A stretch of DNA of 64,000 nt from an uncultured Sulfolobales archaeon (GTDB lineage Archaea; Thermoproteota; Thermoprotei_A; Sulfolobales; NBVN01). Of this stretch, positions 1-64,000 are shown piece by piece. A program made the translations under genes and the position numbers. Positions within the stretch are counted from its first letter, which is position 1. Every line of letters starts with the position of its first letter. The stretch lies in assembly GCA_937949785.1 (NCBI GenBank), contig CALEDH010000001.1, positions 1 through 64,000 of the forward strand. The letters are read 5' to 3'. A model generated the notes under the pieces. That model was not told the origin of the DNA. It worked only from the letters and a program-made list of their open reading frames with translations, and ran no database searches.

Positions 1-485
1 GATGTCTCAGGACCTCTAATAGATGACGTACATCCAGCCCAGTAAAGAACCCTACCAGTAGTAGGAGGCCTCTCAGGTAGGTAGTCAACCCACATAGCCT
101 TAACAGACTGATCTACACCATACGGATTATCTACGTTGGTAATGTTATCTATTACGCTCTTAATTTCATTTAGAATTATACCACTGTTATGTAGATATTC
201 TCTACCAGCTAAATATGCATCAGTTAATTCAAGTCCTGAAACACATTTTAATGTACAATAACCACATAAGGTACAGTAAAGTCTTAAAGCTAAATACTCT
301 CTAGGCCTTAACTTATTTTCGGAAAGTCCTTGAAGTAAGAGCATCCTTCCCCTAGGACTATATGTTTCTATGTGTTCACTAGTTTTATATACTGGACATA
401 CAGCCTTACAGAACCCGCATTTCTTACAATAAGCTACATACTCTTTTATCTTAGTTAGGAATTCCTTGCTATACGTGTTATTCAT
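1..485 (-). CDS. GlcF/HdrD-like iron-sulfur protein, C-terminus beyond window
   Basis: Amino-terminal part of an Fe-S electron-transfer protein that runs off the left edge. Two [4Fe-4S] ferredoxin motifs are visible: CKKCGFCKAVCP (residues about 20-31) and CTLCGYCTLKC (about 71-81). They are followed by WAGCTSS, the usual opening of a cysteine-rich CCG domain. Such proteins pass electrons between an FAD-linked hydroxyacid oxidase and quinones or other carriers. The oxidase-like gene directly upstream supports this pairing. I chose the ATG at 485 because GGTGGT lies 7-12 bases before it; an ATG at 500 overlapping the previous stop codon (TGATG) is the alternative. The exact substrate cannot be told. 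Confidence 0.85.
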   Translation of the reverse strand, partial: MNNTYSKEFLTKIKEYVAYCKKCGFCKAVCPVYKTSEHIETYSPRGRMLLLQGLSENKLRPREYLALRLYCTLCGYCTLKCVSGLELTDAYLAGREYLHNSGIILNEIKSVIDNITNVDNPYGVDQSVKAMWVDYLPERPPTTGRVLYWAGCTSSIRGPET

Positions 486-499
486 AGTATTAACCACCA

Positions 500-1885
500 T
501 CAATCAAATAATTTACCTGGATTCATGATTCCTTTAGGATCGAATAATTTCTTAATGTCTTTCATGAGCTCTATAAGATGCTCACCGCTACGTATTTCTA
601 ACTCTCTCTTTAAAAGATGTTTTTTCTGCATACCTATTCCATGCTCTGCTGAAGCTGAACCTCCTAACTCGATAGCTACTAATCCTATTTCATCATTTGC
701 CTTATATGCCCTCTCCCACTCATCTCTTGATAGGGAACTTATTCCAGTAAACGTATGTAGATTTCCATCACCTGCATGTCCTACAGCAGCTATGGTTATA
801 CCGTATTTTTTCGAGATATCTTTAACAGCTCTTACTATATTAGGTAGTTTGGAGAGAGGTACGCAGATATCACCTATGATTACCACTGGATACAGTCTTG
901 AGAGCGCTGGATAGGCCCCCTTCCTAGCAACGTAGATTCTATCCATCTCCTTAGGGTCTGTAGCTACGTCAACTTTAAACGCGTTATGCTCAACGAATAC
1001 GTTCTTAAACATGTTGATTAGCCTCCCAATAGACTCTGCGTATCCGTCAACATCTGCTAAGACCGCCGCAGCAGCTGGAGGAATTCCTAACTTATAAACA
1101 CTATCTACAGCCTGAAGTGTGATGTCATCCATGAATTCTAGGACGAGCGGGTTTAGACCCCTACGTCTGATGGTGAATATGGCTCTGGCAGCATCTTCAG
1201 CGTCATTGAAGAACGCGAGTATACGTCCTAACCTCTCAGGAAGCGGGACTATCTTTAACGTAGCTCTTGTTATCACTCCTAAAGTTCCTTCAGAACCTGC
1301 TATAAGTTGGGCCAGCTCATAGCCAAGTGCTTGCTTGTAAACAGGTGAACCTAGATTCAATACTTTACCGCCTGGTAATACGACCTCCATAGAGAGTAGT
1401 ACGTTCCTCATGGTTCCATATCTAGCACCCCTCATACCGCCTCCGTCATTAGCCAGAGTCCCTCCAATTGTAGCTACTTCAGAACTAGCTGGGTCTATTG
1501 GGAACATGAAGCCGTATTTTCTACATTCCTTATCAACCTCATCAACCATAGCACCTGCCTCAGCCTCTACTACGCCGTCATCTACATTAACCTTAATCTT
1601 ATTCATAGCTTTAAGATCTAATACTATACCTCCGTTAAGTGGTATAGGTCCTCCAGCCAAGCTAGTACCAGCACCTCTAGGAATTACCGGTATAGAGTGC
1701 TCTTCAGCGAATCGGAGGAGTTTAACTACATCCTCAGTGCTATACGCTCTGACCACAGCTAGTGGTGTCCCACTATACGTTATTGAGGAGTCATACCCAT
1801 ACACATAGAGGTCCTCTACTTCTGAAAGAACCTTATCAACCCCTAGCAGGTCCTTCAACCTACCTACCAGCTCCGAGCTATTCAT
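500..1885 (-). CDS. FAD-linked oxidase, glycolate/D-lactate dehydrogenase (GlcD) family
   Basis: About 460 residues, the usual size for GlcD/D-lactate dehydrogenase. The N-terminal half is an FAD-binding domain with PRGAGTSLAGG (about residues 70-80) and GGTLANDGGGMRGARYG (about 142-158). The C-terminal half is an FAD-oxidase C domain with the conserved GHAGDGNLH near residue 370 and the ending NPGKLFD. It should oxidise a 2-hydroxyacid such as D-lactate or glycolate and hand electrons to the Fe-S protein encoded next, with which it overlaps or nearly abuts. The start is set at the ATG preceded by GGGGGT; a GTG two codons upstream is the alternative. Substrate is inferred from the family only. 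Confidence 0.88.
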   Translation of the reverse strand: MNSSELVGRLKDLLGVDKVLSEVEDLYVYGYDSSITYSGTPLAVVRAYSTEDVVKLLRFAEEHSIPVIPRGAGTSLAGGPIPLNGGIVLDLKAMNKIKVNVDDGVVEAEAGAMVDEVDKECRKYGFMFPIDPASSEVATIGGTLANDGGGMRGARYGTMRNVLLSMEVVLPGGKVLNLGSPVYKQALGYELAQLIAGSEGTLGVITRATLKIVPLPERLGRILAFFNDAEDAARAIFTIRRRGLNPLVLEFMDDITLQAVDSVYKLGIPPAAAAVLADVDGYAESIGRLINMFKNVFVEHNAFKVDVATDPKEMDRIYVARKGAYPALSRLYPVVIIGDICVPLSKLPNIVRAVKDISKKYGITIAAVGHAGDGNLHTFTGISSLSRDEWERAYKANDEIGLVAIELGGSASAEHGIGMQKKHLLKRELEIRSGEHLIELMKDIKKLFDPKGIMNPGKLFD

Positions 1886-1920
1886 CAACACGACCCCCTA
1901 TTATATTAATGTTTGAGGGG

Positions 1921-1930
1921 TTATTTATAA
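1921..1930 (-). promoter_or_regulatory. TATA box for the GlcD-like gene
   Basis: On the minus strand the sequence is TTATAAATAA, about 36-45 bases before the start codon. An archaeal promoter with this box would begin transcription about 26 bases downstream, near 1900. It faces away from the lipoyl-protein gene, so the 160-base gap is a divergent promoter region. Confidence 0.5.
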
Positions 1931-2005
1931 CTTCAAGATTTCAAGTTAGGATTTCATAAACCTATAATTAATTTATCTGGTTGATCGGTAAGTAACGTAA
2001 ATTAA

Positions 2006-2015
2006 TTTTTTTAAA
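2006..2015 (+). promoter_or_regulatory. TATA-like box for the lipoyl carrier protein gene
   Basis: TTTTTTAAAC lies about 30-40 bases before the ATG at 2046. The predicted transcription start (about 26 bases downstream) falls near 2037-2040, giving an almost leaderless mRNA. This favours ATG 2046 over the GTG at 2034. Confidence 0.4.
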
Positions 2016-2045
2016 CTAAGCCATAATATTTAAGTGGTAGTGAAC

Positions 2046-2489
2046 ATGGTTAAAGTAGATGAGTTCGAACTTAGAGATGAATTATATTACTGGCGTAAAG
2101 GTCATACATGGGCTAAGGTTGAAGGCCCTGATAGAGTAAGAGTTGGTTTAGATGATGTAGGCGTTAAGGCAGCTGGTCAGATAGTGTTCATAAGGCTGAA
2201 GCCTAAGGGTGCTAAAGTTAAGCAGGGTGAGGCTTTAGGCGTTTTAGAGTCTGCTAAGTGGGTAGGCCCTATAGAATCACCTATTAGTGGTGAAGTAGTT
2301 GAGGTTAACGAGCAGTTGAGGAAACAGGCTAAGATTGTTATGTCAAGCCCGTACGATGATGGGTGGATAGCTGTCATCAAACCTTCAAACATAGAGGTAG
2401 ACCTTAATAACCTTATTAAGGGTTCAGACCCATCCGCATTTGAGTGGTATAAGAAGGAGATCGATGAAAAAGTTAGGAAGAAGAAGTGA
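2046..2489 (+). CDS. gcvH: Lipoyl carrier protein, glycine-cleavage H protein-like
   Basis: A 147-residue protein of the GcvH fold. HTWAKVEG near residues 20-27 and ESAKWVGPIESPISGEV near 68-85 are family hallmarks; the lysine of ESAKW (about residue 71) is the expected lipoyl attachment site. The length is slightly above that of bacterial GcvH (about 130) because of a charged tail. No glycine cleavage gcvT or gcvP and no lipoate ligase lie nearby. The neighbours are lactate-type oxidases and, further on, Hdr genes. H-like proteins also act as lipoate-binding partners (LbpA) of Hdr-like sulfur-oxidising complexes, so its partner here is open. A GTG at 2034 could start a slightly longer form. 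Confidence 0.85.
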   Translation: MVKVDEFELRDELYYWRKGHTWAKVEGPDRVRVGLDDVGVKAAGQIVFIRLKPKGAKVKQGEALGVLESAKWVGPIESPISGEVVEVNEQLRKQAKIVMSSPYDDGWIAVIKPSNIEVDLNNLIKGSDPSAFEWYKKEIDEKVRKKK

Positions 2490-2526
2490 TTTCACGTTTA
2501 AGTTAAATTATCTCTAAATAAATAAT

Positions 2527-3816
2527 TTAAGCTTTTTCCACCTCCCTAATAATCCCGAACGGATTGTTAAGATTTCTTATATTGTTTGATATGTTGATGA
2601 GTTGCTGCGGCGTTAGCCCTGCCTTAAGTAATCTCTCTCTAAGTTTAAGGATCATCTCCGGAATGTTTATCTCCATAGGGCATACCGCCTTGCACCGACC
2701 GCATACAGCACATGTAAAAGCTATAGGTGCAGCCTTTTCCAGTCCATGAGTGAAGGCAGTCCAAATAGCTCCTATACCGCCCATATACTTATAACTCCAT
2801 ATTATCCCACCAATCTCGCGGTAAACAGGGCATTCACTTAGACATGCACCACATCTTATGCAGTAAGATGCCTCCTTGAAGTCGGAGTCTTTCATCATTT
2901 TAGACCTACCATTATCGACTAAGACCATGTGATATTCCTTAGGTCCGTGGACTCCTAACGTTAACTTTAACTCGATGTCAGCAGTCCTACTAGGACCTGT
3001 TATTAATGAAATGTAGACGGGCATTAACTGTCCGGTAGCATTAGGTGTGATAACTCTTGAGATTAGTAGGGCATCTTCAACCGTTGGGACTACCTTCTCA
3101 ATACCTGACACGCATATATGTACTGAAGGGGCATTGGTTGAGAACCTAGCGTTCCCTTCATTCTCTATTACGAATACTGTCCCAGTATCAGCTGCTATCA
3201 CATTAGCACCGCTAATGCCCACATCAGCATCTACAAATTTCTGTCTTAACCTTTCCCTAGCAATCCTCACAAGCTTTAAAGCATCTGCAGGTACATTACT
3301 CCCTAAAGCTTTTGAGAACGTATGAGCTATTTCCTCAGTAGTTAGATGTATTGCTGGATAGATAATATGTGAGGGCTTTTCATTTCTGAGTTGGATTATC
3401 CACTCACCCAAGTCCGTTTCTACAACCTCAATACCCTTCTTAATTAAGGCCTCATTAAGCGATATTTCCTCAGTAACCATGGACTTCGACTTAACAACTA
3501 GCCTAGCATTACGACCATCACATACCTTAGATATATACTCCACTGCGGCATCCGCGTTTCTAGCCAAGTAGAAAGAACCACCTAAAGATTCTACGTTTTC
3601 CTTAACCATCTTAAGGAGTTCGCCTAAATGCTCTATAGACCAAGCCTTAATCTCCCTAGCCCTCTTCCTGTAGTAGTTATAGTAAGGCAATCTCCTAAGC
3701 GCTGAATTACGTGCGTTCCAGTAGGTTTTACTAAACCTCTCTAACGCCACTCTAAGGACTTCGTTCTCCAACTCCCTAGTTATTTCCTCCTTATATGATT
3801 CAAACCAAGAACTCAT
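2527..3816 (-). CDS. lutB: LutB-like LUD-domain iron-sulfur protein
   Basis: About 429 residues. The N-terminal three quarters form a LUD domain, with a conserved stretch around residues 205-215 (VIAADTGTVFVIEN). Two [4Fe-4S] motifs follow: CIRCGACLSECP (319-330) and CAVCGRCKAVCP (369-380). This is the LutB arrangement, known from L-lactate oxidation complexes LutABC. The adjacent upstream gene is LutA-like, and the two genes are translationally coupled (2-base spacing to the GTG, 10 to the ATG). The ATG at 3816 is preferred because GAGGTGGT sits 6 bases before it. LutC is not seen in the window, and L-lactate as the substrate is inference. Confidence 0.88.
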   Translation of the reverse strand: MSSWFESYKEEITRELENEVLRVALERFSKTYWNARNSALRRLPYYNYYRKRAREIKAWSIEHLGELLKMVKENVESLGGSFYLARNADAAVEYISKVCDGRNARLVVKSKSMVTEEISLNEALIKKGIEVVETDLGEWIIQLRNEKPSHIIYPAIHLTTEEIAHTFSKALGSNVPADALKLVRIARERLRQKFVDADVGISGANVIAADTGTVFVIENEGNARFSTNAPSVHICVSGIEKVVPTVEDALLISRVITPNATGQLMPVYISLITGPSRTADIELKLTLGVHGPKEYHMVLVDNGRSKMMKDSDFKEASYCIRCGACLSECPVYREIGGIIWSYKYMGGIGAIWTAFTHGLEKAAPIAFTCAVCGRCKAVCPMEINIPEMILKLRERLLKAGLTPQQLINISNNIRNLNNPFGIIREVEKA

Positions 3817-3826
3817 GAATACCACC

Positions 3827-4570
3827 TCACTCTATAAGCATGTCTACGAGTTCAACGATATCTAACACGTTGAAATCCTTAGTATCGTAGATCAACTTAC
3901 TTATTGAAACGCCGTCCCTTAAATTCTTAAGGCATGTCGGACATGCAGTAACTATAGCATCAACGTTCAGAGGTGCGATATCATCCTTAATTCTAGTCAC
4001 TGCAATCTGAGTTGAGAGCTGAGATATTGAAAGTCTTAGAAGGCCTCCACCACCACAACACCTCGCACTCTCCCTACTTCTCTCCATCTCAACTAATTCT
4101 ACCCCAGGTATAGATGTTAGAATGTTTCTAGGGACGTCGTAAATACCTGAATGTCTGCCGAGATCGCATGGGTCGTGGTAAGTTATACGTAACTTAGCAC
4201 TATTCCTAAACCTAAGCTTCCCATCCTTAATCGCATCATAGATTAAGCGGGTTGAATGCATAACCTTAAAAGAATTCCTACCTAAAAACCGTGGGTAGAA
4301 CTCAGTAAAACACCTATAACACCCAGGGCAATTCGTAATAACAGCCTCAGGCTCTTCAGCACTAATAAGATCTACAACATCAACAGCTAAACTGCTAAAA
4401 GACTCGTAATCCCCAAGCAACACTAAGGGATAACCACAACATCTTTCCTTACCACTAAGAAGCTTGAAATCGATGCCTAACCTACCTAATAACCCACCCA
4501 TCCTCTCAGACAGCTCAGGAAGTAAGTAAGACGTAGTACATCCAGGCCAATAGAGAAATCTCGACCCCAT
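3827..4570 (-). CDS. lutA: LutA-like protein with two CCG cysteine-rich domains
   Basis: A 247-residue protein with two CCG domains and no ferredoxin domain, as in LutA and HdrB. The first repeat shows WPGCTTS, ERCCGYP and TNCPGCY; the second shows HDPCDLGRH, ARCCGGGG and TACPTCLKN. In HdrB these cysteines hold non-cubane [4Fe-4S] clusters, and the same is likely here. It precedes lutB in a two-gene operon and probably forms an electron-transfer complex with it. The ATG start has GGTGGAGT immediately upstream. It could instead serve a heterodisulfide- or lactate-type reaction; sequence alone does not decide. Confidence 0.85.
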   Translation of the reverse strand: MGSRFLYWPGCTTSYLLPELSERMGGLLGRLGIDFKLLSGKERCCGYPLVLLGDYESFSSLAVDVVDLISAEEPEAVITNCPGCYRCFTEFYPRFLGRNSFKVMHSTRLIYDAIKDGKLRFRNSAKLRITYHDPCDLGRHSGIYDVPRNILTSIPGVELVEMERSRESARCCGGGGLLRLSISQLSTQIAVTRIKDDIAPLNVDAIVTACPTCLKNLRDGVSISKLIYDTKDFNVLDIVELVDMLIE

Positions 4571-4756
4571 ACTCCACCATATATTCCTAGTGTGAGACGT
4601 TTTATTTCTTCTTCAATTTATTGAAATTATTCTCTATTGTAACAGTTAAACTGAATTACAACAATGTTTGGTAAGTATAACATTAGCTGATATAAATCAA
4701 TTAAACCTCCAATAGATTTTTGAGGTCTGTAAGCTGATATGCTCTGAGCCGCCCTG

Positions 4757-4775
4757 AAACCATTAACGATGGTTT
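4757..4775. other. Small inverted repeat between lutA and tRNA-Val
   Basis: AAACCAT, a five-base loop and ATGGTTT form a 7-bp hairpin. It lies about 55 bases before tRNA-Val in the gap between the divergent lutA and tRNA genes. The upstream flank has three CTGA tetramers within 25 bases. No matching C box was found, so no snoRNA-type call is made. Confidence 0.35.
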
Positions 4776-4830
4776 TATGTCGAAAGTTTAAAATTTAAAA
4801 TATTGTACTTAAAGATAGTGTTAGTATAGT

Positions 4831-4904
4831 GGGCCCGTCGTCTAGCTGGTTAGGACGCCGCCCTGACGCGGCGGAGGTCCTGGGTTCAAATCCCAGCGGG
4901 CCCA
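4831..4904 (+). tRNA. tRNA-Val (GAC)
   Basis: A 74-base cloverleaf. The acceptor stem pairs GGGCCCG with CGGGCCC, the D arm is GTCT/GGAC, the anticodon stem is CCGCC/GGCGG with loop CTGACGC (anticodon GAC), and the T arm is CTGGG-TTCAAAT-CCCAG. The discriminator base is A at 4904. The 3' CCA is not encoded, so it must be added by the CCA enzyme (gene at 17.5-18.9 kb). No intron. Confidence 0.95.
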
Positions 4905-5001
4905 CTAAGATTAAGGGTTTGATGTTCTAAGTAGGAGGCATTTTCAGTGGTTAACTTTAAGACTAACATTAATTATAGCTATTTAACAGTATTTCTAAGT
5001 C

Positions 5002-5033
5002 ATTAAAAACTAAATAGTTATTTAGTTTTTAAT
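5002..5033. terminator. Perfect 15-bp palindrome after mvhA, probable bidirectional terminator
   Basis: ATTAAAAACTAAATA, then GT, then its exact reverse complement. The element lies 10 bases beyond the mvhA stop codon and about 100 bases beyond tRNA-Val, which converges on it. An AT-rich stem with T runs on both strands suits archaeal termination from either side. Structure is seen directly; the function is inferred. Confidence 0.6.
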
Positions 5034-5042
5034 AATACTAAC

Positions 5043-6500
5043 TTACTTTATTATCTTTATTAGATTTCCACGTAGGTCGTATAGGTATATAACCGGTTTG
5101 AAATCTACTGGTAGGTTGTGTGTCGCACATGCATGGCATGGGTCGTAGGCTCTGAACGCCATCTCTACCATGTTTAGTAGTCCTTCGCTTACCTCACCAT
5201 TCTTTATTAAGTTCTTAGCCGCCTTACCTACAGATAGCGATATCCTTGCAGAGTTATGCTGTGTTGCTACGAGTAGGTTGGCCTTCCTTATTATGCCTTT
5301 ATCATCCGTTTCGTAGTGATGTATTAACACCCCACGCGGGGCTTCTACGACCCCTATACCTATGCCTTTAGGCGCTTCAGGTATATTCCTAATATTGGGG
5401 TCTGTGATTTCGGGGTCTTCAGCTAATTCCTTAACTTTCTCAGCTGCTTGTAGTATTTCTACAACTCTTGCCCAATGCATGGCTAACGTGTGGTGGACAG
5501 GCTTATGTCCTATGGTATTGAACATTTCCTCATACGCTTCCTGCGCGTGTGGTGTAGCCATACCGTCAGCCGCGTTTAACCTAGCCAGCGGAGCCACTGA
5601 GAATATACCGCTGCTTATACCATCTGTAAAACCTCTCCATCCGATATTTCTTAGATATGAGAACCTAACGTAAGTCCATGGCTCTACATGTTCTGCGATA
5701 TGATTTAAGTATTCATGTACGTCGAACTTAGCGTATTCCCTACCATCAGGGTCTACGACCCTTAACTTACCGTCGTAGAAGTTAACCCTATTAGCCTCAT
5801 CCACTAAACCCATGTAGTAAGTCTTATGTGTGTATACGTCACTTAATATTAGATCGACGTATTCCTTATTCGAGAGGATGACCTTCTTAAATATTTCATG
5901 TGTGAATAACGCTAACTCTAAGAACTCATTAGAAGCTTCTAATAACTTCTTCCTCAATCCTTCATCAATAGGTCTGGCAATACCTCCTGGTAAGCCGAAT
6001 ACTGGGTGGATGACTTTACCGGCAATAGCTGTTATCATGTCCCTAGCTGTCTTCCTAGTCTTAATGACTTTCGAAACTACTTCAGGTCCTACCTTCCTCA
6101 ACACTCCGAAGATGTTTCTCTCAGACTTAGGTGCTTTAGGACCTACTATGAAGTCAGGACCTCCTAGTACGTAGAAGTGTAGTAGGTGGTCTTCAAACAT
6201 GAATAGGTTGTATACCAGTTCCCTCACCTTCTTAGCAGGTAGTGGCGGTTCAACGGCGTAGAGGTCGTCAAGCGCCTTAGTAGCAGCCATATGGTGGGCT
6301 GTAGGGCACACACCGCAGATCCTAGACGTGATTTGAGGTGCATCTTCAGCAGGCCTACCAACTAAGAATTTCTCAAACCCCCTTAACTCAGGTATTTGGA
6401 GGTATGCATCAACTGCACTACCGTTATCATCTAATAGTATAATTATCTTTCCATGACCTTCTAACCTAGTTATAGGGTCTATAACTATGGGTTTACTCAT
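5043..6500 (-). CDS. mvhA: F420-non-reducing [NiFe] hydrogenase large subunit
   Basis: A 485-residue catalytic subunit of a group 3c hydrogenase. The four nickel ligands are present: RICGVC (C62, C65) near the N-terminus and DPCHACATH (C455, C458) near the C-terminus. After the final His, 24 residues remain, so the precursor is expected to be cleaved by a maturation endopeptidase that is not in this window. HypE, needed for its CN ligands, is encoded at 33.5 kb. It is the last gene of the hdrCBA-mvhDGA operon and overlaps mvhG by 8 bases. The ATG at 6500 is preferred over an upstream GTG because GAGAGTGAT precedes it. Confidence 0.96.
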   Translation of the reverse strand: MSKPIVIDPITRLEGHGKIIILLDDNGSAVDAYLQIPELRGFEKFLVGRPAEDAPQITSRICGVCPTAHHMAATKALDDLYAVEPPLPAKKVRELVYNLFMFEDHLLHFYVLGGPDFIVGPKAPKSERNIFGVLRKVGPEVVSKVIKTRKTARDMITAIAGKVIHPVFGLPGGIARPIDEGLRKKLLEASNEFLELALFTHEIFKKVILSNKEYVDLILSDVYTHKTYYMGLVDEANRVNFYDGKLRVVDPDGREYAKFDVHEYLNHIAEHVEPWTYVRFSYLRNIGWRGFTDGISSGIFSVAPLARLNAADGMATPHAQEAYEEMFNTIGHKPVHHTLAMHWARVVEILQAAEKVKELAEDPEITDPNIRNIPEAPKGIGIGVVEAPRGVLIHHYETDDKGIIRKANLLVATQHNSARISLSVGKAAKNLIKNGEVSEGLLNMVEMAFRAYDPCHACATHNLPVDFKPVIYLYDLRGNLIKIIK

Positions 6501-7491
6501 GCTTATCACTCTCCAGACCTTGATACTTACCCCTAACTAATGACTTCGGAAGGCTGTAACGGTATAGCCAACCTACAGGGTCTACTATGTATTCCTCAAT
6601 TACCTTCCTTGCCTGGACCTCATCCTCATAGTCAAGTATTGACGCTAAGTAGGAAATAGCCCTAGCACCGAAGTCCTTAACATTATCTAAAGGTCCGGAA
6701 CAGCCGGTGCATGGCATACCTCCCTTAATGCAGAGTGTCCCACAACCACCCCTAGTTACAGGACCTAAACATATAACCCCTTGTGCTAGGTAACACTTAC
6801 TTAAGTCTAACTTAACTTCATGTACCCGTTTAACATCTTTCAGTAATATCTTTTCGGGCTTTGTCTTATTTAAGTCACATTCATCACATAAGGACTTATT
6901 ACTAGCCCCTAAAACGCTTCCCTTAGGTGGTAACTTACCGCCCAGCAATATCTCTAACGACCTCCTAACAACTTCAGGTGTTGGTGCACAGCCAGGTATG
7001 TAGTAGTCTACATCTATGACTTGGTCTAATGCTTTCACATACTTAAGCAATCTAGGTAATTCAATTTTATGCCGGGAAGTAACTGCGACCTCCTCTTTAG
7101 GCATGCTACCTTCAAAGTTAACCACCGTTGGTGCTTCAACGTATATATACCTTAAGATTTCATCTCTGCTAAGTAGGTTAGCAAGTCCTGGAACACCTCC
7201 TGTTTGAGCACAGCTGCCGAAAGCTACTACTAGTTTTGACTTCCTCCTAAGTAGTTTAACCATCTCCTCATGTTCTGTAAGTCTAATACCTCCATTTATG
7301 AATGAGATATCGATGCTGCCGTCAGGCATTTCCTCGACATCGGACCTCTTAAAGTCTACAGCAACGGGCCAGAACACTATGTCGATCATGTTACTAAGTC
7401 TAATCAGATCCTCACCTAGGTCTACAACTGCTTCCTCACACCCACCGCAGCTAGCACACCAGTACAGAGCTACTTTTACCTTCTCACTCAC
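6493..7491 (-). CDS. mvhG: F420-non-reducing hydrogenase small subunit
   Basis: About 332 residues. This is the Fe-S relay subunit that carries electrons from the NiFe site to MvhD. The proximal cluster motif WCASCGGCEE is at the N-terminus, followed by FGSCAQTGGVPG and PGCAPTPEVV. A cysteine-rich C-terminal third (CYLAQGVICLGPVTRGGC, then CIKGGMPCTGC) supplies the medial and distal clusters. It overlaps mvhD and mvhA. The GTG at 7491 sits 7 bases after GGAGGTG; a TTG two codons upstream (7497) is possible but lies too close to that site. Confidence 0.95.
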   Translation of the reverse strand: MSEKVKVALYWCASCGGCEEAVVDLGEDLIRLSNMIDIVFWPVAVDFKRSDVEEMPDGSIDISFINGGIRLTEHEEMVKLLRRKSKLVVAFGSCAQTGGVPGLANLLSRDEILRYIYVEAPTVVNFEGSMPKEEVAVTSRHKIELPRLLKYVKALDQVIDVDYYIPGCAPTPEVVRRSLEILLGGKLPPKGSVLGASNKSLCDECDLNKTKPEKILLKDVKRVHEVKLDLSKCYLAQGVICLGPVTRGGCGTLCIKGGMPCTGCSGPLDNVKDFGARAISYLASILDYEDEVQARKVIEEYIVDPVGWLYRYSLPKSLVRGKYQGLESDKHE

Positions 7492-7912
7492 TTTCAACCA
7501 CCTCCTTAAGCCTTAAAGGACCTAACTTACGGATGTGTTCAACAAATTCTGAAGCGACCCTAGCCCACCTATCTCCCTCGCTTGCTGAGATCCACTCAAG
7601 CTTCACCCTCTCACTAAGTCCTAACTCCCGAAGCACCTTCTTAAGAAGTAGATACCTCCTCATAGTTTTGTAGTTCCCTGAGATGTAGTGGCAGTCAGCT
7701 GGGTGGCAACCAGTTATTAAGACTCCATCAGCACCGCCTTCTAATGCTTTAAGAACCATCTCAGGATGTACTCTACCAGAACACATAGTCTTAATAATCT
7801 TCACATTATACGGATATCTAATCCTTGAAGTCCCAGCTAGGTCTATGCCTGCATAGGAACACCAATTACATGCGAATACTACTATTCTAGGTTCGAACTC
7901 CTCCTCACCCAC
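7484..7912 (-). CDS. mvhD: Mvh hydrogenase iron-sulfur subunit D
   Basis: A 142-residue protein with the [2Fe-2S] pattern of MvhD: FACNWCSYAG near residue 14, KTMCSGRVHPE, and TGCHPADCHY near residue 85. It links the hydrogenase (MvhAG) to HdrA and passes electrons to the bifurcating flavin. The GTG start overlaps the hdrA stop codon (TAGTG), indicating translational coupling, with GGGGGTG just upstream. Free-standing MvhD in the hdrA-mvhD-mvhG-mvhA order matches hydrogenotrophic methanogens and other Hdr-using archaea. Confidence 0.95.
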   Translation of the reverse strand: MGEEEFEPRIVVFACNWCSYAGIDLAGTSRIRYPYNVKIIKTMCSGRVHPEMVLKALEGGADGVLITGCHPADCHYISGNYKTMRRYLLLKKVLRELGLSERVKLEWISASEGDRWARVASEFVEHIRKLGPLRLKEVVESE

Positions 7913-9885
7913 TACTTAACACCCCCGGCCAGTGAAACAACTTCTGAAAGTAGTTGAGTATCGGTGAAGTAGTTCTGCTGCATAGCGCCTGACGGACATG
8001 TAGCAACGCATGTACCGCAACCCTTACAATTTATGACGTTGACTTTAGCAACCCTCTTACCTTCCTTCTCTTCAATAGTTATTGCATCATACGGGCATAC
8101 CGAGGCGCATAAGCCGCAGCCGCTACATATGTCCTCATTAACGAAGGCTAAGTATGGTACGGACTCTACATAACCCTTAGATAGGAATCCAATAGCAGCA
8201 GCTGCAGCAGCCGCAGCATGAGCTACGGTGTCCGGGATGTCCTTAGGTCCTTGGATAGCACCAGCTAAGAATACGCCGTCTGAAGTTGTTTCGAATGGTC
8301 TCAACTTCGGATGAAGTTCTAATGCAAATCCCCCTGGATCGCATGAGACTTTAAGTAACCTCCTTAAGCTCTCCCACTCCTTAGGCGGTTCAACAGCGCC
8401 TTCAAGGACCACTAAATCTGCCTTCACATTAACTAACTGCCCTGTATTCGAATCATATACATCGAATATTAGTGATCCATCCTTATTTTCGAAAATCTCC
8501 GCAGGCCTCCCTCTAATGAAAAATACATCTTCCTCACCCCTAAACCTCTGGTAGAACTCCTCATAACCCTTACCGAAAGCCCTTATATCTGTGTATAAGA
8601 TAAGGACTTTAGCATCAGGTATTGAGTGTTTGATATAGTAGACATGTTTTAGGGCTGCTGCGCATCCATACCTACAGCAGTACTTTTTGTGTTTTTCATC
8701 TCTTGAACCAGCACATAGGACTATGCCTATAGTCTTAGGTTCCTTACCGTCTGACGGCCTTAATATTCTACCCTTAGTAGGACCGTCGGCTGATGATATT
8801 CTCTCAAACTGCAGCCCGCTCACCACGTTCTTAAACTTACCGTAACCATACTCTCTTATCTTACTTAAATCATATAATTCATAACCTATTGCAACTACGA
8901 TGGCACCCACGTTTAACTCTACATAGCGTTCCTTCTGACTATAGTCTATAGCACCTACAGGACACACCTTCTCGCAAACACGGCAGATACCCCTAGTAAA
9001 CCACAGGCAGTGTTCCGCATCTATTACAGGCCTCCTAGGAACTGCCTGCGCAAATTCAAAGTATATAGCTTTCCTATTGCTCAGGCCTTCATCGAATTCT
9101 TTAGGAGCTCTCCCTGGACACTTCTCAACACATGTACCACATCCTGTGCACTTATCCCAATCAACGTATGTTGGCTTTAACTTAACCTTAACTTTAAAAT
9201 CGCCGGCGGACCCGGAAACATCGACTACCTCAGAGTATGCATATATGGATATGTTTGGATGTCTAGATACCTCCACCATTAACGGTGTTAGTATGCATTG
9301 ACTGCAGTCTAGTGTTGGGAAAGTCTTATCTAGCTGTGCCATCTTACCTCCAATACTCTGCTTTTTCTCCACCAAGTAGACCTTAATACCTGCGTTGGCT
9401 AGGTCTAAAGAAGCTCTAATACCAGCTATCCCACCGCCAATCACCAATGCAGAACTGACTACTGGGAATTTCTCAGTAGTTATTTCATGTAGGTGTGCTG
9501 CCCTAGCAACAGCTGCAGCTACTAACTCCTTAGCCTTCTCCTCAGCTCTCTGCGGGACGTCGTCGTGAACCCAAGTAACATGCTCTCTTATATTAACCAT
9601 CTGAAGTAACCATGGATTTAGACCGGTCCTCTTAAGAACTCCTTGGAACGTCGGTTCATGCATTCTAGGCGAACACGCAGCTACGATAACCCTATTCAGA
9701 CCATACCTCTTTATGTCCTCCTCAATCAGAGACTGCCCAGGTGAGGAACACATGTACATATAATCCCTCGCAACCACTACGTTAGGTAGTTTACCTGCAA
9801 ATTCAGTAACCTTAGCCGGGTCTATAACCCCACCTATGTTCTTACCGCAATGACATACATACACACCTATTCTAACATCACTCAT
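7912..9885 (-). CDS. hdrA: CoB-CoM heterodisulfide reductase subunit A, electron-bifurcating
   Basis: A 657-residue flavoprotein of full HdrA length. From the N-terminus: a VCHCGKNI segment, a Rossmann-type FAD site with GGGIAGIRA (about residues 150-158), a ferredoxin insert (CTGCGTCVEKCPG and CRVCEKVCP), a thioredoxin-reductase-like core, and a C-terminal ferredoxin domain (CSGCGLCASVCP, CKGCGTCVATCP). HdrA splits electron pairs from hydrogen between ferredoxin and the HdrB disulfide site. It is flanked by hdrB and mvhD with overlaps. No in-frame TGA that would suggest selenocysteine. The disulfide reduced in this organism is unknown. Confidence 0.96.
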   Translation of the reverse strand: MSDVRIGVYVCHCGKNIGGVIDPAKVTEFAGKLPNVVVARDYMYMCSSPGQSLIEEDIKRYGLNRVIVAACSPRMHEPTFQGVLKRTGLNPWLLQMVNIREHVTWVHDDVPQRAEEKAKELVAAAVARAAHLHEITTEKFPVVSSALVIGGGIAGIRASLDLANAGIKVYLVEKKQSIGGKMAQLDKTFPTLDCSQCILTPLMVEVSRHPNISIYAYSEVVDVSGSAGDFKVKVKLKPTYVDWDKCTGCGTCVEKCPGRAPKEFDEGLSNRKAIYFEFAQAVPRRPVIDAEHCLWFTRGICRVCEKVCPVGAIDYSQKERYVELNVGAIVVAIGYELYDLSKIREYGYGKFKNVVSGLQFERISSADGPTKGRILRPSDGKEPKTIGIVLCAGSRDEKHKKYCCRYGCAAALKHVYYIKHSIPDAKVLILYTDIRAFGKGYEEFYQRFRGEEDVFFIRGRPAEIFENKDGSLIFDVYDSNTGQLVNVKADLVVLEGAVEPPKEWESLRRLLKVSCDPGGFALELHPKLRPFETTSDGVFLAGAIQGPKDIPDTVAHAAAAAAAAIGFLSKGYVESVPYLAFVNEDICSGCGLCASVCPYDAITIEEKEGKRVAKVNVINCKGCGTCVATCPSGAMQQNYFTDTQLLSEVVSLAGGVK

Positions 9886-10768
9886 AAAGACTTACCCCCA
9901 ACTTTTCTAAAACCTCTTCAACAGGACTTATATTTAAGTTTAAACCTAATTCCTTCGGCTCTAGCCCAATAGCTAGGCCGACAAGCTGGGTTAGGTAGAA
10001 GACAGGTATTGAAATGCTTTCGTCCCCTACCTCAGTGCGGGCAGCATCCTGCTTACCGTCAATCATCTCCATACAGTACGGACATGAAGTGCTAACAGCG
10101 TCGAATCCGTACTCCTTAAACGTCTTAATTTTAGACGCGGCTATGAGTAACGCATGCCTAGCGGAGTAAGGTAGCATAGTAGCGCCGCAACAACCCCCTC
10201 TATCTGGGTAGTAACCGACCTCAGCGCCTAACGCGTTAAGGACGGCGTCGTACTTCCTAGGTTCTGCAGGATCTTCAGGATGCGGTATATCAGAGGGTCT
10301 AATCATATGGCATCCAGGATATGATGCTATTCTAATCCCTTTCAGAGACCTCCTAACCATACTCTTAATTTTCTCAACACCTACGAAGTCGTGGAGTATT
10401 TCTAAGGTGTGGTAGACCTCAGCGCTAACGTCTAGCTTAATGCCCTCATTACTTAGAAGGTCTGCGATCTCCTTCCTTAACGCTTCATCATGCTTAAGTA
10501 TATCTTTTATTTTCCTTAACGAGGTATCACATCCGTTACATAAAGCTAGTATTGGTAACCCCTTCTTAGAGGCTATAGATAGGATCCTCGCTGACATATA
10601 AACCCATGCCCTCCTATTGAGGCCCTTTAACGGGAAGCCACAGCACCCAGCCTCCGCGAAGTCAACTAACTCAACACCTAATTTAGGTAGGACATTACGT
10701 ACTGAGATCTCATAGCTGTATTGCTTTGTCGGAATTGTACACCCTAGGAAGAGTAAGAACTTACTCAT
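9878..10768 (-). CDS. hdrB: Heterodisulfide reductase subunit B
   Basis: About 296 residues with the two CCG motifs that bind the non-cubane [4Fe-4S] clusters where the disulfide is reduced. The first half has LFLGCTIP, EAGCCGFPLKG and LCNGCDTSL; the second has YPGCHMIRP, RGGCCGATM and TSCPYCMEM. It overlaps hdrC by 8 bases and hdrA by 8 bases (both ATGAGT.A type junctions). The ATG at 10768 is chosen because GGTGGT stands a few bases upstream; a GTG within that site is unlikely to be used. Confidence 0.95.
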   Translation of the reverse strand: MSKFLLFLGCTIPTKQYSYEISVRNVLPKLGVELVDFAEAGCCGFPLKGLNRRAWVYMSARILSIASKKGLPILALCNGCDTSLRKIKDILKHDEALRKEIADLLSNEGIKLDVSAEVYHTLEILHDFVGVEKIKSMVRRSLKGIRIASYPGCHMIRPSDIPHPEDPAEPRKYDAVLNALGAEVGYYPDRGGCCGATMLPYSARHALLIAASKIKTFKEYGFDAVSTSCPYCMEMIDGKQDAARTEVGDESISIPVFYLTQLVGLAIGLEPKELGLNLNISPVEEVLEKLGVSLYE

Positions 10769-11273
10769 AAACACCACCTAACAACTTCTTTAAATTGTTA
10801 ATTGTTCCTTCATGTGTGTATGGTTTAACTAATTCAGGCAGTGCTAAGGCGTTCCTACCGTACATCTCGAACTCTTTGCTAAGTACTTCAATAGGCGGTG
10901 AGATATAACCAAGTTCAACAACGTTCTTAGCCATCATCTTCAAATCTTCAGGCGGCTTATAACCCATAGCAATAGATAAGTTCTTCAACGCTATTACAAC
11001 TTCAACAGGTGCTACGTCCTGCGGGCAGTACTCACTACACTTCCAACACTCCGTACACGCCCATATTATACCTGAGTCTAATAGATTCTTAATAAGTCCG
11101 AGCCTAGTGAGCGCTACGATTAGATGGGGCTTGTAGTCAGGAATTACCTTAGTTGCAGTGCATGCGCTAGTACACTTAGCACATTGATAACAATGTTGTG
11201 GGCTGTGAGGCCTTACTAACTCTTTAACCTCCCTCAAAACCCTACTATCCAACAATCTTACCTCTAATGCCAC
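10761..11273 (-). CDS. hdrC: Heterodisulfide reductase subunit C
   Basis: About 170 residues with two [4Fe-4S] motifs, CYQCAKCTSACTATK and CTECWKCSEYCPQDVAP, the HdrC signature. It relays electrons from HdrA to HdrB. It is the first gene of the six-gene operon. I prefer the GTG at 11273, which has GGAGGT nine bases upstream; a TTG at 11303 would add ten residues that include this binding site. A TATA box lies about 65 bases ahead. Confidence 0.93.
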   Translation of the reverse strand: MALEVRLLDSRVLREVKELVRPHSPQHCYQCAKCTSACTATKVIPDYKPHLIVALTRLGLIKNLLDSGIIWACTECWKCSEYCPQDVAPVEVVIALKNLSIAMGYKPPEDLKMMAKNVVELGYISPPIEVLSKEFEMYGRNALALPELVKPYTHEGTINNLKKLLGGVYE

Positions 11274-11337
11274 AACCTCGGAACCTCCAGTTAATACTAC
11301 CAATATTGGGGTTAAATATGTTTCTACTAAAGTTAAG

Positions 11338-11345
11338 TTTATAAA
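11338..11345 (-). promoter_or_regulatory. TATA box of the hdrCBA-mvhDGA operon
   Basis: TTTATAAA on the minus strand. The predicted transcription start, about 26 bases downstream, is near 11316 and leaves a short leader of about 40 bases containing the GGAGGT site of hdrC. The remaining bases 11346-11571, up to the end of the GPN gene, hold no gene I can support. Confidence 0.55.
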
Positions 11346-11571
11346 CCCCTACAACATCAACGAATTGAAATCGTGTCTTAAGTCCATGCTCAGCACATGT
11401 GAGGTAAAGTTAGGCTCGGATAAATGTAAGTGATGAAACATGTGGATATGGGGATTTGAGTCCACCCTGAAGCCTACGGAAAGCTATGCATCCCTATCTA
11501 ACCTAGAACCCAAACATTATCTAAGCTTCTGAAGCTGTTGATAACATCTTTAGAGGTTTACCGCGATGGTG

Positions 11572-12348
11572 TTAAAGTTTACCACTCGGTTCTTCGGTTA
11601 GGTAATCCTCACCGTAGCCTAGGACGCGTTGCAGTGCAGCGTAAATACCGTCTAAACCCTTCCCGCTAACAGCTGAGGTAGGCACTACTTCAGTCAGCAA
11701 TTCCTTAACTACTTCGCATAGTCTTAACGATAGTTCTACGTCAATGACGTCCTTGGACCTAAGTAGTTCATCACATAAATACCCCTCATCAAACATGCTA
11801 GTAATTCTCATTTCCTGCTCCGGCGTTAGTAAATCGATTTTAGTGAGGACGACTACCTGAGGTTTACTCATCCTTAACATAGATGATATCGATAGTAGTA
11901 ACATTGACATCATTGAAAACGGGCTTAACGCCAGATACGGGTCTACGAGGAATAAAGTTGCTGTTTTCCTACCCTCTGTTAGGTAATTAATTAATAAGGG
12001 TCCTACCCTTCTAAACGCTACTATCTCTAATTGTCCAGGCATATCAATAACTACGTAGTTACTATTAAAGGACTCTATCTCACTCTTAATATCTGAGACG
12101 TGATTCACCAACATGTCTGTAGCAGCTATTAGCGCACCATTAGGTCCTAAACCATACCTACCCATAATTTCCTTAACATCTACATAGTCCCTCACATCTA
12201 CGTCTGGGTTATAGGGAATGAACTCAGCAGCAGGGTCGAAGTTAACTCTGACCGCAGACATTTCATTGTCTTCTATCCAATCCGAGAACGCGTTAGTCAG
12301 GGCGGACTTACCAGAGCCTGCAGGCCCCATAACTATTACGTAGTACAG
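11572..12348 (-). CDS. GPN-loop GTPase
   Basis: About 258 residues. Walker A GPAGSGKS (8-15), the family-defining GPN motif (68-70), FDPAAE near residue 37 and a TKID guanine-specificity motif. GPN GTPases are dimeric and in eukaryotes help assemble RNA polymerase; the archaeal role is less clear. Homologues start with M-Y-Y-V just before the P-loop. Here the matching codon is CTG at 12348, 5 bases after GGTGG. Standard alternatives are a GTG or TTG at 12357-12360 that lie inside the binding site and overlap the upstream stop codon. I regard CTG as the probable start. Confidence 0.9.
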   Translation of the reverse strand: MYYVIVMGPAGSGKSALTNAFSDWIEDNEMSAVRVNFDPAAEFIPYNPDVDVRDYVDVKEIMGRYGLGPNGALIAATDMLVNHVSDIKSEIESFNSNYVVIDMPGQLEIVAFRRVGPLLINYLTEGRKTATLFLVDPYLALSPFSMMSMLLLSISSMLRMSKPQVVVLTKIDLLTPEQEMRITSMFDEGYLCDELLRSKDVIDVELSLRLCEVVKELLTEVVPTSAVSGKGLDGIYAALQRVLGYGEDYLTEEPSGKL

Positions 12349-12350
12349 AA

Positions 12351-13424
12351 CTACCACCAAGTAGGTCTATAAGAACTACCCTTAAAGGTACCTACGATGT
12401 TAACGCTATGTCCGCAATTAGGGCATAGATTACCTTCCTTCAACCTCCACTCAACTACATCGAACCCGTATCTACGTACTACTAAGTAATTACAGTTAGG
12501 ACAGTACGTATGCTCTAACCTATGCCCTGGTACGTTACCTAGGTATACGTGTTTAAGTCCTTCACCTACAGCAACCCTAGCAAGTCTCTCAAGCACCTCT
12601 ACAGATGTTGGTGGGAGTTCTGACATCATGTAATGTGGGTAAAACCTAAGCAGGTGGAAGGGGGTTTCAGGCCCTAAGTTCTCATTAATCCATCTAGCTA
12701 ACTTCCTAATGTCGTCTTCATCATCGCCATATTTCGGCACGACTAGATTTGTGACCTCTACGAATATCTTCTCATCCTTCATAATTTTCAATGAGGTGAA
12801 TATGGGCTCCGGATCTGGAACGCCCATGAATTTCCTGTAAAACTTTATGTTCCCTCCACCCTTAAAGTCTACGGTTGCAGCATCCATATAGGGAGCTAAC
12901 TCAATTAAAGCGTCCTCACATATATAACCATTAGTTACCATAGTGTTAAACATCCCTTCTCTCTTAGCAAGTCTGGCAACATCGTACATGTATTCATAGA
13001 AAATTGTTGGTTCGTTATAAGTATAGCTTATGCCGTCTGCTTTGAACTTCCTACCAATACCCACTACCTTCTCAGGTTGGTAGTACTCACCGTAGACATC
13101 CCCTCTCCTAGACTGACTTATAGTCCAGTTCTGGCAGAACATACACATAAAGTTGCAGCCAGCTGTCGATATAGAGAGGACTGAAGAACCCGGCATAAAA
13201 TGCATTAAGGGTTTCTTCTCTATGGGGTCTAAATTAACAGCTGTTAATAGGCCGTAAACTAAGGTGTAGAGTACTCCTCCATCGTTGTATCTCACGCCAC
13301 AGGCACCATAACCACCACTAGCTATCGGACATCTCTTATAGCATAAATTACATCGAACTTTACCACCGTCTAAGGACGCCCAATGCCTTGCCCTCACAAC
13401 CCACGGCTTACTTAAATCAACCAC
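12351..13424 (-). CDS. amrS: AmmeMemoRadiSam system radical SAM enzyme AmrS-like
   Basis: A 357-residue radical SAM protein. An N-terminal Cys-rich segment (CNLCYKRCPIASGGYGACG, 25-42) precedes the SAM cluster motif CNFMCMFC (C90, C94, C97), then SYTYNEPTIF and VTNGY. The C-terminus is a zinc-ribbon-like region with CPNC and CPNC pairs. Family members are often called AmmeMemoRadiSam enzymes; the substrate is not established. It overlaps the GPN GTPase gene, whose binding site lies in its last codons. The start is a GTG. A more divergent relative is encoded at 32.3 kb. Confidence 0.88.
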   Translation of the reverse strand: MVDLSKPWVVRARHWASLDGGKVRCNLCYKRCPIASGGYGACGVRYNDGGVLYTLVYGLLTAVNLDPIEKKPLMHFMPGSSVLSISTAGCNFMCMFCQNWTISQSRRGDVYGEYYQPEKVVGIGRKFKADGISYTYNEPTIFYEYMYDVARLAKREGMFNTMVTNGYICEDALIELAPYMDAATVDFKGGGNIKFYRKFMGVPDPEPIFTSLKIMKDEKIFVEVTNLVVPKYGDDEDDIRKLARWINENLGPETPFHLLRFYPHYMMSELPPTSVEVLERLARVAVGEGLKHVYLGNVPGHRLEHTYCPNCNYLVVRRYGFDVVEWRLKEGNLCPNCGHSVNIVGTFKGSSYRPTWW

Positions 13425-13515
13425 GGAGACTCACTATACCGTAATTATCTATAAAGCTAATAAGGATAATACTATAACTTAAATTTTATTAGAATATCCT
13501 CTAATAGGATGTGAG

Positions 13516-14406
13516 GTGATAATTGCCGGGTTATCAGGGGCTAATGGGTTAGACTTAAAGCTTAGCCAACTACTTAACGCTGAGCTACTACGTGTTGAGA
13601 GTAAGACGTTCCCAGATGGTGAGACCTACATAAGATTCTACGGAGGTGTTAGTGGTGAGACAATCGTAATAATTCAAACCCTCTACCCCCATCAAGATAG
13701 GAAACTATTCGAGCTATTACTGAGTGTTGATACAGCTAAGGACTTAGGTTGTAAGGAAGTAATTACGGTAATTCCATACCTAGCGTACTCACGGCAGGAT
13801 AGGAGGTTCTTGGACGGAGAGCCAATAAGCGTTAAAACTGTTCTTAAACTCTTAAGAGCTGTAGGTGTTGACCATCTCATCACGGTCGATGTACATAAAG
13901 TAGAATCGCTGAGGTTCTTCCACGGTAATACTGTAAACTTAGATCCTACCCCGCTATTTGCAGAAGTCTTACGGAATGAGGTTAAGGCACCTATAGTCAT
14001 CGCACCAGATCAGGGGGCCTTAAGTAAGGCGAGAGAGCTTGCATACCTACTTCACGATAGTGAATACGTAGCGTTTAAGAAGTATAGGGATAGGGTGACT
14101 GGTAAGGTGGTTCATGAGCTCTTAGAAGTAGACTTCTCAGGCAGGGATGTTGTGATAGTGGACGATATAATAAGTACTGGCACAACGATAGCTAACATAG
14201 CGTCTTACGTTAGAGATAGAGATGCTTCTAAGACATACGTAGTATGTAGTCATGCTTTATTCGTGGGTGATGCCTTAACTAAGGTACGTATGAGTGGTGT
14301 GTCTAAGATCTATGCCTTAAATACCGTGAAGGCTTCGGAGGACGTTGAGGTTGTAGATATAACTCCCCTAATTTTAGAGGCTGTAAGGAGTTTAACTAGG
14401 AGTTAA
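13516..14406 (+). CDS. prs: Ribose-phosphate pyrophosphokinase
   Basis: A 296-residue PRPP synthase. It makes phosphoribosyl pyrophosphate from ribose 5-phosphate and ATP for nucleotide, histidine and tryptophan synthesis. Visible: FPDGETYIRF near residue 37, QDRR and HKVE in the ATP/metal region, PDQGALSKAR near residue 165, and the PRPP-binding VVIVDDIISTGTTI near residue 217. The length suits the short archaeal class. The GTG start overlaps a GAGGTGAT string, and an AT-rich element upstream could give a near-leaderless transcript. It is followed after one base by the TrmG10 gene. Confidence 0.93.
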   Translation: MIIAGLSGANGLDLKLSQLLNAELLRVESKTFPDGETYIRFYGGVSGETIVIIQTLYPHQDRKLFELLLSVDTAKDLGCKEVITVIPYLAYSRQDRRFLDGEPISVKTVLKLLRAVGVDHLITVDVHKVESLRFFHGNTVNLDPTPLFAEVLRNEVKAPIVIAPDQGALSKARELAYLLHDSEYVAFKKYRDRVTGKVVHELLEVDFSGRDVVIVDDIISTGTTIANIASYVRDRDASKTYVVCSHALFVGDALTKVRMSGVSKIYALNTVKASEDVEVVDITPLILEAVRSLTRS

Positions 14407-14407
14407 G

Positions 14408-15460
14408 ATGGTTGATTTCAGGAAGTATTACGCCGTACTCTCCGGTGAGCATAGAACACTTCCTCTATCAGAGTTAAGAGCTATAATATCAGCTGAAGGA
14501 ATTCCATATAAGGAGATAGCTAACTTAGATATGGTTGTTGTTTTAGAAGCGGCTGAAGACCTACCGACCTACATCACTAGGTCTGCATTAACAAAGACTT
14601 TCGGGGAAGTCCTCACCGTATCGGAGTCTGATGCGGAATTAACAAGTATAGTTGGGGATGTCGATTGGGAGGCGGTAATAGCTGGTAATACGTTATATAC
14701 GATCAACTTAATACGTATTAAGGAGTACTCACGTTGGGTTACCTACGATGTGTTAGTAAATGCTGTAAAACCGTTAATTAGCAGGAAATTCGTCCCGCAT
14801 AGTAAAGCATTGAAAACCGGCATGCCTTTAACTATAGTAGATTTCATCCTCAGCGATGGCTTAATAATCGTGGGTAGGAGGCAGTATAGGAGGGAATTCT
14901 CGACATTTAACAGCAGGGACCCTAAGAACAGACCTACCTACAGGCCTGGAACTATGAAATCTGTTATGGCAAGAGTTTTAGTTAATTTAAGTAGGGTGAG
15001 TGTTAGGAGGGAGGAAACTTATCTAGACCCTTTCTGCGGGATTGGGGGTTTACTAATTGAGGCATGTTCCATAGGCCTTAGGCACTTAGGCTCCGATATA
15101 GATGTTAAGTGTGTTGAAGATGCTAAGAAGAACTTAAATCATTTTAACTGCACTCCATCAGTAGTCGTTGCCGATGCCTGCAAACTGCCTTACAGATACG
15201 TCGACGGTGTTGGGACAGATCCCCCTTATGGGAGATTAACTAAGAGCGGAGGACGTAAAACTATTCGTGAATTAATGGAATGCAGTATTAACTGCTTAGC
15301 AGATATAATCAGAAGAAGAGGTTATCTAGTGTTAGCTCAGTCTAAGGACGTTGAGTTAGATGAGGTGTTAAATAATGCTGGATTTAAGTTGGTGGAGAAG
15401 CATTATAACTGGCTTCACAGATCTTTAGTTAGGAACGTCTACGTGGCTGTCAGGACATGA
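14408..15460 (+). CDS. trmG10: tRNA (guanine10-N2)-dimethyltransferase with THUMP domain
   Basis: A 350-residue protein with an N-terminal ferredoxin-like plus THUMP RNA-binding region (to about residue 170) and a C-terminal Rossmann methyltransferase. The methyltransferase shows DPFCGIGGLLIEA (about 208-220), GSDID, and the catalytic DPPYG near 272. This arrangement defines archaeal Trm-G10, which forms m2,2G10 in tRNA. It sits between prs and the tRNase Z gene; its stop overlaps the start of the latter. Trm11/TrmG10 assignment is by family; activity on position 10 is inferred. Confidence 0.87.
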   Translation: MVDFRKYYAVLSGEHRTLPLSELRAIISAEGIPYKEIANLDMVVVLEAAEDLPTYITRSALTKTFGEVLTVSESDAELTSIVGDVDWEAVIAGNTLYTINLIRIKEYSRWVTYDVLVNAVKPLISRKFVPHSKALKTGMPLTIVDFILSDGLIIVGRRQYRREFSTFNSRDPKNRPTYRPGTMKSVMARVLVNLSRVSVRREETYLDPFCGIGGLLIEACSIGLRHLGSDIDVKCVEDAKKNLNHFNCTPSVVVADACKLPYRYVDGVGTDPPYGRLTKSGGRKTIRELMECSINCLADIIRRRGYLVLAQSKDVELDEVLNNAGFKLVEKHYNWLHRSLVRNVYVAVRT

Positions 15461-16206
15461 ATCTTAAGATAGTGTTCTTAGGTTGTAGGGCTCCGTCCCC
15501 AGAGTTCAGCGGTTTTACATCTATTGCGGTAGTCTACGGTGGTGAGGTGATACTAATAGATGCTGGTGAGGGTTCTCAGAAATACTTAACTCTAGCTGGG
15601 TTAAGCTTAGCTAAGGTACGTAGGATATTCATAACCCACCTACACGGTGACCACGTCTTAGGGCTCATACCGCTTATGGAGTCAAGGTCCTTAATGGGTA
15701 TTCAGAAGGGGCTAACGATATACGGACCGCCCGGTATTAAGGAGTACGTCGAAGATAATATGAGGATGCTTAAATTCACTCCTACATACAACTATGAAGT
15801 ATTTGAAGGGGAGGACCTTAAGGTGGAGGACGGTAAGTATTCCGTAGAACTATTCATGGTGAACCACTCAGTAAGTACTTTAGGGATTAAGCTTAAACTC
15901 CTTAATAAGACCGTGGTCTACACTTCTGATACTACTCCCTGCGATGCGATCATTAAAAACGCTGAGAACGCTGACATGTTAATACATGATTCAACATATA
16001 GCTATGGTGATTTAGATAAAGCACGTAAGCACATGCATTCAACATCTGTTGAAGCAGCTCTTAACGCCTCACTATCAAATGTTAAGACTTTAATACTCAC
16101 CCACATAAGTATGCGTTACGATAATATCGGAAGGTTAGAACGTGAGGCGAAAGCGAAGTTCTTCAACACCATAGTAGCTGAGGAGTTAATGACTTTCTTC
16201 CCATAA
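15457..16206 (+). CDS. rnz: Ribonuclease Z (tRNA 3' endonuclease)
   Basis: A 249-residue metallo-beta-lactamase fold protein. Zinc motif HLHGDH is near residues 60-65, with the further ligands NHSV, YTSDT, HDSTY and LTHIS in order. It removes 3' trailers from pre-tRNAs, which matters here because tRNA-Val and tRNA-Pro lack encoded CCA. It is shorter than many RNase Z proteins (about 300), chiefly in the exosite arm. The ATG overlaps the end of the TrmG10 gene by four bases, so the pair is probably cotranscribed. Confidence 0.88.
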   Translation: MNLKIVFLGCRAPSPEFSGFTSIAVVYGGEVILIDAGEGSQKYLTLAGLSLAKVRRIFITHLHGDHVLGLIPLMESRSLMGIQKGLTIYGPPGIKEYVEDNMRMLKFTPTYNYEVFEGEDLKVEDGKYSVELFMVNHSVSTLGIKLKLLNKTVVYTSDTTPCDAIIKNAENADMLIHDSTYSYGDLDKARKHMHSTSVEAALNASLSNVKTLILTHISMRYDNIGRLEREAKAKFFNTIVAEELMTFFP

Positions 16207-16207
16207 C

Positions 16208-16648
16208 CTATACCTCAGGTATTGGGGCTTCCCATAAAGGCCTCCCCTTAGAAGTTTTAGGGGCTAGCCAGTCAATAATACTCCTGACCCTATCTGAAGT
16301 TATCGTCAGCGTTATCGGCCCTAATGGGGATTCCTCATCATGAGTTATAAGTGATACCTTACCTGCATAAGCTGATTGTTTATGGAACTTAAGCACTATG
16401 GTATTGCTACCAGTTAACGATTTAAGCATGATACTACGTGCAGTATCTAAGATCCTCTCAACACGTAGAAGGCGGTGTAGCTTTATTAACGACTTAACAT
16501 CTTTTGAGACACCAACTAATAACTTATACCCCTCCCCAAGACTCACGACGTCTAACCTACCTATGTTAATCAGGTTGAGCACTGCGTTCTTAACTTTTTC
16601 AACGTCCTCAGTAGGTCTAACCTCAGCCTCAATACGTATTTCAATCAA
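16208..16648 (-). CDS. UPF0201 family protein, probable RNA-binding
   Basis: A 146-residue protein of the archaeal UPF0201 (COG1325) family, seen from its length, the opening IEIRIEAEVRPTED, LLRVERILDTAR near residue 80 and the C-terminal SPLGPITLTI and GRPLWEAPIPEV. The family has been linked to RNA binding and exosome gene neighbourhoods, but no reaction is known. It begins with TTG and overlaps the end of the UPF0200 nucleotide kinase gene by four bases. This UPF0200-UPF0201 pair is a recurrent archaeal arrangement. The function is not established. Confidence 0.8.
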   Translation of the reverse strand: MIEIRIEAEVRPTEDVEKVKNAVLNLINIGRLDVVSLGEGYKLLVGVSKDVKSLIKLHRLLRVERILDTARSIMLKSLTGSNTIVLKFHKQSAYAGKVSLITHDEESPLGPITLTITSDRVRSIIDWLAPKTSKGRPLWEAPIPEV

Positions 16649-17223
16649 CGTCTAACTAACCCCTTAACTCTACCTACTACGTAGTTGGTTAAATCATCAA
16701 CGCCTAAACCTTCGTTAACGATCATTAGGTCGGCTAAGGCTATCACAGAACCTACACCTAATTCCAACTCAGCTAAATCTCTCTGAGTAAACTCGTACCA
16801 ATCCTTAGGGTCCCCATCCCTTCCCCTAGTACTCAACCTTAAGAACCTTGTTCTAGGTGATGAATGAACAGCTATTACGTATACTTCACCGTACTCTCCA
16901 AGAGTTTTAACTTCATCTAATGACCTCACACCATCAACTACAACTACATTGACATCCCTCTCCATAACCTCCTTAACGACCTCCACCGCAACATAATTTA
17001 AGCCGTACTCCCTACGGATGTTCTTAGCGAGATCCATAAGGGCTTTAGGAGTTGGTGCGATACCTCTTCTAAAGGCTTCACGCCTTATAACATCACCCAT
17101 AGAAATAACTGTGTCAGCTAAATGCCTAATAATATTAGCTACTAAGGATTTACCAGAACCTGGCATCCCAGTAATACATATGAATAAGTATTTCGTATTC
17201 CCCGACTCCCTAATACTTAACAC
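16645..17223 (-). CDS. UPF0200 nucleotide kinase, possible dephospho-CoA kinase relative
   Basis: A 192-residue P-loop kinase. Walker A GMPGSGKS is near residue 20, GDVIRREA near 43, and DGVRSLDEV near 97 resembles the lid and Walker B regions of adenylate and dephospho-CoA kinases. An unusually long 15-residue lead precedes the P-loop strand. The only standard start in frame is a GTG at 17223; an ATG close to the P-loop is out of frame. It is coupled to UPF0201. The true substrate of the family is uncertain. Confidence 0.82.
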   Translation of the reverse strand: MLSIRESGNTKYLFICITGMPGSGKSLVANIIRHLADTVISMGDVIRREAFRRGIAPTPKALMDLAKNIRREYGLNYVAVEVVKEVMERDVNVVVVDGVRSLDEVKTLGEYGEVYVIAVHSSPRTRFLRLSTRGRDGDPKDWYEFTQRDLAELELGVGSVIALADLMIVNEGLGVDDLTNYVVGRVKGLVRR

Positions 17224-17345
17224 CTTAATTAGTAATTAAGTTTGAGTTGTTAATTAACTTAATGCCTAACATAGTAACTCAACATCTGTATTAACTACGT
17301 CTATACTTATGTTTAATTCTATGAGATCACGTAATCGGTGCTTGT

Positions 17346-17528
17346 ATGCCGGTCATGTATAAGTGCAGCGTATGTGGTTCTGAGCTGTACTCGTTTGAGA
17401 AGGTGGGGCAAGACTTCTACGGCTTACCGACTCCCTCAGAGCTAGCTATTAAGTTAGGTGGTAAATGCCCTAAATGTAGGAGCGGTTTAAAGAGTGCTGG
17501 AGTAGAGAACATTAAACTCTTCAAGTAA
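17346..17528 (+). CDS. Small zinc-ribbon protein
   Basis: A 60-residue protein with two CxxC pairs, CSVCGS (about residues 7-12) and CPKCRS (about 41-46), typical of a single zinc ribbon. Between them is a charged helix. The ATG at 17346 lies five bases after GGTG, which supports it over a second ATG three codons later. It stands alone on the plus strand between divergent and convergent neighbours. Its partner (RNA, DNA or protein) cannot be told. Confidence 0.75.
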   Translation: MPVMYKCSVCGSELYSFEKVGQDFYGLPTPSELAIKLGGKCPKCRSGLKSAGVENIKLFK

Positions 17529-17531
17529 TTT

Positions 17532-18926
17532 TCATTTAAGCCATACAGGTCTCTTAATAACGAACTTGTATAGCCATAGTCCGAAGTCCTCAGAACTACT
17601 ATACATTTTATTTAAATCGCTTAGTCTAACCACTCTATAATCGGTAAGGTGTTTCGCATGCAGAATATACCTAGCCTCACCGAGTAATACATCATGAGGT
17701 GTTAAATAACGTCTAGCCTTCATAACTACCAGTTCTCCGGACCCGGTGATCCAAGGACCTACAACACCTTCAACTTTTAAATACTTGCTTAAGAACTTAC
17801 CGACATCCTCAGTTCTAAATACCTTAGGTCCTAAGTGTAGTGTATACGGCGGTAGTTCCTGCGGTACTACTTCGTAAATCAACAGAGCTTTACTTACCTC
17901 ATCACACCATATACCACTATCAACTACTTCAAACTTAAATTGATTTAAAGTTCTTTGACCGAGCCTTAAACACTTCTTAAGCTCACCCCATATGACATCA
18001 GGTGATGTTCCCTCCTCGTAAGTTACTAAGTAGCCCACTACTGCTGTCCCACGACTACGTACGGAGCTCTCTATGTAGTTCCAAGGACCTACCTCTACTT
18101 TAGGGTAGAAGTAATTTGTCGACGGGTTTTCTAGGAACGACTTGCTGGCTAAAATGGCTGTGAAAAGCGATTTAAGTGAGAGAGCTGCTGCAGCGTTTCT
18201 CCTAGGGTCTACAGGGTCTGGGAATATAAGTGGTTTCCAACCATAGAACCTTAAATAATCTCTAACATCTTCGTAGATGTCTAATAAATCAATTACTTGA
18301 GGAGGTTTCCAGTTAGCAATGCCTTTAATAGCGTTAAGGAACGACCCGTAGTATATTATGGTTAACTCGGTTAGATAGCCTGAAAAGCCTTCAGTCTTAA
18401 TTTCAGAGCCGTAAACCTCAATACCTTTGAAGAATTTCTTAAGTAGTCGTACATCATTTAACATGTCCTTAGTCAGCTTACTCCTAACGAATTCTGTGTG
18501 GAATGGCGTTCTATCAACAGCTGTTTTAACCTCCCCTACGTTATAAGCCATGTAGGCAGGAACCACATCTACTTCAATACCTCCCTCCCTAAACCTTAGG
18601 TACGGATGTGAGGCGTAGAACTTCTTAGGTTTGAATTTACGTAGGGCTTCATACATCGTATCCACCAATGCCTCCAACCAATTCCTATCCATTCCCTCAT
18701 ACCTTATGAGTACGAATACATCTAGATCCGTATCATCCCTTAGATGCGTGTCCTTACTGATAGAACCTTCTAAGCTAATCCTATATGGGTAGTGGAGTTC
18801 CTTAAGCGCTGGTTCTAAGTAAGAACTAACCGTTCTGAATAGCTTTAAGGCCTCTTCAGTCTCCTCAGGACTTGGCAGTATGTTGTTTAAGACCTCATCA
18901 CATACTGCTTTAAAACCGTTTTTCAT
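17532..18926 (-). CDS. cca: CCA-adding enzyme, archaeal class I
   Basis: A 464-residue tRNA nucleotidyltransferase. The catalytic signature GSISKDTHLRDDTDLDVF (about residues 50-67) carries the metal-binding DxD of the nucleotidyltransferase fold; a further acidic residue comes in GIEVDVVPAY near 115. The rest matches the archaeal class I central and tail domains in length. It adds CCA to tRNA 3' ends, which tRNA-Val and tRNA-Pro in this window need. It lies one base after thpR, a pairing common in archaea, so the two are probably one operon. Confidence 0.93.
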   Translation of the reverse strand: MKNGFKAVCDEVLNNILPSPEETEEALKLFRTVSSYLEPALKELHYPYRISLEGSISKDTHLRDDTDLDVFVLIRYEGMDRNWLEALVDTMYEALRKFKPKKFYASHPYLRFREGGIEVDVVPAYMAYNVGEVKTAVDRTPFHTEFVRSKLTKDMLNDVRLLKKFFKGIEVYGSEIKTEGFSGYLTELTIIYYGSFLNAIKGIANWKPPQVIDLLDIYEDVRDYLRFYGWKPLIFPDPVDPRRNAAAALSLKSLFTAILASKSFLENPSTNYFYPKVEVGPWNYIESSVRSRGTAVVGYLVTYEEGTSPDVIWGELKKCLRLGQRTLNQFKFEVVDSGIWCDEVSKALLIYEVVPQELPPYTLHLGPKVFRTEDVGKFLSKYLKVEGVVGPWITGSGELVVMKARRYLTPHDVLLGEARYILHAKHLTDYRVVRLSDLNKMYSSSEDFGLWLYKFVIKRPVWLK

Positions 18927-18927
18927 A

Positions 18928-19506
18928 TCAATCAGCTAACACAGCTTCAAATAAATCCGAGTATATAGGGCCTTTAGATGTTAAGACGCTCTTCTTAAGT
19001 TTAATCCTAGTTACTGGGGAGGTACCAACATCAACACTTGATAGCTCAGCAAAAAACTTTGATAAACACCTACTGGGTTTGAATTCCTTGACACGAGCTA
19101 GGGTTATATGGGGGGTGAAGCCCTCCCTATCAGCTTGAATCCCTAAACCCCTCAACCCCCTCTCCACGCAATCCCTAAGCAGTTTTAGCTGGGTAACACC
19201 TTCGGAAACGCCTAACCATATAACCCTAGGCTTACTTACTGAGGGGAACGCTCCTACATCTTTAAACCTAATAAAGAACTTCTTATAGGATGAGACACAG
19301 CTTAGAACCTTAACCACATCGCTTACTAAGGCCTCACTTACCTCACCAATAAACCTTAACGTTATATGTAGGTTCTCATCTTCAACAACTTTCAGACCAA
19401 CATCAGATGAACACCCTTCAACCATATTCTTAATTTCTATGATCTTCCCTAACACTTCGCGGTCTTCAACCTCTACAGCTATGAAGAGTCTCACCATACA
19501 CATCAT
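18928..19506 (-). CDS. thpR: RNA 2',3'-cyclic phosphodiesterase
   Basis: A protein of about 190 residues of the 2H (LigT) family. The two catalytic HxT motifs are present as HITLRFIGEV (about residue 49) and HITLARVKEF (about 134). It opens 2',3'-cyclic phosphates on RNA ends, as arise during tRNA splicing; the neighbouring intron-bearing tRNA-Pro fits this. The start is unclear: ATG codons at 19506, 19503 and 19497 and a GTG at 19494 are all in frame, and homologues usually begin right before RLFIAV, favouring 19497 or 19494. Confidence 0.9.
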   Translation of the reverse strand: MMCMVRLFIAVEVEDREVLGKIIEIKNMVEGCSSDVGLKVVEDENLHITLRFIGEVSEALVSDVVKVLSCVSSYKKFFIRFKDVGAFPSVSKPRVIWLGVSEGVTQLKLLRDCVERGLRGLGIQADREGFTPHITLARVKEFKPSRCLSKFFAELSSVDVGTSPVTRIKLKKSVLTSKGPIYSDLFEAVLAD

Positions 19507-19569
19507 TAAATCCTACGTTAAAGCCGGTATAAATGTTTAAATTTAAGTTCTTAGTTATGAGTTATGTAT

Positions 19570-19680
19570 GGGGCCGTAGTCTAGCTTGGCTAGGATGCCA
19601 GCCTGGGGAGGAATCCCCGCCAGACCGCTGGTAGGGTCACTACCTCGGTAAGGTCCCGGGTTCAAATCCCGGCGGCCCCA
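19570..19680 (+). tRNA. tRNA-Pro (GGG) with two introns
   Basis: Acceptor GGGGCCG/CGGCCCC, D arm GTCT/GGAT, anticodon stem CCAGC (19598-19602)/GCTGG (19627-19631), T arm CCGGG-TTCAAAT-CCCGG, discriminator A, no encoded CCA. Anticodon GGG is at 19605-19607. Intron 1, 19609-19625 (17 nt), lies at the usual 37/38 site: CTGG pairs with CCAG, with bulges GGA and ACC. Intron 2, 19633-19651 (19 nt), lies at 44/45 in the variable region: GCTG pairs with CGGT (two G-U), with bulges GTA and AAG. Removing both gives a normal 75-nt tRNA with variable loop TGGTC. Intron ends are my reading of the fold. Confidence 0.88.
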
Positions 19681-19723
19681 CTACGCTTCCGAACTTAAAG
19701 GACTCCCTCAACTTTAAGCGTAG
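19681..19723 (+). other. Hairpin immediately after tRNA-Pro
   Basis: CTACGCTT starts at the base after the tRNA discriminator and pairs with AAGCGTAG at 19716-19723. A nested pair TTAAAG/CTTTAA gives an alternative stem. It may protect or mark the tRNA trailer or end transcription. The remaining intergenic bases to 19959 have no gene I can support. Confidence 0.45.
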
Positions 19724-19959
19724 GGAACTCTTAATTTAGGTTTTCTTCAACTCATAGACATCTAACCTCATATACGCTACTGCCGACTACCCTTACTTCT
19801 TACATATACCGTCCCTACCGTCGGCTGTGAAGCTATCTATTAAGCATTTAAGGATGAGGTTGGTAGACGGTTAAAAGTTATTCGATAACGGTCTTAGGAT
19901 TTAATTGCCTGAGAGCTACACATCTTACTAAAGACTTAAAGACTACTTAGCTTAGAATC

Positions 19960-21135
19960 TTAGTTAAACTCCCTAGGCGCTAACCTACTTAACGCCCTAA
20001 AAGCCCTCAGTTTTTCCTTACTGCCTAATTCTGCGTCCTTAACAACCTCCTCTAACTCCTTGATGACGCTGACCATGAACTCCCTTTTCACTGGAAAGGG
20101 AACTCCGTCCTTACCGCCGACAGCGAATGCGTATTTGAAGGGGTCGTAGGGATGGGTTACTGGGTCTTTAAGTGATGGGGGCTCCCTATAGATCAACTCG
20201 GAGATTAGGCTTAAAGCCCTAACTACTTCACCCCCTAACCCAGGTATTAGTAGAAATTCCTCCATATTTGAAGGTCTTACTTCATAAGCTCTCGCTAACC
20301 TAGCTATTAATGCCTTATCGATCCTAATAGGTCTATAGTAAGGTATGTTTTTAAACCTGGTCTGGTTCTGACTGCAACTATCCTTAACCAACCCCGTATA
20401 TGAGTGTAAAGACCTAACGTTCTTTAAGGTTCTATTTACCTCGGCTATCATAGTAGTTAACTTTCCCGTACCATCATTTACTAAATCTAAAATTACTTCC
20501 TTACAATTCTTGGAATTAATGTCGGTTAGGTTAAGTACCTCACCAACATAGTCTGATGATATGCCTGAGTGAGGCTCTACATCTATACTACTCACCGCAA
20601 ACCACGCGATATGATACCTACGTGCAAGCCTACTCTCTGAATTCATTCCTTGCTGTATCACAACCCATCTACCGTTAATATCAAATGCTATTGCATGGTG
20701 GTAGAGCGTGAACCCGTCCTGAAGTAAGGCACTGTCAACCTTGGCTGAGAGCTTAGAAAACCTCACCAATTTATTGATTAGTGAAGTACTACCTTTAAGT
20801 TCATCAACATATGTTGAAATCTCCTGGGGAACATCTAATGATATACGTCCCTTACCTCCAGCAATCCTAACATCGAGGCATAACTCGTTGAGTACTTGCT
20901 TTATGATTGATGTCGTCACCGTAGTTGAACCACTGCTATCCCAGTCCATACCTATTACGTTGTTAAATGCTTGAAACCATAAGGGATTAGAAAGCCTTCT
21001 AAGCAGTCCCTCATTACCGAACTCCATGACCAAGACCTTAATCACCTCCCTCGCCAACGACTTCATGAGCCCGGCTAACCAACGTGGTACATGCCCGCTA
21101 TGTAGCGGTAGGTCAGCATAACCGCTAAGGACCAT
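19960..21135 (-). CDS. DUF763 family protein
   Basis: A 391-residue protein recognised as DUF763 from its N-terminal SGYADLPLHSGHVPRWL, the MDWDSSGSTTVTTS stretch near residue 77, and the HAIAFD...WVVIQQGMN segment near 165. It looks soluble, without membrane segments or signal peptide. The biochemical role of DUF763 is unknown. A helix-hairpin-helix-like FLLIPGLGGEVVRALS near residue 300 hints at nucleic acid contact, which is inference. Its ATG overlaps the end of the NfeD gene by 11 bases, so it is probably cotranscribed with NfeD and stomatin. Confidence 0.8.
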   Translation of the reverse strand: MVLSGYADLPLHSGHVPRWLAGLMKSLAREVIKVLVMEFGNEGLLRRLSNPLWFQAFNNVIGMDWDSSGSTTVTTSIIKQVLNELCLDVRIAGGKGRISLDVPQEISTYVDELKGSTSLINKLVRFSKLSAKVDSALLQDGFTLYHHAIAFDINGRWVVIQQGMNSESRLARRYHIAWFAVSSIDVEPHSGISSDYVGEVLNLTDINSKNCKEVILDLVNDGTGKLTTMIAEVNRTLKNVRSLHSYTGLVKDSCSQNQTRFKNIPYYRPIRIDKALIARLARAYEVRPSNMEEFLLIPGLGGEVVRALSLISELIYREPPSLKDPVTHPYDPFKYAFAVGGKDGVPFPVKREFMVSVIKELEEVVKDAELGSKEKLRAFRALSRLAPREFN

Positions 21136-22447
21136 GCCTACGCACCAGTAGGTAATTCTCCATATACTTAACTACGTAGACTAAATCACCGGGTTCTACG
21201 GTCTCCTCAGATTTAGCTAGCCAATACTCACCCTCAACGACTACATACCCAAAACTGTTTGGGACCAACCTATCTACAGCCCTACCGACCTTACCTTCTA
21301 AGTTAAATAGCTGCTTCTTCATCTTCCTAATTTTAACTAGCTTCATAAATATAAAGGTTACAGCGGTGATCCCTACCAACCCTACGACCATAGCAGTAAT
21401 TCTAAACATAGCTAACTGCTCCGATGTCAAGGCGGTTGTAACTGGGATAGATGTAGGTAGTAGGAGTATCCCGAATAGTAGGAACGCTATTCCAGTAATA
21501 CCGGCGACGCCGAACCCAGGGATTACCAATAGTTCTAAAGTGAGTAGTAGTGAGCCTAAAGCCATCATAATTAAGGATGCTAGGTTTGGATTGAAACCTG
21601 AGCCTATAAGTCCTAGGATTAAGAATAGTAAGGCGAGTGATACCCCATATAAGTTACCAGAAGCTACTGAGAATATTAAAGCCATAACGCCGATGCTGAA
21701 TAAGACTGTGCTGAATAACGTGTTACTAAGTAGTGAGAGCGTCCTAGACCTTAAACTACATGTGTGGTAACGGTAACCCCTTACGTTAATTACATATGAC
21801 GTATTAGATGCTACGGTGACCTCCCTCCCGTTAATATTACTAATTAAGTCTACGATGCTGTCAACTATTAAATCACTTAAACCTAATCTCAGCGTTTCCT
21901 GGGCATTTAAGACTAGGTTACTTGTTATGAACTCCTTAACCGACGATACGTTCCTGCCTCTAGACCCAGCATATAGCACTGCCTTCTCAATAATTGGGTT
22001 TAATACCTTACTCTCATTTAAATACCTAACACTACCTGTTAATGGGTCGTATGAGACGGGCTGCATAGCACCCATTATGGAGTTAGAAGATACTGCTAAT
22101 ACGTGTGTAGGGAGGAGTATTAACGTACCCGCACTTAGAGCCTTACCACTTACGAACCCCACTACTGGAACTTTAGATGAGTATATAGCGTCACCTATAT
22201 TGAGTGCGGAGTCAAGCCAACCTCCATAAGAATCTACTAGTATAATCATTACTGAGGCAGAGGTCTCCGCCTTACCTAAGGCGTCAATAACGCATTCAGC
22301 AACGCCTGGGTCTATACCGTCCCACGGAGGTTTAATCTCAACTACTAAAGCCTCACTACTCGGTGAGGCTGCTTCAAAAGCTATAGTTGGAATCAGAATC
22401 AATAATATGAAAAACACTACTATATGTTTAAGCTGTTGAGGGTGCAT
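21125..22447 (-). CDS. NfeD-type membrane serine protease (ClpP-class)
   Basis: A 440-residue long-form NfeD. An N-terminal signal/anchor (about 8-25) is followed by a ClpP/SppA-like protease domain with SYGGWLDSALN (about 73-83) and the nucleophile region GKALSAGT near residue 105; a lysine around residue 150 (IIEKAV) is the likely dyad partner. Four or five transmembrane helices fill 235-370, and a C-terminal OB-like NfeD domain ends the protein. In Pyrococcus the homologue cleaves the partner stomatin, which is encoded directly upstream here. The two genes are five bases apart. Confidence 0.88.
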   Translation of the reverse strand: MHPQQLKHIVVFFILLILIPTIAFEAASPSSEALVVEIKPPWDGIDPGVAECVIDALGKAETSASVMIILVDSYGGWLDSALNIGDAIYSSKVPVVGFVSGKALSAGTLILLPTHVLAVSSNSIMGAMQPVSYDPLTGSVRYLNESKVLNPIIEKAVLYAGSRGRNVSSVKEFITSNLVLNAQETLRLGLSDLIVDSIVDLISNINGREVTVASNTSYVINVRGYRYHTCSLRSRTLSLLSNTLFSTVLFSIGVMALIFSVASGNLYGVSLALLFLILGLIGSGFNPNLASLIMMALGSLLLTLELLVIPGFGVAGITGIAFLLFGILLLPTSIPVTTALTSEQLAMFRITAMVVGLVGITAVTFIFMKLVKIRKMKKQLFNLEGKVGRAVDRLVPNSFGYVVVEGEYWLAKSEETVEPGDLVYVVKYMENYLLVRRHGP

Positions 22448-22451
22448 CGCC

Positions 22452-23249
22452 CTACTTTCCTTCCTCTTCCTTGCTTAGATGTTTGACAACCCCTATAGAT
22501 GTTGATAAAGCGCTTAACTCAGGCCTTGAGGTCTCAGTAACTACTATTAATGACCTCTCTTTAGCTATCTCAGTTAAGGTCTGCAGCTCCCTCAACCTAA
22601 TAGCAACAGCATGTCTTTCGTACTCTTCAGCAGCCTCTGATAATATCTTAGATGCCTGTTTCTCACCCTCAGCCTCAATCACCCTAGCCCTCCTCCATCT
22701 CTCAGCTTCCGCCTGCTTAGCCATAGCCCTCTTCATACCCTCAGGCAACTCAACACCTTTCAACGTAACACCTACTACCTTAATACCCCAAGGCATTGTA
22801 GTCTCATCTATAATGCTTTGAATCCTCTTGTTAAGCTCCTCCCTCCTAGAAAGTAAGTCATCTAACTCTACCTGACCTATCACATCCCTTAATACTGTTT
22901 GACTTAACAACGTTATCGCGTAGGGGTAATTAGCTACTTTAGTCACAGCCTTCTCAGGATCCGAGACTCTATAGTAAATTACGGCGTCAACATGGACGGT
23001 TACGTTATCCTTAGTTATTATCTCCTGCCTAGGGACGTCGGTAGTTACAACTCTTAAGTCTATTTTAACTAAACTGTCTATGAAGGGTATTATGATGAAT
23101 AGCCCAGGCCCCCTCACCCCCACTAACCTACCCAACCTAAATAACACTGCCCTCTCATACTCCCTAACTACCTTAATACTCGCACTAAGCAATGAGAAAA
23201 CCACTAAGACTACGAAAACCACTAATACCAACGTAAATATATCTATCAT
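22452..23249 (-). CDS. Stomatin/prohibitin (SPFH) family membrane protein
   Basis: A 265-residue protein with one N-terminal membrane helix (about 4-24) followed by an SPFH domain: REYERAVLFRLGRLVG (28-43), GPGLF near 48, and DVIGQVELDDLLSRRE near 130. A charged, alanine-rich coiled coil (about 175-225) follows. Such proteins form membrane-associated rings and are substrates of NfeD-type proteases, encoded next. The ATG has GGTGTGAT upstream. The conserved stomatin-NfeD pairing makes a role in membrane quality control likely. Confidence 0.92.
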   Translation of the reverse strand: MIDIFTLVLVVFVVLVVFSLLSASIKVVREYERAVLFRLGRLVGVRGPGLFIIIPFIDSLVKIDLRVVTTDVPRQEIITKDNVTVHVDAVIYYRVSDPEKAVTKVANYPYAITLLSQTVLRDVIGQVELDDLLSRREELNKRIQSIIDETTMPWGIKVVGVTLKGVELPEGMKRAMAKQAEAERWRRARVIEAEGEKQASKILSEAAEEYERHAVAIRLRELQTLTEIAKERSLIVVTETSRPELSALSTSIGVVKHLSKEEEGK

Positions 23250-23324
23250 CTAATCACACCTAATTTAAAGATGGAGCTACGATAAATTTAAATCTAAATG
23301 CGTTAACCATCCTTCCGACCTAAC

Positions 23325-23450
23325 GTTAACTCCCACCACGTTAGACCCCTCGAAGACCTCTGGAACGCAGATGAGCCCCCACACTTAGGCTCGCCTCAAC
23401 TTACGGAAGTTTATAAACTCAAAGCTACGTAGAAGCGATTTTAAAGCCCT
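23325..23450. repeat. Diverged member of the 23-26 kb intergenic repeat family
   Basis: The stretch from about 23327 (GTTAACTCCCACCACGTTAG) through about 23400 resembles parts of the 117-base repeat at 24191 and 26180: a C-rich CCAcCAcGTTAGA block, then GACCT, then GATGAGCCCCCACAC against GGTGAGTCCACACC. About 90 bases beyond the GTTAGA block comes AGAAGCGATTTTAAAGCCCT, which recurs after copy 1 as AGAAACGATTTCAAAACCCT. The palindromic AGTTTATAAACT inside it (about 23407-23418) is also a plausible TATA box for hjc. Similarity judged by eye. Confidence 0.4.
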
Positions 23451-23488
23451 GAAGCGTTAATCTTACCATGAAGTAGTAGGTGTGTTTC

Positions 23489-23917
23489 ATGAGGAGGGTG
23501 AGAGGGTATGTTGCAGAACGTGAATTAGTGGTTAAGCTCTGGAAAATGGGTTTTGCAGTGATGAGAGCTCCTGCAAGCGGTTCTAAGATTAAGAAGGCTA
23601 AATACCCTGACGTAGTAGCTATTAAATCATGTAAGGTCATAGTATTTGAAGTTAAGAGTAGGTCTAAGATTGATAACATATACATAGATGAAGAGCAAAT
23701 CCGTAAGCTAAGGGAATTTACTGATAGGGCTGGCGGCCAAGCATTCATAGCCGTTAAGACGCCCGGCGGTATGTGGAAGGCCGTAGAATTAGGACAGTTG
23801 GAAAAGCTAAACAACACTTATAAGGTAAGTAAGGATGTCCTACTAAAGAGTAAGGAACTTGATGAAGTACTCAGAGATTTAAAACTAATACCTACTTTAG
23901 AAGATTTCATTAAGTGA
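23489..23917 (+). CDS. hjc: Holliday junction resolvase Hjc
   Basis: A 142-residue nuclease of the archaeal Hjc family. The catalytic motif is complete: ERELV near residue 10, PDVVAI near 40 and FEVKSRS near 54, with GGQAFIAVKTP behind. It cuts four-way DNA junctions during recombination and fork repair. The ATG at 23489 lies seven bases after AGGTG; an upstream GTG (23480) would overlap this site. It is slightly longer than Sulfolobus Hjc at its C-terminus, which may carry PCNA or HerA contacts (not verified). Confidence 0.93.
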   Translation: MRRVRGYVAERELVVKLWKMGFAVMRAPASGSKIKKAKYPDVVAIKSCKVIVFEVKSRSKIDNIYIDEEQIRKLREFTDRAGGQAFIAVKTPGGMWKAVELGQLEKLNNTYKVSKDVLLKSKELDEVLRDLKLIPTLEDFIK

Positions 23918-23977
23918 TAAATGATGTGGGACTTCAGTAAGCGGTGTTCTCAACACATCCTACCTGAAAAACAGCCT

Positions 23978-23985
23978 ATAAATAA
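23978..23985 (+). promoter_or_regulatory. TATA box ahead of the 68-residue protein gene
   Basis: TATAAATA; transcription is expected to begin near 24007, after the possible ATG at 23988 and before the ATG at 24018. This decides the start of the following gene. Confidence 0.5.
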
Positions 23986-24017
23986 TTGTGAAATACATGT
24001 TAGCATTGAGTGGTAGT

Positions 24018-24224
24018 ATGAGTGATGAGGTAGTCTTAGAGCTTGTTGAGGAGTACATCATAGATGGTGAGCATCGATTTAAGCTGAGGATTAAGGGAAC
24101 TAAGCTCATACTAAACGTGACTGCGGAAAACCTAGAAGAAGCTGTTAAGAAAGCGATCCCTATGATTAAATCCTTCAACCTTTATAGCTGGATGGAAAGT
24201 GAAAACCGTTCTGACCTAGTGTAA
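24018..24224 (+). CDS. Small acidic protein of unknown function
   Basis: A 68-residue protein, rich in Glu, Ile and Val with predicted beta-strand/helix alternation (EEYIIDGEHRFKLRIKG then NLEEAVKKAIPMIKSF). I do not recognise it. The ATG at 24018 follows GAGTGGTAG and is downstream of the TATA-predicted transcription start. The last eleven codons (from about 24191) lie inside the 117-base repeat, so the protein's C-terminus is supplied by a repeat copy that in its second occurrence is non-coding. The native tail may therefore have been replaced. Confidence 0.6.
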   Translation: MSDEVVLELVEEYIIDGEHRFKLRIKGTKLILNVTAENLEEAVKKAIPMIKSFNLYSWMESENRSDLV

Positions 24225-24307
24225 GCCTCCATCAAGTTAGATCTCCCTCACACCGTTAGAGGACCTTCAGACAAGTAGGTGAGTCCACACCCATCCAAGC
24301 TAAACAC
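24191..24307. repeat. 117-base direct repeat, copy 1
   Basis: Bases 24191-24307 match 26180-26297 throughout, apart from one extra A in copy 2. It begins GATGGAAAGTG and ends CCATCCAAGCTAAACAC. GGATGG at the left end can pair with CCATCC near the right end, so the unit can fold end to end. The sequence on either side of the two copies differs, which defines the unit's limits. It overlaps the 3' end of the preceding small gene. It may be a small non-autonomous mobile element or a structured RNA. Confidence 0.85.
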
Positions 24308-24663
24308 TAATCAGAAACGATTTCAAAACCCTCAAACTCACTCACAACCCATTGATTGTTGAGGCCGCATCAGCGAACCCGCTGAAGCCGCCTCTAAGAA
24401 TTATAGCAGAGCACTATGAAGAACGTCCACCGCCGATAAACTACGCCGTCATCGAAGTAGGGGTACAACCCTCAATAGATTAAACACCCTTTAAGAACGG
24501 TAAGTACGTTTCTAAGCAGACGTCTAATTATATGGTGAGCAGTGATGAATGCAGTAATACGTGCGGTAATACATATGACGTAGCTTTCACCAATTCGTCC
24601 CACGAATTCATATACGCTAGCTTTATTTACCTCTACCTATAGATAGATATGTGGGTGCATCGT
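24308..24663. other. Intergenic stretch without a supported gene
   Basis: It starts with AGAAACGATTTCAAAACCCT, shared with the diverged repeat at 23430. A reading frame from a TTG at 24352 to the stop at 24483 would give 43 residues rich in proline (EERPPPINYAV) but has no ribosome binding site. It may be a gene relic. The rest up to the zinc-ribbon gene shows nothing recognisable. Confidence 0.4.
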
Positions 24664-24810
24664 ATGGCAGTAGGATTCTGCGTTAAATGTAGGAAGAAAG
24701 TTGAGATTAAGAACCCCCAAGAAGTGACCCTAAAGAACGGTAGGAAAGCGTTAAAGGGTGCGTGCCCATTTTGCGGTACGCCTGTCTACGTATTCGTAAA
24801 AGCTAAGTAA
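24664..24810 (+). CDS. DUF5679-like small zinc-ribbon protein
   Basis: A 48-residue protein with CVKCRKK near residue 6 and CPFCGTPVYVF near residue 34, the four-cysteine zinc ribbon typical of DUF5679-type archaeal proteins. NGRKALKGACPFCG is the conserved middle. GGGTG lies about 10 bases before the ATG. Function unknown; such ribbons often bind nucleic acid. It stands alone in the repeat-rich intergenic region. Confidence 0.75.
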   Translation: MAVGFCVKCRKKVEIKNPQEVTLKNGRKALKGACPFCGTPVYVFVKAK

Positions 24811-25150
24811 GTCAATAACCAACCAATCTTAAAACTATACAAAATTTTTAAGATTTCAAATATCGTTCACCTACATTATCCTGTCTTACAAATGGATACC
24901 TAAAGTTAACTTCCACCACGCTAGACCCCCTTAAGGGCTTTCTAGAGACAGAAGCTCTCCGTGTTCGAAAGCTTGAAACCGCTAACCAACCTCAAACACC
25001 GCAAATAACCACCACAACCCACACCTACCCAACCCCCACCCTAAAAGAACCAGTAGATGGGGTTGGGAGCTCTTAGCTTCATATTAAGACCTATAGTAAA
25101 ACATAATGTTTATTTTACAATAAAACGCACTGCTTTATTCAGGAATAAGT
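24811..25150. other. Intergenic stretch with diverged repeat and hairpin
   Basis: No gene is supported. Near 24903 GTTAACTTCCACCACGCTAG resembles the repeat-family block at 23327. CCCAACCCC at 25028-25036 pairs with GGGGTTGGG at 25059-25067 to form a strong 9-bp stem with a 22-base loop. An AT-rich promoter-like stretch (TGTTTATTTTACAATAAAA) lies about 25-45 bases ahead of the next gene. Confidence 0.45.
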
Positions 25151-26098
25151 ATGATGAAAGCTAAAACATACTTACTAATTTCAATATCCATCTTACTATT
25201 AGTGGGTGTTATATATGCTGAAGCTACTGCACCTAAAGTAAGTTATTCATATAAGTTAAGCTCAGAGGGCTACATATATGCTGCTATCTTTATAGATAAC
25301 CTTGAAGATCAGTACATCATCTACGTGAAGGTTGAGGAATCAATAGTTGAGGAGAGCCTAGTAGCGATTAACGAGTTTAACGATTTACTCCCAGCAGAAC
25401 TAGTTGATAGTAATTTAATTCTTATCTATAACGTCTACAACTCTAGGAAAGTAATTGTTAGTTATGTAGCAAGGGCTGCTAATATCAGTGGGACACATAT
25501 CGATGTAGTAATTACTCCGGGCGGGCCGTCGAAAATCCTTCTACCCAGGTCTTCAGCCCTATTATACTTTAATGGGTCAGCAGGAATTTCCTTCACAGAT
25601 ACTACGATAACCCTAACCTATGACGACGGCGGTACTTACTTAATATCCTATATACCGCTAACATTTGTTAGTAATTTAACAACACCTACAACTAATAAGA
25701 TAGCAGAACAAACATACTGGCTTCAACTCCTCACCCCCTACTTACTAGGGGCTTCGCTGATATCTCTCGGCTTAGCTTACTACATACTTAGACATTACAG
25801 GACGGCACATCCTAAAGTAAGGGAAGAAGGTGTAGAACTGCCTGAATATGATGTAGAAACATTAAGATCTGAAGTCGATGAACGGGATATCGAAGTACTT
25901 AAGGCTATCGTAGCTAAAGAGCTAACGATATCCGGATTGGCCCGTGAGTTAAGGTTAAGTAAATCCGTAGTGTGGCGGCGTATTAGGAAATTAAGCCATC
26001 TTAAATTAATAACCACAACCGATGTTAACGGAAAGACGTACATTAAGGTAACTTCATTAGGTATGAAAGTACTTGAAGAAGCTAGTAGAAAACCGTAA
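25151..26098 (+). CDS. Membrane-anchored winged-helix regulator
   Basis: A 315-residue protein in three parts. An N-terminal signal peptide (about 5-24, ending near YAEA) leads into an extracytoplasmic beta-rich domain to about residue 185 with several N-glycosylation sequons (NIS, NGS, NLT). A single membrane helix (about 193-213, LLTPYLLGASLISLGLAYYIL) follows. The cytoplasmic C-terminal third is a winged helix-turn-helix (TISGLARELRLSKSVVWRRIRKL, about 258-280). The design suggests an outside signal relayed to DNA directly. Ligand and target genes are unknown. It is bounded by members of the repeat family. Confidence 0.75.
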   Translation: MMKAKTYLLISISILLLVGVIYAEATAPKVSYSYKLSSEGYIYAAIFIDNLEDQYIIYVKVEESIVEESLVAINEFNDLLPAELVDSNLILIYNVYNSRKVIVSYVARAANISGTHIDVVITPGGPSKILLPRSSALLYFNGSAGISFTDTTITLTYDDGGTYLISYIPLTFVSNLTTPTTNKIAEQTYWLQLLTPYLLGASLISLGLAYYILRHYRTAHPKVREEGVELPEYDVETLRSEVDERDIEVLKAIVAKELTISGLARELRLSKSVVWRRIRKLSHLKLITTTDVNGKTYIKVTSLGMKVLEEASRKP

Positions 26099-26179
26099 CC
26101 GTTTAAAGTTATACAGACTTGAAGGCATTCCATGAGGCCTAGTATGATTGGAAGCTATTAAAATAGTCTAGAACTTGAA

Positions 26180-26297
26180 GATGGAAAGTGAAAAACCGTT
26201 CTGACCTAGTGTAAGCCTCCATCAAGTTAGATCTCCCTCACACCGTTAGAGGACCTTCAGACAAGTAGGTGAGTCCACACCCATCCAAGCTAAACAC
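26180..26297. repeat. 117-base direct repeat, copy 2
   Basis: 118 bases, matching copy 1 at 24191-24307 except for one extra A in the run after GATGGAAAGTG. It lies about 80 bases downstream of the membrane regulator gene. The two copies flank the DUF5679 and membrane-regulator genes as direct repeats about 2.0 kb apart. Confidence 0.85.
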
Positions 26298-26430
26298 CCC
26301 TGCTACCGGGTATAGCTCATCGTTCGTTCCAAAACAGGATGGTTTTAAACCTTACACTAGCTAGGAACCGCTCCATCCCTCAATTAGCATATTTAAAGAT
26401 TTAAACACTTAACTACCTGGTGGAGCTATC
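26298..26430. promoter_or_regulatory. Upstream region of the rhomboid gene
   Basis: ATATTTAAAG near 26388-26397 is a plausible TATA box, predicting transcription from about 26418. GGTGG (26419-26423) would then be a ribosome binding site seven bases before ATA at 26431. No other gene is visible between 26099 and 26430. Confidence 0.4.
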
Positions 26431-27813
26431 ATAAGACTACAGTATTGGAGTAGGTATTTACGGGGTCTGCCTACAGGGACTTTCCCCGTAGGTAGCGAGT
26501 TTGGATATCCTAAGGCTACGGTATCATTAATAGTGATTAACGCGGTAATATACGTTATCACATCACTTAATAATACGTTTATGTCGGTAGGTAACTACTG
26601 GGTTGAGTTAGGTGGTTATATTCCCATATTATTAGCTAAGGATCCTGCAAATATGTATAGGGTTATTACGTCTATGTTCCTCCATGGGGACTTACTACAT
26701 ATATTTTTCAACATGTACTTCCTCTACGTATTCGGTAAGAGCGTGGAGAGCATCTTAGGTTCGCTGAGATTTTCAATACTTTACTTCATAGCAGGTCTTC
26801 TAGCCACAGTATTCCACACAGCCTTCAGCTACATTCAAGGCGCATACGCCTTAATGATCCCCGCCTTAGGTGCTTCCGGAGCTATAAGCGGTATCTTAGC
26901 AGCCTACCTTATGTTCTATCCTGGAACGTCATTAACTGCTTGCTGGTTTTTCTTCATATTCCCGATGTGCTTTACAGTCAGAGCATCATACTGGTTGCTT
27001 TTCTGGTTTGCAACTCAGGTAATATACGGGTATTCGAGATTAGGTGCTGCTATAGCGTTTTTCGCACATGCCGGCGGATTTGTAGCGGGAATAGCGTTAC
27101 TACCATTAATAGTTAACAAGGGGAGACTTGAAATACTTAGAGGTTGGCGTGGTTATGGCTACTTATTCAACGTTGTCTTCAGTAACGTAAGACTTACTGG
27201 TGGTTTAGGTAGGTTGACCAAGGTAATCTTATCGGTATTAATAGCTTCTCTAATAGCTGGCTCCGCAGTTATTGCTAGCGATGTAAGCCAATTAGATGTA
27301 TATGTCGTCGACGTGAGTGGTAGGGTTGTCGGTGTGGCGGAGTTAAAGGATAGTGTAGTATTTACATTAGTTAACAGTGAAATACAGGTTCAGACCATAA
27401 CTAATACGTATAATAGGATATTAATCAATAGGTTAGTCGGACTTAACTTAATAGTTAATACGTCGGCAGCCTCCTCATCAGTAGAATTAACTAACTTGAA
27501 TACTACTTCTAAGTTAAAGGTGGGAGACCTCATTATCGAAGTACCGATATTCATAGAACATTTAAGACTTAGCTATGATGGTAGAGGTATTTTAGAGGAA
27601 GCATATGGGGTTTTCAAGACCGTAGTAGTGTCTATTGGGACTAACACATATAGATTCGGCGATAGCATCACCTACAACTTTGCTATTAAGGTAGTAGAAC
27701 ACTATGACGCGTTAAACATCATTACATCTACATCCTTAATGGCCTTAACAACCTCCGCCATAGCCTTAGCAGTGGTTATCTTCAAAGACAAACATTTAGC
27801 GATCATAGGCTGA
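26431..27813 (+). CDS. Rhomboid family intramembrane protease with extra C-terminal domain
   Basis: About 460 residues. The rhomboid core has HGDLLHIFFNMYFLYVFG, the serine motif GASGAISG and the histidine in HAGGFVAG, spread over six or seven membrane helices. A soluble domain of about 170 residues with glycosylation sequons and a final membrane helix follow, which is longer than typical rhomboids. The first GTG in frame (26533) falls inside the first membrane helix. The open frame continues upstream through SEFGYPKATVSLIVIN, a normal rhomboid lead, to ATA 26431 (or ATC 26428) behind GGTGG. No ATG, GTG or TTG exists in that stretch. Confidence 0.85.
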   Translation: MRLQYWSRYLRGLPTGTFPVGSEFGYPKATVSLIVINAVIYVITSLNNTFMSVGNYWVELGGYIPILLAKDPANMYRVITSMFLHGDLLHIFFNMYFLYVFGKSVESILGSLRFSILYFIAGLLATVFHTAFSYIQGAYALMIPALGASGAISGILAAYLMFYPGTSLTACWFFFIFPMCFTVRASYWLLFWFATQVIYGYSRLGAAIAFFAHAGGFVAGIALLPLIVNKGRLEILRGWRGYGYLFNVVFSNVRLTGGLGRLTKVILSVLIASLIAGSAVIASDVSQLDVYVVDVSGRVVGVAELKDSVVFTLVNSEIQVQTITNTYNRILINRLVGLNLIVNTSAASSSVELTNLNTTSKLKVGDLIIEVPIFIEHLRLSYDGRGILEEAYGVFKTVVVSIGTNTYRFGDSITYNFAIKVVEHYDALNIITSTSLMALTTSAIALAVVIFKDKHLAIIG

Positions 27814-27816
27814 AGA

Positions 27817-29313
27817 TTAATAACCTAATAACCTGTTAATTACATCTCCGTATCTACTATAAATCTTAACGGCTAATGACTCTATGTGGAACGCCCTTAC
27901 AATGTCCTTAAGGTCATCCCTACCTACAATCCTAAACTTTAAGTATATGATGTATGCGGATGCTACTATAATAAGTGATATTAACCAATGAACGTTGAAC
28001 GCAAAGCAAGTAACACCTAATACTATAGGTACAGCAGTAGTTTTAATTAGTAGGTGCCATTCCATCGTAAACCTGATGGTCTTAATCACATATAAAGTAG
28101 TTAAGAACCCTATATAATTACCTGCAGTGAACGCGATAGCACCGCCTAAACCTCCGTAATCGGGAATTAGGATGTAATAAAGTATTAATCTTACTATATT
28201 GATAGACATGTTAACCGCTAAGACTAGTAAGTACTTCCCATACGCATATACCAAGCTCGCTATACCTGAGGTAATCACTGAGGGAACCGATGAAACTAGC
28301 AGTGTGGTTAGTATTAGGGCTGAGTTAACATATTCGCTGCCGAGCCATGAAAGCGGTACCCAGGGATATAACATTACGTAAGTTGTTGGGGGAGCTATAA
28401 GTGCTATGCTTATCCTAATAACCTGAGATAGAGCTCTTTTCCTCCCATCCTTCATGCCGCTAAGAACTGGAAGCGTAATTGATAGAATACTAGTACCTAC
28501 CATTAAGGTTACGTTAGCTATAGCTAGTGATACATAGTAATAACCCGTTTCTAAAGCCCCTGATATCACGTAAACTGAGAGAATACCTAATAAACTGCCT
28601 ACAGATGCTATGAGGGATGGAAGCCATGAAGGCATACCAGCAATTAACACCTCCTTAAGAGTTCTAAAAGAAAACACTGGTTTGATGGGTACACTCCTCA
28701 CTGCTTGAAAAGTAATTACTGCTAACTTAACGTAGAGTTGGGCTATATTTCCGATAACCGCACCTACCCACCCTAAACCGTAATACAACATTAACGTAAT
28801 CCCAACGGCATACCTAAATATAACGCTTAACACCACAGAGGTGAAAATTACCTCAGTCTTAAGCATCGATATCATCAGAGATGAAGGTATGGAGCCTATA
28901 CCAGCTACTATCATTAGAGATGCGAAGATAAGCATGCTACCTGATAACCCACTAAATTCGTAACCCATAATTCCTAGTAACGTAAATAAAATCCCGGCCA
29001 ATAAGTGAACTAATGAACAGAAAACGAGAGCAGTCCAGAAATACGTTTTAAGTCTACCCTCCTCATCACTTTCTAAGAACATACCGAAAAACCTCAAGAT
29101 GCCAGTACCTATACCAAGACCTAATAAGCTTAGAACCAGCCCGGACAGGCTTGAAATAGCACTTGAGATCCCTATAGCAGTAGGCCCTGCTAAAGCTGAT
29201 ACGAGCATCCAATAGATAAAACCTAAGAAGTTGTCTGCTATACTACTAAAATAAAGCCAGAACCCTCCTCTTACTATACTACCGATGCTAAACCTCTTAG
29301 ACCGTCCTTCCAT
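27817..29313 (-). CDS. Polysaccharide/lipid flippase of the MOP superfamily
   Basis: A 498-residue integral membrane protein with about 12-14 hydrophobic helices and few charged residues, matching oligosaccharide flippases (Wzx/MurJ-like). The N-terminal RGGFWLYFSSIADNFLGFIYWMLVS helix and the internal two-fold repeat of six-helix blocks fit this fold. It probably moves lipid-linked sugars for glycoprotein or surface polysaccharide synthesis across the membrane. It stands alone, convergent with the rhomboid gene (3 bases between stop codons). The transported substrate is unknown. Confidence 0.78.
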   Translation of the reverse strand: MEGRSKRFSIGSIVRGGFWLYFSSIADNFLGFIYWMLVSALAGPTAIGISSAISSLSGLVLSLLGLGIGTGILRFFGMFLESDEEGRLKTYFWTALVFCSLVHLLAGILFTLLGIMGYEFSGLSGSMLIFASLMIVAGIGSIPSSLMISMLKTEVIFTSVVLSVIFRYAVGITLMLYYGLGWVGAVIGNIAQLYVKLAVITFQAVRSVPIKPVFSFRTLKEVLIAGMPSWLPSLIASVGSLLGILSVYVISGALETGYYYVSLAIANVTLMVGTSILSITLPVLSGMKDGRKRALSQVIRISIALIAPPTTYVMLYPWVPLSWLGSEYVNSALILTTLLVSSVPSVITSGIASLVYAYGKYLLVLAVNMSINIVRLILYYILIPDYGGLGGAIAFTAGNYIGFLTTLYVIKTIRFTMEWHLLIKTTAVPIVLGVTCFAFNVHWLISLIIVASAYIIYLKFRIVGRDDLKDIVRAFHIESLAVKIYSRYGDVINRLLGY

Positions 29314-29426
29314 TCACACCACGCAAGCATTACTGAAAGATAGATATTAATAAAAATTAAAATACTTAAGCAGCACATACGTTAATAAAGTGTTATATAG
29401 CTATTTATCTGGGTTTGAAGTCCTAG

Positions 29427-30491
29427 ATGCTAATAAAGTTATTAAATGAGCTTGCAGAGAGTGTATCTAATAACATCAATGTTAGTAGAGTTCCTACGAA
29501 CATTACCTTAACTGAATTAGCTCAAGATGTTGACGTCTTAGACAGACCTAAAATCCTTAGTAAGGCTTCAAAAACTTTAATAAGTAGTGCTATAGATGCT
29601 GCTTCATCGAATATCATGACAAGTAGTAACGAAGTAGCATTATCAGTAGGTGTTATATGCTCTTCTTCGAAAGTCTTAGCATATCCAGATATCACAGCAT
29701 CTACTATTGATACTCCTTTTGCGGGAGCTCTACTAGCAGATGGGGTACCTGGGATCACAAACTCTTACGTAATGCTCAACCTAAGGTATGTAGATGATCA
29801 GGACCTGCCGACTGGCGCTATATCCCACGATATCAGGATAAATATGGAGTCCTACATGATTAGGAAGTCCTTAGATATACTCCTCCCTAATACCTTGTTG
29901 ATGATTGACGGCCCTCTCTACTATCCATTACATCACCCCCTTAAAATCACGTGTAAGTGGAATGACGAACTCTCTAGGCTTAATGAACATAGGATTGAGA
30001 CGATAAGAGCGGCATATAGGTATGGCTTACTTCCAATAAACATAGTTAAGAGGGTTACGAACTCGTACTACCTATCAACAACCTCTAGAGATATCTCAGA
30101 CGTGGAGTTCGTTGAAACACTAGTTAAGAATTTAAACGTAAGGTCTAAACCTATTAGAACATCTACGTATTTATACCGACGTGGTGAAGGACCTCCAAGG
30201 TATTTCACCTATATAGCAATACCTAGGTCCTCGATCTACAGTACTTACTCGATATTCCGGGTTGAAGTGCTTAAGGATGTATATGATGAAGTACCGCAGG
30301 AACTTATAGATGAGTTAATATCTCATATAGCATTTGAGGCTCTTGACTATGGATTAGGCCTACCGTATAGGTTAAACATAGCTGACTCCTGGAGTAAGGG
30401 CTTAATCAGTAGGATGACTAACGTGTTTGTGAAGATGCTTACGGTGAGGGGGTTCTCAATACCTTATGAGGTGTTAGAGTATGAGCGATGA
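29427..30491 (+). CDS. nurA: NurA-like 5'-3' nuclease, HerA partner
   Basis: A 354-residue protein. The central LMIDGPLYYP (about residues 152-161) fits the NurA metal-binding strand, and the C-terminal RLNIADSWSK (about 313-322) resembles the conserved end of NurA. An N-terminal acidic region (YPDITASTIDTPFAG) may hold the first catalytic Asp. NurA resects DNA ends together with the HerA translocase, whose gene overlaps this one by 11 bases (ATG inside the last codons). Sequence similarity is moderate; the operon with herA is the strongest support. mre11 and rad50 are not adjacent. Confidence 0.78.
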   Translation: MLIKLLNELAESVSNNINVSRVPTNITLTELAQDVDVLDRPKILSKASKTLISSAIDAASSNIMTSSNEVALSVGVICSSSKVLAYPDITASTIDTPFAGALLADGVPGITNSYVMLNLRYVDDQDLPTGAISHDIRINMESYMIRKSLDILLPNTLLMIDGPLYYPLHHPLKITCKWNDELSRLNEHRIETIRAAYRYGLLPINIVKRVTNSYYLSTTSRDISDVEFVETLVKNLNVRSKPIRTSTYLYRRGEGPPRYFTYIAIPRSSIYSTYSIFRVEVLKDVYDEVPQELIDELISHIAFEALDYGLGLPYRLNIADSWSKGLISRMTNVFVKMLTVRGFSIPYEVLEYER

Positions 30492-32316
30492 CTTCAACTC
30501 CGTAGTTGAGTTACTTAAAGGTAGGTTTTACGAAGCGGTTATTAGATTATCAAGTATTGGCAGAGTTATAGGCTATGTGAGTAGGAGAAGCCCTTCTAAA
30601 GTGTCTGACAGTGAGGTCAGGGTGGTTGTTGAGGTAGACCCATACGTTTACTTCAGCGAACGCTTGAACGTAGGTATTGGCGATTACTTAATTGCTATTG
30701 ATTTAAAGAGCTTGAAGTATATAGGTCTGAAGGTTAAAGGTATTGTAAGAGCTGATGCTGCTTCTGAGTTAGAAACACCGCTAAGCTTAGGCTTAGACTC
30801 TAGGGTTGAGGGCCTAGTGACCTACACTTTAATAGAGGCTGAGCCGCTACTTACTGAAGACGGTTTACCTATAGTAACCCCCGTAGAACCCCAAACACCT
30901 GTAGCAATACCTGCAGACCCCTATCTAATACAGAAAGTTACCGGGCTACCCACTGATGGGGTAGTAGTAGGTTCTCTCACATCCCCACACTTATCAACTT
31001 TAAGTAATCCAATACCCCTTAAACTACCGAGGTATGAGTTCTTCAAACACCTATTGGTGGTAGGGACTACAGGTGCTGGTAAGACAACGCTTATTAAGAA
31101 CTTAGCTTTCAGCTTGTTAAGTAGTTGGAAGGACGTCTTCATAACGATCATCGATGCTACTGGGGATTATACCCAAATAGCAGTACCGCCTAATAAACTA
31201 CCAGTAGATTCGGAAGTATTCGTAAGCGGATTAGATGAGCTAATAGGTAACTACCCTAAGCGGATAACTTACTTAGTCCCCCTTAGGAGGAGGTTACACC
31301 GTAGTTTAACAGAATTCGTCAAAACGTATATTTCTGAGAGGTTTAGCAAGATTTTATCGTTATTCCGTAATACACAACTCAACTACGAATTATCTGAAGG
31401 TAGGGATTTAGGCATTATTAGGTCAATTATAACTACGTTAGACTTAGATGGATTTAAAGTTAATGTAGAGGTTATACCTATCTCATTAAGTTATATTAGG
31501 ATGAAAGACCATTTAGATGCTCTACCGCTATTTTCACGTCAGGCAAGGATTTACTTAACAAACATAATAACCTACTTAGAGAATCAGGTAGGAGGTATCA
31601 ATAACTTCACATCTTTATACATGATGTTCACACGGCTGAGGAAGGAAATATCCGACACCATGAAACTACATAAATCAACCCTAGAGAGCATAGAGAGGGT
31701 TTTTAACTTCCTAGCAAGTTCTGATGACGTCGATGTCGTAGTTGAAGATAACTACTTAGGCATCCCACCTATCGACGTCTTAGTTAAAGAGTGTAGAGGA
31801 CCTGTAATACTTGACTTAGACTACCCTATGGCTAGGGGGTCAAACACGTTCATAGCTAATCTAATAGCTTACGAATACCTTAGGTCCCTATACGCGTGGA
31901 AGAAGGATATTCAGATAGGAGGTTTTGATAGGTCGACCCTAGTAGTTTTAGATGAGGCCCATAGGTTCTTCCCATCTGAAGGAGCTTCCTACGAAGAAGC
32001 CGATATCTTAGCAGACTTTATATCTATGATTGCTAGGTTAGGTAGGGCTAGGGGTTTAGGCCTCATATTCTCTACGCATTCACCGAAAGACGTGCATAGA
32101 ATTATAATTCAACTAACTAACGCTAAAATTGCTTTCAGAAGTGAGAAGGAGTTCTTAGAACTCATTGACGTACCTAAGGAATACTTAAATTATATGCAGC
32201 TAGTGCCGGATAGGGTTGGATTGCTTAGGAGCCCTAGCATTAGGTCTGGATATACGTTATTCAAAACTTCAGAACCCTTATTGGGTCATTATGATATAAG
32301 TAGAACTCTAACCTGA
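30481..32316 (+). CDS. herA: HerA-family DNA translocase ATPase
   Basis: A 611-residue hexameric FtsK/HerA-type ATPase. An N-terminal HAS-barrel (about 1-150) is followed by Walker A VVGTTGAGKTTL (about 195-206) and Walker B LVVLDEAHRFFP (about 483-494), then RLGRARGLGLIFSTHSP, the sensor/arginine-finger region. It pumps DNA for NurA during end resection. It starts with ATG inside the end of nurA. A CedB-type ATPase could look similar, but the length, HAS-barrel and nurA partner favour HerA. Confidence 0.9.
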   Translation: MSDDFNSVVELLKGRFYEAVIRLSSIGRVIGYVSRRSPSKVSDSEVRVVVEVDPYVYFSERLNVGIGDYLIAIDLKSLKYIGLKVKGIVRADAASELETPLSLGLDSRVEGLVTYTLIEAEPLLTEDGLPIVTPVEPQTPVAIPADPYLIQKVTGLPTDGVVVGSLTSPHLSTLSNPIPLKLPRYEFFKHLLVVGTTGAGKTTLIKNLAFSLLSSWKDVFITIIDATGDYTQIAVPPNKLPVDSEVFVSGLDELIGNYPKRITYLVPLRRRLHRSLTEFVKTYISERFSKILSLFRNTQLNYELSEGRDLGIIRSIITTLDLDGFKVNVEVIPISLSYIRMKDHLDALPLFSRQARIYLTNIITYLENQVGGINNFTSLYMMFTRLRKEISDTMKLHKSTLESIERVFNFLASSDDVDVVVEDNYLGIPPIDVLVKECRGPVILDLDYPMARGSNTFIANLIAYEYLRSLYAWKKDIQIGGFDRSTLVVLDEAHRFFPSEGASYEEADILADFISMIARLGRARGLGLIFSTHSPKDVHRIIIQLTNAKIAFRSEKEFLELIDVPKEYLNYMQLVPDRVGLLRSPSIRSGYTLFKTSEPLLGHYDISRTLT

Positions 32317-32326
32317 AGGTGGTACC

Positions 32327-33442
32327 ATAGGAAGATGCAGTCTATGTAGGAAGGAGTCCCCCACTATAAGTAATTCCATAGGTCTATGCTCTGACTGTTT
32401 AAGAAATCTTTCAGAACTGCCAACTAGAGTTCTCGAAGCTCATGGAAGGGCTCGGAAAGAACTTGGATTACAGGTAGCTAAGGTCGAGAACGGAGAATTT
32501 AGATGCAGTCTATGTGTTAACAGCTGCTACTTAAGCAGTGGGGCTGTAGGTTACTGCGGTAATTACACATACGAAAACAGCGTAAAACATGTGCTGAACT
32601 CACATGATTTATCTTACGGGTCTTGGTACTACGACCCCCACCCAACTAACTGCGTAGCCTTCCCAGTATGCCCGGCAGCCACCGGTAGAGGTTATCCTCA
32701 ATACGCGTTAAGTCCTAATGGTGAGAGAGGTTATTATAACCTTGCGGTATTCTATGCGGCATGCTCTCTAAACTGTCTGTACTGTCAGAACTGGGTTGGT
32801 AGGAAGGAATCCCTCCTACTTAAGCATAAAATGAGCGTAGATGAGTTGGTTAGAGCAGCTTTAAATGCTAACGTTACCTGCATCTGCTTCTTCGGAGGGG
32901 ATCCAACGCCGAACATCATCCACGCCTTAAGAACTTCAAGAGAGGTTCTTAAGAATATCCGCGAGGATAGAATTCTAAGGATTTGTTGGGAAACAAACGG
33001 TACTTTAAACCCGAAAATCATGCAAGAGGTTATCGATACTTCCCTAAAATCAGGCGGTATTATAAAAATAGACCTTAAAGCTTGGTCGCCTACGATATAC
33101 CATGCATTAACAGGTGTTAACGCTGTTAAGAGGGTTAAGGAGAATATCAAGTTGGTTTCTTCTTATATGGGCTTAAGGAAGGACCCCCCACTATTAGTAG
33201 TAAGTGTCTTACTAGTTCCGGGATATGTTGACCTTGTAGAGGTTAGAGGTATTGCAGAGTTCTTAGCATCCTTAAACACCGACATACCAGTTGTTCTACT
33301 ATCTTTCTACCCGCATTTCATGTTGAACGACCTACCACCTACTAGTAGAAAACATATGTATGAATCCGTACGTATTATGCGGGAGTTAGGGTTGAAAAAC
33401 GTATTTGTAGGTAATGAATGGTTATTAGGTGATTACTATTAA
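32327..33442 (+). CDS. Radical SAM protein with N-terminal zinc-ribbon-like domain
   Basis: About 371 residues. The SAM cluster motif CSLNCLYC (C146, C150, C153) is followed by FFGGDPTP, WETNG and KIDLKAW, typical of the activating-enzyme-like/AmrS branch. Upstream of the first standard start (GTG 32591) the same frame encodes CSLC...CSDC (residues 4-24) and CSLCVNSCYLSSGAVGYCG (60-78), clearly related to the Cys-rich lead of the AmrS gene at 12.4 kb. That frame has no ATG, GTG or TTG; ATA at 32327 follows GGTGGTACC. HerA's stop codon is ten bases before, so it is probably cotranscribed. Substrate unknown. Confidence 0.85.
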   Translation: MGRCSLCRKESPTISNSIGLCSDCLRNLSELPTRVLEAHGRARKELGLQVAKVENGEFRCSLCVNSCYLSSGAVGYCGNYTYENSVKHVLNSHDLSYGSWYYDPHPTNCVAFPVCPAATGRGYPQYALSPNGERGYYNLAVFYAACSLNCLYCQNWVGRKESLLLKHKMSVDELVRAALNANVTCICFFGGDPTPNIIHALRTSREVLKNIREDRILRICWETNGTLNPKIMQEVIDTSLKSGGIIKIDLKAWSPTIYHALTGVNAVKRVKENIKLVSSYMGLRKDPPLLVVSVLLVPGYVDLVEVRGIAEFLASLNTDIPVVLLSFYPHFMLNDLPPTSRKHMYESVRIMRELGLKNVFVGNEWLLGDYY

Positions 33443-33498
33443 AGTTCAACATAGTTAATTAGCTCAGCAATTTCAAGAAGTTAAAGGGGGTTAAAATA

Positions 33499-34539
33499 GT
33501 GGTCCCTAAGATCGTGTCTTTAAGCCACGGTGGTGGGGGTAAGGATATGTGGAACCTAATCAATGAATTAATAGTTTCAAAGGTCCCCAACGGCTTTAGG
33601 AACACCTTAGGTGGAGTAGGCCTTGATTCATTAGACGATGGGGTAGCTGTTAAGGTAGGTGGTGAGTATGTAGTTATGACTATAGACTCATACACGGTAA
33701 AACCTCTAATCTTTCCAGGAGGTAATTTAGGTATTCTAGCTGCTTCAGGAACTATAAATGACTTACTGATGATGGGTGCTAGACCTATAGGTCTAGTAGA
33801 CGCTGTAGTTGTTGAGGAGGGCACTCAGGTAGACATGCTTGATATCCTAATTAAATCGTTAGTGAGTACTGCAATATCCGAAGGTGTGGCTATATTAGGA
33901 GGTGATTTTAAAGTCATGCCTAAAGGCACCCTTGACGGCATCATAATAACTACAGCCGGTATCGGAATAGCACGTAAATTAGTTGTTGATACTAACATAA
34001 CATCTGGAGATAAAATAGTCGTTACAGGTCCTATAGCTGAACATGGAGCAACTATAATAGCATCTCAACTAAATCTACTTAGCAACGTTAAAGAGCTGTC
34101 AAGCGATGTCAAACCACTAACTAAGTACTTACTACCTATACTGGATGCTTACGGTGAGTACATACATGCTGCTAGAGATCCTACCAGGGGCGGTTTAGCC
34201 TCAACATTAAATGAATGGGTAGTTAATAACGGATTCACAGCAGTAGTTGAGAGGGGTAAGATACCCATAAAGGATTCGGTGAAGAAGTTCTTAGATATGT
34301 TAGGGATAGACCCGCTTAACGTAGCTTCAGAAGGTGTTGCTGTATTAGCCGTAGATCCGGTAGTTGCCGACGATATCGTCAACGAACTTCATAGTTTAGG
34401 GCTTAGGGAAGCTTCAGTTATAGGGGAGATAGTCAAACCCTTCTCTGACCTAGTGAAGGGTAGAGTACTCGCTAAGACCGAAGTAGGTGGATTAACGTTT
34501 GTTGAGTCTCTAACCTCCCCAGTACCTAGGATTTGCTAA
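33499..34539 (+). CDS. hypE: Hydrogenase maturation protein HypE
   Basis: A 346-residue AIR-synthase-like ATPase. It has the N-terminal LSHGGGGKDM, DDGVAV and MTIDSY motifs, the internal DPTRGGLASTLNE, and the family's obligatory C-terminal PRIC tail, whose cysteine is carbamoylated and dehydrated to thiocyanate for the cyanide ligands of the NiFe site. It serves the Mvh hydrogenase encoded at 5-7.5 kb. The other hyp genes are not in the window. GTG start with GGGGGT upstream. The radical SAM gene lies 56 bases before it. Confidence 0.95.
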   Translation: MVPKIVSLSHGGGGKDMWNLINELIVSKVPNGFRNTLGGVGLDSLDDGVAVKVGGEYVVMTIDSYTVKPLIFPGGNLGILAASGTINDLLMMGARPIGLVDAVVVEEGTQVDMLDILIKSLVSTAISEGVAILGGDFKVMPKGTLDGIIITTAGIGIARKLVVDTNITSGDKIVVTGPIAEHGATIIASQLNLLSNVKELSSDVKPLTKYLLPILDAYGEYIHAARDPTRGGLASTLNEWVVNNGFTAVVERGKIPIKDSVKKFLDMLGIDPLNVASEGVAVLAVDPVVADDIVNELHSLGLREASVIGEIVKPFSDLVKGRVLAKTEVGGLTFVESLTSPVPRIC

Positions 34540-34583
34540 TAAGCTTTAATTCCTTACAATTATCTAATATAGTTTGTGAGTGT

Positions 34584-35462
34584 ATGGATGACTCGTTAAT
34601 CGGTATTGGAGCAGCTATCCTAGCTACTGTTTCATGGTCTTTAGCGCCTATAGCAATTAAGCAGGGAGTTAGGTCTGATACGAATTTAACTGCTGTGGCT
34701 GGTGTTAGGGCGTTGGTAGCGTTACTAGCCCTACTACCGTTAACTATCCCTAGGATAAACACTTATACGTTAAATTACTATGACATCGCATTAATACTAA
34801 CATCAGGTATTTTAGTAGGTGTCAGCGACCTCTTCTACATAGAAGCCATTAAAAAGTTAGGTAGTTGGAAAGCCATACTGATAGCGTATCAGTACATACT
34901 AATAGCTCAGATCCTAGCATTCATAATGCTTAACGAGGTGAAAGGTATCTACGCAACCATCTTCACACCGCTAGCACTCTTAGGTATCTACATCGCTTTA
35001 AAGGACGGTGAATCATCTAGTAGTACGCCAACCAACTTCTTAATCGCATACATACCAGCAGTTCTTTGGGGTTTTGGAACGGTCATAAGTCGGTATTTAA
35101 TTTCTGGTATTGATGCTGTGCTAATAGCTTCTCTGAGGTCCTTCTTCATATCGATCATATTCATTCCATTAGGTTTTAAACATCTACATGGTTTAAAAAA
35201 CGTTGGAAAACAAGGTCTTCTATATATGTTTATCTCCGGTTTCTTCACACATGTGAGTGGGTTTCTAATATTTCTCTACGCACTTAAGTTTGTAGGTACA
35301 TTCATATCAACTCTAGCGAATTCTATGGGTCCTCTGATAACTCAGCTCATATCTAAGAAGTTAAGCAATGAAGGGCTGAGTACAAGACATGTGGTTGGTA
35401 CATTAGTAACCACGATGTCCGTGGTATTAACCTTAGTGCTTAACGCTTTGAACCTAATTTAA
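34584..35462 (+). CDS. EamA/DMT-family transporter
   Basis: About 292 residues with ten hydrophobic segments arranged as two five-helix EamA repeats (GIGAAILATVSWSLAPIAIK at the start of the first; FLIAYIPAVLWGFGTVISRY at the start of the second). The family exports or imports small metabolites; the substrate cannot be told. The ATG at 34584 is preferred over a TTG 51 bases earlier because GTGAGTG precedes it and it begins right before the first helix. It follows hypE at 44 bases. Confidence 0.8.
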   Translation: MDDSLIGIGAAILATVSWSLAPIAIKQGVRSDTNLTAVAGVRALVALLALLPLTIPRINTYTLNYYDIALILTSGILVGVSDLFYIEAIKKLGSWKAILIAYQYILIAQILAFIMLNEVKGIYATIFTPLALLGIYIALKDGESSSSTPTNFLIAYIPAVLWGFGTVISRYLISGIDAVLIASLRSFFISIIFIPLGFKHLHGLKNVGKQGLLYMFISGFFTHVSGFLIFLYALKFVGTFISTLANSMGPLITQLISKKLSNEGLSTRHVVGTLVTTMSVVLTLVLNALNLI

Positions 35463-35512
35463 TGTAATTAACTCTTAATAGTTTAGTAGTTAAAATCTTT
35501 TAAGGTGTTTAG

Positions 35513-36190
35513 GTGAGTTTGGAGTTCACATTGGACCACGGGGTTAGGCTGCTAGGTATTTTCTCCTACTTCGGATTTGCAGGTAATGTTGTGGTGGAGA
35601 AGGATAGAGTTGACGTGAGAGAGCATGCGAAGAAGCTAGTTAGTAGTCTATTGAGTTCCTACAGCGTCGAAAGAGTTAAAGACTTACCTACGGTTAGGTC
35701 TTATAGAAACATTATGTGGAGGTTAGGGTTAGACCCAACTAAGATTAGGGTGAGCAGTGAGGCCTTATTTAGGAGAGTGCTTAAGAGCGGCTCATTCCCC
35801 AACATCAACAACGTTGTTGATTCATGCAATATAGCTAGTTTGGAGACGTTAGTACCTACTAGCATCTTCGATTTAAGTAAGATCGATGGATCGTTAGAAC
35901 TTCGTCACTCTAAGTTAGGTGAGAGGGTAGTAGATATTGACGGTAATGAAAGAGATCTTAAGGGGAACGAAGTAGTTCTAGCAGACTCTAACTCCATCCT
36001 ACACCTCTACCCACATAGAGATATGAAGAAAGCATCGGTAGATATGGATACGAAGGATGTGTTAGTAGTTGCCTACGGCGCTCCGGATATTCCCCACATG
36101 CTGGTTAGAAAGGCTGTTGAGATGACGTTTAAGTACCTATCAATGTTCTGTTATGCTAGGTATTTAAGTGAGATTTTTAAGGCTGAGTGA
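35513..36190 (+). CDS. B3/B4 tRNA-binding domain protein
   Basis: A 225-residue protein matching the B3/B4 domain of phenylalanyl-tRNA synthetase beta. It shows PTVRSYRNIMWRLGLDPTKIRVSSEAL (about 60-86), NINNVVDSCNIASLETLVP and DIDGNERDLKGNEVVLADSN. Free-standing forms are suspected of editing mischarged tRNA or amino acid derivatives. The GTG start has AAGGTG five bases upstream. It precedes moaD-moaE by 32 bases, but no functional link is evident. Confidence 0.8.
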   Translation: MSLEFTLDHGVRLLGIFSYFGFAGNVVVEKDRVDVREHAKKLVSSLLSSYSVERVKDLPTVRSYRNIMWRLGLDPTKIRVSSEALFRRVLKSGSFPNINNVVDSCNIASLETLVPTSIFDLSKIDGSLELRHSKLGERVVDIDGNERDLKGNEVVLADSNSILHLYPHRDMKKASVDMDTKDVLVVAYGAPDIPHMLVRKAVEMTFKYLSMFCYARYLSEIFKAE

Positions 36191-36222
36191 TCGTTAGTAA
36201 GTAGAGTTATGAGGTGGATGTA

Positions 36223-36939
36223 ATGAACGTTAAGGTGAGGTACTATGCTCTATTTAGAGAATTGGCAAAACGTTCTGATGAGATTATTTCCTTAAATGTA
36301 AATGGTTCGTTAAATGATGTGCTCACTGAGATATCCAGGAAATACCCAAAGCTTGGGAGCTACATAGACTCCGGGGCATACATAGTTCTACGCAACTCTC
36401 AGCCAGTATCAGATAGCGATTTAAAGGTAATCCTAAATGATGGCGATATAATAGATATAATGCCACCCCCTTCAGGTGGTTCTATAGAGGTAAGACTACT
36501 ACATGAGAATGATAGAGTCTCACTTGATGATATAGTTAAAGACGTTAAGAAGTTAAGTGGTAGTGAGGAATGCGGAGCTATAGCTATTTACGTAGGCTTT
36601 GTTAAAGGCGTTGTTGAAGGGGTTAAGGTCCACGAACTAACATATGAAGTTAATGAGGAATTCACCTTAAGAACCTTAAATAAAATCCTCCAGGAAGTAA
36701 TAGCTAGGAATAACAGGATAATTGCTGCTAAGATCTTCCATAAAGTAGGTAGTTATAAGCAGGGAGACGATGTCCTCTACGTAGTTGTAACAGGCATAGG
36801 TAGACGTGACGTCATACCAGCGCTAAGTGAGATTATTGAGAGGGTTAAGCATGAAACAGGGATATGGAAGCTTGAAAAAAGATATGACGGCTATTACTGG
36901 GTATTAGGCGACGGTATAAGGGTTAGGAGTGAGGGTTAG
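36223..36939 (+). CDS. MoaD-MoaE fusion, molybdopterin synthase
   Basis: A 238-residue fusion. Residues 1-86 are a ubiquitin-like MoaD (KVRYYALFRELAKRSDE, then IDIMPPPSGG). Residues 87-238 are MoaE, with KLSGSEECGAIAIYVGFVKG and the GRRDVIPAL and DGYYWV motifs. Together they convert cyclic pyranopterin monophosphate to molybdopterin, here for tungsten or molybdenum enzymes such as the aldehyde oxidoreductase at 47.3 kb. MoaD needs a free C-terminal Gly-Gly to carry sulfur, but this Gly-Gly (85-86) is internal, so proteolytic release is probable. The ATG at 36223 follows GAGGTGGATGTA. Confidence 0.9.
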   Translation: MNVKVRYYALFRELAKRSDEIISLNVNGSLNDVLTEISRKYPKLGSYIDSGAYIVLRNSQPVSDSDLKVILNDGDIIDIMPPPSGGSIEVRLLHENDRVSLDDIVKDVKKLSGSEECGAIAIYVGFVKGVVEGVKVHELTYEVNEEFTLRTLNKILQEVIARNNRIIAAKIFHKVGSYKQGDDVLYVVVTGIGRRDVIPALSEIIERVKHETGIWKLEKRYDGYYWVLGDGIRVRSEG

Positions 36940-37001
36940 AGCAAAACACCTTCAGATCTTTAAATTTATTTTTAATAGTTATAAAAGCTTTGGAGTAAGC
37001 G

Positions 37002-37895
37002 ATGATTTTAAATGCTTGGGATGGATACTCACTTAGGCTAACATTATACCCGTCCTTCACGCTATCACTACTTAAGAATGTGGGTAATAACTATGTAAAA
37101 AATTTAGGTTTATGTAATGGGTTAGAACTTAGTGAGCACTTAAAAGGTGTTAAAATCCGCTATAGTTGCTGTGACTTAGATTACGTAAGGGAGTTATGCG
37201 GACTTACCGAAGATCCTTTAAGCTTAATAGGCCATGTAGATCCTAAATTCCACGACCTATATTACTACTTAAGCGCTCAGTGGAGAGGTGTTGGCCTGTC
37301 AACAGCTAGTAAGGACTTTGACTACATATTCGTAGCGGTATTTCTGTCTAAGAGGACCTCATACCATAAAAACGTATTATACTGGATGGATCGTCTTTTC
37401 AGACTGGTTAGCAACGTAGATGATATACTTAATATAGATGTGTCTGAAATCATTAAATCACCTCAGATTAAGGAGTTAAATGCTGTTTTAGCGAACTATA
37501 CCAGTAACGTTAGGCCTCACATTGTTAAAGGTAATGTAGGTGCTGCTAGACATACCCTACTGGAAATTAAGGGTGTAGGTCCTAAGGTAACCTATGCTTA
37601 CTTACTACATGCGATGAGGCTCACTGACATAGCACCAGCTGATACTCATCTAACATACTTTACTAGTAACGTATTAGGGTTAAATGGACATCAACCCGAT
37701 AAGAAATTATGTTTAAAATATGGGTGTGAGATTTGTACTTACGAATGTATCGTGGGGAGTTTGAGGAGGTTTTTCGGGAAAACCCTAGGCTATATGCAGA
37801 CCATAACATACGTACATGTGAAGACGTTATGTAAGAAAGGTAGGTGCCATAACTGCATTTTAAGAAGGTATAAGTTATGTAACTTACACGCATGA
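37002..37895 (+). CDS. HhH-GPD DNA glycosylase with cysteine-rich tail
   Basis: A 297-residue protein. The helix-hairpin-helix motif EIKGVGPKVTYAYLLHAM (about 191-208) carries the catalytic lysine (GPK) and is followed by APADTHL with the conserved aspartate, as in OGG1-type bifunctional glycosylases. The C-terminus has two cysteine groups, CLKYGCEICTYEC and CKKGRCHNCILRRYKLC, spaced differently from the endonuclease III [4Fe-4S] loop (C-X6-C-X2-C-X5-C). They may bind an Fe-S cluster or zinc. It probably removes oxidised bases; the exact lesion is unknown. Confidence 0.75.
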   Translation: MILNAWDGYSLRLTLYPSFTLSLLKNVGNNYVKNLGLCNGLELSEHLKGVKIRYSCCDLDYVRELCGLTEDPLSLIGHVDPKFHDLYYYLSAQWRGVGLSTASKDFDYIFVAVFLSKRTSYHKNVLYWMDRLFRLVSNVDDILNIDVSEIIKSPQIKELNAVLANYTSNVRPHIVKGNVGAARHTLLEIKGVGPKVTYAYLLHAMRLTDIAPADTHLTYFTSNVLGLNGHQPDKKLCLKYGCEICTYECIVGSLRRFFGKTLGYMQTITYVHVKTLCKKGRCHNCILRRYKLCNLHA

Positions 37896-37956
37896 ACTAC
37901 TTAGCTCCGAACTCCTACCTAACGTTTTTTATAGTGTGCTAATTTTAGGGGTACTG

Positions 37957-38220
37957 GTGAGTATAGCAGATTTCGTTAGGGACCTAACAGTTCAGGTAGT
38001 CACTATTTCCTGGTTTATCTTCTTATTAGCTTGGTTTGTTGGTTGGGCGTTGAAAGGTTCGCCAGTACCTTTTTATAGGTTAAAGAGGACGGGGCAATCA
38101 TTGATTGAGGATGCCGTCATAGCCGCTTTTTGGCTGGCCTTAGGCAGTTCGATTTTCTCACTGATCTCCTATATAACTTCTAATGTTGCACAGCCAATGC
38201 CTCCACCACCTCAGCCGTAG
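37957..38220 (+). CDS. Small two-helix membrane protein, CedA1-like
   Basis: An 87-residue protein with two membrane helices (about 11-33, VVTISWFIFLLAWFVGWALKG, and 52-76) joined by a basic loop (PFYRLKRTGQ) and a proline-rich tail (PMPPPPQP). Size, topology and position directly before a large polytopic membrane gene match CedA1, the pilin-like subunit of the crenarchaeal Ced DNA importer. The GTG at 37957 follows GGGGT and a TTTTTTATAG box; an earlier GTG at 37936 is less likely. The assignment rests on architecture rather than a strong motif. Confidence 0.55.
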   Translation: MSIADFVRDLTVQVVTISWFIFLLAWFVGWALKGSPVPFYRLKRTGQSLIEDAVIAAFWLALGSSIFSLISYITSNVAQPMPPPPQP

Positions 38221-38232
38221 TGAGGTATTTAG

Positions 38233-39615
38233 ATGGGTAATGACGACTTATTACTAATAGCTTTTAACCTAGCATTACTGACCTATAACTTAGGTATAGT
38301 GTTATATTCGTTACCCATCCCATTAAGGTCTATTAAGAAGTGGGGAATTAGCCTAGTAATTGACGGTATTTCAACATCGATATTGATCTCATGCTTCACG
38401 TTAATATTAAGCCTAATAACTTTCCTGCAAGGCTTACTGGGTGCTGATTGGGGTAACTACTTCACATGGATAGGGGGTAGAATAACACTAATTTTCTCAT
38501 CATTCTCAGTACTGACTTACATATCAAGCCTGTTAAAGTATCCCTACACACCCTTCCTCTTATCACCTATTAACGTAGTACTTGGTTATCTATCAACGAC
38601 TCTCTCAGCCCTTAGGTTATTAATGTTCCTAGGCTCATTTATATTAAATTATTATAAGTATCTAATATTACTTGGCATCATACTCTACTCACTACCTATG
38701 CGTGTAGGTAAGAACGCGGGAGCGTATCTAATTGCTATGTCATTAGTCCTATACGTAGGGCTTCCCTTAATGCCGGCCTTCGTAGAAGGCTTTCAAACAT
38801 CTGTTAGCGGTATGGGGGTAGGGTTAGAAAACCCTGAAATTTCCGGGTACGTCATAGATATTTCAGGGGGGTTGGTCCCCTACGCAGTACTTAATCTATA
38901 TGAAAACGGTGAGTTGAAGGGGGCGATACTAGTAAGTGATTCAGGAAAGTATAACTTAGGGAGTGGATATGACCTACTCCCTAAGAAATTTAACTATAGT
39001 GTGGAATTAGAGCTCTACGGATTTTCCTTCATTACGGTGCCTAACACCATTAGTAGTGAGGTCTGCAGCCCCGCACAGAGCTGCGCTTTAAATCTAACTG
39101 TTCCAGGCATCATAACAGCAGCATACGGTAAGTTGTTAATACTAATGCCAAATAATGCTGTAGTCAGTAATTTCGAGTTGAGAGATGGTGAGGTAAGCCT
39201 AACTTTGATCAGCGATTCTAACCACTCAGAACTTAGACTCATATCGGTATACCCCGAAAGCACTAATATTAGGTCTTTAACCGTTAACGATGAAGACGTT
39301 AGCTGTTATGTAAGTAGTAGGTTTAACTGGTATGGAGTTCAAGTAAGCATATGTGAGGTATTAGTAAGCGGTACTGCAGCACGTGTTAAAGTGATCTATG
39401 AGTCACTATATAATGTGAGGCCAACAATTAATGAGAGGAGAATTATAGCGGTAGATGATATGAGCGCTATGTTGATGAACGCCATCTCCTTAGGGATAGC
39501 ATTCATATTCTCCTTAGTTTTCCTCCCATCACTCTATATGACCTTACTACTATCCATGTCTGCATCAGTAGCTAAGTTTTTAGGTGGTAGAGGATTACCG
39601 ATAAAGATATCTTAG
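38233..39615 (+). CDS. Polytopic membrane protein with Ig-like insert, CedA-like
   Basis: A 460-residue membrane protein. About six hydrophobic helices fill the first 200 residues, then an extracytoplasmic beta-rich domain starts near ISGYVIDISGGLVPYAVL (about 200-217, resembling a carboxypeptidase regulatory-like repeat) and extends to about 405. A final helix (LGIAFIFSLVFLPSLYMTLLL) follows. It begins 12 bases after the CedA1-like gene and is followed by a third small membrane gene. This is the layout of the Ced DNA-import locus (CedA1, CedA, CedA2), though CedA proteins usually lack such a large outer domain. CedB is not in the window. Confidence 0.5.
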   Translation: MGNDDLLLIAFNLALLTYNLGIVLYSLPIPLRSIKKWGISLVIDGISTSILISCFTLILSLITFLQGLLGADWGNYFTWIGGRITLIFSSFSVLTYISSLLKYPYTPFLLSPINVVLGYLSTTLSALRLLMFLGSFILNYYKYLILLGIILYSLPMRVGKNAGAYLIAMSLVLYVGLPLMPAFVEGFQTSVSGMGVGLENPEISGYVIDISGGLVPYAVLNLYENGELKGAILVSDSGKYNLGSGYDLLPKKFNYSVELELYGFSFITVPNTISSEVCSPAQSCALNLTVPGIITAAYGKLLILMPNNAVVSNFELRDGEVSLTLISDSNHSELRLISVYPESTNIRSLTVNDEDVSCYVSSRFNWYGVQVSICEVLVSGTAARVKVIYESLYNVRPTINERRIIAVDDMSAMLMNAISLGIAFIFSLVFLPSLYMTLLLSMSASVAKFLGGRGLPIKIS

Positions 39616-39625
39616 ATGATCTGCT

Positions 39626-39775
39626 GTGAATTCACGCATACCTTATCTAGCACTCATCTTAGGTATTATGTTAATATTAACTACTTCTACGTCGCACACA
39701 GTTAGAATCTTAACGATATCTGTTTTAATTATAACGTTAGTATGTGAATTCTTAAGAAATAAGCCTAAGAGATAA
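39626..39775 (+). CDS. Very small two-helix membrane protein, possible CedA2
   Basis: A 49-residue frame from a GTG: two hydrophobic segments (YLALILGIMLILTT, then ILTISVLIITLVCEFL) and a basic tail (RNKPKR). It begins 10 bases after the CedA-like gene ends, so it is probably in the same transcript. Its size and topology suit CedA2. The ribosome binding site is weak (GATGAT about 8 bases before), so confidence is moderate. Confidence 0.45.
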   Translation: MNSRIPYLALILGIMLILTTSTSHTVRILTISVLIITLVCEFLRNKPKR

Positions 39776-39790
39776 TCATAACTCCGACTC

Positions 39791-40033
39791 CTACTTAAAT
39801 TCTAGAACATCTACCTTATACCAAATAGTTTTATCACCGATAAATTTCTCAACATCCTCCTTAACATTACCCTCAACTTCTATGAAGTAAAGCTCTTTAA
39901 CCACCTTACTCCTACCGGTGGTGAGGACCTTATACCTCGACGATATTACCCCACATATCTCATTAGCTAGCATATCATCGTATACCATATACAGAATTGA
40001 TGTCTTTACATAGCCCTTATGTCCGGGAATCAT
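39791..40033 (-). CDS. Small protein of unknown function
   Basis: An 80-residue soluble protein, with alternating strands and helices (KTSILYMVYDDMLANEICGVI, then VVKELYFIEVEG and KTIWYKVDVLEF) that could form a ferredoxin-like or ACT-like fold. I do not recognise the family. GGTGTCTTA directly before the ATG supports it as a real gene. It converges with the Ced-like locus and is separated by 133 bases from the GTPase gene upstream. Confidence 0.6.
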   Translation of the reverse strand: MIPGHKGYVKTSILYMVYDDMLANEICGVISSRYKVLTTGRSKVVKELYFIEVEGNVKEDVEKFIGDKTIWYKVDVLEFK

Positions 40034-40166
40034 TAAGACACCTGACCCCAGTACTCATTAACTTTCTACTATATTAATTTTAAATTCACTTCAAACTTGT
40101 TTCTAAGGACGTTTAAATCGATGCTACCTAACTAGTTTACCTAATACGTAGTTACGTAAGTAAGAC

Positions 40167-41177
40167 TTATGATGTGTTAACACGTTTTAAAATATCATTA
40201 ATTACTTCTTGCAGCCCTATCCCATGTAGAGCACTCACAGAGTATAGTGGTAATTCACCAACGTTACGGAATATCAGTTCTTTAACATACTTGATTTTCT
40301 CAGGGCTAACGCTATCTATCTTATTGATAAGGACTACCACTTTATTAATTCCGAATTCGTTAATTATGTTTGAAAGTAGTTTTAGCTGGCTTTGTAAGCT
40401 GTAGTAGGTTTCTAGAGCGTCTATTAGGAAGAAAACTAAATCTGCTAAATACTTTATTGCCACGTAAGCCTTCTGCTCAATAGTATTTAACTCATTAAAT
40501 GGTCTGTCGAGGATTCCTGGAGTATCAACGATTTGAAGTTTAACTTCCCCTACCACGATATGCCCTAAGATAACGTCCTTAGTTGTAAACGGGAACTGCG
40601 ATACTTTAGGTTTTGCTGAAGAAATCCTACCGACTAGTGTTGACTTACCTGTTTGAGGCATACCAGCAACCACTATGGTTGGAAGGTCCTCAAAGCATGG
40701 CATCTTCGAGAGTACTATTACTGCCTCCCTCACCTTACTTAATTCCTCATCAGATCTCCTAATAACTGATAATACCCTGCCAACATACTCCCTAAACAGT
40801 GCCTTAGCCTCTTTAACGTCTGATGAGTACTTTACCTTAACCCTGTACTGATCGGATAACTTATCAATGATTCTTAACCTCCTACGTAACTTATTAACAC
40901 GTTCAACGTAGTTATCAATTCCTGCTATCTTAATCACCTCTAGGTAGAATTCCTCCATAGGTAGTTTAGACAGTTTCTCTAAATTATTTAGGTAGACCCT
41001 CCTCAGGTAACTATAAATACCATCGATCTTAGCCATATATATGAATGCGTACTTCCTTCTCACACCTTTAGATATCCTCACATTGGAAGATGATATCTTA
41101 AGAACGTGTTCTCTAACGTGTTCAAAACCATATATGCTTACATTTCTCACTTTTTCTGGGATACATTCCTCCTCCAA
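40167..41177 (-). CDS. NOG1-like GTPase
   Basis: A 336-residue protein. A helical N-terminal region (to about 165) is followed by a GTPase domain with G1 GMPQTGKS (about 180-187), G2/G3 FPFTTKDV and DTPGILDRP, and G4 NKID (about 290-293). This is the NOG1 order and spacing; NOG1 acts in large ribosomal subunit assembly. The start is a TTG at 41177 (GGTG seven bases before), overlapping the UPF0248 gene by 31 bases; a GTG eleven codons later is an alternative. The two genes are probably one transcript. Confidence 0.82.
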   Translation of the reverse strand: MEEECIPEKVRNVSIYGFEHVREHVLKISSSNVRISKGVRRKYAFIYMAKIDGIYSYLRRVYLNNLEKLSKLPMEEFYLEVIKIAGIDNYVERVNKLRRRLRIIDKLSDQYRVKVKYSSDVKEAKALFREYVGRVLSVIRRSDEELSKVREAVIVLSKMPCFEDLPTIVVAGMPQTGKSTLVGRISSAKPKVSQFPFTTKDVILGHIVVGEVKLQIVDTPGILDRPFNELNTIEQKAYVAIKYLADLVFFLIDALETYYSLQSQLKLLSNIINEFGINKVVVLINKIDSVSPEKIKYVKELIFRNVGELPLYSVSALHGIGLQEVINDILKRVNTS

Positions 41178-41401
41178 ACAACTTCACCGTCCTTTAGAAT
41201 AGCCACTACTCTGTGAAACGGTATCACAGCATCCCCTAAAACCAACCTATCGCTTAAGATCTGAACATCGTCGCTTAAACGGTATTCCTTCAAACCACTC
41301 TCGCTTAATCTATCAATAACTAATACTGAGTACCTGTGACGTTCAGAGCTTTCCCGCCAATACACCTTATTCAATTCATTCCTGATAGTGTTAGTCCTCA
41401 A
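41147..41401 (-). CDS. UPF0248 / DUF504 family protein
   Basis: An 84-residue protein with RNELNKVYW near the N-terminus, YSVLVIDR in the middle and IPFHRVVAILKDGEVVWRR at the C-terminus, the UPF0248 pattern. It may fold like an RNA-binding domain, but its role is unknown. The TTG start lies just after GGTAGTAG. It overlaps the GTPase gene downstream and is divergent from psmB (73 bases between starts). Confidence 0.8.
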   Translation of the reverse strand: MRTNTIRNELNKVYWRESSERHRYSVLVIDRLSESGLKEYRLSDDVQILSDRLVLGDAVIPFHRVVAILKDGEVVWRRNVSQKK

Positions 41402-41474
41402 CTACTACCATCCTACCTAACTACGTTGTTAAACCTTATATTCCTGAAAAACATGATTACTTGGTTGGTAGTAG

Positions 41475-42080
41475 ATGGCGTATAGGGAGATAGGAACTGG
41501 CGCTACTGCAGTAGGCATAAAAGTTAGTGATGGTGTTGTCTTAGCAGCTGAGAAGAGAGTAGCGTATGGTAGCTACGTACTGAGTAGAGTTGGTAAGAAG
41601 GTTTTTATTATTAAGAATAGGTTTGGGTTAGCATGTGCTGGTTTGTTTGCAGACATCCAAACCCTAGGTAGGCTGATGGGTGTTGAGATACATAGGTATG
41701 AGTTAGAGGCGTCTAGGACTATGAATGTTAGGACAGCAGCTAAGTTACTCTCCTTCATACTCTATCAGTATAAGTACATGCCCTTCCTCTCTGAAATAAT
41801 CTTCGGCGGTATTGATAATGAGGGGCCCCATATTTTCATCATGGATCCCTTAGGCTCACTTATAGAGGATGACTACGCTGCCGTAGGTACTGGTGCACCA
41901 ATAGCTATTGGCGTCATAGAAAGTGAGTATAGGAGTGGACTAAGCTTAGAGACTGCTGAGAGCCTAGCTGTTAAGGCCGTTAAAGCTGCTATCTCTAGGG
42001 ATGCAGTATCGGGTGATGGCGTAGACATCGCGGTTATAGGTATGGGTAAGTCCTACGAGAAGTTCTACCAGGTAGTTTAA
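41475..42080 (+). CDS. psmB: Proteasome beta subunit, PsmB1 type, lacking the catalytic threonine
   Basis: A 201-residue 20S proteasome beta subunit: [43 protein letters not shown] and [11 protein letters not shown]. Active subunits are cut before a TTTVG motif to expose Thr1. Here the region reads GATAVGIKV, so the Thr1 position is Ala. This matches the Sulfolobus PsmB1 subunit (PATAIGLKV), which assembles with an active PsmB2 to tune the ring. It is the first gene of a plus-strand run with endonuclease V, RibK, a zinc-ribbon protein and signal peptidase. ATG start after GGTAGTAG. Confidence 0.92.
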
Positions 42081-42715
42081 TTACGACGAAGTACTTTAGC
42101 GCTGAAAGGGCTAAGGAATCACAGAAATTATTAGCTAGGAAAGTAGATAGAAGCCATGTAGTAAGGAATATTAGCAACGTAGTTGGGTTGGATATCTCAT
42201 ATTCGAAAGACGTCGGGGTCGCTGTAGCTGTCTTCATGGACTTCCCTCAATTAAACCTTAAAGAATATGCTGTTGTAAAGGGGGTCGTAGAGGTACCTTA
42301 CATACCTGGTTTATTAGCATTCAGGGAAGCACCGCTGATGATTAAAGCGTACAGAAAGCTTAACCGTGAAGCAGACTTAATAGTTGTTGACGGCCATGGC
42401 GTAACACACCCCAGAGAATTCGGTATAGCTTCACATGTAGGGCTGATATTAGATAGACCGACCGTAGGAGTGGCTAAGAACCTACTCTACGGCACCATCG
42501 TAAAAAGTTCTGACTCAACGGAATACATAGTAGTCAACAATAACGTAGGTGGTGTGGTTTACAGACACTTAAATAAGGAGTTATACGTCTCTATAGGACA
42601 TAAGGTATCTATAAACTCCTTAAAAGAGGTCGTACCATACCTATTTAAATCTCATTACTTGCCAGAACCTACTTATATAGCTGACATGCTATCTAAGAAG
42701 TTTAGGAGGTCATAA
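42080..42715 (+). CDS. nfi: Endonuclease V
   Basis: About 211 residues, the usual length. GLDISYSKD (D38) is the first catalytic strand, VEVPYIPGLLAFREAP the substrate-strand wedge, and VDGHGVTHPREFGIASHVG the second catalytic segment. It cleaves DNA or RNA near deoxyinosine/inosine. The first standard start (TTG 42188) would fall one codon before D38 and remove the helical lead AERAKESQKLLARKV that homologues have. The frame runs open upstream to ATT at 42080, which overlaps the psmB stop codon (TAATT) and follows AGGTAG. No ATG, GTG or TTG lies between. Confidence 0.88.
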   Translation: MTTKYFSAERAKESQKLLARKVDRSHVVRNISNVVGLDISYSKDVGVAVAVFMDFPQLNLKEYAVVKGVVEVPYIPGLLAFREAPLMIKAYRKLNREADLIVVDGHGVTHPREFGIASHVGLILDRPTVGVAKNLLYGTIVKSSDSTEYIVVNNNVGGVVYRHLNKELYVSIGHKVSINSLKEVVPYLFKSHYLPEPTYIADMLSKKFRRS

Positions 42716-43119
42716 TGCTGAGGGCTAAGGGGGTCATCATCTCAGGTAAGGGTGAGGGCGGTAAATACATAGGTATGCGTATCTACAACGAAATACTTAG
42801 CAAGATCTTAAATGTTAAGCCGTTCAACGGAACTTTGAATGTGTTGTTGAATAAGTTAAGCTTTGAGGAATTAATAGCTTATTGCACTCCAAACATTGTT
42901 AACGATATCCATACCGATGAGAACGTATACGGAGGTTTCTACTACTGGCGCTGTAAAGTAGTCAACACACATAACGGCATATCAGAGAATGTAATCGCTC
43001 TAAGACCGTTCAGGTCTAATAATCCTAAGAACGTCGTAGAGTTAGTCTCCGATAAGTACTTAAGGGAATACCTAAACTTAGGAGACGGCGACCTCGTCAT
43101 CTTAGAATTCATATGTTAG
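42715..43119 (+). CDS. ribK: CTP-dependent riboflavin kinase
   Basis: A 134-residue archaeal RibK. GKGEGGKYIGMRIYNE near residues 11-26 forms the nucleotide loop, PFNGTLNVLL near 38-47 is the riboflavin site, and GGFYYWRCKV and ENVIALRPFRS are conserved. It makes FMN, needed here by HdrA and the GlcD-like oxidase. The ATG overlaps the last base of the endonuclease V gene and follows AGGAGGTCATA, a strong binding site. Confidence 0.92.
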   Translation: MLRAKGVIISGKGEGGKYIGMRIYNEILSKILNVKPFNGTLNVLLNKLSFEELIAYCTPNIVNDIHTDENVYGGFYYWRCKVVNTHNGISENVIALRPFRSNNPKNVVELVSDKYLREYLNLGDGDLVILEFIC

Positions 43120-43200
43120 TAACTTAATATTGTAGGTTAGGTAGGGCAGTACTTTCAGAACATTTAACTCTTACATCCATTTCTAACACCTGCCTACATA

Positions 43201-43345
43201 ATAGCTGAGACTAGGTCAGAGAGACTACTAGAGCTTGAGGAAGCCTATGAAATGCTTGACGTTCATCCGAATACCCTTAGGAAATAGTGGAAGAAAGTGG
43301 TTGAACAGGCTTAGGAGGTAGGAGTTATTATGGTTAAGGATAGGC
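43201..43345 (+). pseudogene. Relic of a MerR-like HTH protein, possibly IS607-type resolvase
   Basis: Frame 1 from 43201 reads SERLLELEEAYEMLDVHPNT then LRK, very close to the helix-turn-helix that opens IS607-type serine resolvases and MerR-like regulators, in which a tryptophan usually follows LRR. Here a TAG stop stands at 43285-43287 followed by TGG, and a second TAG after EQA. No start codon or binding site is present. It is a short, decayed fragment, so the parent family is tentative. Confidence 0.5.
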
Positions 43346-43416
43346 AATAGTTGCTCGGATGTTTAAGGTTTAATTAACCTTTTAACTATAATTTACTAGG
43401 TAGGGTGGGAGTTGCT

Positions 43417-43710
43417 ATGGTTAAATGCCCGAAGTGTTACTCAGAAGTTAAGCCTGAGAAGACTTGGCAGTTAATATCACCTCTACCAGACTCTGAAGGT
43501 AGGATAACTATAACCGTTATGGGTTCGTTTAGTTGCGGTAATTGTGGGTATAGGTGGAGGGGGGTTGTGAGTAAGATAAAAACGGGTGGGGATGAAGTTG
43601 AGGTTGAGGGGGGTTCATCTAAGAAGGTTTTAAAAAGTGATAAGTCAAGAAGTGAGAAGCGTGTAGGCCAGATAATAGAAGTTGATTTAAGTGATTTAGA
43701 CTTAGAGTGA
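43417..43710 (+). CDS. Zinc-ribbon protein with basic linker and acidic tail
   Basis: A 97-residue crenarchaeal-type protein with a zinc ribbon built from CPKCYSEVKPEKTWQL and SFSCGNCGYRWRGVV, then a charged linker (GGSSKKVLKSDKSRSEKR) and an acidic end (IIEVDLSDLDLE). TWQLISPLPDSEGRITITVMG between the cysteine pairs looks conserved; I recall similar proteins in Sulfolobales. It may bind nucleic acid. The ATG at 43417 is chosen because GGGTGG lies just upstream; an earlier GTG at 43405 lies inside that site. Confidence 0.72.
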   Translation: MVKCPKCYSEVKPEKTWQLISPLPDSEGRITITVMGSFSCGNCGYRWRGVVSKIKTGGDEVEVEGGSSKKVLKSDKSRSEKRVGQIIEVDLSDLDLE

Positions 43711-43718
43711 TTTAGTAG

Positions 43719-44162
43719 ATGGAATATAAGATAGCACACATCGTAGGTAACCTCATAGCTGTACTACTATTAGTGATCATCTTACTTAATATCTCTGGTT
43801 TAATAGTATTAGGGACTGTCGAAGGTCCTAGCATGGAACCGCTATTCCAGACAGGTGACTTAGTTATAATAGTTAAGTCCACCGACATTAAAATAGGTGA
43901 TATAATAGTGTATAAGAAGAAGGCGGGGAACGGATTCATAATTCATAGAGTTATTGAGATACGTAACGTTAGCAATGAGTTATACTATGTGACTAAGGGA
44001 GATAATAATAACTTACCTGATTATCAGGAATTTGAATTGATGGGGGTGCCGAGTCATAGAGTTGTCGGGAAGGTTTTAGAAATAAATAACTTACCGATTA
44101 AGATTCCAGCGATAGGATACCTATCACTTATGGCACGTAGGTTATTTTCCTATCTAAAATAA
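43719..44162 (+). CDS. Signal peptidase I (archaeal/Sec11 type)
   Basis: A 147-residue membrane protease. A single N-terminal helix (about 9-33) is followed by VEGPSMEPLF with the catalytic serine (about residue 38), DLVIIV, and IIHRVI with the histidine (about 76) that replaces lysine in archaeal and eukaryotic enzymes. TKGDNNNLPDYQEF is the conserved acidic box. A short C-terminal hydrophobic end may be a second anchor. It removes signal peptides from secreted proteins. It starts eight bases after the zinc-ribbon gene. Confidence 0.9.
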   Translation: MEYKIAHIVGNLIAVLLLVIILLNISGLIVLGTVEGPSMEPLFQTGDLVIIVKSTDIKIGDIIVYKKKAGNGFIIHRVIEIRNVSNELYYVTKGDNNNLPDYQEFELMGVPSHRVVGKVLEINNLPIKIPAIGYLSLMARRLFSYLK

Positions 44163-44187
44163 ATTAGACATTAGTTGTTAAAACGGA

Positions 44188-46209
44188 TTAATGTTCTGAG
44201 TCCTTGATAAACCTCTTACCCCTATACTCTCTTATCATATCTATGAGTTTCTCACGGCTTATCTCAAACTTTTTCCTACTTCTCTCACGTACCTCCTCCT
44301 CAATTCTTGATAGCTCTGAAATCACTGAATTAGGTATTAATGCTAAGGTGTCGCTAACTTCCATGAAATTGTCACACTGATATATCACCAACTCATACTT
44401 ATCTAACATATCTGAAGGTCCTTCATCAGGCTTAGGGACCAGAAGCTTCAACCTTAAGTCCTTGACAGTCTTTAAAACTCCTTCTTCCTCAACGTTATGT
44501 AACTTATCTACGAATACTACCTCATCTTCACGTAGCGTACCTATCTCCTGCGTCGACCTCATCAACTCTTCTGCCGTCAATTTACGTAGACGTCTAACTA
44601 ATACGTGATTTCCGGTGAATATTAAGTGGAATAACTTTTGGTGATGTTCTAAGAGCTTAGTAGTGCTTATCAGTTGCCCCTCTAATTTACCTATATAATC
44701 GCTAAGATTTCTCAACCTATGTTTTAATTCTGAAACCTCCCTATCCTTCGCTACCTCAGCATCAAATTCAACGTTCCTTAATATTAACTCTGTTTCCAGT
44801 TCTGAAAGCTTCTTCTCCAACTCCTTAATCCGCAATCGCAAAGCATCACGTTCCTTAGATATCTTCTCAATCTGACTTAGGAGCTCTTTATCTTTCTTGC
44901 TTACCTCCTCACTAGCTAATAACTTGATAACACGTATTAAATCCCTATTACCGGGACCCTCCTTACTGATGTAGTTACTTATTATTTCCTCGATTACGTC
45001 AGCAATGCTCTTACCCTTAACTATCTCAGCCTTATACCTCTGTAATTTCGAAACAGGTAGTCCTATCTCATTAAGCTTCGCAGTAAGTTGTCGGAACTTA
45101 TCTTCGAATTCCCTATACGCCTTTATGCAGGAGGCTAGGGAATCCCTTTCATGTGTATTCTTCACTGCTAGTCTATATGACAGTATGTAGTCATAAACTA
45201 ACGCATCCTTCTCAATACTGCTTAAACTTTTTGGAGGGTAGTACAGCGTAGCATTTAAGTTAGCAGCTATTTTCTCAACCATCTCAGGAGGCGGGTTTTT
45301 ATCAGTAGTAATCAATATAGGTTTGCCGTACTTAAGAGTTATCTGAAGTATGTCCTCCCTATCTAAGTTCCTACCACTGGTGATGACTAATGGTCTAAGG
45401 TCTAGATCTACTATCGCCAGTCCAGTCTCAATACCGGGATCTACACCAACTATGAGGTATTTACCAGCATGTGTACTACCTGATATAATGTTAAGGAAAT
45501 TCCTCTTAATCACGTGTTTAACCTTTACGCTGACCTCATACCCCTTTATAGACCTTATAACGTGGCTGAGCTCATGCCTTGGTGCGTAAACAGTGAATAA
45601 AGCACGGTCAATACCTCCCTCACTCTTCCTGAAAGTTAAGTCGTAGTCAAAGCCGCTCCTATCTAATTCTTCCTTAAGCCTTCTAGTAGCGCCCAATATT
45701 GAAGTTCTTAAACTCCTCTTAAATCTGTTAGAACTAGAACCTCCCGGACCTAGAGCCATCTTCCTCCCTATCACTATCTTAACCTTATCCTCGAATAACT
45801 TCAGCACCGTACCGTAACCCCTACTGGAAAGTAATGCTAGGACCTCAGCTGTTTTCTGAGGTGATAGCTTACCTTGCTCGAGCTGTATGCCTGCCTTAAA
45901 AGCCAGCTTACGTAAGTCTATTAATTCACTATCGTTTAAAGTCACCTGAACTACCATACTTTCAGGTGGGAGTAGTTGAAGTATCTTAATGAGGTTTTCC
46001 CTACTCCCACCTAATTCCATAATATTATCTAGAGCTATTAATTTAGGTCTAAGCTCCCATAGGAGCCTTATAAGCCTACTTAAACTCACATTTTCATAAA
46101 GCGTTATTTCATTATCCCTTAACACTGCTAAGGCATACATATAATCACTTAATTTCGTACCTGATGTAACGACATCAATACCAACTATTACCTCAGGCTG
46201 GTCGTCCAC
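44188..46209 (-). CDS. DUF460 protein, RNase H-like fold with coiled coil
   Basis: A 673-residue protein of the archaeal DUF460 (COG2433) family. Two RNase H-like modules show VIVGIDVVTSG (about 8-18) and LIVGVDPGIETGLAIVD (about 250-266); DP-G-TGLA is a RuvC-like nuclease strand. A long coiled coil (about 445-530) follows, then a C-terminal alpha/beta region. The family is a predicted nuclease without a proven substrate. GTG start with GAGG upstream. It converges with the signal peptidase gene, 25 bases apart. Confidence 0.85.
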   Translation of the reverse strand: MDDQPEVIVGIDVVTSGTKLSDYMYALAVLRDNEITLYENVSLSRLIRLLWELRPKLIALDNIMELGGSRENLIKILQLLPPESMVVQVTLNDSELIDLRKLAFKAGIQLEQGKLSPQKTAEVLALLSSRGYGTVLKLFEDKVKIVIGRKMALGPGGSSSNRFKRSLRTSILGATRRLKEELDRSGFDYDLTFRKSEGGIDRALFTVYAPRHELSHVIRSIKGYEVSVKVKHVIKRNFLNIISGSTHAGKYLIVGVDPGIETGLAIVDLDLRPLVITSGRNLDREDILQITLKYGKPILITTDKNPPPEMVEKIAANLNATLYYPPKSLSSIEKDALVYDYILSYRLAVKNTHERDSLASCIKAYREFEDKFRQLTAKLNEIGLPVSKLQRYKAEIVKGKSIADVIEEIISNYISKEGPGNRDLIRVIKLLASEEVSKKDKELLSQIEKISKERDALRLRIKELEKKLSELETELILRNVEFDAEVAKDREVSELKHRLRNLSDYIGKLEGQLISTTKLLEHHQKLFHLIFTGNHVLVRRLRKLTAEELMRSTQEIGTLREDEVVFVDKLHNVEEEGVLKTVKDLRLKLLVPKPDEGPSDMLDKYELVIYQCDNFMEVSDTLALIPNSVISELSRIEEEVRERSRKKFEISREKLIDMIREYRGKRFIKDSEH

Positions 46210-46733
46210 CTCAAATTACCTCGATAAACCCACCCTAACCTAAGAAGAACTTATATATCCATGTTAATAACCTTATCACCATCTAACTGTTATGACTTAT
46301 TTGCATGGGTTAGTAAATACTTCCACCAACGAATTCTAAATAGTTACCCACTATATCATTTAAATACCTGTTAACAACTAAGAAGTTGAATTGCTTGCAC
46401 AATTCGTGACTGCGAAAATGTACCTGATATGTGATGGTAAGCTAGCGCTGAACGGGTGCAGTCTCCTGAAACATATGAAACACCTTATTTAACTAGTTCT
46501 CGGTTTTAAGGGGTGAGAGGAAGCCATCGTAGAGTATACGGGGGTTTCTTCTTCAACTCAGAGAGGTGGTAGGAGGTGAGGTTGATGAGAGCTCCGATAA
46601 ACTTGTGAGGAGTTAAGGTCGGTGAGTTCTAAGAATTAAGTAAGTCTACTAAAGACTACGTAACTTAGAACCCTCAAAGGCAGAGATGGTAGGTAGCTAT
46701 AAGATACCAACTATTTGACAACGGTTCCAGACG
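46210..46733. other. 524-base intergenic region with small hairpins
   Basis: GAATTG at 46387-46392 pairs with CAATTC at 46399-46404. A candidate box C/D RNA lies at 46427-46476. From about 46540 (GTTTCTTCTTCAACTCAGAGA) to 46676 (CTACTAAAGACTACGTAACTTAGAA) there are two blocks resembling pieces of the tRNA-Pro downstream region (19741 and 19930). No protein gene is supported. Confidence 0.4.
46427..46476 (+). ncRNA. Candidate box C/D-like small RNA
   Basis: ATATGT and ACATAT can close a terminal stem. GTGATGG (46431-46437, one base from the C box consensus RTGATGA) is followed by CTGA (possible D') and CTGA at 46466-46469 (D box). A clear C' box is missing, and no guide target was tested. Weak call. 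Confidence 0.25.
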
Positions 46734-46889
46734 TTATTCAGCCTTCACTCTCTTCCAAACATCTTTTCTAATTTTAACTATCACTCTCGATGAGCAGTAG
46801 GGACAGCTAATTCTCTCAATTAACTCTATCTCCTTGCTAGAAAACGTTCTACCACACATCCAACATCTATATATTACTTCTTTACTCAT
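46734..46889 (-). CDS. rpo12: RNA polymerase subunit P (Rpo12)
   Basis: A 51-residue zinc protein. YRCWMCGRTF (about residues 7-16) and ISCPYCSSRVIVKIRK (about 28-43) give the CxxC...CxxC ribbon, and the basic end KRVKAE matches archaeal Rpo12/RpoP. It is the smallest core subunit of archaeal RNA polymerase, comparable to eukaryotic Rpb12. GTGATGG precedes the ATG by a few bases. No neighbour on the same strand within 500 bases. Confidence 0.88.
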   Translation of the reverse strand: MSKEVIYRCWMCGRTFSSKEIELIERISCPYCSSRVIVKIRKDVWKRVKAE

Positions 46890-46991
46890 ACGTCCATCAC
46901 TACTAATATGGATATAACTCTAAACGCTTAAAAAGATATTATTAAAATTTTAAAATCTGGTAATTAATTAAAAAGTAGTAAGGGCCATAGC

Positions 46992-47065
46992 GCCGGGGTA
47001 GCTCAGCCAGGTAGAGCGCCGGGCTGTTAACCCGGTGGTCGGAGGTTCGAGTCCTCCTCCCGGCG
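46992..47065 (+). tRNA. tRNA-Asn (GTT)
   Basis: A 74-base cloverleaf: acceptor GCCGGGG/TCCCGGC, D arm GCTC/GAGC, anticodon stem CCGGG/CCCGG with loop CTGTTAA (anticodon GTT), T arm GGAGG-TTCGAGT-CCTCC, discriminator G at 47065. CCA is encoded at 47066-47068, unlike tRNA-Val and tRNA-Pro. No intron. An AT-rich promoter (TTTTAAAATC) lies about 40 bases upstream. Confidence 0.95.
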
Positions 47066-47264
47066 CCACCACTCCTAATATTAATGAATACCTAATTAGC
47101 ATTAGCTATCAACGTATTACTACTTAAGCAGCTGAGTCTAGATCTGCTTGTTAAGCTGTTCGGAGAGTAGGAGGGTCTGGATAGGTGTGAGTAAGTGATA
47201 TTATTAGTAGAGTTGGTGGGGTAGGACTGACCTCCAGTTGAAGGGGAGTTTGTTTTCCTGGGGG

Positions 47265-47294
47265 GTGAGGCTTCGAGGGCTACATACGCCTCAC
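47265..47294. other. Inverted repeat ahead of the aldehyde oxidoreductase gene
   Basis: GTGAGGC (47265-47271) and GCCTCAC (47288-47294) form a 7-bp stem with a 16-base loop, ending about 27 bases before the TATA box of the next gene. It could be an operator or the end of the tRNA-Asn transcript. Nothing else is recognisable between 47069 and 47320. Confidence 0.4.
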
Positions 47295-47320
47295 TGAAGC
47301 TCTTCTATAGCCTTTAAAGT

Positions 47321-47330
47321 TTTTATATAT
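47321..47330 (+). promoter_or_regulatory. TATA box of the aldehyde oxidoreductase gene
   Basis: TTTTATATAT. The predicted transcription start near 47351 coincides with the GTG start codon, so the mRNA is probably leaderless. Confidence 0.5.
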
Positions 47331-47350
47331 TAACCTGCTTAATTGGTTTG

Positions 47351-49189
47351 GTGAACGTCTATTTGACTAGCTACATGGGCAGCGTGCTTGATATAGATTT
47401 GAGTCATGATAAGGTTAGTACCTACAGAGTTGATGATAAGGTATTTAGGATGTTCATCGGTGGTAAGGGCTTAGGCGCTAAGATACTTATCGATAATTTA
47501 AAAGGTGGTGTAAGTCCGTTAAGCCCTGAAAACTTACTTATAATTGCTACAGGCCCGCTAACCGGTACTGGAGCACCTACCTCAAACAAGTTTGTGGTTA
47601 TTACTAAGTCACCGTTGACCGGTTTGTTTACCGACTGCCATGTAGGTGGTTCCGCAGGTCAGGAAGTAAAGAAAGCTGGTTACGATGCTATAGTCATTAG
47701 GGGTAAAGCTCAACACCCAGTATATTTGTGGGTTGATGATGATTCTGTTGAAATTAGAGATGCCTCGAAATTATGGGGTTTAACAGTAAGTAAGACTGTA
47801 GATGCTGTGAGGGCGTTAACAGACCCTAAAGCACGGGTTGGCACTATAGGCCCCGCTGGTGAGAGATTAGTTAAGTACGCATGCATAGTGTTTGATAAGG
47901 AGGAGGAGAGGAACGGCATAGCTGCTAGAGGCGGGCCGGGAACCGTTATGGGTTCTAAGAACTTAAAGGCTATAGCTATCAAAGGGACGCGTAAAATAGG
48001 GGTAGCTGACCGGGATAGATTTCAGAAGGCCGTATTAGAAGCTATTAAATCAATAAATGAGAATCCATTCATACCGCTTAGGAGGAAGTACGGTACAGCC
48101 TACTGGGTTAAACCTATGAATGAACATGCAATAATACCATCACTTAACTTTCAGAGAGGTTCTTTAGAAGGTGCTGAGAAGCTCTACGCAGATTACATGC
48201 GGGATACATACGTCGTTAGAGATATGGCTTGCCCTAACTGCTTAATAGCCTGCAGTAAGTTGAGTAAGGTCACCGTAGATGGGGAGGAAAAATATGTTAG
48301 AGGACCTGAATATGAGACAGTGGCATTGCTAGGAACTAATAACGGTATTAAGGATATTTCCGAGGTTGCTAGGGCTGTCTACCTATGTAACGAGTTAGGC
48401 TTAGATGCCATTTCAACTGGCAACGTTGTTGGTTGGGTTATGGAGTGCTGTGAGAGAGGCATTATAAAGTCCGACGAATGTGAGGGACTTAATATAAAGT
48501 TCGGCAACTCTGAAGCTCAGAGGGAACTTATTAAGAGGATAGCTTTTAGGGAAGGGTGGTTAGGCAACTTACTTGCTGAAGGTGTTGCTAGGGCGTCTGA
48601 AGTTATTAACAAAGGCTCCGAAAGATTTGCAATGCATGTCAAGAGGTTGGAAATACCTGGCTATGAACCACGAAGCTCTAACGGAATGGCATTAGCTTAT
48701 GCTACAGCTGATAGGGGTGCATGTCATCAGAGGGCTTGGACCACTAGGGCTGAGATTGAGGGTAGAATACCTAGGTTCTCAATTCAGGGTAAAGCTAAAT
48801 TCGTGAAGGAAGTGCAGGATGAGAGAGCAGCTGCTTTCTCCTTAGTCATCTGCGACTTCGCCCCAATACCTATCGTTGATATGCTGAGCAGTGCTACGGG
48901 ATTTGACTACACTGTAGAGGAATACCTGAGATGCGGTGAGAGGATATGGAATTTAATTAGGGTGTTTAACTGTAGGGAAGGTATAAGTAGGAGAGATGAT
49001 ACTTTACCACCTAGGATATTTGAAGAACCGCTACCCGACGAAGCTGCTAAAGGCGTTACGCTTACTAGGGAACAATTCAATAAAATGTTAGATGAGTACT
49101 ACGAACTTAGGGGTTGGGACTCTAACGGAATTCCAACCAAGGAGAAATTACGTGAATTAGACCTAGACGACTTAACCACATATATTTAA
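47351..49189 (+). CDS. aor: Tungsten-containing aldehyde:ferredoxin oxidoreductase
   Basis: About 612 residues, full AOR length. The N-terminal domain has GGKGLGAKIL and GPLTGTGAPTSNKF. The single [4Fe-4S] cluster cysteines are CPNCLIAC (C295, C298, C302) and a distant C541 in VFNCREG, as in Pyrococcus AOR. DRGACHQRAW and CDFAPIP flank the bis-pterin tungsten site. It oxidises aldehydes to acids with ferredoxin as acceptor. The substrate class (AOR, FOR or WOR) is not resolved. GTG 47351 suits a leaderless mRNA; a TTG one codon earlier is possible. Its pterin depends on genes such as the MoaD-MoaE fusion. Confidence 0.93.
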   Translation: MNVYLTSYMGSVLDIDLSHDKVSTYRVDDKVFRMFIGGKGLGAKILIDNLKGGVSPLSPENLLIIATGPLTGTGAPTSNKFVVITKSPLTGLFTDCHVGGSAGQEVKKAGYDAIVIRGKAQHPVYLWVDDDSVEIRDASKLWGLTVSKTVDAVRALTDPKARVGTIGPAGERLVKYACIVFDKEEERNGIAARGGPGTVMGSKNLKAIAIKGTRKIGVADRDRFQKAVLEAIKSINENPFIPLRRKYGTAYWVKPMNEHAIIPSLNFQRGSLEGAEKLYADYMRDTYVVRDMACPNCLIACSKLSKVTVDGEEKYVRGPEYETVALLGTNNGIKDISEVARAVYLCNELGLDAISTGNVVGWVMECCERGIIKSDECEGLNIKFGNSEAQRELIKRIAFREGWLGNLLAEGVARASEVINKGSERFAMHVKRLEIPGYEPRSSNGMALAYATADRGACHQRAWTTRAEIEGRIPRFSIQGKAKFVKEVQDERAAAFSLVICDFAPIPIVDMLSSATGFDYTVEEYLRCGERIWNLIRVFNCREGISRRDDTLPPRIFEEPLPDEAAKGVTLTREQFNKMLDEYYELRGWDSNGIPTKEKLRELDLDDLTTYI

Positions 49190-49246
49190 GAAGAATTCAT
49201 TAATCTAAGGTTATAAGTCCTATAACACTGGATCATCGGGCTTAAC

Positions 49247-49987
49247 ATGTCCTTATGTCGGGTAGTACATCCTAACGCGAAAAAATTCGTTGCGTTCCTA
49301 CATGTAGTGGGTAATATTGCAGACGAAGGTGAATTATTAATAGGTAATGATAAGGCAGTCATAAAGGCCTTAGACCCTGCTAGGATATCCCTAATAGAAG
49401 TCATAATACCTTCATCAACGTTTATAGAGTACGAGGTCCTCAGGGAGGTATCCATAGGGCTAAACTTAAGTAGTTTAGTAAAGAGTATTCCAAAACCTAA
49501 GAAAGCCGATAAAGTCACACTTACCGTAGTTAGTGATGAATTCTACGAACTCATCTTAGAAGATGATGTTAAGAGGAGGTATAGGTTTAGGTCTATCGAG
49601 GTTTCCCCAACTGAGGTTCCTGAATTAGACCTGGACTTCAAGGTAAGAGCTACTATATTATCATCAGCGTTAAGAGATGCCATCAAAGACTTAGAAGGTA
49701 GTGAAGGTATAGAATTCGTGGCTGAGCTTACAGAGTTCCTACTGCTTAAGGCGCCTGACTTAAACGCTCAGATCAAGTTATCTAAGGCTAGCGGCTCACT
49801 AATAGAATTAGATGTTAGAGAACCGTCGAAAAGTACCTACGACGCTGATTACTTAACTAAGGTCGCTGATCTTTTAAGCGCGTCAGACATGCTTGAATTA
49901 AGCTATGGGAGCGAGTTACCGTTATCAATAAGATTTAAATTAGCTGATGACACCTTAGTTAAATATTTATTAGCACCAAAAGCTTAA
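49247..49987 (+). CDS. pcn: DNA sliding clamp (PCNA)
   Basis: A 246-residue PCNA subunit with two similar halves. ADEGELLIGNDKAVIKALDPARISL (about 25-49) is the conserved first-half segment, and the C-terminal LSIRFKLADDTLVKYLLAPKA is the typical ending. It encircles DNA and tethers polymerase, FEN1 (gene at 55 kb) and Hjc. Crenarchaea often have three PCNA paralogues; which one this is cannot be told. It is followed by an Lrp regulator after 48 bases. Confidence 0.9.
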   Translation: MSLCRVVHPNAKKFVAFLHVVGNIADEGELLIGNDKAVIKALDPARISLIEVIIPSSTFIEYEVLREVSIGLNLSSLVKSIPKPKKADKVTLTVVSDEFYELILEDDVKRRYRFRSIEVSPTEVPELDLDFKVRATILSSALRDAIKDLEGSEGIEFVAELTEFLLLKAPDLNAQIKLSKASGSLIELDVREPSKSTYDADYLTKVADLLSASDMLELSYGSELPLSIRFKLADDTLVKYLLAPKA

Positions 49988-50035
49988 AATAACAAATTTT
50001 TTAAAATTCTAAGTTATAATATTGATGGAGTAATT

Positions 50036-50494
50036 ATGTCGGTGATAGATGAGTTAGACCCAATAGATAGGGAGTTACTCAAGGTCTTACAGGATAATGC
50101 TGACCTAACATACTCAGATATAGGTAAACTTTTAAACTTAAGTCCTTCAACCGTTTATATGAGGATTAAAAGACTTAAAGATAAAGGCCTGATAAGGAGG
50201 GTAGTAGCTGAGGTAGACCCAGCTAAATTAGGTTTTAGGTTGAGGGCTTTAATATTTCTTGATATAGATATAAAGAAATACTCTAAGGTTGTCGAACTGA
50301 TAAAAGGACTTCAACAGGTTAAGGCTGTATACGATGTAACCGGTGAGTGGGCATTAGTATTGGAAGTCCTGGTAAAAGACCATAGAGAATTATCAGACCT
50401 ACTTGACGTAATAGGTAATGTAGAGGGTGTTTACTCTACGTCAACTATGGTTGTACTGAGAACTATTAAGGAGGAACGTAAAGTATTTCTATGA
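50036..50494 (+). CDS. Lrp/AsnC-family transcription regulator
   Basis: A 152-residue regulator. The N-terminal winged helix-turn-helix (LDPIDRELLKVLQDNADLT, then IGKLLNLSPSTVYMRIKRLKD, about 7-47) is followed by a RAM domain (about 70-150) that binds small ligands and mediates octamer formation. Such proteins usually respond to amino acids. The downstream gene starts inside its last codon (ATGAG overlap) and may be cotranscribed. Target genes are unknown. Confidence 0.9.
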   Translation: MSVIDELDPIDRELLKVLQDNADLTYSDIGKLLNLSPSTVYMRIKRLKDKGLIRRVVAEVDPAKLGFRLRALIFLDIDIKKYSKVVELIKGLQQVKAVYDVTGEWALVLEVLVKDHRELSDLLDVIGNVEGVYSTSTMVVLRTIKEERKVFL

Positions 50495-51015
50495 GTTCTG
50501 CGGTTAGACCTCTTTACGGTCAGGGGACCTTCGTAGTATGTGAGAACGGATATGTAACACAGGAGGTTATCTTCGACTACATTGATAAGGAACTATACTA
50601 CTGGAACCTTCTAGGTAACGAAGATAAGTTAAATGAAGAGTTAAATAGAGTAGCAAATAATATGCAGTCATTTATAGATGAAGAAATCGTTAAAATAAAT
50701 GGTAGGAAGGTCTACCCTAAAGTTAGTTGGGTTGACCTCGGCTTTAGAGGTTCTGAGAACAGACCCTATATAGTCTTCTACATCAACTTTAAAGGTGATC
50801 TCAGACGTGGTGTGAACATTTATGAAAATATATATGAACCTGAACATGTTGAATACGACTACACCGTGACGTGGGTATTTACAGGAAGTCTTAAGGTTTT
50901 AGGGGCATACCTAGGAGTTGAGTACGATATATTAGCTGATGGGAAGATACTTACCTTCTCTACATATAAGGGGTTTAACACACCTGGGTATGAGAAGATA
51001 GAGTTTAGGTTGTAG
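50491..51015 (+). CDS. Conserved-looking protein of unknown function
   Basis: A 174-residue soluble, aromatic-rich acidic protein with no signal peptide or membrane helix and strand-rich segments (YPKVSWVDLGFRGSENRPYIVFYIN, VEYDYTVTWVFTGSLKVLGA). I do not recognise the family. The ATG overlaps the end of the Lrp gene by four bases, so translational coupling to the regulator is likely. It converges with priL, seven bases between stops. Confidence 0.65.
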   Translation: MSSAVRPLYGQGTFVVCENGYVTQEVIFDYIDKELYYWNLLGNEDKLNEELNRVANNMQSFIDEEIVKINGRKVYPKVSWVDLGFRGSENRPYIVFYINFKGDLRRGVNIYENIYEPEHVEYDYTVTWVFTGSLKVLGAYLGVEYDILADGKILTFSTYKGFNTPGYEKIEFRL

Positions 51016-51022
51016 TAACGTC

Positions 51023-52147
51023 CTAACAATTAACCTCTCTATTAAGCTTCTCTAAAATCCTTTTATAGTATATGAGGGGGTTCTTAACATTACATTCAGC
51101 TACACACATACCTAAGCTTTTCATCTTATCACAATTATACATAGAATATTTCCTCTTAGAGCCTCTTAGACCAGCTAGGTGCTCAACTTGGTACTTAGTC
51201 ATTCTCTCGTTGAAGTCCGGAGCGTATCTGAAAAGGTCTACTATTTGCTCTACATCAACCCCAATATTTATTAAGTAAACAGCTAATGCAAACCTTTGGT
51301 GGTGGGTTAAGTTTTCATTTCTCCGTATCCCTTCAATAATGTTTTTAATACATGGGGGATGCGCCTCTTCAACAACGCGGCCAGCAACTACCTTCAAAGC
51401 AGGTTCATATAGTTTATCAACACCTACTTTCTGAGCGGGTATTTCCTCCCTCAACCTATCTACTATATCACCGATCTTCCCCTCGAATTTAACGTTACTT
51501 AAGTCTGACACGGAGCTCAGTAACCTATACTTAATAAACTCTTGAAGGAGTCTTGAAACCTCCTTCTTACCTAAGTAAATATAACCTCCTTTAACATACT
51601 GGTTAACTAACTTCCATTTAGGTTCTGTCGTTAGTTTAGAGATCCCTGTAAGGTATGTAGTTACTGGTGTTCTAAATTGAAGGCAATACACTACAGGTTT
51701 CGACGTAGTGGTGTCGTAGCCTATTACGACCCGCTCCCCACAAACATCTTGAGGACTGCCTAGAAACTCTAAGTGGATCCCAAAAGCATTAGCTACTCTG
51801 ACAATTACTTCCTCAGAGTCCCCTAGTAAGTATTCATAAGATCTCTTAGCCTCAGTATCTACGTACTTACGTAAGCACCACCCACCTAAAGCAGAGGCCA
51901 ACGCTAACCCTATATAAAAAGCTGAAAGTTCTACATCCTCAGAACCTGTTGGTATATACTTCAAATTTTTTAGGGCTGACCTCACCCTAACTACAGCACG
52001 TTCTACGTATTCCTGCCTACCATGTTCTAATAAGTAGGTAATTGATACATGCCCTCCGTAAAGCCTCTTAAGATACTCATTGAATGATGTGATAAAAGGG
52101 TACTTAACGTATAGCGGTAGCTTTGGAATCGAATTAACCATTCTCAT
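51023..52147 (-). CDS. priL: DNA primase large subunit PriL
   Basis: A 374-residue primase large subunit. An alpha-helical N-terminal domain (PKLPLYVKYPF at the start; ELSAFYIGLALASALG near 80) leads to the C-terminal [4Fe-4S] domain, with cysteines in PPCIKNIIEG (about 276), YNCDKMKSLGMCVAEC (about 340-355) and a surrounding HQRFALAVYL helix. It partners PriS in primer synthesis; priS is not nearby. It is divergent from metG with a 56-base shared promoter region. Confidence 0.9.
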   Translation of the reverse strand: MRMVNSIPKLPLYVKYPFITSFNEYLKRLYGGHVSITYLLEHGRQEYVERAVVRVRSALKNLKYIPTGSEDVELSAFYIGLALASALGGWCLRKYVDTEAKRSYEYLLGDSEEVIVRVANAFGIHLEFLGSPQDVCGERVVIGYDTTTSKPVVYCLQFRTPVTTYLTGISKLTTEPKWKLVNQYVKGGYIYLGKKEVSRLLQEFIKYRLLSSVSDLSNVKFEGKIGDIVDRLREEIPAQKVGVDKLYEPALKVVAGRVVEEAHPPCIKNIIEGIRRNENLTHHQRFALAVYLINIGVDVEQIVDLFRYAPDFNERMTKYQVEHLAGLRGSKRKYSMYNCDKMKSLGMCVAECNVKNPLIYYKRILEKLNREVNC

Positions 52148-52203
52148 AGTTTTCTAAGAATAACTTATTAACGGGATATATAAGACAACATCTAGGTGTT
52201 TAG

Positions 52204-53922
52204 GTGGGTTTCACTAGATGGGTAGTAACGTCGGCATGGCCCTACATAAATACTGTACCACATCTAGGTAATATGATCGGTAGTATATTATCGGCTGATA
52301 TATTTGCTAGGTACTTAAGACTACGTGGCTATGAAGTAATACTTGTCAGTGGTAGTGATGAGCATGGAACAGTTATAGAGGTAGAGGCTAGGAGGAAGGG
52401 GGTAGAACCCCAAGAACTAACTAATGAGGCACATAAGTACATTAGTAAATTGTTCTGTGATTGGCATATATCCTTCGATAACTACACTAGGACTGAGAGT
52501 GAAGTACATAAGGAGTTCGTAAGCAACCTAATGATGAAGCTATATGAGAGGGGCTTTATAGATATTAAAGAGCAGGTAATGCCTTACTGCGATACTGATA
52601 AGATATACCTACCTGATAGATTTGTTTTCGGAACATGCCCTTACTGCGGGTATGAAGATGCTAGAGGCGACCAATGCGATAATTGCGGTAAGCTATTAAG
52701 CCCTGAAGAATTAATATCCCCTAGATGTGTTTTCTGCCTAAGTAAGCCGACATTCAAAACAACTAAGCATTGGTTCTTCAGATTAGATAGAGTGGAGGAC
52801 GTGATTAAGGATTGGTTAGACGGTCATGAACTGCTTGATGATAACGTTAAGAACTACTCAATCTCCTGGATTAAAACAGGGTTAAAGCCGAGGTCTGTGA
52901 CTAGGGATAATAAATGGGGGATTAAAGCACCATTCCCAGACGCTGGGGATAAGACGATATATGTTTGGTTTGAGGCTCTATTAGGCTATGTCTCAGCTAC
53001 TATAGAGTTCTTTAGGAGGTTAGGATGTGAGGATAGATGGCGTGATTACTGGCTTAGTGATGAGTCAGGTACAGCATACTTCATCGGTAAGGATAACATC
53101 CCGTTTCACGCCATCATACTACCGGCAATGTTGTTAGCAAGCGGCGAACGCTATAACCTACCAACAGTGATATCAGCTACTGAGTACTTAATGTTTGAGG
53201 GTCAGAAATTCAGTAAGAGTAGGAGGGTTGGTGTCTGGATTGATGAGGCTTTGGAAATAGTGCCGGACCCTGATTACTGGCGCTTCGCCTTAGTTAGGAT
53301 GAGGCCTGAAGGAAGAGATACTAGCTTCTCATGGGCTGAGTTTGTAAGGATAATTAACAACGAGTTAAACGATGATGTTGGAAACTACATCCATAGAGTG
53401 TTAACACTTATTAATAAGCTCTACGGCGAAGTAGTACCTACGGCGTCGAAATACTCGAAAATAGATTACGAGTTTAAGGATAAAATCACTTCATCTCTAC
53501 GTAAGTACTGTGAGTGCATGGACGCGGCTAAGATAAAAGCGGCGTCGGATGTGATATTGGAACTTGCTAGGGCTGGGAACCAATACTTAAACGTTAAGGA
53601 GCCGTGGGCTAAGGTAAAATCGGATATCGACGATGCATCAACGACTTTATATCTAGGTTATATCAGCGTATACGTTTTAGGCTTAATGTTACTCCCAATC
53701 ACACCTAACTCTGCAGCAAATCTATTTAGAATGTTAAATCTAAATATCGGTGAGTTGAAAATCAGCTATGATGAGGCCTTATTACAGATGACTCAGCGTA
53801 GGATACGTAGACCTGAACCGCTCTTTAAGAAACTAAGCGTTGATTTCCTGCAGAACATAGATTCTATAATTGACAACGTTAGACGTAAAGTCCAGCTGAA
53901 GAGGCCTGAAGTGCTTAGATAG
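52204..53922 (+). CDS. metG: Methionyl-tRNA synthetase
   Basis: A 572-residue class I synthetase. The HIGH-type motif is TVPHLGNMIGS near residues 17-27, the zinc-knuckle insert has CPYCGYEDARGDQCDNCG and CVFC (about 145-180), and the KMSKS loop is KFSKSRRVG near 338. An anticodon-binding helical domain completes it; no C-terminal OB-fold dimer domain is present. It charges tRNA-Met. GTG start with AGGTG upstream. Its stop codon is 10 bases before a strong hairpin. Confidence 0.94.
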   Translation: MGFTRWVVTSAWPYINTVPHLGNMIGSILSADIFARYLRLRGYEVILVSGSDEHGTVIEVEARRKGVEPQELTNEAHKYISKLFCDWHISFDNYTRTESEVHKEFVSNLMMKLYERGFIDIKEQVMPYCDTDKIYLPDRFVFGTCPYCGYEDARGDQCDNCGKLLSPEELISPRCVFCLSKPTFKTTKHWFFRLDRVEDVIKDWLDGHELLDDNVKNYSISWIKTGLKPRSVTRDNKWGIKAPFPDAGDKTIYVWFEALLGYVSATIEFFRRLGCEDRWRDYWLSDESGTAYFIGKDNIPFHAIILPAMLLASGERYNLPTVISATEYLMFEGQKFSKSRRVGVWIDEALEIVPDPDYWRFALVRMRPEGRDTSFSWAEFVRIINNELNDDVGNYIHRVLTLINKLYGEVVPTASKYSKIDYEFKDKITSSLRKYCECMDAAKIKAASDVILELARAGNQYLNVKEPWAKVKSDIDDASTTLYLGYISVYVLGLMLLPITPNSAANLFRMLNLNIGELKISYDEALLQMTQRRIRRPEPLFKKLSVDFLQNIDSIIDNVRRKVQLKRPEVLR

Positions 53923-53932
53923 CGAGTTTGTA

Positions 53933-53997
53933 CCCTGCCCGGCTAACCACCATCACTTAGTCCGTTACGGACAATCAAGTGGTGTGTGGGGGCAGGG
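53933..53997 (+). ncRNA. Long three-helix hairpin RNA after metG
   Basis: CCCTGCCC (53933-53940) pairs with GGGCAGGG (53990-53997). After a six-base 5' bulge (GGCTAA), CCACCATCACTT pairs with AAGTGGTGTGTGG with one bulged T. After an internal loop (A/AATC), GTCCG-TTA-CGGAC caps the structure. About 25 base pairs in 65 nt. It begins ten bases after the metG stop. It could be a 3' stability element, a terminator stem or a separate small RNA; no box C/D or ACA motif is seen. Confidence 0.7.
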
Positions 53998-54331
53998 CCA
54001 TATTTATAGATTATTAGGTAATGTAAAAACTTATTGCCTTAAAACCACCTAGCTTTCACTTAACTAATTTGATATAACCTAATTGAAAGCTTGAATGTGT
54101 TGGTAGGGACTTCAAAACCGCTTCTACCTAACGTAAAGTTTACTACCATACCTACTTCAATAAGCTTTAACAGCGTTTAAGCCCGTCACGATATGTAGAG
54201 TAAAGCTAAGCTAGAACAGAGCTCCGACATCGATGAGAAACAGATATGTAAATTAAATATCTAACGGTACCCGGTGTTTTGTGGTAAGTGTGGTTAATTC
54301 TAAAACGCTCTTAGTTGTTGAGCTGGTATTC
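53998..54331. other. Intergenic region between the hairpin and aEF-1beta
   Basis: No gene is supported. Around 54105-54128 the minus strand reads GGTAGAAGCGGTTTTGAAGT, close to the motif at 23427-23446 and, less so, 24312. A TATA-like ATATTTATAG lies at about 54000. Confidence 0.35.
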
Positions 54332-54613
54332 CTACCTAATGTCAGTTCTAGTAACTAATTCGGTCTCAACACCTTCAACACCACTTAAGTTCTTTATGAT
54401 GTCCTCAACTTCCTCAGTACCGCCTTCAACATCTTCAGGCATTAATAAGTAGAGTCTAAGTACATGCAGTCCGAATGCTACGTAAACCTTCTCACTCCTA
54501 ACTAACTCGTACTTAGTAGGTAATGCGCTCTTCAACTCTACGATCACTCCATCTAAATCCGTATCTACGTCCTTAGGGTAGACCTTAAGAACAGCCAATA
54601 TCTTAGCCATCAT
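54332..54613 (-). CDS. ef1b: Translation elongation factor aEF-1beta
   Basis: A 93-residue nucleotide exchange factor for aEF-1alpha. AKILAVLKVYPKDVDTDLD at the start, YVAFGLHVLRLYLLMPEDVEGGTEEVE in the middle and SGVEGVETELVTRTDI at the end match the archaeal family. AAGGTGAT lies directly before two ATG codons (54613 and 54610). It follows the zinc-ribbon gene by eight bases; this pair is common in archaea and is surely one operon. Confidence 0.93.
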   Translation of the reverse strand: MMAKILAVLKVYPKDVDTDLDGVIVELKSALPTKYELVRSEKVYVAFGLHVLRLYLLMPEDVEGGTEEVEDIIKNLSGVEGVETELVTRTDIR

Positions 54614-54621
54614 ATATCACC

Positions 54622-54843
54622 TTAAGGACCTTCAAAACCGCACTTCGGGCAAACATATTTTACGTTGAACTCCCTACACATCTTACAACGCCATATAGTC
54701 ACCGATCCGCAGTTAGGGCATAGAAACTTAGTGCCTTTCTCCAGAGGAGATACTAACTTACCACAGCTACTGCATACCGGTGGTGTTGACGACTCCACTA
54801 TTACAGGTCCCTTACTACTAACCTGCTCTTCTAACCCCATCAT
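54622..54843 (-). CDS. Small zinc-ribbon protein preceding aEF-1beta
   Basis: A 73-residue protein with four CxxC knuckles: CSSCGK, CPNCGS, CKMCRE and CPKCGF, making two zinc-binding units. It belongs to the archaeal zinc-ribbon (DUF1610-like) proteins regularly found next to aEF-1beta. It probably acts with the ribosome or translation factors; that is inferred from context only. Confidence 0.83.
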
Positions 54844-54967
54844 GGATGACCAGTACTACTATATCATAGCTGAGTTTAAAAATATGATATTTAACACCTT
54901 ACCTAATACTACTATGCTTTAATCATTTTATAAGCTTCTTAAACACTATCACCGATGGGGGTCTAAA

Positions 54968-56020
54968 GTGGGGGTTGATTTAAGGGATTTAATACCTGAT
55001 AAGGCTATTAAAATTATTAACGATTTAAAGGAGCTTTACGGGAGGACCGTAGCTATAGATACCTATAACGCCCTCTACCAATTCTTAACTGCTATTAGAC
55101 AAACTGATGGAACACCATTAATGGATTCTACGGGTAGAGTTACAAGCCACTTAAGCGGGCTGTTCTACAGAACTATAAATTTAATGGAGTCATGTATTAA
55201 ACCTATATACGTATTCGACGGTAAACCACCTGAGCTGAAGTCTAGGGAAATAGCTCAGAGGTCTCTGATTAAGAGTGACGCGCTGGCTAAGTACAAAGAT
55301 GCCTTAGAGCGCGGCGACCTCGAAGCAGCCTATAGATACGCTCAAATCTCGTCTAAACTAACGAATGAGATGGTTGATGAGGCGAAGGAATTGCTGGACG
55401 CTATGGGAGTTCCTTGGGTTCAAGCACCTTCTGAAGGTGAGGCTCAGGCCGCCTATATGACGTTAAAGAACACTGCATGGTCTGCAGCAAGTCAGGACTA
55501 TGACTCACTACTCTTCGGGTCGCCTAGGCTTATAAGGAACTTAACCATTTCAGGTAAACGTAAACTACCTAAGAAGGAGGTTTACGTTGAACTCAAGCCT
55601 GAGGTTGTAGAACTCGATATACTGCTAAGCGACTTAGCCATAACTAGGGAGCAACTCATAGATATAGCTATACTGTTAGGTACTGACTACAACCCAGATG
55701 GGGTTAAGGGTGTAGGTCCTAAAACAGCTTTAAAGCTCGTTAAGACCTACCAATCCTTAGAGAAGGTTCTTAAGGTACTGCCTGAAGCTCAATTCCCGGT
55801 AGACCCACTTAAGATTAAGGACTTCTTCTTAAATCCCCCGGTACTTACTGAGTATAAGATTGAATGGGTTGAACCTAATGAGAAGTTAATTAAGGAATTA
55901 CTGATAACGCACCATAGCTTCTCTGAAGAGAGGGTATTACCTGCGTTGGAGAGGTTGAGGAAGGCATTTAAGAGTTGTATTAAGTCTAAGGTTAGAGGGC
56001 TTGATGCCTGGATTAGATAA
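54968..56020 (+). CDS. fen: Flap endonuclease 1 (FEN1)
   Basis: A 350-residue structure-specific nuclease. The N-terminal VDLRDLIPDKAI, YVFDGKPPELK (about 80-90), PSEGEAQAAYM (about 155-165), SQDYDSLLFG and DYNPDGVKGVGPKTAL (helix-hairpin-helix, about 240) are all present with their acidic metal ligands. The C-terminal RGLDAWI is a PCNA-interaction-like end. It removes flaps from Okazaki fragments and repair intermediates. GTG start after GGGGGTCTAAA. It converges with dph6, three bases apart. Confidence 0.95.
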   Translation: MGVDLRDLIPDKAIKIINDLKELYGRTVAIDTYNALYQFLTAIRQTDGTPLMDSTGRVTSHLSGLFYRTINLMESCIKPIYVFDGKPPELKSREIAQRSLIKSDALAKYKDALERGDLEAAYRYAQISSKLTNEMVDEAKELLDAMGVPWVQAPSEGEAQAAYMTLKNTAWSAASQDYDSLLFGSPRLIRNLTISGKRKLPKKEVYVELKPEVVELDILLSDLAITREQLIDIAILLGTDYNPDGVKGVGPKTALKLVKTYQSLEKVLKVLPEAQFPVDPLKIKDFFLNPPVLTEYKIEWVEPNEKLIKELLITHHSFSEERVLPALERLRKAFKSCIKSKVRGLDAWIR

Positions 56021-56023
56021 CCT

Positions 56024-56710
56024 TTAACATATTTCCGCATCATCTATAATTAGATACCCAACCCAGTGATTAGGGTACCAGACCTTCCTACTAGATTTTA
56101 TGCATACCTTCCCCCCACGGAAGAGAGGTGAGGAAGTAACAAATGTTTCGAACTCCCCTCCCTCACCGACGGGATTGACGCCGTACTTCCTAGCTATATG
56201 TAGGAAGTCTTCTAAATTACTTAAATCTATTCTACTGCCTAACCACTTAACGTTTAATCCATATGCTTGTAACGCAGTAATTATGAACTCCATAGTTTTA
56301 ACCTCCTCATGTAGTAGTAGGTATGGGTCGTAGCCCCACAAAGGCGTTAAATGTATTAGGCCTAACTCGCTACACAGTCTATCTAAAACCGATCTCTGAT
56401 AATTAGATACTACGACACCGCTGACTACGTATTTAAACCCATAGCCCCGGAGTTCTCCGAGCTTCCTCCTCAACTCACCTACTTCAACGTTCTTAATACC
56501 ACTACAACGCATTAAATCGTAGCTAATGCCCAATAAGTTACTGTGTAAGGCGCACCAGTTAATGTTTACAGTGTGGAATAGCCAGGAATCAGCTATCAGT
56601 GGGCTGGCTACTAATAATTTTTCTACGTTATAACCTAGGCTTAGTGCCTTAATTAATGCGTAGTGTGAGTCCTTCCCACCACTATATAAGACTAAAGTTT
56701 TCTCAACTAC
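56024..56710 (-). CDS. dph6: Diphthine-ammonia ligase Dph6
   Basis: About 229 residues, the normal size. The PP-loop SGGKDS (10-15) binds ATP; LWGYDP (about 130) and GEGGEFETFVTSSPLF (about 190-205) are the family signature. It amidates diphthine on aEF-2 as the last step of diphthamide synthesis. The first standard start (TTG 56533) would delete the PP-loop and 59 residues. Upstream the frame is open but has no ATG, GTG or TTG before a TGA. GAGGGGTG lies seven bases before GTA (56710), the best placed codon. It overlaps the DUF4443 gene by four bases. Confidence 0.88.
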   Translation of the reverse strand, partial: VVEKTLVLYSGGKDSHYALIKALSLGYNVEKLLVASPLIADSWLFHTVNINWCALHSNLLGISYDLMRCSGIKNVEVGELRRKLGELRGYGFKYVVSGVVVSNYQRSVLDRLCSELGLIHLTPLWGYDPYLLLHEEVKTMEFIITALQAYGLNVKWLGSRIDLSNLEDFLHIARKYGVNPVGEGGEFETFVTSSPLFRGGKVCIKSSRKVWYPNHWVGYLIIDDAEIC

Positions 56711-57375
56711 TGCGTAGCACCCCTCAAAACATCTAAAGCAGCTTCAACTACGTACATTAAACAGTTCCTATCCCCCTTCCTGCAAACAGAAACTAAAACA
56801 CTGTCCCCTTCAAAGATCTTGAAACCCCCTAAGATATCCCTCCAAAATCCCTGGTCGATAACTTTATATAAGCCATAAGAGTTAGGTAGCATAAATACCC
56901 CATCAACGTAGTAAAGTATTAAACCACCAGTACCCCCCTTCCTAACTATTAAGTCTCTTACGTATAGTACACCGCCGACCTGACTCACAAGCCTAACACC
57001 GTCTCTAAGTAGGACTGCTGACATCCTACAATCCCTACATATTTCCCCATAACCTAGGTCAAAACTACCAGCTACGATTAACCTGCTCATTAATAACCTA
57101 AGAACTTCAAAACCTGCCTCGGTTAATAACACACCGGCCACAGGGTCGACAGCTATTAATCCAACCTCAGATAGCCTCCTAACCAAGGTTCTCACACTGC
57201 CCTCACCAATTCCTAAGACGTTAGAGAGTGCTTTCCTTCCTGAGGGACTTTTAGCGCACTCATTTAAAGTTAAGTATATGTGGTAGCTAGTAAAGCCTGG
57301 TCTAACATTACCTTTAGGTAGTGTTACCTTATCAAAGATGTTAAAGACCTCCCCTAGATCCATGAGTTTCCTCAC
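56707..57375 (-). CDS. DUF4443-like winged-helix protein
   Basis: A 222-residue protein. Residues about 25-90 form a winged helix-turn-helix (SYHIYLTLNECAKSPSGRKAL, then GIGEGSVRTLVRRLSEVGL). A second alpha/beta domain (about 100-215) includes CRDCRMSAVLLR. The combination fits DUF4443 archaeal proteins of unknown role. ATG start. It is coupled to dph6 downstream; whether it regulates or assists diphthamide synthesis is open. Confidence 0.72.
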   Translation of the reverse strand: MRKLMDLGEVFNIFDKVTLPKGNVRPGFTSYHIYLTLNECAKSPSGRKALSNVLGIGEGSVRTLVRRLSEVGLIAVDPVAGVLLTEAGFEVLRLLMSRLIVAGSFDLGYGEICRDCRMSAVLLRDGVRLVSQVGGVLYVRDLIVRKGGTGGLILYYVDGVFMLPNSYGLYKVIDQGFWRDILGGFKIFEGDSVLVSVCRKGDRNCLMYVVEAALDVLRGATQ

Positions 57376-57435
57376 TAATGATTATAAATTTAGTTAAAAT
57401 TTATTTAGGTTTGCAGTAAGTAGCTTGAGGTGTGA

Positions 57436-58374
57436 TTGTTGAGGAAGCTTAAGTATAAGGATTTACTTTCGATTTCAGATCTTAGTGAGGAAGAACTAAC
57501 TTATCTCTTAGAGATTTCTAAGCTGTTTAAGGGCAGATACTATGCTGGTGAGAGGGTAATTAACGTCTTAGGAGGGAAGTCCGTAGCAATGATCTTTCAA
57601 AAACCAAGTACTAGGACTAGAGTTAGCTTTGAAGTTGCAATACATCAACTAGGTGGGTATGCACTCTACCTTAACTGGAACGACCTACAGTTAGGGAGGG
57701 GTGAGACTATAGCCGACACAGCTAGAGTCCTAAGCAGATATGTAGATGGGGTAGTCGCCAGGGTTTTAAAACATTCCGACCTAGTAGAACTGGCTAGCCA
57801 CTCCTCAATACCAGTAATTAACGCTTTAAGTGATTTAGAACACCCATGTCAGACATTAGCTGATTTACTGACTATTTGGGAGAAGAAAGGGAGGTTAGAG
57901 GGGGTTAAGATAACGTTTATCGGGGATGGTGGTGATAACGTCCTTAACTCATTACTACTAGCCAGCGCTAAATTAGGTATAGATATCTCAATAGCAACTC
58001 CTGTAGGTTACGAGCCTAAGGAGGTTATATTAAAGATGGCTGAAAGTGATGCCCGAAAACATGGTTCGACGATTGAGGTTATCAGAGAACCTGAAGTAGC
58101 TGTTAGAGGGGCAGACGTAATATACACAGATGTTTGGGTGAGTATGGGTCAGGAAGCAGAGAGGGCTAGGAGAATCGCAGACCTAAGCAAGTATAAAGTT
58201 ACTGTAGATCTGATCAAGCTGGCTAAGGAAGACGTGATTTTCATGCATTGCCTGCCTGCGAAGAGAGGAGAGGAAGTTGTTGATGATGTAATAGATGGTA
58301 AGTGGTCTGTTGTTTGGGACCAAGCTGAAAACAGACTTCATACACAGAAGGCTGTATTAGCGCTTCTTCTTTAA
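57436..58374 (+). CDS. argF: Ornithine carbamoyltransferase
   Basis: A 312-residue transcarbamoylase. The carbamoyl phosphate loop STRTRVSFEVA (about 57-67), DLEHPCQTLADL near 135 and the ornithine-binding HCLPAKRGEEV near 274 identify it over aspartate carbamoyltransferase. It makes citrulline from ornithine in arginine synthesis or runs in reverse. Start is TTG (57436 or 57439) behind GAGGTGTGAT. No other arginine genes are adjacent. Its end overlaps the convergent unknown gene by 18 bases. Confidence 0.95.
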   Translation: MLRKLKYKDLLSISDLSEEELTYLLEISKLFKGRYYAGERVINVLGGKSVAMIFQKPSTRTRVSFEVAIHQLGGYALYLNWNDLQLGRGETIADTARVLSRYVDGVVARVLKHSDLVELASHSSIPVINALSDLEHPCQTLADLLTIWEKKGRLEGVKITFIGDGGDNVLNSLLLASAKLGIDISIATPVGYEPKEVILKMAESDARKHGSTIEVIREPEVAVRGADVIYTDVWVSMGQEAERARRIADLSKYKVTVDLIKLAKEDVIFMHCLPAKRGEEVVDDVIDGKWSVVWDQAENRLHTQKAVLALLL

Positions 58375-58926
58375 TCCCCTCCTAGACTTCCTCCTTACTC
58401 TTTTCCTACGTCTTACACTTCCCTTAGACATCTTAACATTACCTTCCCCATCACCTAGTAATAATATCCTAGCACCCGATCCAGTTCTTAATATAACTCC
58501 TAAGCATCTATTGCATTCATTGATGCTTAAATCACCCTCAAAAACATATACCTCCTCAGGTACTTCAAGTTGTTTAACGCTAACCTGAGACCCATAAAAT
58601 ACGTCAACCTCCTTACCATCGGCGGACTTCATTAAAATCGAAAGTCCGATTAATTTATCAACCCTAGGCGATAAGGCAGTCTTAAACGACTTCAACTTCT
58701 TTACATACTCGAATATCTCCACGCATTGAGAACCATTACAACTACTCAATAATATGCAATCACATTCTAATAGATTTCTATCCTTAATGAATTTCTTTAA
58801 GCTTAGCTCATCTACGCTTATATCACCACTAAATGTCAGCTCTTTAACTAACTTTAACGTAGTAAACTTTACTTCAGCAACTATGACTTCAGCGATTTCG
58901 AAGCATTTAACCATCATAGCATACAT
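58357..58926 (-). CDS. Unknown protein with highly basic C-terminal tail
   Basis: A 189-residue protein I do not recognise. The body (to about 165) is alpha/beta with several cysteines (CDCILLSSCNGSQC near 75-88 and INECNRC near 140). The last 22 residues are almost all Arg, Lys or Ser (VRRRKRVRRKSRRGLKKKR), suggesting nucleic acid or ribosome binding. It lies 18 bases after the adenosine-specific kinase gene on the same strand. Start may be either of two ATGs four codons apart. Confidence 0.65.
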   Translation of the reverse strand: MYAMMVKCFEIAEVIVAEVKFTTLKLVKELTFSGDISVDELSLKKFIKDRNLLECDCILLSSCNGSQCVEIFEYVKKLKSFKTALSPRVDKLIGLSILMKSADGKEVDVFYGSQVSVKQLEVPEEVYVFEGDLSINECNRCLGVILRTGSGARILLLGDGEGNVKMSKGSVRRRKRVRRKSRRGLKKKR

Positions 58927-58944
58927 CGCTTTATGAAGTACTTC

Positions 58945-59433
58945 CTATCGTTTATATCCTATTTTTCTGAGGAACTCCCTTCTCTCATTCTTATCTTCCT
59001 CTCCTTCAATACCTAAGGACTTAAACCCGTCGACAACCCCCAATACAGACCTACCTTGATCTGTCTCAGCAATTATTAGTTGTAATGGGTTAGACGTCGC
59101 AGCATATATTGATGTGATTTCCTGAACGTGTTTTAAAGTGTTTAAAACGTTAATAGGCCAAGCACCACTTATATACACTATGAAGGTGTGCCCAGCCCCT
59201 ACCTTTAGGGCGTATTCCTCAGCAAGCTTAATTAAGTGTATGTCGTTGCCATCACTCCTCACAAGCCTCTTACCACTAGCCTCGCAGAACGCCACTCCAA
59301 ACTTAATAGAAGGTGTTGAGGTTACTAACGCCTCATAAATGTCCTCAACAGTTTTAATGAAGTGTGAATGTCCTACTATGACGCTAGCCCCCTCAGGTAT
59401 TGGAACGTTAATTATCTCTAGCTTCAAACTCAT
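58945..59433 (-). CDS. Adenosine-specific kinase family protein
   Basis: A 162-residue protein of the COG1839 family: [18 protein letters not shown]-type segment near 22-38, [17 protein letters not shown] near 46-62, [12 protein letters not shown] near 79-90 and [13 protein letters not shown] near 130. Family members were described as adenosine-specific kinases from structure; the biological reaction is not settled. The ATG at 59433 follows GTGGGGG; an earlier GTG is inside that site. It is divergent from tRNA-Ala. Confidence 0.88.
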
Positions 59434-59550
59434 TAAAACCCCCACAAATCATCTACACCAAAACTTATTAAGGTTTAAGGTCTGACCGCTTAAATTATGA
59501 AGTCGTTAAACCAATATAGGGGCTTCCTGAATGTTTCTGCTCATTAATTA

Positions 59551-59558
59551 CTTATAAA
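59551..59558 (+). promoter_or_regulatory. TATA box of tRNA-Ala
   Basis: CTTATAAA lies about 25-32 bases ahead of the first tRNA base, the expected archaeal spacing for initiation at or next to the mature 5' end. Confidence 0.55.
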
Positions 59559-59582
59559 TCTCAGTAAGTAAATCTCAGTAAG

Positions 59583-59583
<1 letters not shown>
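59556..59583. repeat. 14-base tandem duplication just before tRNA-Ala
   Basis: AAATCTCAGTAAG occurs at 59556-59568 and again at 59570-59582, separated by a single T; the unit length is 14. It fills the space between the TATA box and the tRNA. Confidence 0.8.
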
Positions 59584-59656
<73 letters not shown>

Positions 59657-59706
59657 CCAACATATTAAAAATAAGCTCCCAAAGATTCTACTTAGGATGG
59701 TTTGAA

Positions 59707-60828
59707 ATGGTTAAGATATTGATAACCAATGCTACTATGGTAACGCTCTCTAAGAAGCATGACTTAGTGATTAATAACGGATATGTTTTCATAAATGATG
59801 GTGTTATTAAGGCGGTTGGCAGTGGTGAGGTTCCAGAGGAACTGCAATATCCTGAGTTACTGATCTCTGGTAAGGGGAGGTTAGTAATTCCAGGCTTTTC
59901 CTCAGGCTATACTAGAGTCACTACATATCCTTTAAGGTACTTATTAACTTCTCTAACTATGGAGAGAATTTACGGATACTTATCGACGTTAAGCAGGGTC
60001 GATGTTTACTACTCGGCAATACTGGCGTTTACGGACTTGCTTTATAAAGGGATAACGTCATTAATGGTTTCAGATATATACCTAGATGATATCGCAAGAG
60101 CGGCCAACGATGTCGGCATCCCAGTAATTCTAGCATCCCCGGTAAACATAAACCTACATGGCTACGACCCCTACCACGAACTTAAATTAATTATGCAGAG
60201 ATGGCATGGCAGGGTTGAAAACGTCTTTGGGGCGGTCAGTGTTTACGGTAACCTAAGCGAAGAGGTAAGTTTAAATAAATTCCATGGAGGTAAGATCTTC
60301 GTCATAGGTGCTGATGACTTAAAGTCTCTGAAGAGGTTTAACTCAGATATGGTCATCGCCGTAGATCCGCTTAAAGAACCTCCGAAGGGGTTAGGCGTTA
60401 TAAGAACTTACAACACCTTAAATATGTGGAGAGCTTTCCAAGGCTTCGGAATAGGTGATAGCATAACGTACGATATATCTGATATGTTAGGACACCTACT
60501 TAGGTTAGGTCATAATAGCTTAGACCTGCTCTTCAGCGCTGTAAGCAGTACTTCATCGATGATAGGTTTAAACACTATGAACTGTATTGAGGAGGGTAAG
60601 AGGGCAAATATAGTTATGTATAACTTTACAGAGCCCCCTACATGGCCGCTACTCCCTTACGTAGAGGCCATAACTAACGCTATTGTAGGAGGTCGGCTTA
60701 GGGTTGAGTCGGTAATCGTAGGGGATAACGTCCTAGTTGACGGCGGTGAAGTACTAAGTATTGGGGTTGATTTAATTAAAAAAGCCACTGTTAGACTTGA
60801 AGATATAGTTAAAGGTTTTATCAAGTAG
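59707..60828 (+). CDS. Amidohydrolase-fold protein lacking the metal-binding motif
   Basis: A 373-residue relative of cytosine/S-adenosylhomocysteine deaminases. The N-terminal beta-sandwich (ITNATMVTLSKKHDLVINNGYVFI as strands) and GKGRLVIPGF are normal. Where deaminases have NAHTHL after PG(F/L), this protein has SSGYTRV, so both zinc-binding histidines are gone. Later SPVNINLHGYDPYHE keeps one His. The C-terminal EEGKRANIVMYN and VIVGDNVLVDGGEV are typical. It is probably not an active hydrolase of the usual type. ATG start about 50 bases after tRNA-Ala. Confidence 0.75.
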   Translation: MVKILITNATMVTLSKKHDLVINNGYVFINDGVIKAVGSGEVPEELQYPELLISGKGRLVIPGFSSGYTRVTTYPLRYLLTSLTMERIYGYLSTLSRVDVYYSAILAFTDLLYKGITSLMVSDIYLDDIARAANDVGIPVILASPVNINLHGYDPYHELKLIMQRWHGRVENVFGAVSVYGNLSEEVSLNKFHGGKIFVIGADDLKSLKRFNSDMVIAVDPLKEPPKGLGVIRTYNTLNMWRAFQGFGIGDSITYDISDMLGHLLRLGHNSLDLLFSAVSSTSSMIGLNTMNCIEEGKRANIVMYNFTEPPTWPLLPYVEAITNAIVGGRLRVESVIVGDNVLVDGGEVLSIGVDLIKKATVRLEDIVKGFIK

Positions 60829-60830
60829 TT

Positions 60831-61532
60831 CTACTCCTCAAACTCCTCAAGCCTTTCAACCTTATATTCTACACCGACCCTCCTCTTAACTAGTTCTATA
60901 ATCTTAACCGCGTCGGAGAAGCTCACATACCTAGCATTTGATGTGAACTTACTAATATTCTGACTGAGAGCTTCCTCAATGCTTAAACCATCACAATCTA
61001 TTCTCAACTTCTCAACAACCATAGGTGTTGGTTCTAATGCTGCTCCTTTTTTCACGAAGACTAACTCATTATTTACTGGGGTTACTATGAAAGCCCCTAC
61101 ATCCCTATCACCTAACTTCATGATATACACTAAGTCACCGTCTTCTGTCTCACCTAACAAGTTAATACTATATGCTACTACTGCTTCCATAATACTTTTT
61201 ACATTCATCCTTACCTTATTTAACACCTCAGCAACCTCATCCTCAGATAACCTTCTAAACGCCTCAATTTTCAATGTATCAAACATCCATTCAATATTAC
61301 CCTCCTTTACCTCGTAGTCTACTGATACCCTCACAACATCTCCTTTACCTAACCTCAATTCATCTACGAAAATCCTATACAACACTTTATTTAGCTGTGC
61401 TACTTGAAATGCCACATTAGCACTCCTCACACTACCTTCCTTAATAAGGTCCCGTAGCTGGGCAAACGCCACTCTCCTAACCTTATCAGCGTATGCTCCT
61501 ACTATTATATAACCTGACCTTAAAGTTGCCAG
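60831..61532 (-). CDS. DUF2258 family protein
   Basis: About 233 residues. The family's opening TLRSGYIIVGAYADKVRR lies upstream of the only standard start codon in frame (GTG near 61472), so translation must begin earlier. CTG at 61532 follows AGGTGAT by three bases and begins exactly where DUF2258 proteins begin. The rest (FAQLRDLIKEG, GDVVRVSVDYEV, NNELVFVKKGAALEPTP) is complete. DUF2258 occurs in crenarchaea; its function is unknown. It converges with the amidohydrolase-like gene, two bases apart. Confidence 0.82.
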   Translation of the reverse strand: MATLRSGYIIVGAYADKVRRVAFAQLRDLIKEGSVRSANVAFQVAQLNKVLYRIFVDELRLGKGDVVRVSVDYEVKEGNIEWMFDTLKIEAFRRLSEDEVAEVLNKVRMNVKSIMEAVVAYSINLLGETEDGDLVYIMKLGDRDVGAFIVTPVNNELVFVKKGAALEPTPMVVEKLRIDCDGLSIEEALSQNISKFTSNARYVSFSDAVKIIELVKRRVGVEYKVERLEEFEE

Positions 61533-61640
61533 AGAATCACCTAAAAATCACTATAATTCCCTAAATATAAATTCATGATAAAATAAAGTTAATAAGTTAA
61601 TATTAGCCCAACCGCTTCTTAATAATTTGATCGGTTAGCT

Positions 61641-62492
61641 ATGTGTGGAAAACTGATCAAAGAACTAGCGACTAAGCTCTTAGGCAGGGAAGTAGCTAGT
61701 ATGGTATGGGGTAGGATGGAGGTTATAGGTGATATTGCCTTAATAAGGAAACCCCCTCAGACTCCGTTGGACGTCTTAAAACCTATAGCTGAGGAAATTA
61801 TAAATAAGTATCCCTACATTAAATCTGTCTGGGCTTCAACATCACCAGTAACTGGTATACATAGAATTAGGGATTACGCATACCTAGCTGGTGAACATCG
61901 AAGCACCACAGTCTATAAGGAGCATGGCTGTTTATTCTACGTAGACATAACTAAGGTTTACATATCACCAGTCCTTAGCTACGAACACCTAAGAGTGGCT
62001 AGGGATGTAATGGATGGGGAATTCGTGATCAACATGTTTGCTGGGATAGGGCTCTTCTCTATAGTCGTAGCTAAACACGCTAAGCCTTCTAAGGTGGTCT
62101 CGATCGACGTAAACCCCCACGCATATGAATTCATGGTTAAGAATATAAAGGCAAACAATGTTGAGGACGTTGTAGAACCCATACTAGGTGATGCTAGTGT
62201 GGTCATCAATAATTACATAGCAATAGCTGATAGGGTCCTCATGCCCTTACCGGAATTAGCATTTAATTACTTCAACTACGCTGTGAATTCCATCAAGGAA
62301 TCAGGCATTATACATGTTTACGAGTTTGGTAGAGGTCTTAATAGGAAATCGGTAATAGACAGCTTAGTTAGTAAGTATTTGAGGAGGTGTTCAGAACTTG
62401 GGGTTAGTGCTGAGGTTATGGTAAGTAGGGTTGTTAGGTCTGTAGGCCCTAGAACCTACCAAGTAGTCATCGACCTGAAAGTCTCTAAGTGA
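61641..62492 (+). CDS. Trm5/Taw2-like tRNA methyl- or aminocarboxypropyl-transferase
   Basis: A 283-residue Rossmann enzyme. GEHRSTTVYKEHGCLFYVDITKVYISP (about 92-118) and NMFAGIGLFSIVVAK (about 137-151) are shared by Trm5 (m1G37) and the wyosine enzyme Taw2. The later MPLPELAFNYF occupies the NLP/NPPY catalytic position. It lacks the separate N-terminal D1 domain of long Trm5, so it is a short archaeal form. It modifies tRNA at or next to G37. Which of the two reactions it performs cannot be settled by eye. Confidence 0.78.
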   Translation: MCGKLIKELATKLLGREVASMVWGRMEVIGDIALIRKPPQTPLDVLKPIAEEIINKYPYIKSVWASTSPVTGIHRIRDYAYLAGEHRSTTVYKEHGCLFYVDITKVYISPVLSYEHLRVARDVMDGEFVINMFAGIGLFSIVVAKHAKPSKVVSIDVNPHAYEFMVKNIKANNVEDVVEPILGDASVVINNYIAIADRVLMPLPELAFNYFNYAVNSIKESGIIHVYEFGRGLNRKSVIDSLVSKYLRRCSELGVSAEVMVSRVVRSVGPRTYQVVIDLKVSK

Positions 62493-62493
62493 T

Positions 62494-62928
62494 TTAAGAT
62501 GTTTGGTCTTTTCTAACTACTACATGCGTAATTTCATCCCTGATTAAGACAACTATGAAAACTCCTACAGGTTCCCTACTTAAGCTTAAATTTAAGCTAG
62601 TTTTGGAGAATGGTGGAATGACCTCTAATTCAGTTAGCTTAATAACTTCATAACTTAGGTTGCCGTAGAAGATCACATAACCTACTACCTGAAATGGTTC
62701 AGGAAGATTACTTACTACTGTAACTACCATAGCGTTATTAACGTATCTATACCTACATTCAGTCATATATGTTATCAAGTTAATTACTGCCTGCTTATTA
62801 AGGATATTCAAACTCATAGAGTTGTACTCGTCAATAACACGGAGTGTGCTGTAGATTGTTGATGAAATTATAATCAATGCTAGTAAGAGTAAGACTAAAC
62901 CAACTACACTGCTTAAACCCCTACTCAT
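62494..62928 (-). CDS. Pilin-like membrane protein (second of a pair)
   Basis: A 144-residue protein. SRGLSSVVGLVLLLLALIIISSTIY (about 2-26) is a type IV pilin/archaellin-like N-terminus: a short basic lead, then one long hydrophobic helix. The outer part is beta-rich and short. The ATG at 62928 overlaps the end of the preceding pilin-like gene (TATGAGTAG). Upstream in-frame starts exist but would put the helix internally. No pilus ATPase or platform gene is in the window. Confidence 0.68.
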   Translation of the reverse strand: MSRGLSSVVGLVLLLLALIIISSTIYSTLRVIDEYNSMSLNILNKQAVINLITYMTECRYRYVNNAMVVTVVSNLPEPFQVVGYVIFYGNLSYEVIKLTELEVIPPFSKTSLNLSLSREPVGVFIVVLIRDEITHVVVRKDQTS

Positions 62929-63361
62929 ACACGTAACCATATGATACTTTCTCACCGCCTTCATAAACTACTTTAACCCGGAACATGCTATCCTCAAATA
63001 ATTTAATAGGTGGTTCAAACTCCACGACCTTTATATCAAGTGGTGCTAAGACTAAGTCCAACCCCCCGACAGGTACGTCATCTACGTATATAGCCATTAC
63101 CTTAAGCTCGACGACGCCGTTAGAGATGACTAGCTTAATTTTATTAGCAGACTTACTTCCTGAAACCATTATTAGGTCTAAAGACTTCATGAGGTCAACA
63201 CTTCTTCTCTCGATATCCGACCTAAATAGCGTGTTGACGTTATAGGAGTAGTTACTGATAGAGGTAATTATTATTGTCCCTAACGCTAAGGTTATAAGTA
63301 TTAATAGCGTTGAAGAGATTAACTCGCTTACCCCACTGCAAGAACTCTTAGATGGTGACAT
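62921..63361 (-). CDS. Pilin-like membrane protein (first of a pair)
   Basis: A 146-residue protein. SGVSELISSTLLILITLALGTIIITSI (about 9-35) resembles the class III signal and helix of archaeal pilins (a GVSE motif at the helix start). A strand-rich C-terminal domain ends in SYGYVYE. It overlaps the next pilin-like gene by eight bases. Together they may form a minor pilin or a membrane-attached pair; no prepilin peptidase is seen here. Confidence 0.68.
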   Translation of the reverse strand: MSPSKSSCSGVSELISSTLLILITLALGTIIITSISNYSYNVNTLFRSDIERRSVDLMKSLDLIMVSGSKSANKIKLVISNGVVELKVMAIYVDDVPVGGLDLVLAPLDIKVVEFEPPIKLFEDSMFRVKVVYEGGEKVSYGYVYE

Positions 63362-63413
63362 TCCTCAGACCTTTATTAAATAGTATTGTAGAATTTTAAT
63401 TTTATAATGCTAT

Positions 63414-64000
63414 TCAAACATGTTGATTCGGATTAATATCGATTAATTTTAAATTGTCTCTACCTAATAGTCTTCTCAAAGACTTCTTAACAAAAACTTC
63501 AGAACTCCAGCTCTGACACCTACACGTCAATATTACAACCTCTCCATACTTACTCAATAACATTCCTACATACCTCCTTAACCTACGGCTGAACAACAAT
63601 AAGGTACCGACATCCACCTCCTCAGGCAGTTTGAAGTGTGAATACGGATATACATGTATTAAAGTCATCGGTATTAACGTGAAGAACGGTAAGTAGATGT
63701 AGGTATCTTCAAGATGTGCGTTTAGTTTAACGGTGATATCACTCTGACCTACAGCCTTACCTCTCTTAACTAACATAGGTGTTAATATTGCTGTCCTACT
63801 ACCCCCACCATATCTTAGTATGTGGCTGTTAAGGTATGCTTCATGTCTTACTATCTCAGGTCTGAAGTACGATGTCCCTTCATAAAGAAATAATGCATGG
63901 GAATCCCCACGTATCCTAGGATCTAAGAGTTCAAGCCATCCCACAAACTCATCTCGTGTGAATACCTTAAGTAAGTACCTCAATGACGGATGCCCCCTCG
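63414..64000 (-). CDS. tgtA: Archaeosine tRNA-guanine transglycosylase, C-terminal part
   Basis: The 3' portion (about 195 residues) of a gene whose start is beyond the right edge; the frame is open to base 64000. RGHPSLRYLL, then LELLDPRI, LFLYEGTSYFRPEIVRHEAYL and FFTLIPMTLIHVYPYS follow the pattern of the archaeal TgtA C2 region (HP..., DPI, FFYTG-S-RPEV, VP-EL--VYP-SQ). TgtA exchanges G15 of tRNA for preQ0 in archaeosine synthesis. The catalytic domain is outside the window, so the assignment rests on these downstream motifs. Confidence 0.7.
   Translation of the reverse strand, partial: RGHPSLRYLLKVFTRDEFVGWLELLDPRIRGDSHALFLYEGTSYFRPEIVRHEAYLNSHILRYGGGSRTAILTPMLVKRGKAVGQSDITVKLNAHLEDTYIYLPFFTLIPMTLIHVYPYSHFKLPEEVDVGTLLLFSRRLRRYVGMLLSKYGEVVILTCRCQSWSSEVFVKKSLRRLLGRDNLKLIDINPNQHV

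Follow-up and report, generated by a model that had tools for sequence, protein, structure and literature searches.

In this uncultured Sulfolobales archaeon, no ATG, GTG or TTG of the dph6 gene (diphthine--ammonia ligase) could serve as the start of a functional protein. In all likelihood, as judged from the sequence comparisons below, it starts at a GTA at 56710, on which a CAU initiator tRNA positioned by a Shine-Dalgarno (SD) sequence would act as on a near-cognate codon, with reinitiation probably aiding. Near-cognate starts appear to occur genome-wide and not to be confined to dph6: dozens of ordinary genes in two sister genomes seem to have them, and among 929 orthologues we count about 25 as a minimum. 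The window analysed is a 64,000-nt stretch of the genome, to which bare coordinates refer.

The dph6 frame is open on the minus strand from 56743 to 56024 (239 aa, without internal stop), and the proposed coding sequence spans 56024..56710. Its product is an archaeal Dph6, with 218.4 bits against the TIGR03679 equivalog (curated cut-off 197.3), a PF01902 match and the PDB relatives 3rjz and 2d13; it shares family, PP-loop and full length with these proteins, and only the start codon differs. The PP-loop SGGKDS (56666..56683, minus strand) is encoded in frame by AGT-GGT-GGG-AAG-GAC-TCA, and GGKDS is invariant in the Dph6 alignment. When the minus strand is read from the bounding TGA to this loop (TGA AGC TGC TTT AGA TGT TTT GAG GGG TGC TAC GCA GTA GTT GAG AAA ACT TTA GTC TTA TAT, then the loop codons), not one ATG, GTG or TTG is encountered. 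The first standard codon of the frame, TTG 56531..56533 (codon 70), lies past the loop, which its use would delete. The original prediction, that no standard codon can yield a PP-loop-containing Dph6, is thus borne out, and so is its reading of GTA 56710-56708 as the candidate start, preceded at 7 nt by the putative ribosome-binding site GAGGGGTG (56718..56725, minus strand). Seventy codons without a standard start would be expected by chance in about 1% of cases if 6% of codons were ATG, GTG or TTG, a rough estimate that makes the stretch only mildly unusual by itself; what takes it beyond chance is its conservation at the protein level, together with the lack of a standard start at this place in two further genomes. 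No RNA family was found in the dph6 region.

A protein search found a dph6 homologue in 59 of 60 related genomes, and its neighbourhood was examined in 30. The named relatives, all metagenome-assembled drafts, are Sulfolobales archaeon SKYB66 (G001, same genus as the window's genome, G000), Desulfurococcaceae Bin S28 (G004, a sister or related genus), Desulfurococcales KUA_Bin17 (G006, a related genus) and Zestosphaera tikiterensis (G002, a family member). At the aligned position, nine codons before the PP-loop, the codon is GTA in G000, ATA in G001, ATT in G004 and ATG in G006, and in 26 further relatives dph6 has ATG, GTG or TTG at -7 to -10 from the loop. The distance from GGTG to the start is exactly 7 nt in the three genomes with a non-standard codon (GGGGTG-CTACGCA-GTA, GAGGTG-CTGCGAC-ATA and AAGGTG-GTAAGTA-ATT, in the above order). 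In G004 an in-frame TAA stands one codon before the ATT (TAA GTA ATT), so that the dph6 start is confined there to a few codons. The first standard codon of the frame falls at different places in G001 and G004, and TTG 56533 is not conserved. The first 60 codons, which initiation at this TTG would lose, are under purifying selection, as judged from pN of 0.14-0.19 and pS of 0.66-0.88 within G000, G001 and G004 (0.14 and 0.66 between G000 and G001). Furthermore, the Dph2 family of the diphthamide pathway (PF01866) was found in G000, G001, G004 and G006. The conserved position, the presence of Dph2 and the low pN/pS together argue that dph6 is a real, selected gene that lacks a standard start in a clade.

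These data also bear on the idea that an assembly error, or decay of the gene, removed a normal start by a base change or indel. The relatives are drafts, as is the window's genome (29 contigs, 1.385 Mb, 87% complete). However, three assemblies carry three different non-standard codons in one column with identical SD spacing, the full-length frame has no internal stop, and purifying selection is strong, N-terminus included, which leaves this explanation very improbable. The two outcomes that the original prediction had named as fatal to it did not materialize: a single PF01902 copy was found in the genome, with no second intact dph6 beside which this one would be a pseudogene, and a sequencing error cannot account for the absence of a standard start in the independent assemblies G001 and G004 as well.

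Is the dph6 start an isolated oddity? We compared all stop-to-stop frames of 1.15 Mb of G000 with those of 1.16 Mb of G001, both drafts, which gave 929 reciprocal orthologues, and tallied every aligned column at a distance of 5-7 nt from an upstream GGTG that the two genomes share, a procedure that avoids choosing codons by eye. No 16S 3' end could be located in the assemblies, so the anti-SD was taken to be the archaeal consensus. The tally comprised 177 standard/standard, 22 standard/near-cognate and 8 standard/other columns; at the wrong spacings of 8-10 and 2-4 nt only 1 and 5 standard/near-cognate pairs, respectively, were counted. We then kept only columns without a further standard codon close by, disregarding any that overlap the SD, which gave a strict set of 32 genes. 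There, 33 of the 51 non-standard codons were CTG, ATA, ATT, ACG or ATC, and four more were GTA. The same class made up 5/37, 2/36 and 3/28 of codons at 8-10, 2-4 and 11-13 nt, that is, 10/101 at wrong spacings against 33/51 at 5-7 nt (P=4e-12). AAG and AGG, the remaining one-mismatch codons, did not occur in the strict set. GTA, with two mismatches to AUG, accounts for 4 of the 37 near-cognate cases and is rarer than ATA, ATT, CTG or ACG, a point against the proposed dph6 start. The background of the method is visible in 7 of the 32 strict columns, which hold codons that are not near-cognate (GAT, GAA, GCA, TCT and others); the 25 of 929 genes left after their removal are a lower bound, as genes with no conserved GGTG or with a longer spacing go uncounted.

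We also read the pairs whose conserved protein begins ahead of any standard codon. Among them, with names assigned in this list by sequence inspection and not by family search, are clear cases that are non-standard in both species (G000/G001): RIO1 kinase GTA/ATA, Lrp-like ATT/ATA, Ncs6-like ATA/ATA, POR gamma ATT/ATT, RecA-like ATT/ATC and an HTH protein ACG/ACG. Others cleanly swap codon class between the two at equal or nearly equal SD spacing, namely a radical SAM protein (ATA/GTG), a PorD-like protein (CTG/ATG), a ThermoDBP-related protein (CTG/ATG), and phosphomannomutase-like (GTG/ACG), RpoL-like (GTG/ACG) and PDCD5-like (ATG/ATT) genes. Two of these lie in the window with equal column and spacing in G001: the radical SAM gene (32327..33442, plus strand), with ATA at 32327-32329 behind GGTG 32318-32321, and the ThermoDBP-related gene (60831..61532, minus strand), with CTG at 61532-61530 behind GGTG 61541-61538. 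In the endonuclease V gene (42080..42715, plus strand) there is no standard start 5' of the conserved N-terminus; the SD is weak and the start uncertain, either ATT 42080 or ACG 42083, with ACG at the aligned column in G001. Several other apparent cases were dropped as antisense or spurious frames, or because an ATG further down was shared. A threonine-synthase-like gene (G000 C8:224555-225772, minus strand) likewise has no standard start before its conserved N-terminus in G000, where the first standard codon comes only after 89 residues (after 24 in G001). Nor does a near-cognate codon stand at a workable distance from the SD: the two species have CAT/TAT at that distance, and TTA/TTA further in.

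How could ribosomes reach the GTA of dph6? Just upstream lies a co-directional gene (56707..57375, minus strand), a 224-aa frame with a PH0730-like HTH N-domain and a weak DUF4443 match, conserved in G000, G001 and G004. Its stop, TAG 56709-56707, overlaps GTA 56710-56708 in the 4-nt unit GTAG, and the dph6 overlap reads GTAG or ATAG. The RIO1-type kinase gene (G000 C5:1016-1849, minus strand) has the same arrangement: its start, GTA in G000 and ATA in G001 at the same 7-nt spacing, shares a 4-nt overlap (GTAA/ATAA) with the stop of the preceding frame, aIF1A. Both resemble the coupling described at NTGA overlaps (PMC10666635) in being 4-nt stop/start overlaps of co-directional genes, and differ from it in that the overlap is NTAG or NTAA, so that the start cannot be an NTG codon. 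If the TGA of a canonical NTGA overlap mutated to TAR, the start would change from NTG to NTA, and this is a plausible origin of the dph6 and RIO1 kinase starts.

Termination-reinitiation at 4-nt overlaps is established in archaea (PMC10666635), and in its pure form it would let ribosomes restart at any codon overlapping the stop (NTAG), codon identity hardly mattering and only overlapping pairs being concerned. The dph6 and RIO1 overlaps fit this proposal. However, for 29 of the 37 strict near-cognate starts no long upstream frame terminates between -10 and +8 nt of the start, so that coupling is at most an aid, and the codons used remain limited to near-cognates, AAG and AGG being absent; we regard it as a rather unlikely full account. 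We can also ask whether a programmed frameshift fuses the upstream regulator with Dph6, an idea suggested by the overlap of the two frames and by the conservation of the upstream gene. Here, the open windows shared by the two frames are only about 33, 15 and 6 nt long and contain no common slippery heptamer on inspection, the Dph6 of G006 has its own ATG, and most of the other near-cognate genes are not abutted by a gene upstream, so that a frameshift is scarcely credible. We favor SD-positioned initiation at the GTA itself: the GGTG 7 nt upstream would position the 30S subunit, the CAU initiator tRNA would pair imperfectly with GTA, which would be decoded as a start with methionine presumably inserted, and termination of the overlapping upstream gene would probably deliver ribosomes to the site. 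More generally, we infer that the lineage tolerates near-cognate starts since SD positioning outweighs codon pairing.

A changed initiator tRNA, in its anticodon or through a weakened anticodon stem, might instead make AUA- or GUA-type codons cognate starts, and recognition of AUA has been suggested for an initiator with a 4-bp stem (PMC13092985). The initiator genes, located by their 5' half, have the anticodon CAT in G000, G001, G004, G006, G002, G003, G017 and G022 (loci: G000 C3:64224, plus strand; G001 C44:3558, minus strand; L186, L189 and L194); in G017 and G022 only the 5' half was seen (split tRNA). Three introns interrupt the gene in G000, G001, G004 and G006; two adjoin the anticodon and the third lies in the T loop. 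With candidate exon boundaries, the 3' exon reads ATCCCGAGG in G000, G001 and G006 and ACCCCGAGG in the others, a substitution that perhaps alters pair 31:39 of the initiator. Introns adjoining the anticodon and this exon variant speak for a changed initiator. On the other hand, CAU is the anticodon in every initiator gene read, which led us to reject an altered anticodon as the cause; G004 retains ACCCCGAGG, yet its dph6 appears to start at ATT; and wobble to A at the third position does not account for ACG, CTG or ATT. Taken as a whole, a changed initiator seems improbable. Sulfolobus aIF1 is reported to favor discrimination against non-canonical starts (PMC6237735). Both aIF1 and aIF1A are present here, the basic loop of aIF1 is intact and the alignment has no clear lesion, so that loss of a fidelity factor was rejected as well. 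Neither a changed anticodon nor a lost fidelity factor thus explains the pattern.

Near-cognate starts may reach beyond the genus. In 20-kb loci, 3 standard/near-cognate pairs were found in 61 orthologues between G000 and G001, G004 or G006, a small sample, and none in the roughly 150-200 orthologues of other genome pairs that served as a small control. Counts of GAGGTGA N3-5 ATH in 60 genomes are in excess in G000, G001, G004 and G006, but also in G003, G012 and G043, and so do not set the clade apart. Likely ATA starts were noted in G006 for a UbiX-like (L217:1352, plus strand) and an rpS11-like gene (L217:13575, plus strand), in Zestosphaera for a CDC48-like ATPase (L220:12737, plus strand) and in G027 (L228:2364, plus strand). 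A Zestosphaera-related thermophilic clade could have truly relaxed P-site decoding, with AUA, AUU, AUC, ACG, CUG and GUA as routine, interchangeable starts when GGTG lies 5-7 nt upstream, owing to changes in the initiator tRNA, the initiation factors or the ribosome; we advance this tentatively, with somewhat more doubt than belief.

In E. coli, infC and pcnB start at AUU. The starts described here are like such E. coli cases in the codons one mismatch from AUG, the CAU initiator tRNA and the SD sequence, but they are unlike these isolated cases in their number, in affecting housekeeping genes and in swapping with ATG, GTG or TTG between sister species. Initiation from all codons was measured by Hecht et al. 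2017, as cited in PMC10666635, and ATT is quoted at about 0.3% of the efficiency of ATG in E. coli. Belinky et al. 2017 (PMC5622118) compared, as we did, orthologous start codons between close relatives, and in 36 prokaryote triplets found 2 changes to CUG and 1 to AUU among 61,358 ancestral AUG starts. In contrast, our strict set holds 13 standard/near-cognate pairs beside 174 standard/standard SD-anchored columns, a comparison to be read knowing that the annotations used there rarely call such starts and that divergence differs. A literature search, made mostly without subscription papers and thus weak evidence of novelty, did not turn up any account of near-cognate starts on a genome scale in archaea.

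If our reading is right, start-codon identity would be a soft constraint in these archaea, SD position doing the work, and standard gene finders would annotate genes throughout the lineage too short or from a wrong start. The natural ATG/near-cognate swaps would then allow direct comparison, and provide natural material for studying what sets the stringency of archaeal start codons. We noticed that GTA is also the apparent start of an aRF1-like gene (G000 C9:88840-89934, minus strand) in the two species, with GGTG 4 nt upstream and standard codons coming only 11-15 residues later. We also observed that the GTG inside the GGTG is often in frame three codons before the near-cognate start (for example at G000 C7:25550, C9:325 and C18:13357), so that gene callers would place the start within the ribosome-binding site itself.
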